DNA of 32,583 nt from Chitinophagales bacterium 62-2. GTDB lineage: Bacteria > Bacteroidota > Bacteroidia > Chitinophagales > Chitinophagaceae. Location: contig MWYU01000728.1 in assembly GCA_002050375.1 (NCBI GenBank), positions 1-32,583 on the forward strand, in the 5' to 3' direction. Both the position numbers and the translations under genes were made by a program. This document shows positions 1-32,583 of the stretch, piece by piece. Under the pieces are notes generated by a model. The model did not search any database. It was not told the DNA's origin and saw only the letters and a program-made list of their open reading frames with translations. Position 1 is the stretch's first letter, and every line of letters starts with the position of its first letter.

Positions 1-780
1 CTGTTAATATCCTCTGTTGTCCTTATTAATCTCCTTTTCGTTTACGCAACAAAGCCTGTTGAAACCTCTGTTACTAATGCTGTAGAAATTACTACTACTG
101 ATAACACTACTGCTACTAATACTACTGCTGCTAATACTACAACTGCCAATTCTTCTGTTAACAATGACCAGGCTAGTGATAAATTATCTATTTATGATAA
201 TCTTCAGCTTGCAAGTTTAGGATTATCTAAAGAAGCTTTCGAGTTTGGTATTAAAGGTTTTGAAAATCTACTTGCAGCAGGTAAACTTCACAACGATCAG
301 ATTATTTCAATAGTAGATTTTAGTCGTGCTTCCAGTAAAAAGCGTTTATTTGTTATAGACCTTAAGAATAGTAAAGTTTTATTTAATACTTATGTTTCTC
401 ACGGGAGAAATTCAGGTAGAGAAGTAGCGCAGGAGTTTTCTAACCAGCCCGAGAGTTTTAAAAGCAGTCTTGGTTTTTATGTAACCGGTGGAACGTATGA
501 AGGTAAACATGGCTTCTCAATGCGTTTAATGGGCGAAGAACCCGGATTTAATGATAATGCTTTAAGCCGTGCAATAGTAATGCATAGTGCAGAATACATC
601 AATGAAAGTATTATTAAACACCAAGGCTTTATTGGTCGCAGTCTTGGATGTCCCGCACTTTCTCCAACTATATACAAGCCTGTGATTGAGAAAATCAAGA
701 ACGGAACTTGTTTATTTCTTTACAGTCCTAATAAAAGTTACCTTACTCATTCTAAACTAATAAATATAAATAAAGCTTAA
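1..780 (+). CDS. Murein L,D-transpeptidase catalytic-domain family protein (5' end outside window)
   Basis: The frame is open from base 1 to the TAA at 778-780, giving 259 visible residues. The ORF track shows only the last 86 because it begins at an internal ATG. The visible N-terminus is hydrophobic (LLISSVVLINLLFVYA), probably the end of a signal peptide or anchor. A Thr/Asn-rich low-complexity linker (about residues 22-55) follows, then the enzymatic domain. The pattern HSAEYI...GRSLGCPAL supplies the His and the SxGC cysteine expected of YkuD_2-type L,D-transpeptidases, which make or remodel 3-3 crosslinks or lipoprotein attachments in peptidoglycan. The domain and catalytic residues are seen directly; substrate and role are family inference. 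It acts in the periplasm. A strong hairpin follows 15 nt after the stop. Confidence 0.85.
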   Translation: MLISSVVLINLLFVYATKPVETSVTNAVEITTTDNTTATNTTAANTTTANSSVNNDQASDKLSIYDNLQLASLGLSKEAFEFGIKGFENLLAAGKLHNDQIISIVDFSRASSKKRLFVIDLKNSKVLFNTYVSHGRNSGREVAQEFSNQPESFKSSLGFYVTGGTYEGKHGFSMRLMGEEPGFNDNALSRAIVMHSAEYINESIIKHQGFIGRSLGCPALSPTIYKPVIEKIKNGTCLFLYSPNKSYLTHSKLININKA

Positions 781-794
781 GATATTTTTCTTAG

Positions 795-840
795 AACAGA
801 AAGAGGCTTTGTCTTGCAAAAGATAAAGCCTCTTTCTGTT
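795..840. terminator. Bidirectional hairpin terminator
   Basis: The arms AACAGAAAGAGGCTTTGTCT and AGATAAAGCCTCTTTCTGTT form a near-perfect stem of about 20 bp with one G-U type mismatch and a short A-rich loop. It lies 15 nt after the L,D-transpeptidase stop and 31 nt past the stop of the convergent small minus-strand ORF, so it probably serves both. There is no long U-tract on the plus side, but stem strength and position are persuasive. Confidence 0.75.
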
Positions 841-870
841 TATTGATCGAAAATAGTAGTTATTGTAAGG

Positions 871-1023
871 TTAAAGGAGATTAAGCCCCTTTGCAAAAAA
901 GGTTACAACAAATGGAAGTGCCACCCAAAAAAATTTAGTTACAAAAATTAATAATAGGATCATTACTATTAACGATATGAAGAAATATAACCAATATTTT
1001 CCCGTCGCTTTTGTAGTTTCCAT
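871..1023 (-). CDS. Small hydrophobic membrane protein (50 aa), not in ORF track
   Basis: Reading the minus strand from ATG at 1023-1021 gives METTKATGKYWLYFFISLIV... ending ...FAKGLNLL and a stop at 871-873. The product has a short polar N-terminus and then one long or two closely spaced hydrophobic segments (about residues 10-44), so it should sit in the inner membrane. No family was recognised. Support for a real gene comes from an exact Bacteroidota promoter 16 nt upstream (TTG-N19-TATTTTTG) and a strong terminator beyond its stop. No clear ribosome binding site is present, which is normal in this phylum. It could still be a chance ORF in an AT-rich spacer. Confidence 0.5.
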   Translation of the reverse strand: METTKATGKYWLYFFISLIVMILLLIFVTKFFWVALPFVVTFFAKGLNLL

Positions 1024-1039
1024 GCTTTTGAAGTTTTGG

Positions 1040-1069
1040 CAAAAATAAGAGTTGCATTAATATTATCAA
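1040..1069 (-). promoter_or_regulatory. Bacteroidota -33/-7 promoter for the 50-aa ORF
   Basis: On the minus strand TTG (1069-1067), a 19-nt spacer and TATTTTTG (1047-1040) match the TTG-N17..23-TAnnTTTG consensus exactly. The predicted start of transcription would fall just before the ATG at 1023. Confidence 0.6.
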
Positions 1070-1142
1070 TATTTGTTTTGGAACCTCGTTAAAGTGGTTA
1101 AAATGTTTTATTTATTTTCGCCGCCGAACTAAAATAACAACC

Positions 1143-4100
1143 TTGAATACTGAAACTTCTTTCTACGAAAATGAAGATATGTCTGCGACCGATAATAGTT
1201 CTGTTGGTACTATAAATGAAAATCAGCAGAACCATGAAGCTGAAAAAAACGGCGAAGAAAGCGAGGCCGAAAAACCTGATTTAGAGGAAGACATGCTCCC
1301 TAATACTATATCTTTCAATACCGAAACGCGAAAAAAAGGTAGGTCAGATTTAGTTTCAGAGAAAGGTTTAAATAACAGCGAAGGGCATGGTGATAAAAAA
1401 GTAAAACAGCTTACTTCATCTAAAATAGAAGAAATAAAAACTGGTTATTTTAAGGCTAATACTACGAAAATAGCACCGAGCGATTCGGGGGAAAAAATAA
1501 AGAAAAAATCTACGCCTATTAAAGGAACTCCTTTACAAACAATTACTTTTAAAGTAAAGTTTCATACTAAACCGGGTCAATCAATTTGTGTATTAGGTAA
1601 TCATTCTCTTTTAGGAAATAATGATGCAGAAACGGCCTTTCAATTACAATATTTTAATGCCGATTACTGGTATGGAACTCTCAACATTCCGGAAAATAAA
1701 GTTTTACCTGCCACTATTTGCTATAAATATCTGATGAAGGATGAAGACGGTAGTATTACCGTTGAATGGGGCGATGACAGAATAATACCTTCCTCTCTTC
1801 GAAACAAAGAACAAATGGTTCTTGTTGACGATTGGAATTCTACAAGTGCCATAGAAAACACATTTTATACTGAACCGTTTAAAAGTGTTCTTTTAAAAAA
1901 CAATTACACCCCGGTAAATGCAATTGAGCCTGAAATTGTAACACACGTTTTTAAAGTAAAAGCCCCACTCTTATTAAAAGGGCAAGGGTTATGTATAATT
2001 GGATCGATACCCGAATTAGCCGAATGGAATACGGATACACCTTTGTTACTCTCACGCGGGAAAAATGAAGATTGGTATACTATACAATTAGAATTGTCAG
2101 CAGCTTCTTTTCCTGTTGAGTATAAATATGGCATGTACGATATTAATGAAAAGAAGTTTGTACAGTATGAAAGCGGTAAAAACCGTTTCTTATATGATAA
2201 TCCCTCTACCACAAAAATAACGGTTGTAACGGACGGATTTGCAGTGTTACCTAATAACAGTTTTAGAGGTGCCGGTGTTGCTATTCCTGTTTTTAGTTTA
2301 AGGAGCGAAAAGGGCTTAGGTGTTGGTGAGTTTAACGATCTTAAGTTGATGGTTGACTGGGCTAAAGAAGTCGGTTTAAAGGTTGTTCAGATATTACCGG
2401 TTAACGATACGACTGCTACATATACCAAAGCCGATAGTTATCCTTATGCCGCTATATCCGCCTTTGCCTTGCACCCGTTATACCTTCATTTGCCAGCGGT
2501 TGTAAGCAGACAAAACAAGGGACTGCTTTCGTCTTTAACTGATATACAAAACAAACTCAACAGCAAAACGGAAGTTTCGTATGACGAGGTTATGGAAGTA
2601 AAATGGTCTTTTATTGAAAAGATTTTTCCGTCTCAAAAAAAACCAACATTTAGAAGCATAGGTTTTAAATCGTTCTTTAATGATAATGCGCATTGGTTGG
2701 TTCCATACGCCGCGTTTTGTTTTCTTCGGGATAAATATAAAACTGCTGATTTTTCAAGGTGGCAGACTAACCAAACTTACGATGCTAAGACAATTGAAGC
2801 GTTGGCTGGCTCTCCTTTAGAGGCGGCAGATGAAATCAGTATTAATTATTTTGTTCAGTATTATTTACATCTGCAATTAAAAGAAGCTACAGAGTATGCC
2901 CATGCGAAGGGGATAATTGTAAAAGGAGATATACCCATTGGTATTTATCGCCATAGTTCTGATGCGTGGCAGGAGCCGCAATTATACAATATGGATATGC
3001 AGGCCGGCGCACCGCCAGATGATTTTGCTATTAAAGGGCAAAATTGGGGTTTTCCCACCTATAACTGGCAGCAAATGCAGCAGGATAGTTTTACCTGGTG
3101 GAAAAAACGTTTTAAGCAGATGAGCTATTATTTTGATGCCTTTCGCATTGACCATATCCTTGGCTTTTTTAGAATATGGAGCATCCCTATGGATGCAGTA
3201 GAAGGCATAATGGGCCGTTTTGTTCCTGCATTGCCTGTTCATCAGAATGAATTTATTGAAAGGGGTGTTAACTTTAACTACGACAGATTTTGCAAACCAT
3301 TTATAAATAACGCTGTTTTAATTGAAGTTTTTGGACACCTGTCAGAAATGGTAAAGAGCGAGTTTTTACAGCTATCAGATACTGGGTATTATATTTTGAA
3401 AACCGCATTTGATACCCAAAGAAAAGTTGAAAGCTATTTTTTGGAGAAGGAGCAAAACTCTCAAAATCATAAACTTAAACACGGTTTATTCGATATTATA
3501 TCTAATGTTCTTTTATTTGAGAAGGGATCTGATAAAACACGCTTCCATTTCAGAATCTTGATTGAAGACACATCAACGTTTAAGTATCTCGATGGAGATA
3601 CACAACATAAGTTAAAGGATCTGTACGTTAACTATTTCTTTCGCCGGCAGGATGACTTTTGGTATAAAGAGGCAATGAAAAAACTTCCTGAATTAAAGCG
3701 GAGCACAAACATGCTTATCTGCGGAGAAGATCTTGGTATGGTGCCTGACTGTGTACCGGGAGTAATGAAAGAACTCGCTATCTTAAGCCTCGAAATTCAG
3801 CGCATGCCTAAAGATCCTACACGTGATTTTTTCCATCCTAACGATGCTCCGTATTTAAGCGTGGTAACACCTTCAACGCATGATATGAGCACTATAAGAG
3901 GTTGGTGGGAAGAAGACAGGCCAGTAACACAACATTTTTTCAACCAGGAATTAGGGCAGTGGGGTACTGCACCTTTTTATTGCGAGCCGTGGATAAACCA
4001 GTTAATTGTTAAGCAGCACCTGTATTCTCCCGCAATATGGAGTATTTTCCAATTGCAGGATTTGCTAGGAATGGATAAAGAGTTAAGAAGAGAAAACCCC

Positions 4101-4238
4101 TCTGAAGAGCGTATAAATATTCCGGCCGATCCAAAGCATTATTGGTGTTACCGAATGCATTTAACGCTTGAGAACCTGCTGGCTCAAAAAGGTTTTAATT
4201 CAGAACTAAAAATGTCTATTGCTGAAGCAGGGCGTTAA
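1143..4238 (+). CDS. malQ: 4-alpha-glucanotransferase (amylomaltase), two CBM20 domains plus GH77, with long acidic leader
   Basis: It transfers alpha-1,4-glucan segments between maltodextrins during cytoplasmic glycogen or maltodextrin metabolism. Two starch-binding CBM20-like domains are visible at about residues 132-235 (TITFKVKFHTKPGQSICVLGN) and 262-365 (VTHVFKVKAP...GLCIIGS). The GH77 barrel follows from about residue 375. Catalytic landmarks are intact: Asp in AFRIDHILGFF (about 668), Glu in ICGEDLGM (about 861) and the HD pair in STHDMST (about 913). The odd part is residues 1-130, a Glu/Lys/Asn-rich leader without a signal peptide or recognisable fold. The track start is TTG at 1143; ATG at 1179 (codon 13) is an alternative and keeps most of the leader. 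The dipeptide epimerase follows after 66 nt, probably as an independent gene. Enzyme identity is secure; the purpose of the leader is unknown. Confidence 0.95.
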   Translation: MNTETSFYENEDMSATDNSSVGTINENQQNHEAEKNGEESEAEKPDLEEDMLPNTISFNTETRKKGRSDLVSEKGLNNSEGHGDKKVKQLTSSKIEEIKTGYFKANTTKIAPSDSGEKIKKKSTPIKGTPLQTITFKVKFHTKPGQSICVLGNHSLLGNNDAETAFQLQYFNADYWYGTLNIPENKVLPATICYKYLMKDEDGSITVEWGDDRIIPSSLRNKEQMVLVDDWNSTSAIENTFYTEPFKSVLLKNNYTPVNAIEPEIVTHVFKVKAPLLLKGQGLCIIGSIPELAEWNTDTPLLLSRGKNEDWYTIQLELSAASFPVEYKYGMYDINEKKFVQYESGKNRFLYDNPSTTKITVVTDGFAVLPNNSFRGAGVAIPVFSLRSEKGLGVGEFNDLKLMVDWAKEVGLKVVQILPVNDTTATYTKADSYPYAAISAFALHPLYLHLPAVVSRQNKGLLSSLTDIQNKLNSKTEVSYDEVMEVKWSFIEKIFPSQKKPTFRSIGFKSFFNDNAHWLVPYAAFCFLRDKYKTADFSRWQTNQTYDAKTIEALAGSPLEAADEISINYFVQYYLHLQLKEATEYAHAKGIIVKGDIPIGIYRHSSDAWQEPQLYNMDMQAGAPPDDFAIKGQNWGFPTYNWQQMQQDSFTWWKKRFKQMSYYFDAFRIDHILGFFRIWSIPMDAVEGIMGRFVPALPVHQNEFIERGVNFNYDRFCKPFINNAVLIEVFGHLSEMVKSEFLQLSDTGYYILKTAFDTQRKVESYFLEKEQNSQNHKLKHGLFDIISNVLLFEKGSDKTRFHFRILIEDTSTFKYLDGDTQHKLKDLYVNYFFRRQDDFWYKEAMKKLPELKRSTNMLICGEDLGMVPDCVPGVMKELAILSLEIQRMPKDPTRDFFHPNDAPYLSVVTPSTHDMSTIRGWWEEDRPVTQHFFNQELGQWGTAPFYCEPWINQLIVKQHLYSPAIWSIFQLQDLLGMDKELRRENPSEERINIPADPKHYWCYRMHLTLENLLAQKGFNSELKMSIAEAGR

Positions 4239-4304
4239 CCTACTTAAATCAGAATCCAAAAAGCCAAAAAGAAAATTAATTTCCCATCTAAAAAGTAAAA
4301 TATT

Positions 4305-5321
4305 GTGAAGGTTAAATACTGGTCGTTTAATCTCCCTTTTAAACATCCCTTCACCATTTCAAGGGGGACGAAAACGCACCAGCCATCTTTGGTGGTTGAA
4401 TTGGAAGTTGGGCGGTTTAAAGGATACGGTGAAGCACCGGCCATCACTTACTATAATATCACTTTAGAACAAATGATTGAGGACCTCGAAAAAAAGAAAA
4501 CATTTGTTGAGAAGTTCGCCTTTACTGATCCTGAACGTTATTGGCATTACCTGCATCATTTATTTCCAAACAACCCGTTTTTAGTTTGTGCTTTAGATAT
4601 GGCAGGATGGGATCTTTTTGGTAAAATGAAACGCAAGCCATTATATGATTTATGGAATACAAAATTTGAGAAAACACCTATTACAGATTATACAATAGGT
4701 ATAGATACTATAGAAAAAATGGTTACCAAGATGCAGGAAAAGCCGTGGTTAATCTATAAGATCAAGTTGGGAACACCGGATGATATTGCTATTGTTGAAG
4801 CATTAAGAAAACATACAGACGCGATTTTAAGGGTAGATGCAAACTCAGGCTGGACAACAAAGGAGGCGCTGGAGAAAATACCTGTTTTAGCCGGTTTGGG
4901 CGTGGAAATGATTGAACAACCTTTAGATAAAGCAAATTGGGAAGGTATGAAGCAATTATTTGCAGAATCTCCTTTGCCTTTGTTTGCTGATGAAAGCTGC
5001 GTTTTTGAGCAGGACGTTCAAAAATGCTACGAACACTTTCACGGTGTAAATATTAAGCTTACGAAATGTAGCGGAATTACTCCTGCCCGAAGGATGATAA
5101 CAAAAGCCCGCGAATTAGGTATGAAGGTGATGATGGGTTCTATGAATGAAAGTTCAATTGGATCTGCTGCTGTTGTACATTTTCTCCCTCAATTAGATTT
5201 TGTAGATGTTGATGGTCCACTCCTTTTAAATGAGGACATTGCAAGTGGTTTAGATTATTCAACTGGGCAGGTGAAACCATCCAACGAACCAGGATTAGGT
5301 ATTTCAATAAATTTTTCATAG
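4305..5321 (+). CDS. Dipeptide epimerase (L-Ala-D/L-Glu type), enolase superfamily
   Basis: This 338-residue member of the muconate-lactonising subgroup probably epimerises L-Ala-D-Glu released from murein, feeding muropeptides to catabolism. The capping domain spans about residues 1-120 and the barrel follows. The acid/base lysines K152 and K154 lie in YKIKLG, and K251 lies in NIKL. The metal ligands are D178 (DANSGW), E204 (EQP) and D229 (ADES). A late DVDGP motif fits the substrate-binding Asp pair of dipeptide epimerases rather than muconate cycloisomerases. The start is GTG at 4305; no better in-frame ATG precedes the conserved MKVKYWSF stretch. No catalytic residue is missing. Exact dipeptide preference cannot be read from sequence. 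Confidence 0.92.
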   Translation: MKVKYWSFNLPFKHPFTISRGTKTHQPSLVVELEVGRFKGYGEAPAITYYNITLEQMIEDLEKKKTFVEKFAFTDPERYWHYLHHLFPNNPFLVCALDMAGWDLFGKMKRKPLYDLWNTKFEKTPITDYTIGIDTIEKMVTKMQEKPWLIYKIKLGTPDDIAIVEALRKHTDAILRVDANSGWTTKEALEKIPVLAGLGVEMIEQPLDKANWEGMKQLFAESPLPLFADESCVFEQDVQKCYEHFHGVNIKLTKCSGITPARRMITKARELGMKVMMGSMNESSIGSAAVVHFLPQLDFVDVDGPLLLNEDIASGLDYSTGQVKPSNEPGLGISINFS

Positions 5322-5522
5322 ACTTTCGTTGTCGTATTTTCTGAATACAAACCTAATTTTCCGGTAAAGAAGTTGCGAATTTACTGGTAATAGAAGATGA
5401 AGTAAGTCTTAAAACAATTTGATTATCAGTACCAAGCACTATTATAAGTGGATTACCAAAAGCATGTTTGTTTCATAATATAAGAGTATAGACCACAAAA
5501 AATCCTTTAGGAACTAACTATA

Positions 5523-7868
5523 TCAGGTAGACTTTTTCCTTCTTACAACCTTTTTAGGCGGATTTGCTTTCAGCTCTTCAATAATTGCTTTTACTTCTTC
5601 TATGGTAAGATTTGCAGCCCTTTCCTGTTGTTCTTTTGAAAGTTTATAATTACGTAACCCCTGCTTTATGTATGGGCCATAAGGACCTTTTAAAATCTGT
5701 ATTTTTTCTTTCTCGAAAACCTTCAATGTACGGTCGTCTTTGGCTTTACGTTTTTCTTCAATCATAGGAGCAATATCTTCTATACTTACATTGTACGGAT
5801 CCATTTCTTTATTTAGCGAGTAAAACTTTTTGTCGTGCGAAGCATAAGGGCCAAACCTTCCAATATTCACCAATACATCGCTGCCTTCAAAAACTCCAAG
5901 GTTACGCGGAAGTTTAAACAACTCCATCGCTTCTTCCATTGTTATGGTCTCAATGCTTTGGTTAGCTTTCAATTTTGCAAACCTTGGTTTCTCTTCTTCT
6001 TCAGCATTTCCTATTTGTACCATGGGGCCATAACGTCCCATCCTGGCAATAACTTTCTTCCCTGTTTCCAGATCAATGCCTAACTCTCTTTCGCCTTTAG
6101 CTCTTTCAGCTTTTTCAAGCGTGTGCTCAATATCATTATGAAAGGGCTTGTAAAAATCGTCAATCATGGTATTCCAAAGCATTTTACCGCCCGCGATCTC
6201 ATCGAACTCCTCTTCTATGTGTGCTGTGAAACCATAATCCATTACCTTTTTAAAATGAAGTTTCAAAAAGTCCGTTACTACCATCCCCAGGTCAGTAGGA
6301 AACAATTTGCTTTTTTCAGCTCCGGTAATCTCAGTAATTACTTCTTTATGTAACGAATTGTCTTTTTTTAGGCGTAAAACATTTACATCTCTTTTTACAC
6401 CGTCCTTATCACGCTTTTCTACATAATTTCTTTTAATTATTGTGGTAATAGTAGGAGCGTAGGTTGAAGGCCGGCCAATACCTAATTCCTCCAGCTTTTT
6501 TACTAAAGAAGCTTCAGTATATCTTGGTGCAGGACGGGTGAACTTTTGAGTAGCATTCATTTCTCTGAAATCCAGTTTCTGGTCTACCCTCAGTGGCGGT
6601 AAAATTCCTTCATTTTCTTCCTCATCTTCTGCGTCATCTTTGCCTTCCAAATATACTTTCAGGAAACCGTCAAACTTCATTACTTCTCCGTGGGCAGCAA
6701 GGCTTTCTTTATTGGTTGAGATATTTATCTTAGCTGTTGTCTTTTCAAATACAGCATCACTCATTTGGCAGGCGATCGTTCTTCTCCAGATAAGTTCGTA
6801 TAATCGCCGCGCATCTTCATCAGGTACCGTATGAGCTTCCATATAAGTAGGACGGATGGCTTCGTGAGCTTCCTGTGCGTTCTCATTTTTATTTTTGTAC
6901 TTGCGGGGCTGGTAGTATTTGTCGCCGTAACTGCTTCTTATTTCTTTCTGTACATCCTCGAGGGCAGTTTCGCTAAGGTTGATGCTGTCTGTACGCATAT
7001 AAGTTATCTTACCGCTTTCGTACAGTCTTTGGGCAAGCAGCATTGTTTTGCTTACACTGTAACCAAGCTTACGACTTGCTTCCTGTTGCAAAGTTGAGGT
7101 AGTGAAAGGAGCGGCCGGCGTACGCTTAGCTGGTTTTACGGTTACATCAGCAACGGTATATTCTGCATTTTTGCAACCTTCTAAAAACTCCTGTGCAGAT
7201 TCCTGCTTTACAATTTTTTGAGGACCCTCGGCTTTAAAGCTTACCGTCTTACTATTAATGTCAGGTGCGGAAAAAATCGCTTCAATCTTATAGCTGCTTT
7301 CATGCTTAAAGTTGTTTATTTCTCTTTCTCGTTCAACAATTAAACGTACCGCAACGCTTTGCACCCTGCCTGCACTAAGACTGCGTTGCATCCCTATCTT
7401 TCTCCATAATACAGGACTAAGTTCAAAACCTACAAGTCTGTCAAGGATCCGGCGTGCCTGTTGTGCATTTACCAAATCCATATTAATTGTGCGGGGATTT
7501 TGAACAGCTTTGCGAATAGCGGGTGCAGTTATCTCGTGAAAAACAATTCGCTTTGTTAATTTAGGATCTAATCCTAATGTTTCGGCCAAATGCCAGCTAA
7601 TGCTTTCGCCTTCACGATCCTCATCCGATGCCAGCCATACTTCCTTCGCTTTCTTGGCGCCTTGTTTAAGCTCTTTAACCACCTTCTGCTTATCTTCAGG
7701 AACAATATAACGTGGCTGATAATTATTATTTATATCAATGCCCATGTCGTCTTTCTCAAGATCGCGTATGTGCCCATAGCAACTTCTTACCTCAAAATCA
7801 TCTCCCAGTATTTTCTCAATCGTCTTAGCCTTCGCCGGAGATTCTACTATTAATAAGTTTTTACCCAT
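5523..7868 (-). CDS. topA: DNA topoisomerase I (type IA)
   Basis: It relaxes negatively supercoiled DNA by transient cleavage of one strand. The 781-residue protein opens with a Toprim domain: E9 in LLIVESPAKAK and the DxDxE triad in SDEDREGE (82-86). The active-site tyrosine is Y290 in KITYMRTDS. The C-terminus has no Cys4 zinc fingers. Instead it carries three glycine-rich repeats (ARMGRYGPMVQIG, VNIGRFGPYASHD, LKGPYGPYIKQG) and ends in a basic tail KKVVRRKKST, as is usual for this phylum. The start MGKNLLIVESPAKAK is at the expected position. It stands alone, with non-coding DNA on both sides. Confidence 0.98.
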   Translation of the reverse strand: MGKNLLIVESPAKAKTIEKILGDDFEVRSCYGHIRDLEKDDMGIDINNNYQPRYIVPEDKQKVVKELKQGAKKAKEVWLASDEDREGESISWHLAETLGLDPKLTKRIVFHEITAPAIRKAVQNPRTINMDLVNAQQARRILDRLVGFELSPVLWRKIGMQRSLSAGRVQSVAVRLIVEREREINNFKHESSYKIEAIFSAPDINSKTVSFKAEGPQKIVKQESAQEFLEGCKNAEYTVADVTVKPAKRTPAAPFTTSTLQQEASRKLGYSVSKTMLLAQRLYESGKITYMRTDSINLSETALEDVQKEIRSSYGDKYYQPRKYKNKNENAQEAHEAIRPTYMEAHTVPDEDARRLYELIWRRTIACQMSDAVFEKTTAKINISTNKESLAAHGEVMKFDGFLKVYLEGKDDAEDEEENEGILPPLRVDQKLDFREMNATQKFTRPAPRYTEASLVKKLEELGIGRPSTYAPTITTIIKRNYVEKRDKDGVKRDVNVLRLKKDNSLHKEVITEITGAEKSKLFPTDLGMVVTDFLKLHFKKVMDYGFTAHIEEEFDEIAGGKMLWNTMIDDFYKPFHNDIEHTLEKAERAKGERELGIDLETGKKVIARMGRYGPMVQIGNAEEEEKPRFAKLKANQSIETITMEEAMELFKLPRNLGVFEGSDVLVNIGRFGPYASHDKKFYSLNKEMDPYNVSIEDIAPMIEEKRKAKDDRTLKVFEKEKIQILKGPYGPYIKQGLRNYKLSKEQQERAANLTIEEVKAIIEELKANPPKKVVRRKKST

Positions 7869-8392
7869 TCTATAATTTTAAAAGGTTGAATGTACATGCT
7901 AAAACGAAATATAAAACATCACTCAGATTTAAACGCTTGCCCCTTCAACCAATGCAATATTACAGTATAAGTACAAATAGCAGGTATTTGATAAGTGAAG
8001 CTTTTCTTTAAAGCTATTATTATCAAGGCCTGCAATATTATGAAGACAGCAGGCAGCTTACTGAGATTGGGAGATAAGTTAAGCTGTTATTTTTTTTACC
8101 GGTAAATAAGAGCAATACGTTTCGAAATTTATCGTCACGATAAAAACTATGCATGAAGAAACTGAATTGATGAGGGAATGTTAGTATTGGCCACTAACGA
8201 TGCTTACATTTCAATAAAAGTTAAATATGTTATAGTAATATTACGAAGATGTCAAAAAAATGGGGAAAAAGAAGAAGATTGTGTAAAACTATTCACATTT
8301 CAAGGCATTATGTAAAAGTATATAATTACATTTGCGTCCTATCAGGATGAAGCTAATCAAGTAGAGCTAAAATATTTCGTAACACAAAAAAT
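7869..8392. other. Non-coding stretch between divergent topA and rlpA-like genes
   Basis: No convincing gene was found in either strand. It holds the start region of topA at the left, the -7 element for the RlpA-like gene at the right, and three inverted repeats between: AGCTTT/AAAGCT at 7999-8015, GCCTGC/GCAGGC at 8028-8054, and TTTATCG-TCA-CGATAAA at 8128-8144. The last is a perfect 7-bp palindrome and could be an operator. Whether any hairpin is transcribed is unknown. Confidence 0.5.
8327..8334 (+). promoter_or_regulatory. Candidate -7 element for the RlpA-like gene
   Basis: TACATTTG matches the Bacteroidota -7 consensus TAnnTTTG exactly, 58 nt before the annotated TTG start. No exact TTG -33 element sits at the normal distance, so the call rests on the -7 match only. 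Confidence 0.4.
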
Positions 8393-8803
8393 TTGCCACT
8401 TTTGAAAAAACTCATACTATCGTTCTTGCTGATACCAGCATTTGCGTCCGCCCAGAAAAAAATCTCCGACAAGAAATCTCTAAATGGAATTGCGAGTTTT
8501 TACGCCAATCGCTTTAATGGACTTAAAACTGCTACAGGAGAAATATTTAGGCAAACTAATTTGACTGCCGCCAGTAATAATTTCAAAATTAACACTTGGG
8601 TAAAAGTGACTAATCTCTTCAATAACAAATCTGTTATAGTAAGAATTAATGATCGCATGCACGAAAGAATGGCTAAAATGGGCAGGGTTGTTGATTTAAC
8701 AGGTGCTGCTGCAAAACTTTTGGGTGTAGGAAATGATGGTTTGCTAAAAGTAAAAGTGGAAAGTTTAAGCCCTAATTTTATGCTTACTGCAATTGTTCTT
8801 TAA
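8393..8803 (+). CDS. rlpA: RlpA-like septal-ring lytic transglycosylase domain protein (secreted)
   Basis: A signal peptide (KKLILSFLLIPAFASAQ) is followed by a single double-psi beta-barrel domain (about residues 28-128). Family signatures are GIASFYANRFNGLKTATGE and VKVTNLFNNKSVIVRINDR, with VVDLTGAAAKLLG near the end. RlpA proteins cleave or bind denuded peptidoglycan strands at the septum. The usual THRTLPFGT segment is replaced by AASNNFKINT, so activity may differ. The start is uncertain: TTG at 8393 gives MPLLKKL, while TTG at 8402 gives MKKLILS, a more typical signal peptide. No SPOR domain is present, so it is a short form. It is preceded by a -7 promoter match and faces the broken oxidase gene. 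Confidence 0.85.
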   Translation: MPLLKKLILSFLLIPAFASAQKKISDKKSLNGIASFYANRFNGLKTATGEIFRQTNLTAASNNFKINTWVKVTNLFNNKSVIVRINDRMHERMAKMGRVVDLTGAAAKLLGVGNDGLLKVKVESLSPNFMLTAIVL

Positions 8804-8808
8804 AATTT

Positions 8809-8874
8809 TATCCGAGTAAATTTCCTTATTTATTCATCTTCTCTTTCCATATTAATGCAATAAAAGCTCGGATA
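8809..8874. repeat. Inverted repeat between convergent genes
   Basis: TATCCGAG (8809-8816) and CTCGGATA (8867-8874) are perfect 8-bp inverted arms separated by 50 nt, in the gap between the convergent rlpA-like gene and the oxidase pseudogene. They might form a weak terminator or be chance. Confidence 0.3.
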
Positions 8875-8887
8875 GCAGTAATCTATT

Positions 8888-10444
8888 TTATAAGTTCGTT
8901 GTTACAAAAAAGTCATTAGAGAACATTTTCAATTGCTTTTCAGAAAGCAATGAACTTCTTTGTTCTTTCCACTTTGCCACTCTGTCGCCATACATTTTTT
9001 TTGCTAACTCCGGAAACGACCATGCTGCATTCTTACCCCAGTGTATAGTAAAATCTATCCTGTTCTGAATTAATACTTCAATCATTCTTTTACTAAAATT
9101 TTCTAAACTAATCATCCTGTTGTTTCCCTTCCATAAAACACCATCAATTTCAATCATACAGGTAATGGGAAATTTAGTAAAAGCCAGCGTAGCTCTCGAA
9201 GCCTTAACAAATCGCATTGCAAAGATTCCCGGTATGGTACCTGCGTCTCTAACAAGATCGATTAATACTTCAAGTGTCCGTTTTGAATCTTTATGGTCAA
9301 CTCCAACAGAACAGGCAAAAGCTGGACCTTGATTGATTGCATCATCAAATATTTCTCCCAGTGTACCCGTTAGGTTTTAATCAACGCTTGGCAGAATATC
9401 TTTCTCTAAAAGTTTAATAAGCCTCGGAATATTGTTTTTATGTTGGGCCGCAATTTTGCCAAACAATACAATAAGGTCTTTATATAAAGCAGTTTGAATA
9501 CGCGGAATTGGATCAGGGTAGTCTGTTCTAAATTTCTTTTTATACATTGCCTCAACAACATAATCTGCGTTGTCATTATAAGGGTTTATAAAAATTTTAT
9601 AATGATAAGGATTACTTGGCTTTCCATTGGCATCCACTTCAGCGTCGATTTTAAATTCAGAATCCTTAAAATTCATTGTCACTGCTAAATCCAGCGCTAC
9701 GGACTTGTTTATTTTCCTTACATACCTGTTTAAAAGGTACAGATCTTCTGTTTCTATAACAACACCATGTATAAATCCAAACCCTCCCAAACCAACCAAT
9801 GCAGCATTGAATAATGCATCATTTCTAATGACCCTTGCATTTATACTTAATGCAAACTGATCGCTTAAAGCAGGCTCGTTTTGCCTTTCTAAATAAATAA
9901 TGTCGTTTTTATCAGGCCCGATGATTAAGTTAATTCCGACAACAAAATCCTGAACACTGCCTACATTTAGAGCTGATCCATGAACACCGGTTGAAATAGC
10001 TCCTGCAATAGTTTGTCCATTACTTGCACCACACGTTTTTAATGACTTTCCTTCACGCTTTATAAATTCGGTTATTTCTTTAATTTTATTTCCACATTCA
10101 ATTAGAAAAAGGTCCTCTTTCTTAAAAGAAGAATTGGGATGCATTTCATCATTTGAAATTGACTTTTTTATGTTCATGTTTTCATTAAAATGCATTCTGT
10201 CTTTATGATGAGCGACATTGTTCATTGACCACCTTGCACCAAAAGCCCTAAAACCTTCGTTTGCATCTGTGGTCTCTTTAAGTAAGCGCTGTATTTCTTT
10301 TGCAACATCATTGAAACGATCTATTTTAGAAGGTAGCTTGCTATCTGGCTCCAAAGTAGTTTTATATAATATCCTTGTTGGAAACGGACCATTAAAGTGC
10401 ACTGTGTTCCACTTGGATCCTTCCTGTTCTGAAGTAGTTGCCAT
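8888..10444 (-). pseudogene. FAD-linked (D-arabinono-lactone-oxidase-like) oxidoreductase interrupted by one in-frame TAA
   Basis: The track splits this into a 355-aa ORF (9377-10444) and a 109-aa ORF (8888-9217). Both are in the same frame. Between them one TAA codon (9379-9377) is followed without any further stop by NLTGTLGEIFDDAINQGPAF... running into the second ORF, for 518 codons in total. The first part is a PCMH-type FAD-binding domain (SNGQTIAGAISTGVHGSA, about residues 140-160). The second is an ALO-like C-terminal domain ending FTIHWGKNAAW...LLSEKQLKMFSND. The usual GxxHS histidine for covalent FAD appears as GARWS, so FAD would be non-covalent. The gene starts 1 nt after a lipoprotein gene and is probably co-transcribed. 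The most economical reading is a recent nonsense mutation or a base-call error; programmed readthrough is less likely. Confidence 0.85.
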
Positions 10445-10445
10445 A

Positions 10446-10793
10446 TTAGTTTTTTTCTTTTAAACAAGTGTACTTCACCTTAACCTTTCTAATTTTGCCA
10501 AGAGTTAAGCCACTAAGCAATACACCTCCTAAAGTTGCACGATATTCAACTGAATGAAAGCCTCCTTCCGGACATCCTTCCTGGAACAACACGTAATTTT
10601 TTGCGAGTGATAATTTAATCGTTGTATCAATTTGAATTACTTGCCTGGCATTATAGAAGCCTATATCGTTATTCAAAGGATCAGGAACAGGTAGGCCTTT
10701 TTTATTAACGAGAATAATAGAATAGCATGACTGAACAGATAATAATAAAAGCACTAAAAAAGAAACAACGGCGACCTTACTTTTTAAGCTCAT
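10446..10793 (-). CDS. Small lipoprotein of unknown function
   Basis: The 115-residue product has a basic N-terminus, a hydrophobic core and a lipobox-like VQSC with Cys at residue 23, so it should be a membrane-anchored lipoprotein. The mature part has LPVPDPLNNDIGFYNARQVIQIDTTIKL and a C-terminal VKVKYTCLKEKN. Three mature cysteines (the anchor, EGC and YTC) may pair two by two. I do not recognise a named family; a distant resemblance to Bor-like surface lipoproteins is only a guess. Its stop lies 1 nt from the start of the FAD-linked oxidase, suggesting translational coupling and a shared process at the envelope. Confidence 0.75.
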   Translation of the reverse strand: MSLKSKVAVVSFLVLLLLSVQSCYSIILVNKKGLPVPDPLNNDIGFYNARQVIQIDTTIKLSLAKNYVLFQEGCPEGGFHSVEYRATLGGVLLSGLTLGKIRKVKVKYTCLKEKN

Positions 10794-11147
10794 CTAAATT
10801 TTTTTAAAAGATAATGGTAAGTTTTATTTCAGCTTTTACTTCTATTTATTAAGCCACTCAGCTACATCTTTTTATTTGCGTTGGGAGGTACTAAATTTCT
10901 TCTAAAACTAATACGGTAAAATCACATTTGCAAGGAGGTCGAAAAAATTACTGATACAAACTATTGCTGCTGTAAAATACACTTTGATGAGCTACTTATT
11001 GTTGTTACTGTTGCACAAGAAGGCATGACATAGGTAAGAGACAGGCAGATATCCAAATCCGGCTAAAACGTTTTTCTCCAATCATCACCAAATAATTAGA
11101 AATTCGTCTTCATGTTTTTAGAGCTAACAACTAATCATAACAATTCA
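10794..11147. other. Non-coding stretch of 354 nt
   Basis: I see no open frame of credible length on either strand, no tRNA-like fold and no clear terminator. It lies upstream of the lipoprotein gene and downstream of the DUF72 gene (both minus strand), so it should hold the promoter of the lipoprotein-oxidase pair. No exact TAnnTTTG was found; TATCTTTT near 10810 differs in the last base. Confidence 0.45.
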
Positions 11148-11882
11148 TTAAATATGAAACTGTAAAACATATTCTTCCATCTCTTTAGCATTTTTAATTG
11201 CCGATCCCCCAATATCGTTGTTGAAATAAATATAGACTTCCTTAGTTTTTGTGTTTGCGTGTATCTCATCTGCTATCATTGTCAGTTTAGACAATTCGTA
11301 AGGGGAGGAGTATAAATGTGGGATGCCGTGAAAACGATAATATACAACTTTCGTATTTTGAATTACATCCTCCGGCAGTTGAGGATGACTCATGCCACAA
11401 AAAGTAATATCATGTTTCGAGAGCTTATTATAGACCTCCGCGTTCCACCAGCTTTCATGTCTAAATTCTAAAACATTCTTTACTGAAAGGTCAAGATTAT
11501 CTATAATTTGTTCAAGCTTTTCTTCTTTATAAACCATTTGTGGGGGCATTTGAAACAAAACACATCCTAACTTTTCTTTCAAACCTTCCTGCACAGTACC
11601 ATAGAAATCCTGAACCATTCTTTTGGTCTCTATAAATTTTTTATAGTGCGTTATTAAACGCGGTGCCTTTACCGAAAAACTGAAGGACCCATCACTTTCA
11701 TTATACCAGGGTTCTAAAACCAATAACCGCGGAAAGCGATAGAAAGTGACATTAAGCTCAAATGATTTGAAGTGCTGGTTATAGAAATTGAACCACTTAC
11801 TTTGAGCAAGACCTTCAGGATAGAATATCCCTTTCCAATGCTTATAATGAAATCCTGAACATCCGATCCTCCACTTTGACAT
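11148..11882 (-). CDS. DUF72 family protein
   Basis: The domain begins WRIGCSGFHYKHWKGIFYP and contains FNSFELN-like FKSFELNVTFYRFP, FSVKAPRLITHYKKF, FQMPPQ, LEFRHESWW and VYYRFHG, the standard run of DUF72 motifs on a TIM-barrel-like fold. No biochemical role is established. The track begins at 11954, but the first 24 codons (MAFALFSLYRF...) do not resemble the family. ATG at 11882 (MSKWRIGCSG) gives 244 residues and the usual start. It is downstream of the lone PBP gene on the same strand, with a 77 to 150-nt gap, so probably separate. Confidence 0.92.
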   Translation of the reverse strand: MSKWRIGCSGFHYKHWKGIFYPEGLAQSKWFNFYNQHFKSFELNVTFYRFPRLLVLEPWYNESDGSFSFSVKAPRLITHYKKFIETKRMVQDFYGTVQEGLKEKLGCVLFQMPPQMVYKEEKLEQIIDNLDLSVKNVLEFRHESWWNAEVYNKLSKHDITFCGMSHPQLPEDVIQNTKVVYYRFHGIPHLYSSPYELSKLTMIADEIHANTKTKEVYIYFNNDIGGSAIKNAKEMEEYVLQFHI

Positions 11883-12031
11883 AAAATTTAATAGAAACAT
11901 TTGCAATTTTAAAACCGCAGTAAACCTATAAAGAGAAAATAATGCAAAAGCCAATGAATTAATGCACTGGCTTTCTAAAATTATAGCTTCTATTTACCTT
12001 ACCAACCGCCTAATCTCGTTAGGCTGTGCTG

Positions 12032-14515
12032 TTAATTGGTGTCATCAGTCTTGCCTTCTCTTCTTTGCTGGCGTCGTAATTTTCGTTTCTCTCGCGGACT
12101 AAGATCTTCAATATTTGGTTCCGCCGGCTTAACTTCAGCTTTAGGCGGTGTCTCTGTAGTTGTTTTTAAATTGCTAACTCCCGGCTTTGTTTTTTCAGCG
12201 GGAATATCACTTTCAGCACCTATATCTTCAGGCTTCGTATCCGGGATTATATAATCTTCAGAAGAGCCGTTACCCATATCTTCACCTTCTGCTTTTGGAA
12301 TGTCGTTATTTACATTATTCTGGTAATCATAAATAACATCATTACTCATTATTTCAGGTTTGGAGAACTGTGCATTTCTATCTAAACCCAACGTTTTATC
12401 TGCTAATGCCTTATTGAAGAAGTACGCCCAGATAGGTAAGGCTGCAGAAGAACCCTGTCCCATTTCATCACTGTTGAAGCGAATAAACCGATCATCGCAG
12501 CCTACCCATGCACCGGCAAGTAACTGTGGAGTATAACCTATAAACCAGGCATCGCTATTATCATTCGTAGTTCCTGTTTTACCGGCGATCTCGCCTGTTA
12601 ATCCATAGCTTGCCATACGACGGCCTGTTCCCTGCTGAATAACTCCCTGCATCATTAAGGCAACACTATATGCAGTTACTTCACTGATAACTTCTTTACG
12701 TTGGGCGGGCAAAAAGTTTTCCAGAACATTACCATTCTTGTCTTCGATACGGGCAATCATTAAAGGCTTGGAATTGAAGCCACGGCCAGGATACATACTA
12801 TAACCCTGCATCATTTCGTACAAACTTATTTCGCAGGCTCCTAATGCAATAGAGGGGAAAGGATCAATTTTAGTTTGAATATTACAGTTCCTTAAAAAGT
12901 CGACAAAGCGTTTAGCGCCATCGTTACCTCCATTGCCTAATTGCTTCATGATATAAGCAGTAGCACAGTTGCGCGACCACATTAAGGCTGATGCCATTGA
13001 CACGGAACGACCTGTACATGTAGCATCCGTAGCGGGAACGAGGCCAAGGCTACCAAAGTCCTGCTGCACATCACGTACAGTAGTATTAGGAGTAAAGCCT
13101 GCATCTTCTATGGCAAGACCATAAAGCAAAGGTTTAATAGTACTGCCTACCTGCCTTTTGGTATTTACATTTACGTGATCATATTTAAAGTTCTTAAAAT
13201 CAATTCCACCTACCCAGGCTTTAATTTCTCCGCTAAGCGGATCCATTACCATAAAACCTGCCTGTAACATTTGCCTGTGATACTTAATAGAGTCATAAGG
13301 GGTCATGGTTGTATCGGCTTCACGTTTAGTGTTCCAAGCAAAAATCTTCATGTGCGTTTTTCTAAAAAAGGTCCTTTTAATATCTTTCTCTTCAAGACCC
13401 TCTTTCTTAAGGTTTTTCCAGCGCTCACTATTTTTCATTGCGGTTTGCAAAACTTCTTCCCGGTCTTTCCATACAGTGCCCTTGCGAATATTGCTTTGTG
13501 AGTTCAATATCTTTTGCATGTAACTCACATGCTTACTTACAGCTTCTTCAGCGTAAACCTGCATCCGTGGATTTATAGTTGTGTAAATTCTTAAACCATC
13601 ACGATACAAGTCATAATTATCACCGTTTGGTTTGGTGTGCTCTTTACACCACTTTTTCATTTCCTGCCCTAAAACCATTCTAAAATAAGGAGCTAAACCG
13701 GCTGTCTCGTTAATCTTCTTGTAGTTTAATGCAATTGGTTTTGCTTTAAGCCGCGAAGCTTGAGTGGTAGTAAGAAAATTGTTGCGAACCATTTGGTCGA
13801 GTACAGTATTACGGCGGTCGAGCGCCATTTTTGGATTAACCCTGGGGTTATACAAAGTTGATCCTTTAAGCATTCCGATTAATACAGCCGCTTCTTCAAT
13901 ATTAATTACATCGGGATCTTTCTGAAAAAAAATGCGGGAAGCATTTCTAATGCCAAATACATTATCGCCGAAGGGAACAGTATTAAGGTAAAATGCAAGA
14001 ATTTCATCTTTTGTAAAATTCCTTTCTAACTTAACGGCTATAATCCACTCTTTAACTTTTTGCATAGTTCGCGAAATAGGGTTGCGGGCCCTGTTTCCAT
14101 TAAATAAGTTGAAAGCTAACTGTTGAGAAATTGTACTCGCTCCTCCGTCTTTGCCTAAGTGAGCAATAGCCCGTGCCAGTCCACGGCCGTCAATTCCGCT
14201 GTGATTATAAAATCTTTCATCTTCAGTTGCTATTAATGCATGAACTACATGCGGACTAATGTCATGAAAATCAGTGTTTGATCTGTCTTCCAAAAAGTAT
14301 TTTCCCATTACGGTTCCATCATCGGCAATCACTTCGCTTGCCAATGAAGCACTTGGGTTTTCAAGGTCATCAATAGAAGGCATCTTTCCGAAGACACCCC
14401 AGTTTGCCAATAGTAATAAAAGAATAAAAGAACCAAATCCCATTAACACAATTCTATAGAATATTTTTACTGAAGTACTGGTGCGTCTTTTTGTTGCTAT
14501 TCTTTTTGTTGCCAT
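12032..14515 (-). CDS. Class A penicillin-binding protein (PBP1a-like, GT51 plus transpeptidase)
   Basis: This bifunctional peptidoglycan synthase polymerises lipid II and crosslinks the strands in the periplasm. A basic cytoplasmic tip and one membrane helix (about residues 18-43) precede the GT51 domain with ATEDERFYNHSGID (catalytic Glu 98) and GASTISQQLAFNLF. The transpeptidase domain carries S458 in GSTIKP, SRN at 514-516 and KTGTT at 646-650, so all three penicillin-binding motifs are present. The C-terminal 100 residues are a Pro/Glu/Lys-rich tail ending in a basic SPREKRKLRRQQRREGK stretch. Length of 827 is normal. A TAGCTTTG -7 element lies 40 nt upstream. The start MATKRIATKRR fits the membrane topology. 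Confidence 0.96.
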   Translation of the reverse strand: MATKRIATKRRTSTSVKIFYRIVLMGFGSFILLLLLANWGVFGKMPSIDDLENPSASLASEVIADDGTVMGKYFLEDRSNTDFHDISPHVVHALIATEDERFYNHSGIDGRGLARAIAHLGKDGGASTISQQLAFNLFNGNRARNPISRTMQKVKEWIIAVKLERNFTKDEILAFYLNTVPFGDNVFGIRNASRIFFQKDPDVINIEEAAVLIGMLKGSTLYNPRVNPKMALDRRNTVLDQMVRNNFLTTTQASRLKAKPIALNYKKINETAGLAPYFRMVLGQEMKKWCKEHTKPNGDNYDLYRDGLRIYTTINPRMQVYAEEAVSKHVSYMQKILNSQSNIRKGTVWKDREEVLQTAMKNSERWKNLKKEGLEEKDIKRTFFRKTHMKIFAWNTKREADTTMTPYDSIKYHRQMLQAGFMVMDPLSGEIKAWVGGIDFKNFKYDHVNVNTKRQVGSTIKPLLYGLAIEDAGFTPNTTVRDVQQDFGSLGLVPATDATCTGRSVSMASALMWSRNCATAYIMKQLGNGGNDGAKRFVDFLRNCNIQTKIDPFPSIALGACEISLYEMMQGYSMYPGRGFNSKPLMIARIEDKNGNVLENFLPAQRKEVISEVTAYSVALMMQGVIQQGTGRRMASYGLTGEIAGKTGTTNDNSDAWFIGYTPQLLAGAWVGCDDRFIRFNSDEMGQGSSAALPIWAYFFNKALADKTLGLDRNAQFSKPEIMSNDVIYDYQNNVNNDIPKAEGEDMGNGSSEDYIIPDTKPEDIGAESDIPAEKTKPGVSNLKTTTETPPKAEVKPAEPNIEDLSPREKRKLRRQQRREGKTDDTN

Positions 14516-14555
14516 AATATTGAAAATAATCCTTTGAGAATTTTTGAAGTCTCTG

Positions 14556-14563
14556 CAAAGCTA
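14556..14563 (-). promoter_or_regulatory. Candidate -7 element for the class A PBP gene
   Basis: On the minus strand TAGCTTTG matches TAnnTTTG exactly, about 40 nt before the ATG. No TTG was found at the usual -33 distance. Confidence 0.35.
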
Positions 14564-14595
14564 TAGAACTACTTACACTTAGCTTGCTATTGTTA

Positions 14596-17500
14596 TTAGA
14601 ATTTACCGGGAAGCGCTTCTCTTAGTAATTGTTGATAAGCATCCATATTTTTATTAGTTTTTAATAACTCAAGATTGGCGTTACTAATGATTATAAAACT
14701 GTATTTATTTGCTGACAGCCACGGCAAAATTCTGCTTCCGGTAACTGGTCTAACTTCGTCTATATAATTAACTGCAGCCTTTGCATCGTTAAAAGGCCCT
14801 TCTAAAACCATATTGAACCTTTCATCTAATTTTAAAGAAGACATGGCAATGGGTTGGTTATAAAACCTTTCGCGGTTATAGCGGTTGAACGCATTTCTCG
14901 CCTCACTTGCGTAAACCTCATCTACTTTATCCATAAGCAATACGACATATTGTGGATCGGTTGAAACAAAGGTGAAATTCTTAACGACTATTGGAGCAGG
15001 AGGTGCAACGGCGGTATCTTTTTTAATGTCAGGCTTTTTAGCGACAGGAGGTGCAGCTACAGTATCTTTTTTAACTACAGGTTTTTCAGTTATAGCAGGA
15101 AGTTTAGCTACAGTATCTTTTTTAACTACAGGTTTTTCAGTTATAGCAGGAAGTTTAGCTACGGTATCTTTTTTAACTACAGGTTTTTCAGTTATAACAG
15201 GAGGTTTAGCTACGGTATCTTTTTTAACTGCCGGAGGCTCAGGTTTCACGTTAATAGGATTGTTAACCTTTGGATTATTATCAACTTTTGGTATTGCAGT
15301 GCCTGCATTTTCATTTGTAGGTTTTGTTACTATTGTATTATCTACCGGCATACCCTTTCTCACATCCTCGTTTCTCGTAATTTCTAGTTTAGCAAGATCA
15401 CTTTCAATTTGTTTGCGTCGTCTTAAAACATCAATCATTGTTTTAGCGCGTTCTGCCATAGGATTACTGCTATATAAACTGGTAAGATTGGTAAGCACTT
15501 TTATAGCAGTACTGTCTTCGGTTTGCTTTACATAATAAATAGATTCAATAAACAACAGTTGGGGCGTCCAATAAGAATTGCCGTAAATGCTGTCTGCAAT
15601 TTTCTTTTCTGATTTCGCCCTCTCAAAATTCCCTTCGATAAACATGTTGTAAATGTCTTCGTACTTTTTTGTTGCAGGGCCTGACTGAACGTTGTTTTTA
15701 GCAAGTGCCGGGTTTTGTATCAGTTTTGCAAGCTTGCCATTTGGTGAGGATGCAATAAGCGCCCTTTTATAAAAATCAGCTTTTTCTTTATCGCCAGTTT
15801 TTTGATAAGCATTAGCAAGATTGAAAAGTATTTCTTCGGTATAAGCATTATTTGGAAAGCGCCTTAGCAGTTCTTCGTATGCTTTTATAGCCGAAGGGTA
15901 GTCTTCCAGTTTATTTAAAAATGTTTGTGCAAGGGTATACAAAGCTTCTCTTACTGTAATATTGCTTTCAGCAATTTGCTGGTCGGTGAGCGGCACATTT
16001 TGCAGTAACCCCTCATAGCTAATATCGGCTGTTTTCCCCGATGTATTATTTGCAGTATTTGCCGCAGCGCCGGTATCTATAATTGCGAGGCCGGGGTTTT
16101 GACGGTTTGCTGCACCTTGCCTGCGCCAGTTATCTGTATTAGGGCGCTGTCCCCACCTGCTTTTAAATTCGCTAAACCCGCGTGCTTTTGCTGAAGCATT
16201 ATAAAAATAAAAATCATTGCTTTTCTCGGTGCTTGCAAACAAATCGGAAGCCTGCTGCATTACAGCGGGATTAACACTTTCTACCTCTTCGTCTTTTAAG
16301 CCCTGTGCTCTGCGTAACTGCCGCGCCAGTTTTTTTATAAACGCTTCTCTTTGTTCAGCAGGCATTTTAGCAAGCGCCTGTAAACTATCCTGCCTGGTAA
16401 TGCTAACCGTATTTTCCGTAATAATTTTTAAAGGAGGTTTACGATCGTTTACCCTGTTCCTGTCAGGATCATTTGAAAGAGCATTTACTTCAACACTGTC
16501 GTAGAAATTATATGCAACGGGATAAATTTTACGGTCAAAATTCATATCCCCTAATAAAAGAAAAGATTGGCTTCGTTGGGCAGGATTATTTGCAGTGTAC
16601 TTCACACTTTTAAGAAGATCGTCCTGTGCATTTTCAAAGTTTTTTCTTTCAAGCTCGATGGAGGCTGCGGCATAATAAATAATGTCCCTGTAATTTTCGT
16701 ACTTATCTCTTCTGGCCATTTGGTGAAGCGCATCAATATTCTCCTGCATGTAATTCTTATTATCAGAACGGTTAATTCTAATTGAATTTAGGCGTGCATA
16801 AACATCCATGACAGGATCGGTAGTGTGCTTTATACTACGATGGTAATATTCCACCGCTTCTTCGTTCTTATTATCTAACTGGTACATCTGTGCAATCAGA
16901 TATTCCCAACGGGCTCTTTCCTGGCCGGTAGAAGCCTCAGTGAGTGCATTGTTTAAATGAAAAGCAGAGCTGTCGTAAACCTTTTGTTTATAAAACCAGT
17001 AAGCTAAAACTTCCTCTAAATCTGTGTGTAACCTCGCTGGAAAATTAAGATCGTTTCTAAGTATTTCAATTACCCCTGCAGCTTCTCCGAATTCATTCTT
17101 CTCAATATGGTTTCTCACCTGCCAAATAAAACTTTCGTTACGGCTGGGCTGGCGGGTGGTAAGTTTATTCCAAATGCTGCTTTTTTCAACTGTTGCAATA
17201 CTAAATTCACCTTTATCGTTACTTGCATTACTGCCAATGGGAATATGATAGCCGCCTTCCTCCTTGGGCGCATAAGCGTAATTGAGATATTGTAATGTTA
17301 GTCCGGCAGAGTCCTGGTCTTTCCTATAAAAATATGCTTTGGCTAAAAGCAAATACATATTATCTATCCAGCTATTTCTAAGGTCATGCAATAAAATACC
17401 TGCCGTGCATTTATAAATAATAGAGTCAAGTTCGCTCTTATCCTGCGAGGTTACATCTAGCGAGTAATTATAAAAAGAAAGCAGTTGTGAGTAATCATCT

Positions 17501-17787
17501 TTAAAAGAAGTTTTTGCACGAACTACCAAATCGTTTAGACGATTGTTAGCGTTGAAATAGTAGTTATAATGAGTAGTTGTATTATGATAAACCTTTCGGG
17601 GAAAGTTGAATTTTTTATTACCGGTTTTTTCAGAAGCTAATTTCCTGTTTTCATATTTTTTAGGTTTGATAAGTTCTACTTCAAACCCTTTTTGAGCATG
17701 ACTGAATAAAAACAAAAACGATAAAAGAAGCGTAGTGTATATACTACGGATATAGATCTTGAATAATGGACGACTGTTTAAAAGCAT
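14596..17787 (-). CDS. sprE: SprE/PorW-like TPR lipoprotein of gliding motility and type IX secretion
   Basis: SprE/PorW is needed for the type IX secretion system, probably at the inner face of the outer membrane. The start is most likely ATG at 17787 (MLLNSRPLFKIYIRS...LFSHAQKG, a signal peptide) rather than the track's 17853. TPR-type helices cover roughly residues 200-450 and 600-780 (for example ITVREALYTLAQTFLNKLEDYPSAIKAYEELLRRFP). A Lys/Pro-rich linker with a tandem repeat follows, then a C-terminal domain (YVVLLMDKVDEVYASEARNAFNRYNRERFYN... LPWLSANKYSFIIIS) that I associate with SprE/PorW. It is transcribed divergently from the AtpZ-containing cluster, an arrangement I recall from other Bacteroidota. 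No lipobox Cys is obvious near the cleavage site, so it may be soluble. Confidence 0.82.
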   Translation of the reverse strand: MLLNSRPLFKIYIRSIYTTLLLSFLFLFSHAQKGFEVELIKPKKYENRKLASEKTGNKKFNFPRKVYHNTTTHYNYYFNANNRLNDLVVRAKTSFKDDYSQLLSFYNYSLDVTSQDKSELDSIIYKCTAGILLHDLRNSWIDNMYLLLAKAYFYRKDQDSAGLTLQYLNYAYAPKEEGGYHIPIGSNASNDKGEFSIATVEKSSIWNKLTTRQPSRNESFIWQVRNHIEKNEFGEAAGVIEILRNDLNFPARLHTDLEEVLAYWFYKQKVYDSSAFHLNNALTEASTGQERARWEYLIAQMYQLDNKNEEAVEYYHRSIKHTTDPVMDVYARLNSIRINRSDNKNYMQENIDALHQMARRDKYENYRDIIYYAAASIELERKNFENAQDDLLKSVKYTANNPAQRSQSFLLLGDMNFDRKIYPVAYNFYDSVEVNALSNDPDRNRVNDRKPPLKIITENTVSITRQDSLQALAKMPAEQREAFIKKLARQLRRAQGLKDEEVESVNPAVMQQASDLFASTEKSNDFYFYNASAKARGFSEFKSRWGQRPNTDNWRRQGAANRQNPGLAIIDTGAAANTANNTSGKTADISYEGLLQNVPLTDQQIAESNITVREALYTLAQTFLNKLEDYPSAIKAYEELLRRFPNNAYTEEILFNLANAYQKTGDKEKADFYKRALIASSPNGKLAKLIQNPALAKNNVQSGPATKKYEDIYNMFIEGNFERAKSEKKIADSIYGNSYWTPQLLFIESIYYVKQTEDSTAIKVLTNLTSLYSSNPMAERAKTMIDVLRRRKQIESDLAKLEITRNEDVRKGMPVDNTIVTKPTNENAGTAIPKVDNNPKVNNPINVKPEPPAVKKDTVAKPPVITEKPVVKKDTVAKLPAITEKPVVKKDTVAKLPAITEKPVVKKDTVAAPPVAKKPDIKKDTAVAPPAPIVVKNFTFVSTDPQYVVLLMDKVDEVYASEARNAFNRYNRERFYNQPIAMSSLKLDERFNMVLEGPFNDAKAAVNYIDEVRPVTGSRILPWLSANKYSFIIISNANLELLKTNKNMDAYQQLLREALPGKF
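15056..15229 (-). repeat. 51-bp tandem repeat inside sprE
   Basis: About 3.4 copies of a 51-bp unit with nearly identical DNA sequence encode KPVVKKDTVAKLPAITE-type 17-residue units. Degenerate further copies lie on both sides (from about 15005). The near identity at silent positions points to recent expansion by slippage or unequal recombination. Confidence 0.9.
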
Positions 17788-17882
17788 AATCAGGAAGAAA
17801 ATATTTTTAAAAATAACGTTATTTTTCTTTGCGGGCATAGGAATACAGGCCAATTGCTACCTTTAACCTTTTATAAAACATT

Positions 17883-18278
17883 ATGGCCAAACCGGAGGCT
17901 CCAAGTACATTAAAACGTCTTAACAACCGCTACCGTCTGGTTATAATGAATGATGATACTTATGAGGAAGTAATTACTTTTAAATTAACCCGGCTAAGTG
18001 TTTATATCGCCTCAAGCAGCATATTTGTTATTTTAGTTTGCCTTACAGTTGCCCTGATTGTTTTTACACCTTTAAAGCAATATGTGCCGGGGTACGCAAC
18101 CCAATCTGCACGTAAAGAATTGCAGGGTTTAAAATTGCGAACCGACTCACTTGAGCAGGCAATGAAAAATAAAGACCAATACCTTTTAAACCTGAAAAAA
18201 GTGCTTACGGGAAATGTAAATACCGTATATGATACAACTCCTTTGAAGGTGCGAAAGCCTGTAAGGATTAATGATTAA
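17883..18278 (+). CDS. Membrane-anchored coiled-coil protein, M23-peptidase N-terminus-like
   Basis: The 131-residue protein has a cytoplasmic basic head (RLNNRYRLVIMNDDTYEEVITFKLTRLS), one membrane helix (about residues 42-66) and a short periplasmic coiled coil (ARKELQGLKLRTDSLEQAMKNKDQYLLNLKKVL). The layout matches the first third of Bacteroidota membrane-anchored M23 metallopeptidases, but no peptidase domain follows; the frame simply stops. It starts at ATG 17883 and is 26 nt upstream of the AtpZ-like gene in the same direction. Whether it is a remnant or a small scaffold in its own right cannot be decided. No enzymatic motif is visible. Confidence 0.8.
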   Translation: MAKPEAPSTLKRLNNRYRLVIMNDDTYEEVITFKLTRLSVYIASSSIFVILVCLTVALIVFTPLKQYVPGYATQSARKELQGLKLRTDSLEQAMKNKDQYLLNLKKVLTGNVNTVYDTTPLKVRKPVRIND

Positions 18279-18304
18279 TTTTTCAATTAATAGTTTCACC
18301 GCTA

Positions 18305-18526
18305 ATGGATACTCAAAAATCTTCTTCGGGAAATAACGGGCTACTTATGAAATATGCCGGGTTAACAATGCAGGTTATGGTTGGCCTGGCGCTCGCCGTA
18401 TTTGTTGGAATTAAATTAGATAAATGGCTTTCTTTCAAGACACCCTTATTTGTTTGGGTGTTGCCATTGCTAGTTATTATTGTAATGATTTGGCAAATAA
18501 TTAAGGATACTTCAAAAAAGAAATAA
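18305..18526 (+). CDS. atpZ: AtpZ/AtpI family small membrane protein
   Basis: The 73-residue protein has two membrane helices with the family signature MQVMVGLALAVFVGIKLDKWL followed by a second helix FVWVLPLLVIIVMIWQIIKDTSKK. AtpZ/AtpI proteins assist assembly of the ATP synthase c-ring and possibly Mg2+ uptake. Its stop overlaps the next gene's ATG by one base (TAATG), showing translational coupling with the AtpI-like gene. The ATP synthase subunit genes that usually follow in this phylum are not here. Confidence 0.85.
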   Translation: MDTQKSSSGNNGLLMKYAGLTMQVMVGLALAVFVGIKLDKWLSFKTPLFVWVLPLLVIIVMIWQIIKDTSKKK

Positions 18527-18924
18527 TGTTTAATAAAAGTGTGCTTCCGTTAGTAACTGTTTTTTTAGTGTTTGGCATCCTTATCCTGGTCTTTCGAAAG
18601 AGTTTGGAACAATACGGTTTTGACTGGCAAGTGTTAAGTGGTGGTAATTTGTTTATTTATTTAGTCACTGCTATCTCCATTCATTTATTAAATAAAGGGT
18701 TGCATGCAGGCAATACTCAAGCTTTTTTACGTAATGCCTACAGTGGAATCTTAGTAAGGCTATTTACTCTTGCTCTTGCCGCTTTTATTTACATTTTAGC
18801 CGCGGGAAAAAACATGAATAAACCTGCTTTATTTGCCTGTATGGGGCTTTACCTCATTTATTCTTTTGTGGAAATGTATATAGTAATGAAAGAAAGCAAA
18901 CGGAAAAAAAATCTTGAAAACTGA
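18526..18924 (+). CDS. AtpI-like four-helix membrane protein
   Basis: Four hydrophobic segments (about residues 6-24, 42-57, 73-92 and 100-120) and a basic tail KESKRKKNLEN give an inner-membrane protein of 132 residues. Size, topology and position immediately after AtpZ match the AtpI-like protein that precedes atpB in other Bacteroidota. No sequence motif alone proves this. It starts on the overlapping TAATG and its own end overlaps the SprT-like gene by 11 nt, so the three genes should be co-translated. Confidence 0.75.
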   Translation: MFNKSVLPLVTVFLVFGILILVFRKSLEQYGFDWQVLSGGNLFIYLVTAISIHLLNKGLHAGNTQAFLRNAYSGILVRLFTLALAAFIYILAAGKNMNKPALFACMGLYLIYSFVEMYIVMKESKRKKNLEN

Positions 18925-19540
18925 GCATCCATTAGAGGCTTTAAACGAATATCTTCCACCTGGTACGTTTCAACCTGTAGCCGATTATTTGCAGCTATAT
19001 AAAGTTCACCTAACCATTGCCCGCGAACGTAAAAGTGTTTTAGGCGATTACAGAAATGCAGGCAGCAGGGGTAATCACCGGATAAGTGTAAATGGCAATT
19101 TAAATATTTATTCATTTCTCATAACGCTTCTGCACGAACTGGCGCATTTGCTTACGTTCGATAAATATGGTAACAGGGTGCAATCTCATGGTAAAGAATG
19201 GAAAGCTTTGTTTAGCCAATTACTTGCACAGTTTATAAAAAACAAAGTTTTTCCTGCTGATATTGAAAAGGAATTGATCGCATCATTATCGAATCCTGCT
19301 GCCAGCAGTTGTGCTGAAGACGGATTAATGCGGGTTTTAAGAAGATACGATAAGAAGGCAGAAGGACAAATGCTGGTAGAAGAAATTCCTCCGAAAAGTT
19401 TATTTAAGTTAAAAGATGGGCGGGTGTTTAAAAAAGGAGAGAAGCTGCGTAAAAGATATCGTTGTGAAGAAGTGGGGTCGAAGAAAGTTTATTTGTTTAG
19501 CCCGGTGTATGAGGTGGAATTGGTAGGAAATGTTGGTTGA
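18914..19540 (+). CDS. SprT-like zinc metalloprotein
   Basis: The protein carries HELAH at residues 74-78 and a downstream SHGKEW that gives the third histidine at 92, the zinc site of the SprT-like family (related to SPRTN DNA-protein crosslink proteases, although bacterial members are uncharacterised). The following cysteines (AASSCAED, RYRCEEVG) are too few for the zinc ribbon of longer SprT proteins; CxxC pairs are absent. The start is TTG at 18914, giving MKTEHPLEALNEYLPP, and overlaps the AtpI-like gene by 11 nt. The last codons and stop (...GTTGGTTGA) lie at the edge of a short-period repeat, so the C-terminus may have been redefined by it. Confidence 0.88.
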   Translation: MKTEHPLEALNEYLPPGTFQPVADYLQLYKVHLTIARERKSVLGDYRNAGSRGNHRISVNGNLNIYSFLITLLHELAHLLTFDKYGNRVQSHGKEWKALFSQLLAQFIKNKVFPADIEKELIASLSNPAASSCAEDGLMRVLRRYDKKAEGQMLVEEIPPKSLFKLKDGRVFKKGEKLRKRYRCEEVGSKKVYLFSPVYEVELVGNVG

Positions 19541-19580
19541 TGGGTTGAAAGGGTTGAAGGGTTAGTTCACAAGTTGAAAC
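19533..19580. repeat. GGGTTGAA short-period repeat
   Basis: GGTTGATGGGTTGAAAGGGTTGAAGGGTTAG...AAGTTGAAAC repeats a GGGTTGAA-like unit with 8 to 9-nt spacing. It starts inside the last codons of the SprT-like gene, whose TGA stop is part of a unit. It resembles intergenic repeats I recall from other Bacteroidota genomes. Confidence 0.6.
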
Positions 19581-19599
19581 ATTAGAGATAGCTCTTTTC

Positions 19600-19638
19600 T
19601 TATAAATCCAAAAAATCCCATAAATCCTGGTTCAGACA
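19600..19638 (-). repeat. GTCTGAACCAGGATTTATGGGATTT intergenic repeat
   Basis: Read on the minus strand the stretch is GTCTGAACCAGGATTT followed by GGGATTTTTTGGATTTATAAGA, three GGATTT units at 9 to 10-nt spacing. The opening GTCTGA supplies the last codon and stop of the acetyltransferase gene. I recall closely similar elements from many Bacteroidota intergenic regions; that recall was not checked. Confidence 0.55.
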
Positions 19639-20117
19639 ATTTTCTTCAACATCCAAACATCACAGCCAAAGTGCCCTGTGTTTCCTAAAGGTCCGTTCAA
19701 ATATTCAAAACCATATTTTTCGTAAACGCTTACTGCTTTTCTAAGTTCAGGCATCGTTTCGATATATACTTGTATGTGACCAAAGCCTTTTGCAAATTGA
19801 AGACATGCATTTATTAACTTTCTTCCAACCCCCAGGTTTCTTGCCTTCGGTAATAAATACATTTTAACCAGTTCACATGTTCCTTGTGGTAACCCTGTTG
19901 AAGGATAAATACCAGCGCCACCTAAGATATGTTCTTCCTGTTCGGCTACATAATACATACTTCCCGCTTCCTGGAAGAGTTCATATAAGTGATCAGTTGT
20001 ATCATCATAATATACAGTTCCGGATTTGTTGGCACCAAATTCGGCTAAAGCGTTTCTGATGATAGCAGCAAGATGAGGGTTATCAGTTGGTTCGATTTTT
20101 CTGAGGTTAATATTCAT
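19632..20117 (-). CDS. GNAT family N-acetyltransferase
   Basis: This 161-residue single-domain protein has the GNAT core: LVKMYLLPKARNLGVGRKLINACLQFA holds the acetyl-CoA pyrophosphate loop (RNLGVGRK), followed by VYIETMPELRKAVSVYEKYGFE. Substrate is unknown; small-molecule or peptide amines are typical. The start MNINLRKIEPTDNPHL is usual for the family. It lies 42 nt beyond the sucC terminator, so needs its own promoter. Its stop codon TGA is the start of an intergenic repeat element. Confidence 0.92.
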   Translation of the reverse strand: MNINLRKIEPTDNPHLAAIIRNALAEFGANKSGTVYYDDTTDHLYELFQEAGSMYYVAEQEEHILGGAGIYPSTGLPQGTCELVKMYLLPKARNLGVGRKLINACLQFAKGFGHIQVYIETMPELRKAVSVYEKYGFEYLNGPLGNTGHFGCDVWMLKKIV

Positions 20118-20151
20118 GGATTGTAAGACTATGATGAAATAAATTTAATAA

Positions 20152-20178
20152 ATAAAAATCCCGCCTTTCACGGTGGGA
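20152..20178 (-). terminator. Rho-independent terminator after sucC
   Basis: On the minus strand TCCCACC-gtgaaa-GGCGGGA forms a 7-bp stem with one G-U pair, followed directly by TTTTTATTTATT. It lies about 70 nt past the sucC stop. Confidence 0.85.
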
Positions 20179-20196
20179 CTATTTATAATTCTAAAT

Positions 20197-20240
20197 TCGT
20201 ACTTCGTATTTCAACCCTCGTACTTCGTATTTCGTACTTC
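20197..20240. repeat. TCGTACTTCGTATTTC short-period repeat
   Basis: TCGTACTTCGTATTTC occurs twice exactly (20197-20212 and 20218-20233) and partly a third time (20232-20240), with an inner 7 to 8-nt period of CGTA(C/T)TT. It sits between the sucC stop and its terminator, so it is transcribed with sucC. Confidence 0.85.
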
Positions 20241-20247
20241 TTACTTT

Positions 20248-21459
20248 TCACGCCACTGCTTTCTTTACCAACTCCGCAGCTTCACTCAAAAGTATTGCGC
20301 TTTGAACTTTCAGGCCGCTTTCGTCTATAAGCTTTTTAGCTTCTTCAGCGTTAGTGCCTTGTAGTCGTACGATGATAGGAATATTGATGTTACCCATTTT
20401 ATTATAAGCTTCAATAACCCCGGCAGCAACACGGTCGCAGCGCACAATACCCCCAAAAATATTGATTAAAATAGCCTTAACGTTTGGGTCTTTCATGATA
20501 ATCTTAAAACCAGCCTCAACGGTTTGGGCATTTGCGGTACCGCCTACATCAAGAAAGTTAGCAGGTTCACCACCGCTTAATTTAATCATATCCATAGTGG
20601 CCATTGCCAAACCGGCGCCATTTACCATACAACCAACATTACCATCGAGCTTAACGAAGTTTAAATTGTACTGACCTGCTTCAACTTCTGTTGGGTCTTC
20701 TTCAGATATATCACGCATTGCGGCCAAATCAGGATGACGCATTAAAGAGTTTTCATCCAAATTCATTTTGCAGTCAACCGCAATAATTTTATCGTCGCTT
20801 GTTTTAAATAATGGGTTAATCTCAACCATGCTGCAGTCGAGACCAACATAGGCATTATATAAATTTGTCACAAGCTTTACGCAGTTCTTAAAAGCCTCGC
20901 CAGCTAAACCAAAATTAAAAGCAATCTTTCGAGCCTGGAAACCTGGCAGTCCCGCACCTGGGTACACCCATTCTTTGAATATTTTTTCAGGAGTATTGTG
21001 TGCAACTTCTTCAATATCCATTCCGCCTTCGGTGCTATACATTATTACATTTTGTCCTTTGGCCCGATCAAGCAAGATGCTTAGGTAAAATTCCTTAACA
21101 GGGTTAGGACCGGGATAATAAACATCCTGGGCTATCAATATCTTGTTTACTTTTTTACCTGTAGGACCGGTTTGTATTGTAACTAAAGTACCGCCCAAAA
21201 TGTTTCTTGCAATGTTTGAAACATCTTCGAGGCTTTTACCAACTGCAACGCCGCGTTGTTCCTTACCCTGTATTTTTCCCTTGCCGCGACCACCCGCATG
21301 AATTTGAGCTTTTACTACGGCAAAGTTGTTGCCCGTATCGTTTTTAATTTGCCTGTATGCTTCTTCGGCTGCCATAACATTATCAACAGCAATGCCTTCC
21401 TGCACCGGCACGTTAAATCTTTTTAGTAATTCTTTCGCCTGGTATTCATGCAAGTTCAT
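20248..21459 (-). CDS. sucC: Succinyl-CoA synthetase (ADP-forming) subunit beta
   Basis: SucC binds nucleotide and joins with SucD to convert succinyl-CoA to succinate with ATP formation in the TCA cycle. The N-terminal ATP-grasp begins MNLHEYQAKELLKRFNVPVQEG and contains KAQIHAGGRGK. The C-terminal CoA-ligase domain contains FLDVGGTANAQTVEAGF and ILINIFGGIVRCDRVAAGV. Length of 403 is normal. No sucD is adjacent, so the subunits are encoded separately in this genome, which is common in the phylum. A terminator follows; the transcript also includes a short-period repeat after the stop. Confidence 0.97.
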   Translation of the reverse strand: MNLHEYQAKELLKRFNVPVQEGIAVDNVMAAEEAYRQIKNDTGNNFAVVKAQIHAGGRGKGKIQGKEQRGVAVGKSLEDVSNIARNILGGTLVTIQTGPTGKKVNKILIAQDVYYPGPNPVKEFYLSILLDRAKGQNVIMYSTEGGMDIEEVAHNTPEKIFKEWVYPGAGLPGFQARKIAFNFGLAGEAFKNCVKLVTNLYNAYVGLDCSMVEINPLFKTSDDKIIAVDCKMNLDENSLMRHPDLAAMRDISEEDPTEVEAGQYNLNFVKLDGNVGCMVNGAGLAMATMDMIKLSGGEPANFLDVGGTANAQTVEAGFKIIMKDPNVKAILINIFGGIVRCDRVAAGVIEAYNKMGNINIPIIVRLQGTNAEEAKKLIDESGLKVQSAILLSEAAELVKKAVA

Positions 21460-21822
21460 ATGGTAAATTGTTTCGGCGAAGATAATTGAATTAAGAATTG
21501 AGATTTTATAACAGGATTGTTTTTTTAACTGGTTCTATAACTCGTTATGCGTACAGATATTGGTAGTCCATTTAATGTAACAGATGGCATTATAACAATT
21601 GTAACTATTAAAATCATTTAGAAGTTGACGGTCGTTTTAAATTTTTATGAATAGAAATGAGGTTCCAAAAACAGAGCTTCTTAAATTTCTTTTATAGTTT
21701 GGTTGGCTTTTTGTTGTTTAAAATTCATAGACAGTTCTACAGCAGTAGTTTTTTCAACAAATATTACTTTTGCTAAACCAACTGTTCAAATTAGTTGTTG
21801 TAAATAGAAATGTAAAAATCAA
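21460..21822. other. Non-coding stretch of 363 nt
   Basis: This divergent spacer separates sucC from a small plus-strand gene. No credible ORF over 30 codons and no tRNA fold were seen. It should hold the sucC promoter (only an imperfect TATCTTCG was found near the start) and carries an exact -7 match for the small gene at its right end. Confidence 0.45.
21765..21772 (+). promoter_or_regulatory. Candidate -7 element for the 58-aa small gene
   Basis: TACTTTTG fits TAnnTTTG exactly, 50 nt before the ATG at 21823. No exact -33 TTG is at the normal distance. Confidence 0.35.
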
Positions 21823-21999
21823 ATGGGAGTTTGGCGGCAGATAGCAGAATACCTCTACTTAAAGAAACGAGATCCTAATGCACCCCGATCCGACTGGATG
21901 AAATACATGCATGGCATGAACCGTATTTCTATAGTTATGTTCCTGATTGCTATCATTATTATAATTATCAGGATAGTAATTATTCCCTTGTTTAAATAA
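21823..21999 (+). CDS. Small membrane protein (58 aa), DUF6728-like, not in ORF track
   Basis: ATG at 21823 gives MGVWRQIAEYLYLKKRDPNAPRSDWMKYMHGMNRISIVMFLIAIIIIIIRIVIIPLFK with TAA at 21997. The N-terminal half is polar and basic and the C-terminal half is one long membrane helix, so the head faces the cytoplasm. The KKxDPN...MHGxNxISIxMFL pattern resembles what I remember of the short Bacteroidota family DUF6728, but this is unverified recall. Codon use looks coding and a -7 promoter match lies upstream. Function is unknown. Confidence 0.7.
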   Translation: MGVWRQIAEYLYLKKRDPNAPRSDWMKYMHGMNRISIVMFLIAIIIIIIRIVIIPLFK

Positions 22000-22005
22000 A
22001 CCCTA

Positions 22006-22111
22006 CCCCTAAAGGACTTAAGTAAAACTGTGTAAGAGTAAAGCTTATGAAGGTTTAAACTATTATACGATTCTGGTTCATCAGTAGAGATTGATTAAGC
22101 CTCTTTAGGGG
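22006..22111. repeat. CCCCTAAAGG...CTTTAGGGG inverted pair
   Basis: The left arm CCCCTAAAGGACTTAAG (22006-22022) and right arm TTAAGCCTCTTTAGGGG (22095-22111) are imperfect inverted copies around 72 nt without features. A related CCCCT-ac-AGGGG palindrome occurs upstream of lpxB. They look like members of a dispersed intergenic repeat family. Confidence 0.55.
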
Positions 22112-22155
22112 TTTGGCTTGGAATAAAACTTGCATTTTTCTTTAAAACAATAAAT

Positions 22156-22350
22156 ATGGAATACTTACAAATTGATATGCAGCAACAACCTGAAGATGAT
22201 GATGTAGAATTAATAGAACAAGCCTCTAATGATGCAGTTGAAGAAGATGGAACTCCTGTATTAGACGAACAGGATTTAAAGGAAAATAATTTGACCGAAG
22301 AGGAAGCTGAACAGCTTATTTGGGACGAGCCCGGACAAAGTGAGAAATAA
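22156..22350 (+). CDS. Small, strongly acidic protein (64 aa)
   Basis: The product MEYLQIDMQQQPEDDDVELIEQ...PVLDEQDLKENNLTEEEAEQLIWDEPGQSEK is rich in Asp, Glu and Gln, has no Cys and no membrane segment, and should be cytoplasmic and soluble. I do not recognise a family, although short acidic proteins with an LTEEEA...IWD ending seem to recur in related genomes from memory. The overlapping minus-strand ORF (22095-22385) is a Ser/Cys-rich shadow. No ribosome binding site is clear. Moderately likely to be a gene because of its coherent amphipathic acidic composition. Confidence 0.6.
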   Translation: MEYLQIDMQQQPEDDDVELIEQASNDAVEEDGTPVLDEQDLKENNLTEEEAEQLIWDEPGQSEK

Positions 22351-22408
22351 ATTGTTGAGGATAAACCGATAGGAGAGAGCGGCATATAATATAGCAGGTG
22401 TATTGCTA

Positions 22409-23581
22409 TTAGGGTTTCATAAAGTCTACAATAATTTCAGCGGCATTCGCTGATGCATGTCCACCTTTTGTCAAAAGATCTTTAAGAGCTTTATAATCCT
22501 TTTGCAACTGTGCACGACGTTGTTGATTCTGCAAAAGCTCTTTCAACTCCTTAATGCAATTTTCGGTAGTAAGATCTTTTTGTATTAATTCTTTAACCAC
22601 TGGTTTGTCCATTATCAAATTAACGAGCGATATATATTTTACCCTGATCACCCTTTTTGCAATTTCGTACGATATTGGATTTCCTTTATAGCAAACAACT
22701 TCAGGTACCCCAAATAAAGCAGTTTCAAGGGTTGCTGTTCCGCTTGTTACTAAAGCTGCTGAAGCCTGATTAAGCAGGTTATAAGTTTGGTTACTAATTG
22801 AAGATACATTTTTGTAAGGCTCCATAAAAGGGTCATAAAAATCATCCTGGAGGCCGGGAGCTTTTGCAACTACAAATTGAAAGTCAGGAAATGATTTACT
22901 CACCTTCAACATAATCGGAAGCTTTACATTTATTTCCTGTTTACGGCTTCCGGGTAGTAATGCAATTATACATTGAGAATCATCGGTTGCCGGTTGCCAG
23001 TTATCTGTTGCCAGTTGTTCATCGTTTGTTGTTCGTTGTTTGGTGCCGGTTAACTGCGGTCTATTATTCTTCCTAAATTCTTCTATCACTTCTATCAGGG
23101 GATGGCCTACATACTCAACTTTGTAATCCCATTTTTGGTAATAGTCTTTTTCAAACGGTAGAATAACCAGCATTTTGTCTACACATTTCTTAATTGTTTT
23201 CACCCTCTGTTCTTTCCACGCCCATACCTGCGGAGAAATATAATAAACAGTTTTCAAATTTTGCCGTTTAGCCCATTCTGCAATTTTTATATTGAACCCG
23301 GGATAGTCAATAAGAACAATAACATCAGGCTTAAAAGCAAGAACATCTTCTTTACAAAATGCGAGGTTTTTTAAAATAGTTTGCAGGTTAAATAACACTT
23401 CAACAAAGCCCATAAAAGCAAGGTCTTTATAATGCTTTACCACAGTTGCACCCTGGGCCTGCATTAAATCTCCGCCCCAGCACCGGATGTTTGCCTGGTT
23501 ATCTAATCCATAAATATGTTTTATAAGATTACTTCCATGCAGATCACCGCTTGCTTCACCGGCTATAATATAGTATTTCAT
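22409..23581 (-). CDS. lpxB: Lipid-A-disaccharide synthase
   Basis: LpxB joins UDP-2,3-diacylglucosamine to lipid X at the inner membrane in lipid A synthesis. Family motifs are MKYYIIAGEASGDLHGSNLI at the N-terminus, DYPGFNIKIA, YYISPQVWAWKEQRVKTI, LPFEKDYY and VGHPLIE, then IALLPGSRKQEI and TSGTATLETALFGVPEVVCYKGN. Between the two halves, residues 177-203 (LTGTKQRTTNDEQLATDNWQPATDDSQ) interrupt the usual short linker. Their DNA is a short-period repeat of the kind found in intergenic regions. The rest is full length and intact, so the enzyme is probably active. Confidence 0.95.
   Translation of the reverse strand: MKYYIIAGEASGDLHGSNLIKHIYGLDNQANIRCWGGDLMQAQGATVVKHYKDLAFMGFVEVLFNLQTILKNLAFCKEDVLAFKPDVIVLIDYPGFNIKIAEWAKRQNLKTVYYISPQVWAWKEQRVKTIKKCVDKMLVILPFEKDYYQKWDYKVEYVGHPLIEVIEEFRKNNRPQLTGTKQRTTNDEQLATDNWQPATDDSQCIIALLPGSRKQEINVKLPIMLKVSKSFPDFQFVVAKAPGLQDDFYDPFMEPYKNVSSISNQTYNLLNQASAALVTSGTATLETALFGVPEVVCYKGNPISYEIAKRVIRVKYISLVNLIMDKPVVKELIQKDLTTENCIKELKELLQNQQRRAQLQKDYKALKDLLTKGGHASANAAEIIVDFMKP
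22981..23056 (-). repeat. Short-period repeat translated inside lpxB
   Basis: Read on the minus strand the segment holds AACTGGCAACAGATAACTGGCAACCGGCAACC preceded by AAACAACGAACAACAAACGATGAACAA. The (C/T)GGCAAC and GAACAAC units have 7 to 10-nt spacing typical of Bacteroidota intergenic repeats, but here they are in frame within a conserved gene. Confidence 0.7.
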
Positions 23582-23584
23582 GCC

Positions 23585-23602
23585 CCTAACCCCTACAGGG
23601 GG
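23585..23602. repeat. CCCCTAACCCCTACAGGGGG repeat upstream of lpxB
   Basis: A CCCCT-ac-AGGGG palindrome (23590-23601) lies just before the lpxB ATG and shares its core with the inverted pair at 22006-22111. It may sit in the lpxB leader. Confidence 0.45.
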
Positions 23603-23790
23603 ATTAATGTTTTTGCTGCAAAATAATGTATTATAAGTTGGAGAAGGATTAGCCTACACTCATTATTGCAAGTATTATCAGTAGGAGATTATATCACACT
23701 AATATTTAATTGTAAAAGAAGGTTCGCATTCTATGAAGAATTATGCTGCTCATTGTAGCTACGGCAACATCTGGATTATAACAATACAAA

Positions 23791-24093
23791 TTAACCAATC
23801 AATTTCCAAAGTAAAGAGGCAATTGCATATATACAAGTTGCTATAAAAATACCACGAGCTGTTCTGTCTTTACGATTGTTAATATAAATAGTAAAAATGA
23901 CTGCATTGGCAATAAGAGAGATACTTACGATACCTGTAAGTAAGGTTTTTTGCGAAAACATGATCATGAAAAATTCTGCAAGTGTAAACAGCCGAAACTG
24001 GAGAAAGTAGTAAATGAACATCCCTGCTATGGGCGCTAGAAATCCTAAGACAATCCCCAGTCTCAGTCCGTCTTTTCTAAACATAGTTACCAT
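23791..24093 (-). CDS. Small membrane protein downstream of surE
   Basis: The 100-residue protein has three hydrophobic segments (about residues 11-32, 50-70 and 80-97) and a basic tip, so it is an inner-membrane protein. No family was recognised. Its ATG at 24093 overlaps the end of surE (ATGGTAA), while ATG at 24084 is an alternative; either way translation is coupled to surE. It lies between surE and lpxB on the same strand, with 209 nt before lpxB, suggesting a loose three-gene group. Confidence 0.8.
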   Translation of the reverse strand: MVTMFRKDGLRLGIVLGFLAPIAGMFIYYFLQFRLFTLAEFFMIMFSQKTLLTGIVSISLIANAVIFTIYINNRKDRTARGIFIATCIYAIASLLWKLIG

Positions 24094-25034
24094 TTAAGGG
24101 TTTTTTCCAGCTTCTCTTTCAGCCTATAATCTGTAAGGTCAAATTGTACAGGAACTACGCTTACATAATTGTTGTTAAGTGCCCATACATCGGTATCACG
24201 CCCTTTATCAAAATTGACAAATTCGCCTGTAAGCCAGTAGTATTTTCTTCCATGAGGATCAACGCGCTCATCAAAATCTTCCTCGTACTTAGCGTATGCC
24301 TGCCTGCTAACCTTTAGACCTTTTAATACATTAACATCAACTGCCGGAATATTCACATTGAGGCAAAGGTGCTTATCAATAGTTTTTTTTGTAAGCAGTT
24401 GCTCTACAATTAAGCGGGCATATTTTTTAGCTCCTGTAAAATCTGCACTTAAACTATAATCAAGCAACGAAAAGCCAATACTCGGTATACTCTCAATTGC
24501 AGCTTCCAAAGCTGCAGACATAGTACCCGAATAAATGACATTTATTGAGTGGTTGGCGCCATGGTTTATGCCGCTTAAACAAATATCAGGTTTACGGTGA
24601 AGCACTTTATCTACTGCCAGCTTTACACAATCAACAGGTGTTCCGTTACATTCGTAAGCTTCAATTTCTCCAAAAGTATTAACAGACGACATCCTTAAAG
24701 GAGAGCCAATTGTTATTGCATGTCCCATTCCGCTTTGTGCCTTGTCGGGAGCAATCACTACTACCTTGCCTAAATCTTTCACTGCATCTACCAGTGCTGC
24801 AATACCAGGAGATGTTACACCATCATCGTTGGTGATTAGTATAATACGATCTTTACCAGTTCTAATATTACTTTTCAGGTTCTTCTCTTTATCATTTTGG
24901 GGTTCATCTGCCTCCTTCGCTGCTTTAACTTTTGTATTGATAACAGAGGCAACAGGAGGCTGCCCGGGGTTGAGTTTTGTTGAAGTACCAGTTGCTAAAC
25001 TTTTATTTATTCCTTCTTTTCTCTCTTTTGCCAT
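24087..25034 (-). CDS. surE: 5'/3'-nucleotidase SurE with N-terminal extension
   Basis: SurE is a metal-dependent nucleoside 5'/3'-monophosphate phosphatase. The core begins IILITNDDGVTSPGI (metal-binding Asp pair), then PDKAQSGMGHAIT, GTPVDCVKLA, LSGINHGANHSINVIYSGTMSAALEA and FDLTDY near the end. The track start at 25121 is unlikely because a promoter (TTG-N20-CATTTTTG) lies between it and ATG 25034 (MAKERKEG). From that ATG the protein has 315 residues, including about 62 residues of Lys/Glu/Pro-rich, probably disordered leader that SurE normally lacks. The gene is divergent from the XRE/S24 regulator. Confidence 0.93.
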   Translation of the reverse strand: MAKERKEGINKSLATGTSTKLNPGQPPVASVINTKVKAAKEADEPQNDKEKNLKSNIRTGKDRIILITNDDGVTSPGIAALVDAVKDLGKVVVIAPDKAQSGMGHAITIGSPLRMSSVNTFGEIEAYECNGTPVDCVKLAVDKVLHRKPDICLSGINHGANHSINVIYSGTMSAALEAAIESIPSIGFSLLDYSLSADFTGAKKYARLIVEQLLTKKTIDKHLCLNVNIPAVDVNVLKGLKVSRQAYAKYEEDFDERVDPHGRKYYWLTGEFVNFDKGRDTDVWALNNNYVSVVPVQFDLTDYRLKEKLEKTLKW

Positions 25035-25050
25035 ATAGATAAATAGCCTG

Positions 25051-25081
25051 CAAAAATGATTATAAAAAAATTCGTAGGCAA
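25051..25081 (-). promoter_or_regulatory. Candidate surE promoter
   Basis: On the minus strand TTG (25081-25079), a 20-nt spacer and CATTTTTG (25058-25051) match the Bacteroidota consensus with one mismatch. It lies 16 nt before ATG 25034 and decides that start against the upstream one. Confidence 0.5.
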
Positions 25082-25087
25082 AAGAAT

Positions 25088-25117
25088 TTGCTAATACTAA
25101 AACATTTAGTATTTTTA
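25088..25117 (+). promoter_or_regulatory. Promoter of the XRE/S24 regulator
   Basis: TTG (25088-25090), a 19-nt spacer and TATTTTTA (25110-25117) match TTG-N19-TAnnTTTG except for the final base. Operator 1 fills the spacer and overlaps the -7 element; operator 2 covers the expected start of transcription. Confidence 0.55.
25093..25113. promoter_or_regulatory. Operator 1, perfect palindrome AATACTAAA-ACA-TTTAGTATT
   Basis: Nine-base perfect arms around a 3-nt centre contain the core ACTAA-N5-TTAGT. It lies in the promoter spacer of the XRE/S24 gene, the classic place for autorepression. Confidence 0.7.
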
Positions 25118-25119
25118 CC

Positions 25120-25134
25120 ACTAAATTAATTAGT
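25120..25134. promoter_or_regulatory. Operator 2, ACTAA-ATTAA-TTAGT
   Basis: A second copy of ACTAA-N5-TTAGT is centred 24 bp from operator 1 and ends 5 nt before the ATG at 25140. The shared core and regular spacing argue for cooperative binding of two repressor dimers. Confidence 0.65.
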
Positions 25135-25139
25135 TGCAG

Positions 25140-25892
25140 ATGTCTCAGGCGGGAAAAAATCTAAAATATTTACGTAAGTTAAGAGGCTGGACGCAGGAAG
25201 AGTTTGCTAATAAGCTTAAAATAAAGCGTTCTCTTTTGGGAGCTTATGAAGAAGAAAGGGCAGAGCCACGAATTGAAGTGCTGGAAACCATTAGCAATAT
25301 TTTTAAAATTACTTTGGATGAGTTGCTGCTAAAAGATATAAGTACCGCAAAGGGTAACACATATCTTGAAAAGCGCAGGCAGTTAAAATTGTCGGCTACA
25401 GTGGCGGAGATACAATACGTACCGGTAAAAGCAGCAGCAGGCTATTTAGCCGGTTATGCTGATCCTGATTTTATTGATGAGTTGAATACATTTACTTTAC
25501 CTATGCTTAATGCCGGCAGCTACCGTGCTTTTGAAATTATAGGAGACAGCATGTTACCAACCCAAAGCGGATCGGTGATAGTTGGTGAAAAAATTGAAGA
25601 CCTTGACAGTGTAAAAACGAGCAATACTTACATTGTAATAAGCAGGAGCGAGGGGATTGTTTATAAAAGGGTTTTAAAAAATAACCGTAGCAAGAATAAA
25701 GTTACCCTGGTAAGTGATAACCCTACCTACCAACCTTACCAGGTAAATGCTGAAGATATTGTAGAACTATGGCAGGCACAAATGATAATAACAAAAGCTA
25801 ACGTGCAACAACGATGGGATGTTAATCAACTTGCCAGTTTAGTGAATAATCTGCAGGAACAGGTAAGTACTTTGAAGAAGAAATTACCATAG
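25140..25892 (+). CDS. XRE-family/S24 LexA-like self-cleaving repressor
   Basis: An HTH_3 domain (GKNLKYLRKLRGWTQEEFANKLKIKRSLLGAYEEERAEPRIEVLETI, first 60 residues) is joined to an S24 peptidase-like domain with the possible cleavage dipeptide in KAAAGYLAGY, the catalytic Ser in IIGDSMLPT and the Lys in VYKRVL. A C-terminal heptad segment (NQLASLVNNLQEQVSTLKKKLP) may add dimer contacts. Such proteins repress their own gene until RecA-type or other signals trigger self-cleavage. ATG 25140 is preferred over TTG 25134, which lies inside operator 2. Targets other than itself are unknown. A terminator follows. Confidence 0.92.
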   Translation: MSQAGKNLKYLRKLRGWTQEEFANKLKIKRSLLGAYEEERAEPRIEVLETISNIFKITLDELLLKDISTAKGNTYLEKRRQLKLSATVAEIQYVPVKAAAGYLAGYADPDFIDELNTFTLPMLNAGSYRAFEIIGDSMLPTQSGSVIVGEKIEDLDSVKTSNTYIVISRSEGIVYKRVLKNNRSKNKVTLVSDNPTYQPYQVNAEDIVELWQAQMIITKANVQQRWDVNQLASLVNNLQEQVSTLKKKLP

Positions 25893-26280
25893 TTGATATA
25901 ACAATTGAAGAAATTTTTTTGGGGTGATAATTAATGCCGGGCGAAAGTCCGGTGTTTTTATTTAAAACATTATATCTTCTAAGCAACAACAGCGGCGTAG
26001 GTTTGTTTATCTTTTTATTTATTGTTCAACCGTTGTTTAAACTACAGGTTTGAGGTAATAACACTGTTCAACCGAAGGGCGGCAAGAAGCGTCAAAGTTC
26101 TCTTAGCATCTATCAATTTTGTAAACCTGAATATACATTCAATAAGAACTATTTCCTATGTTTTCTGTCTAAAGGAATTTTCATGACGACCGCTATAATA
26201 AATAAAAGCTGTGCTTATTTACAATAGGTAGATTGGCAGAACTCTTGTTTAAAACCTGTTATTCCGGGGCGAATATGCAA
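25893..26280. other. Non-coding stretch of 388 nt
   Basis: Apart from the terminator at 25935-25960 I see no gene or RNA fold. TGTTCAACCG occurs twice (near 26022 and 26065) without further structure. The region separates the convergent XRE/S24 and SMR genes. Confidence 0.5.
25935..25960 (+). terminator. Rho-independent terminator of the XRE/S24 gene
   Basis: CCGGGC-gaaa-GTCCGG forms a 6-bp stem with one G-U pair closed by a stable GAAA tetraloop, followed by GTTTTTATTT. It lies 43 nt after the stop. Confidence 0.9.
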
Positions 26281-26598
26281 TTATTGTGAAACAAATTTTA
26301 GCCCGGCAATGGAAGCAATGAGTGTAGTAATAAAGAATAACCTCCAAAAATCTGAGGGTTCTTTAAAAAGAATTATTCCAACGAGCACTGTTCCTACCGC
26401 ACCGATACCGGTCCAAACGGCATAAGCTGTGCCTATCGGAATTGTTTGTGATGCTTTATTAAGAAGAAAAAAACTAAGACTTATCGAGATTAGAAATGCT
26501 ATACTCCAACCCAATCTTGTAAAGTTGTTTGAAAGTTTTAAACATGTGGTAAAACCTACTTCGAATAGTCCTGCTATTATTAGTATTAGCCAGTTCAT
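26281..26598 (-). CDS. Small multidrug resistance (SMR) family transporter
   Basis: The 105-residue protein has four membrane helices and the membrane-embedded Glu at residue 13 in LIIAGLFEVGFTTCLKLSNNF, plus IPIGTAYAVWTGIGAVGTVLVGIILFKEP, the SMR hallmark. It works as an antiparallel dimer exchanging protons for cationic drugs or guanidinium. The residues that separate Gdx (guanidinium) from Emr/Qac types are mixed: the Trp usual after the Glu in SugE is Phe here, so the subtype is open. The track start at 26637 falls inside the lpdA terminator; ATG 26598 (MNWLILI) is preferred. It is a single gene without an SMR partner, which fits a dual-topology homodimer. Confidence 0.93.
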   Translation of the reverse strand: MNWLILIIAGLFEVGFTTCLKLSNNFTRLGWSIAFLISISLSFFLLNKASQTIPIGTAYAVWTGIGAVGTVLVGIILFKEPSDFWRLFFITTLIASIAGLKFVSQ

Positions 26599-26618
26599 AT
26601 TTAATATTGGAGGAATTA

Positions 26619-26646
26619 ATAAAAAAAAGGTTACCAACTTGTAACC
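26619..26646 (-). terminator. Rho-independent terminator of lpdA
   Basis: On the minus strand GGTTAC-aagttg-GTAACC forms a perfect 6-bp stem followed by eight T. It lies 40 nt after the lpdA stop. Confidence 0.88.
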
Positions 26647-26685
26647 CTTTCTAACTTATAACTTTACTACTTAAAACTTACCACT

Positions 26686-28092
26686 TTAAATATCAATTGC
26701 CTCACCATAAGCTGCGGCGGTTGCTTCTTTTACCCCTTCGCTCATTGTAGGATGCGGGTGAATGGCATTTAGAATTTCATGAGCAGTTGTTTCTAATTTC
26801 CTTGCAACGGAAACTTCTGCAATCATTTCAGTTACATTGTTGCCAATCATGTGTGCGCCCAAAAACTCTCCGTATTTAGCATCAAAAATTACTTTCACAA
26901 AACCTTCGGTTGCGCCGGATGCGCTGGCTTTACCGCTTGCCATAAATGGAAACTTTCCAACTTTAATATCGTATCCTGCATCTTTAGCAGCCTTTTCAGT
27001 ATAACCAATACTTGCGATTTCCGGTGTACAATAGGTGCAGCCGGGGATATTGTTATAATCCATTCCTTCCGGCGCGTGCTGGTATTTTTTTTCGGTATAG
27101 GCGATATGTTCAGAAGCGTTAATACCTTCTTTGGTGGCAACGTGTGCCAGAGCCTGGCCCGGTGCACAATCACCAATTGCATAAAACCCCGGCACATTTG
27201 TTTGTCCGTATTTATCAACTACTATCCTTCCTTTTTCAGTTTTAATACCAAGTTCTTCCAAACCGATATTTTCAATATTTGCAACAACCCCTACGGCGCT
27301 TAGTACAATATCAGCTTCCAAAGTTGTTTCGCCGCTTTGTGTTTTAACCCGGGCTTTTACTCCGTTGCCTGTCTGCTCAACAGACTCCACTGTGGAGTTA
27401 ACCATTATTTCAATTCCCTGCTTTTTGAATTGTTTTTCAAGCTCTTTAGAAATTTCCTCATCTTCTACAGGCACTACCCTTGGCATAAATTCAACAATAG
27501 TAACTTTTGTTCCCATACTGTTATAAAAGTATCCGAATTCAGCACCTATTGCACCGCTTCCAACAACGATCATGCTTTTTGGTTGTTGAGGTAATACCAT
27601 TGCTTCGCGATAACCAATCACTTTCTTACCATCAATCGGTAAATTAGGCAGTTCGCGGCCCCGTCCGCCTGTAGCTATAATGATATATTTTGCTTCAACT
27701 ACCTGCTTACTGTTATCTGCTGCAGTTACTTCAATTTGGCCTTTGGCTTTCAACTTCCCATAACCCATTATTACATCAATCTTGTTTTTCTTCATCAGAA
27801 ACTGAACGCCTTTACTCATTTTATCCGCAACGCCACGGCTGCGTTTAATAACAGCATTAAAGTCGTGCTGCGCACCACTCACATTTATGCCATAGGCAGT
27901 TGAATGCTTGGCATATTCATAAACCTGTGCACTTTTTAATAATGCTTTAGTAGGAATACAACCCCAGTTAAGACATATTCCGCCGAGGCTTTCCTTTTCT
28001 ATAATAGCAACTTTAAAACCTAACTGTGAGGCACGGATTGCGGCAGGATAACCACCGGGGCCACTTCCTAAAACGATTACATCGTAAGCCAT
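26686..28092 (-). CDS. lpdA: Dihydrolipoyl dehydrogenase
   Basis: This is the E3 flavoprotein of 2-oxo acid dehydrogenase and glycine cleavage complexes, reoxidising dihydrolipoamide with NAD+. The FAD site is VIVLGSGPGGYPAAIRA. The redox disulfide is C40-C45 in GGICLNWGCIPTK. The NAD site is MIVVGSGAIGAEFGYF. Catalytic H447 and E452 lie in HPHPTMSE. Length of 468 is standard and nothing is missing. No E1 or E2 genes are adjacent, so it probably serves several complexes. The 235-nt spacer to the divergent OMP gene should carry its promoter, but no exact -33/-7 pair was found on this strand. Confidence 0.97.
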   Translation of the reverse strand: MAYDVIVLGSGPGGYPAAIRASQLGFKVAIIEKESLGGICLNWGCIPTKALLKSAQVYEYAKHSTAYGINVSGAQHDFNAVIKRSRGVADKMSKGVQFLMKKNKIDVIMGYGKLKAKGQIEVTAADNSKQVVEAKYIIIATGGRGRELPNLPIDGKKVIGYREAMVLPQQPKSMIVVGSGAIGAEFGYFYNSMGTKVTIVEFMPRVVPVEDEEISKELEKQFKKQGIEIMVNSTVESVEQTGNGVKARVKTQSGETTLEADIVLSAVGVVANIENIGLEELGIKTEKGRIVVDKYGQTNVPGFYAIGDCAPGQALAHVATKEGINASEHIAYTEKKYQHAPEGMDYNNIPGCTYCTPEIASIGYTEKAAKDAGYDIKVGKFPFMASGKASASGATEGFVKVIFDAKYGEFLGAHMIGNNVTEMIAEVSVARKLETTAHEILNAIHPHPTMSEGVKEATAAAYGEAIDI

Positions 28093-28271
28093 AAATTTTT
28101 GTGTTGATTGAGTAAATGTTACGGTTTGCTGTTTTTACTGATTAAGTCCATTGCATCATAATGAACCTGTAACGAACAACTTTTAAATGATGTGCGAAAA
28201 TACTGGTTAGTGGGCAAATGGCAAAAGACGTTATCCGGATGAATGAATGTGATATTTAAAAATGAAACAGG

Positions 28272-28301
28272 TTGCGCATGAGGGATAACCCCTTATTTTT
28301 G
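28272..28301 (+). promoter_or_regulatory. Bacteroidota promoter of the beta-barrel gene
   Basis: TTG (28272-28274), 19 nt, TATTTTTG (28294-28301) is an exact consensus match. The GTG start is 26 nt downstream of the -7 element. Confidence 0.75.
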
Positions 28302-28327
28302 CTGACTTACAACATGAAAAACAATTA

Positions 28328-30766
28328 GTGAAACTTCTGATATTTCTTGTATTTACCTGTTTTGCAACAATTGGTTTTTGCCAGGGCAAGCATAGCAATT
28401 TGGGAATAGTTACAGGTACTGTTGTTGAAGCTGAAACAGGCAAAGCTGTAGCCGGAGCAACAGTATTAATTGTAAATATTAATGACAGCACCAATAAACG
28501 ATCTGAATTAAGCGATAAGAACGGAAGCTTTGAAATTGATCGTCTTTCTCTTGGATACTATAAATTAAACATTACTAATGTTGGATTTTCTACCCTGGTT
28601 CTTGATAGCATTTACTTACGGGCCGAAAGATTTGATTTTAATCTTGGTGATCTTAAACTGCAAAGAAGTGCAGTGCAATTAATAGAAGTTATTGTGTATG
28701 CTGAAAAACCATTGATTGAAAATACAGATGGAAAGATAACTTATAACGTTGGCGAGAGTGCGTTAACCAGTGGTTCTTCAACTGCTGAAATTCTCAAAAA
28801 CATGCCCCTTATTAATAATGACCCTAACGGGAAAATTTTATTAAAAGGCAAGGAGCCAAAAATATTAATTGATGATAAGCCAACAGATTTAAACGCACAA
28901 CAACTTGCCGATCTTTTGGAAAGCCTGCCCGGCAGCAGTATCGAAAAAATTGAATTAATGACAAATCCTCCTCCGCAGTATGCTACCGAAACGGGCGGAG
29001 TAATTAATATCGTAACAAAAAAAGGCAAAATTGGTTTGGTGGGCAGGGTTACGGTAAGTGCGGGAAGCAGGGGTGAAGCAAACGGGACAGCCAACATTTC
29101 GTACCGTAATAAAAAGTTTGCCTTCAATACAACGGCAAGTGTTGGCGCGGGTATGTTTACCGGTACTAATTACAGCAGGCGCACTAATTTATATACTGAC
29201 TCTACTAACTTCTTTAATACGAATACCCGTTTTAAAAACAAAAACCTGCGTCCCAACCTGCGTTTCCAGGGCGACTATGAATTTAATCAACATCATAGCA
29301 TAAGTGGTGTCATTCAAAGCAACTTTAATTATTTTGATAATAATAGTTTTACCCAATACTCTAACATTAATCGATATACTGAAATTTATAAATTAAGCAA
29401 CCGCACAAACGCTTCCAACGGAAATGGATACAGCAACGGCCTTACACTTACTTATACTCACAGGGGCAAAAACTTAGCGGAAAGATTGCAGGTAATAGCT
29501 TCCGGAAATCTTGGAAAAAATGATAATGGAAAAGATTTTTACCAACAATTTTTACGTCCTGATTTCTCGCCAACGGGTATCGACTCTACGTCTCAACAAG
29601 GCTACGATTATTTGAGTAATTCTTTTTCTTTGCGTGTTGATTATGTAAAGCCTTTAAAGTTGAAGGGAGCAACTTTTTCAGCCGGCAGTTCTTATTCACG
29701 AACAAATAATCACAACATTTTCAATACCCGTTTTTTCAGAAAATCCGATCAGCAGTTCGTTGAGAATGATTTGTTGAGCACAAACTTTCGTTTTCACCAG
29801 GATATATTTACTGCACGTGCTGCTATTAGTTTGCGGTTGCCCAAAGAGTGGCGCATAATTACAGGTGCGCAGGCCGAACAAACAGTAAGCACCTTTAAGT
29901 TCATTAAAGGAAATGCGCCTGATGTAAGCAGCAGCTATTGGAATGTTTTACCCAACTTTACACTTCGTAAAGACTTCAATAAAAAGTTCAACACTTCTTT
30001 TGTTTATCGCGCAAGTATTCGCAGGCCAGGCATTGGCGAACTTAATCCCAGTATTGATTATTCTGATCCTTATAATATTCGTTTCGGTAATCCTTATCTT
30101 TTGCCTTCACTCGCCGATAATTTTGATTGGAACGTTGGGTTGGTAAAGGGCAAATATTATATCAATACTTCGGTGGGTTACAACAAGGTAAAAGATGTTT
30201 ACAACACCATAAGAACATTGGTCGAAAACGGGATAACAGAGATTACTTACCGCAATATTTCTGACCGGCAGGAATATGAAGCAAGCGTTTGGGGAGGTTA
30301 TACCTTCACAAAGAAGTTCAGGATAAATACCAGTGCAGGATACAGCTACAATAAATATGGCGAAGAACAAATAAGATTATACAAGTATCGTAACGGTGGT
30401 ACTTTTTATACCAGTATCAATTATTCCTTTACGCCTAACACCCTTACCACCTTAGATGGAAATGCACGTTACAGCAGTTATGCCGATCCCCAGGGTAGGG
30501 CACGAAGTAACCTGCAAATGAACTTGGGGATACAACGTAAGTTTTTTAATAAACGGCTGATTGTAAGTTTCAATGCAATTGACCCAATAAAGGTGCAGAA
30601 GTTTGTTACTTATACTTACGGAACAAGGTTTACTTTAGAAAATCATAATTCAACCAACACCCGCAACTTTAGGATTGCTGTTGCTTACCAGTTGAATAAA
30701 GTGGTTCAAAAGAAGATGAGCGATAAAGAGAAGAAGAAGATGCTGGATAAATTGAAAGGGAAATAG
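28328..30766 (+). CDS. TonB-dependent-receptor-like outer membrane beta-barrel protein
   Basis: A signal peptide (MKLLIFLVFTCFATIGFCQG) is followed by a carboxypeptidase-regulatory-like Ig domain (about residues 27-105, VTGTVVEAETGKAVAGATV...NVGFSTLVLDSI). A plug-like domain follows (about 125-235, ALTSGSSTAEILKNMP...IEKIELMTNPPPQYATETGGVINIVTKKG), then a long barrel (OMP_b-brl_3 type) to near the end. The last strands lead into a lysine-rich tail KKMSDKEKKKMLDKLKGK, which is not a typical barrel end. No TonB box was identified, and no SusD partner is adjacent, so the substrate is unknown. The start is GTG at 28328; the nearby ATG at 28314 stops after four codons. An exact promoter precedes it. 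Confidence 0.93.
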   Translation: MKLLIFLVFTCFATIGFCQGKHSNLGIVTGTVVEAETGKAVAGATVLIVNINDSTNKRSELSDKNGSFEIDRLSLGYYKLNITNVGFSTLVLDSIYLRAERFDFNLGDLKLQRSAVQLIEVIVYAEKPLIENTDGKITYNVGESALTSGSSTAEILKNMPLINNDPNGKILLKGKEPKILIDDKPTDLNAQQLADLLESLPGSSIEKIELMTNPPPQYATETGGVINIVTKKGKIGLVGRVTVSAGSRGEANGTANISYRNKKFAFNTTASVGAGMFTGTNYSRRTNLYTDSTNFFNTNTRFKNKNLRPNLRFQGDYEFNQHHSISGVIQSNFNYFDNNSFTQYSNINRYTEIYKLSNRTNASNGNGYSNGLTLTYTHRGKNLAERLQVIASGNLGKNDNGKDFYQQFLRPDFSPTGIDSTSQQGYDYLSNSFSLRVDYVKPLKLKGATFSAGSSYSRTNNHNIFNTRFFRKSDQQFVENDLLSTNFRFHQDIFTARAAISLRLPKEWRIITGAQAEQTVSTFKFIKGNAPDVSSSYWNVLPNFTLRKDFNKKFNTSFVYRASIRRPGIGELNPSIDYSDPYNIRFGNPYLLPSLADNFDWNVGLVKGKYYINTSVGYNKVKDVYNTIRTLVENGITEITYRNISDRQEYEASVWGGYTFTKKFRINTSAGYSYNKYGEEQIRLYKYRNGGTFYTSINYSFTPNTLTTLDGNARYSSYADPQGRARSNLQMNLGIQRKFFNKRLIVSFNAIDPIKVQKFVTYTYGTRFTLENHNSTNTRNFRIAVAYQLNKVVQKKMSDKEKKKMLDKLKGK

Positions 30767-30802
30767 TACTACCGGCAAGTAACCTTCTAGTGCAACAATA
30801 AC

Positions 30803-31315
30803 CTATAGCGATAACGTACTTAACCTCTTCGAGATCCAGCTTCGTTTTACCGGTATCATCCAGTTATTAATCAGCTCTTCTTTCGTCTGAACAAGATTGT
30901 TGAAATAGAAGGTTTCACCATTTATGAAATTATTCTCAACCGCGTACTTTAATTGCGAGAGAGGTAATAACTGAACTTTATCTTTTATTATAAATGCAAG
31001 ACTTTGCCGGTCGAACATATCAACCTTAAAGTTTTCTTCTATTGCTTTTATGAGCCGAACACTGCTGTCTGTACTGCAACCGCTAACACCCGCTGCTGTC
31101 TCATCTGCCATTAGTACAATAAACTGACCAAATAAAAGGTTCGCATATCCTTTTACTTTAGCACCATGCGATTGCCACTTTTCTACAAATTCATTCAGCA
31201 TATCTTCTATTTCCAAAGCTTCGCCAATGGAAAATAAGCGACTCGACTGGTAAATCCATACTCGTGATGCAGCGTCGAAGTCTTCGGGGAACAAGTGTGC
31301 GTATTCTAATTTCAT
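30803..31315 (-). CDS. Conserved Bacteroidota protein, often mislabelled ABC transporter ATPase
   Basis: The 170-residue protein has no Walker motifs or membrane segments. It shows a conserved-looking VSGCSTDSSVRLIKAIEENFKVDMFDRQSLAF stretch and an IYQSSRLFSIGEALEIEDML start region. I recall orthologues carrying the name ABC transporter ATPase in databases, which the sequence does not support. It follows the Fe-S protein gene with a 72-nt gap on the same strand, as it often does in the phylum, suggesting related function. Role unknown. Confidence 0.85.
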   Translation of the reverse strand: MKLEYAHLFPEDFDAASRVWIYQSSRLFSIGEALEIEDMLNEFVEKWQSHGAKVKGYANLLFGQFIVLMADETAAGVSGCSTDSSVRLIKAIEENFKVDMFDRQSLAFIIKDKVQLLPLSQLKYAVENNFINGETFYFNNLVQTKEELINNWMIPVKRSWISKRLSTLSL

Positions 31316-31387
31316 ATGAGTAAAATTAAAGAAACAAGGTCAGCTAAAACAGTTCAATAAATTATAAATGATGATTATGTAGAAGAT

Positions 31388-32167
31388 TTAAGAGATACTT
31401 GCGGCCACTATTTCGGCAATATCCATAACAGACACTTCGTTTTCTTTTTCGTTATGCTTTACGCCATCAGTAAGCATAGTATTGCAAAACGGGCATGCAG
31501 CAGCTATAACTCTGGCACCGGTGCCAATAGCCTCGGTGCTCCTCTCAGTATTAACGTACCTGTCACCTTTTTCTTCTTCTTTAAACATTTGTGCTCCGCC
31601 TGCACCACAACACAAGCCGTTGCTTCCGCATCTTTTCATTTCTACCAGTTCGGCATCCAATGCTTCCAGTACTCTGCGCGGGGCTTCATAAATGTTATTC
31701 GATCTGCCTAAGTAGCAACTGTCGTGGTAAGTTATTTTCTTGCCTTTAAAAGCACCGCCTTCTTTCAGCTTAATTCTTCCATCATTTATTAGCTGCTGCA
31801 ACAGTTGGGTGTGATGTATTACCTCGTAATTTCCACCCAATTCAGGGTATTCATTTTTTAGGATATTGAAGCAATGCGGGCAGGCAGTTACAATCTTCTT
31901 TACTTCGTATCCATTTAAAACCTGAATGTTATTATAAGCCATCATCTGAAATAAAAATTCGTTGCCTGCACGTCGGGCAGGGTCGCCCGTACAGGCTTCT
32001 TCTTTTCCAAGTATGGCATATTTAATCCCGGCGGCATTTAAAATCGCAGCAAATGCTTTTGTAATTTTTTGTGCTCTCTGGTCAAAGCTGCCTGCACATC
32101 CTACCCAAAATAGGATTTCAGGCGTTTCTCCGTTTGCCATCATTTCAGCCATCGTTCTAACGGTCAT
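31388..32167 (-). CDS. (Fe-S)-binding protein with two CCG domains (HdrB/LutA/GlpC-like)
   Basis: The first CCG-type module gives ILFWVGCAGSFDQRAQKITKAF with ACPHCFNILKNEYPELG and HHTQLL. The second gives DSCYLGRSNNIYEAPRRVLEAL, RCGSNGLCCGAGGAQMF and AACPFCNTMLTDG. These cysteine clusters bind unusual Fe-S centres in heterodisulfide-reductase-like and lactate or glycolate oxidation complexes. Its usual partner, a longer ferredoxin-domain protein, is not next to it here. The track start at 32179 would leave only 7 nt after the -7 box; ATG 32167 (MTVRTMAEMMANGE) gives a 19-nt distance and the family's normal start, 259 residues. Confidence 0.93.
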   Translation of the reverse strand: MTVRTMAEMMANGETPEILFWVGCAGSFDQRAQKITKAFAAILNAAGIKYAILGKEEACTGDPARRAGNEFLFQMMAYNNIQVLNGYEVKKIVTACPHCFNILKNEYPELGGNYEVIHHTQLLQQLINDGRIKLKEGGAFKGKKITYHDSCYLGRSNNIYEAPRRVLEALDAELVEMKRCGSNGLCCGAGGAQMFKEEEKGDRYVNTERSTEAIGTGARVIAAACPFCNTMLTDGVKHNEKENEVSVMDIAEIVAASIS

Positions 32168-32186
32168 CGCTTCTAACATTTATCTT

Positions 32187-32214
32187 CAAATGTATGGTAA
32201 AAGGGAATTAGCAA
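32187..32214 (-). promoter_or_regulatory. Promoter of the (Fe-S)-binding protein gene
   Basis: On the minus strand TTG (32214-32212), a 17-nt spacer and TACATTTG (32194-32187) match the consensus exactly. It argues for the start at 32167. Confidence 0.7.
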
Positions 32215-32279
32215 TGAAGCTCAGTTTTTTAAAATCCGACAACTAATTGTTCTTATGCATTTACCAGTAAACCATATCT

Positions 32280-32287
32280 TACTTTTG
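32280..32287 (+). promoter_or_regulatory. Candidate -7 element of the last gene
   Basis: TACTTTTG matches TAnnTTTG exactly, 20 nt before the TTG start at 32307. No exact -33 TTG is at normal distance. Confidence 0.4.
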
Positions 32288-32306
32288 CCGCCTAATATTT
32301 TAAGGC

Positions 32307-32583
32307 TTGAGTAGTATTTGGAAAAGAGCATTAAATTGGGAACTATGGCCTTTTGCCATGATTTATGCTCCGCTCGGTTTATTATGGTTGTACTACGCTA
32401 TTAGAGCCCGGGCATTTTGGTTCTTCTCCAATGTCAATCCAACAATTGAATTTTCGGGTTTCGAAGGTGAAACAAAAGAAGAAATGTACGTTCAGTTGCC
32501 GGTACATTCATACCCTAAAACAGTGCATATAAAAGCGGGTACTGATTTTACTGAAGTGCAAGACCGGCTGACTAATGCAGGTC
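32307..32583 (+). CDS. Membrane-anchored protein, probably ATP-grasp/D-Ala-D-Ala ligase-like (3' end outside window), not in ORF track
   Basis: TTG at 32307 opens a frame of 92 complete codons running off the window. It begins MSSIWKRALNWELWPFAMIYAPLGLLWLYYAIRARAFWFFSNVNPTIEFSGFEGETKEEMYVQLP. The N-terminus has an amphipathic start and a hydrophobic helix (about residues 17-31). I recall this N-terminal pattern from Bacteroidota proteins labelled D-alanine--D-alanine ligase with an ATP-grasp domain, but no ATP-grasp motif is visible in the part present, so the product call is an inference. A -7 element lies just upstream. Confidence 0.65.
   Translation, partial: MSSIWKRALNWELWPFAMIYAPLGLLWLYYAIRARAFWFFSNVNPTIEFSGFEGETKEEMYVQLPVHSYPKTVHIKAGTDFTEVQDRLTNAG

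Follow-up and report, generated by a model that had tools for sequence, protein, structure and literature searches.

A FAD-linked oxidase gene on the minus strand is interrupted by one TAA, and the question that it raises is whether this codon is a mutation, an error of the assembly, a codon that is read through or the boundary between two proteins. The gene lies in a window of 32,583 nucleotides, the whole contig, from the 4.9-Mb draft genome of Chitinophagales bacterium 62-2 (755 contigs, 92% complete), which is probably a metagenome assembly. Genome-wide checks covered about 24% of this genome, sampled by contig (1.18 Mb); a search at E 0.001 revealed no second intact copy of the oxidase in this genome. 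Elsewhere in the window, a tandem repeat with a unit of 51 bp (97%, 3.4 copies, 15055–15229) lies within a large TPR-protein ORF (14596–17853, minus strand).

One frame and the protein it encodes

Translation of the minus strand from 10444 to 8888 yields 518 residues, interrupted once by a TAA at 9379..9377 and ended by the terminal TAA. The original prediction had put two ORFs, 9377–10444 (355 aa) and 8888–9217 (109 aa), in one frame, and translation confirms both the coordinates and the frame (Table 1). As had been stated, the frame stays open from the TAA to the following ATG, over 53 codons (9218–9376) rather than 52. The claim that there is neither a frameshift nor a second lesion holds as well: query residues 1–518 align to orthologues with the frame unchanged, tblastn and HMM matches cross the stop uninterrupted at 59–65% identity, and the 162 codons 3′ of the internal TAA are all coding, with codon usage of the coding type.

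Table 1. Features of the interrupted oxidase locus, in window coordinates
Feature	Position	Strand	Basis or remark
FAD-linked oxidase gene, aldonolactone-oxidase-like, VAO fold	8888..10444	-	full ancestral extent, 518 codons
Premature in-frame TAA, codon 356	9377..9379	-	translation; sense codon in aligned orthologues
Open 355-codon part: FAD-binding domain and first portion of substrate domain	9380..10444	-	
Post-stop remainder, 162 codons: rest of substrate domain and invariant H468-W469-G470-K471	8891..9376	-	orthologue conservation; model secondary structure
ATG of the 109-aa downstream ORF, Met410 of the full protein	9215..9217	-	alignment columns A409/M410/R411
Small putative lipoprotein gene, 115 aa	10446..10793	-	ends 1 nt before the oxidase ATG

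The ATG that opens the shorter ORF is no evidence of a new start, nor is the 109-aa ORF a new gene, because Met410 is a conserved residue of the full protein: it is invariant in a four-protein alignment and is Met in seven of eight further relatives, with Leu in the remaining one. Both ORFs are open, which speaks for a functional truncated or split protein (the 355-aa fragment, alone or with the 109-aa fragment made from the second ATG). However, this arrangement is scarcely credible, since the second ATG is that conserved Met, residues 357–409 with core strands among them would be missing, the 355-aa fragment is without the invariant HWGK, and no orthologue is split at this place.

The read-through protein matches PF01565 (FAD_binding_4) with an E-value of 1.6e-06 and 28.3 bits, above the cut-off of 26.4, and its AlphaFold model has a pLDDT of 89.8. 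The top matches of the model in the PDB are L-galactono-1,4-lactone dehydrogenase (GALDH; 8qnb and 8qmy) and alditol oxidase (2vfr, from S. coelicolor), which places the protein in this fold family. The likeness consists of the PF01565 domain, the predicted fold (TMt ~0.74–0.78) and an HWxK motif near the C-terminus, whereas identity in the structural alignment is only ~13–16%, and Trp72 of the window's protein aligns with a Leu of GALDH rather than with a flavin-linking His. Among the named NCBIfam subfamilies (GLDHase, FAD_lactone_ox, bact_FAD_ox and pln_FAD_oxido), the best score is 41.3 bits against a cut-off of 383.1, and the C-terminal part by itself matched nothing in the PDB. Viral relatives were also considered; a fold search of viral proteins gave only remote giant-virus FAD oxidases, which are not relevant here.

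The HWxK motif, considered an element of flavin binding in the aldonolactone oxidoreductase family (PMC11505616), is located 3′ of the stop, where H468, W469, G470 and K471 are invariant in all 39 aligned proteins. The 162 lost residues comprise this motif and four strands of the model's second half. As the lost part thus holds much of the substrate domain together with HWGK, the 355-aa product would be expected to be inactive.

Relatives and the age of the stop

The oxidase frame, with the internal stop translated as X, was searched in 150 genomes of the family (Chitinophagaceae), which contain two close relatives, both full length, with identities of 65% and 59%; one congener orthologue has 62% identity. 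All three close family orthologues pass the stop site and are full length, and a close orthologue is present in one of nine other members of the genus. An alignment search of genome contigs extended the set to 44 orthologous loci across Bacteroidota, mostly at 53–65% identity, and 41 of these are open across the position of codon 356, with lengths mostly of 518–540 aa. Since the orthologues run past the stop and end at ~518–540 aa, the full-length form and not the 355-aa one is, on this comparison, ancestral. The outcome set beforehand as speaking against an interrupted gene, orthologues that terminate here too, is excluded by their full length. In a wider scan of 399 family genomes, 58 have a match at E 1e-30 to the gene or a relative of it (mostly distant relatives), and an internal stop occurs in the window's copy only. 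The relatives are intact and full length and the own copy is interrupted, which is the pattern of a pseudogene by nonsense mutation.

The residues found at the column of codon 356 in 42 aligned orthologues (22 E, 7 L, 5 K, 3 M, 2 F, 1 D, 1 V and 1 N) include no stop, and indicate a variable column; a single substitution would turn the codon into TAA in 22 of these 42. On the 3′ side of the stop, one of 44 near-invariant columns is changed in the query, compared with two of 115 on the 5′ side, and intact orthologues behave similarly. The one altered column after the stop is residue 367, an Asp (EIFDDA) where nearly all relatives have Trp (EIFWDA). Divergence of the query by codon position is likewise alike before and after the stop. 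These counts give no sign of relaxed constraint after the stop, a signal that arises only in older pseudogenes. With no decay, indel or second stop following the TAA, the lesion appears either very young or absent from the organism itself.

The branch of the query is fairly long (0.62, compared with a median of 0.16), and the tree groups it, with moderate support, with Daejeonella and not with the congener. Together with the patchy distribution, these features suggest an accessory gene that may have moved between lineages.

Possible decoding of the stop codon

Readthrough, in which the TAA would be partly decoded to give a little full-length enzyme, is improbable. Belinky et al. 2021 (PMC7918605) make a general case for it where in-frame stops are under purifying selection, and their survey counted a stop only if at least two genomes shared it. 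The window resembles their cases in having a single stop in a conserved gene with surroundings that still look constrained, but the stop is common to no orthologue (0/42) and, being absent from any second genome, fails their filter against sequencing error; the constraint downstream is, moreover, also what a young mutation shows. The original prediction had judged programmed readthrough the weakest option, partly for lack of a hairpin, and this is upheld: the RNA 3′ of the stop is no more stably folded than shuffled controls (z -1.22; 23 of 200 shuffles fold as well), and no stimulatory structure was found. TAA is the commonest terminator in the sampled genome, ending 232 of 392 long ORFs in the 1.18 Mb of own DNA, and of the 29 tRNA genes found, none has the anticodon TTA, CTA or TCA, that is, none would serve as a suppressor. 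Genome-wide recoding of TAA to sense is rejected on this stop usage and tRNA set, as had been claimed from the stop usage.

A second lone TAA in the same genome counts in favour both of readthrough and of an ordinary nonsense mutation. It lies at L204:5689–5691 (contig C749), in an otherwise intact glucose/sorbosone-dehydrogenase-like gene (L204:5176–6498), and is the one further convincing match of a codon-usage scan of the sampled DNA, in which the rest were judged by eye. An uninterrupted paralogue of this gene is also present in the own genome, and the sorbosone-dehydrogenase relatives matched in 100 family genomes are all free of internal stops. The other matches by codon score, apart from those in the window and in L204, were taken, by eye, for neighbouring genes or antisense frames. 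A homology scan of the 1.18 Mb with the ORFs of relatives (81 kb covered) likewise gave, besides the oxidase, seemingly antisense or shadow-frame matches. The congener G150 (five contigs, 0.4 Mb) has a comparable short list of unverified candidates for interrupted genes, and a handful of lone-stop lesions per genome is ordinary. That the organism tolerates or weakly decodes an in-frame TAA in a small number of accessory genes for oxidoreductases (the sorbosone dehydrogenase and the FAD oxidase), with natural readthrough giving low amounts of full-length enzyme, is very improbable.

Recurrent breakage and a putative lipoprotein partner

Independent breaks are present in three of the 44 orthologues as well. 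In an Allomuricauda metagenome-assembled genome (L090, 4572–6191), the only interruption of the frame is an in-frame TAG at codon 330. The orthologue shares 92% identity with L089, and relatively more nonsynonymous codon differences occur downstream of this stop (23/105) than upstream of it (19/191). Like the window, L090 thus has a single in-frame stop in an otherwise full-length frame, but it differs in the codon and in the lineage, and represents an independent event. The orthologue of Gelidibacter mesophilus DSM 14095, an isolate genome, carries an internal deletion (L097:8001–9334), and that of an Ulvibacter metagenome-assembled genome carries frameshifts (L098:8001–9609). Such recurrent breakage points to the repeated loss of a dispensable enzyme.

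The stop could instead be an artefact of the consensus or of a mixture of strains, in which case the base would be erroneous or come from a minor strain and the gene would encode an intact 518-aa enzyme. The draft consists of 755 short contigs, the oxidase gene carries no other damage and its conservation past the stop is complete, as would equally be expected of a base error, a similar lone stop occurs in another metagenome-assembled genome (L090), and a strain mixture in the assembly could account for two lone TAAs within 1.18 Mb. However, the error would have to be a substitution, because the reading frame is unchanged across it, and in most consensus assemblies substitutions are less common than other errors; in addition, the oxidase gene is also broken in an isolate genome (L097). 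A real mutation is preferred over a base error mainly because orthologues have been broken repeatedly, although two of the three examples (L090 and L098) are metagenome assemblies, as the window probably is too. We regard the artefact as unlikely, though it is an alternative of some weight.

We therefore favour, with a probability of about 0.68, an ordinary recent nonsense allele of a patchy, dispensable accessory gene for an FAD-linked oxidase. The shortlist first proposed (a recent nonsense mutation or a base error, with readthrough the weakest option) is borne out by the full-length orthologues and the lack of decay after the stop. One very recent substitution would have placed TAA at codon 356 of an otherwise intact-looking Bacteroidota oxidase gene. 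Translation would then halt at the TAA and leave a 355-aa fragment deprived of part of the substrate-binding domain and of HWGK; the enzyme would be lost, while the small protein encoded just upstream could still be made. Loss of the oxidase would be tolerated, as its gene is an accessory one, patchily distributed and repeatedly lost. We infer that the base is real and that the allele is a null, and the sampled population may carry other alleles besides it.

The small protein encoded upstream is a putative lipoprotein with a hydrophobic N-terminus, a lipobox-like SC (SCYS), two further conserved Cys residues and a C-terminal TFGxKRxVKIKYVC. Its gene is located directly upstream of the oxidase gene in 43 of the 44 orthologous loci, usually 1–60 nt apart, and in the single locus where it is missing the oxidase begins 26 nt from the end of the contig. 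None of the other neighbours of the oxidase in the window is regularly shared among the 44 loci. Pfam Lambda_Bor gives a weak match in two of 14 lipoprotein-like members, at best with an E-value of 0.049. From this conserved order, the lipoprotein and the oxidase apparently form an undescribed two-gene module, conserved across Bacteroidota.

For annotation, the locus is best entered as a single interrupted gene for an FAD-linked oxidase rather than as two genes; beyond annotation, the interrupted oxidase matters little. The conserved pair of lipoprotein and oxidase is a more noteworthy by-product than the stop codon, and the oxidase of this pair is dispensable, with repeated losses across Bacteroidota.
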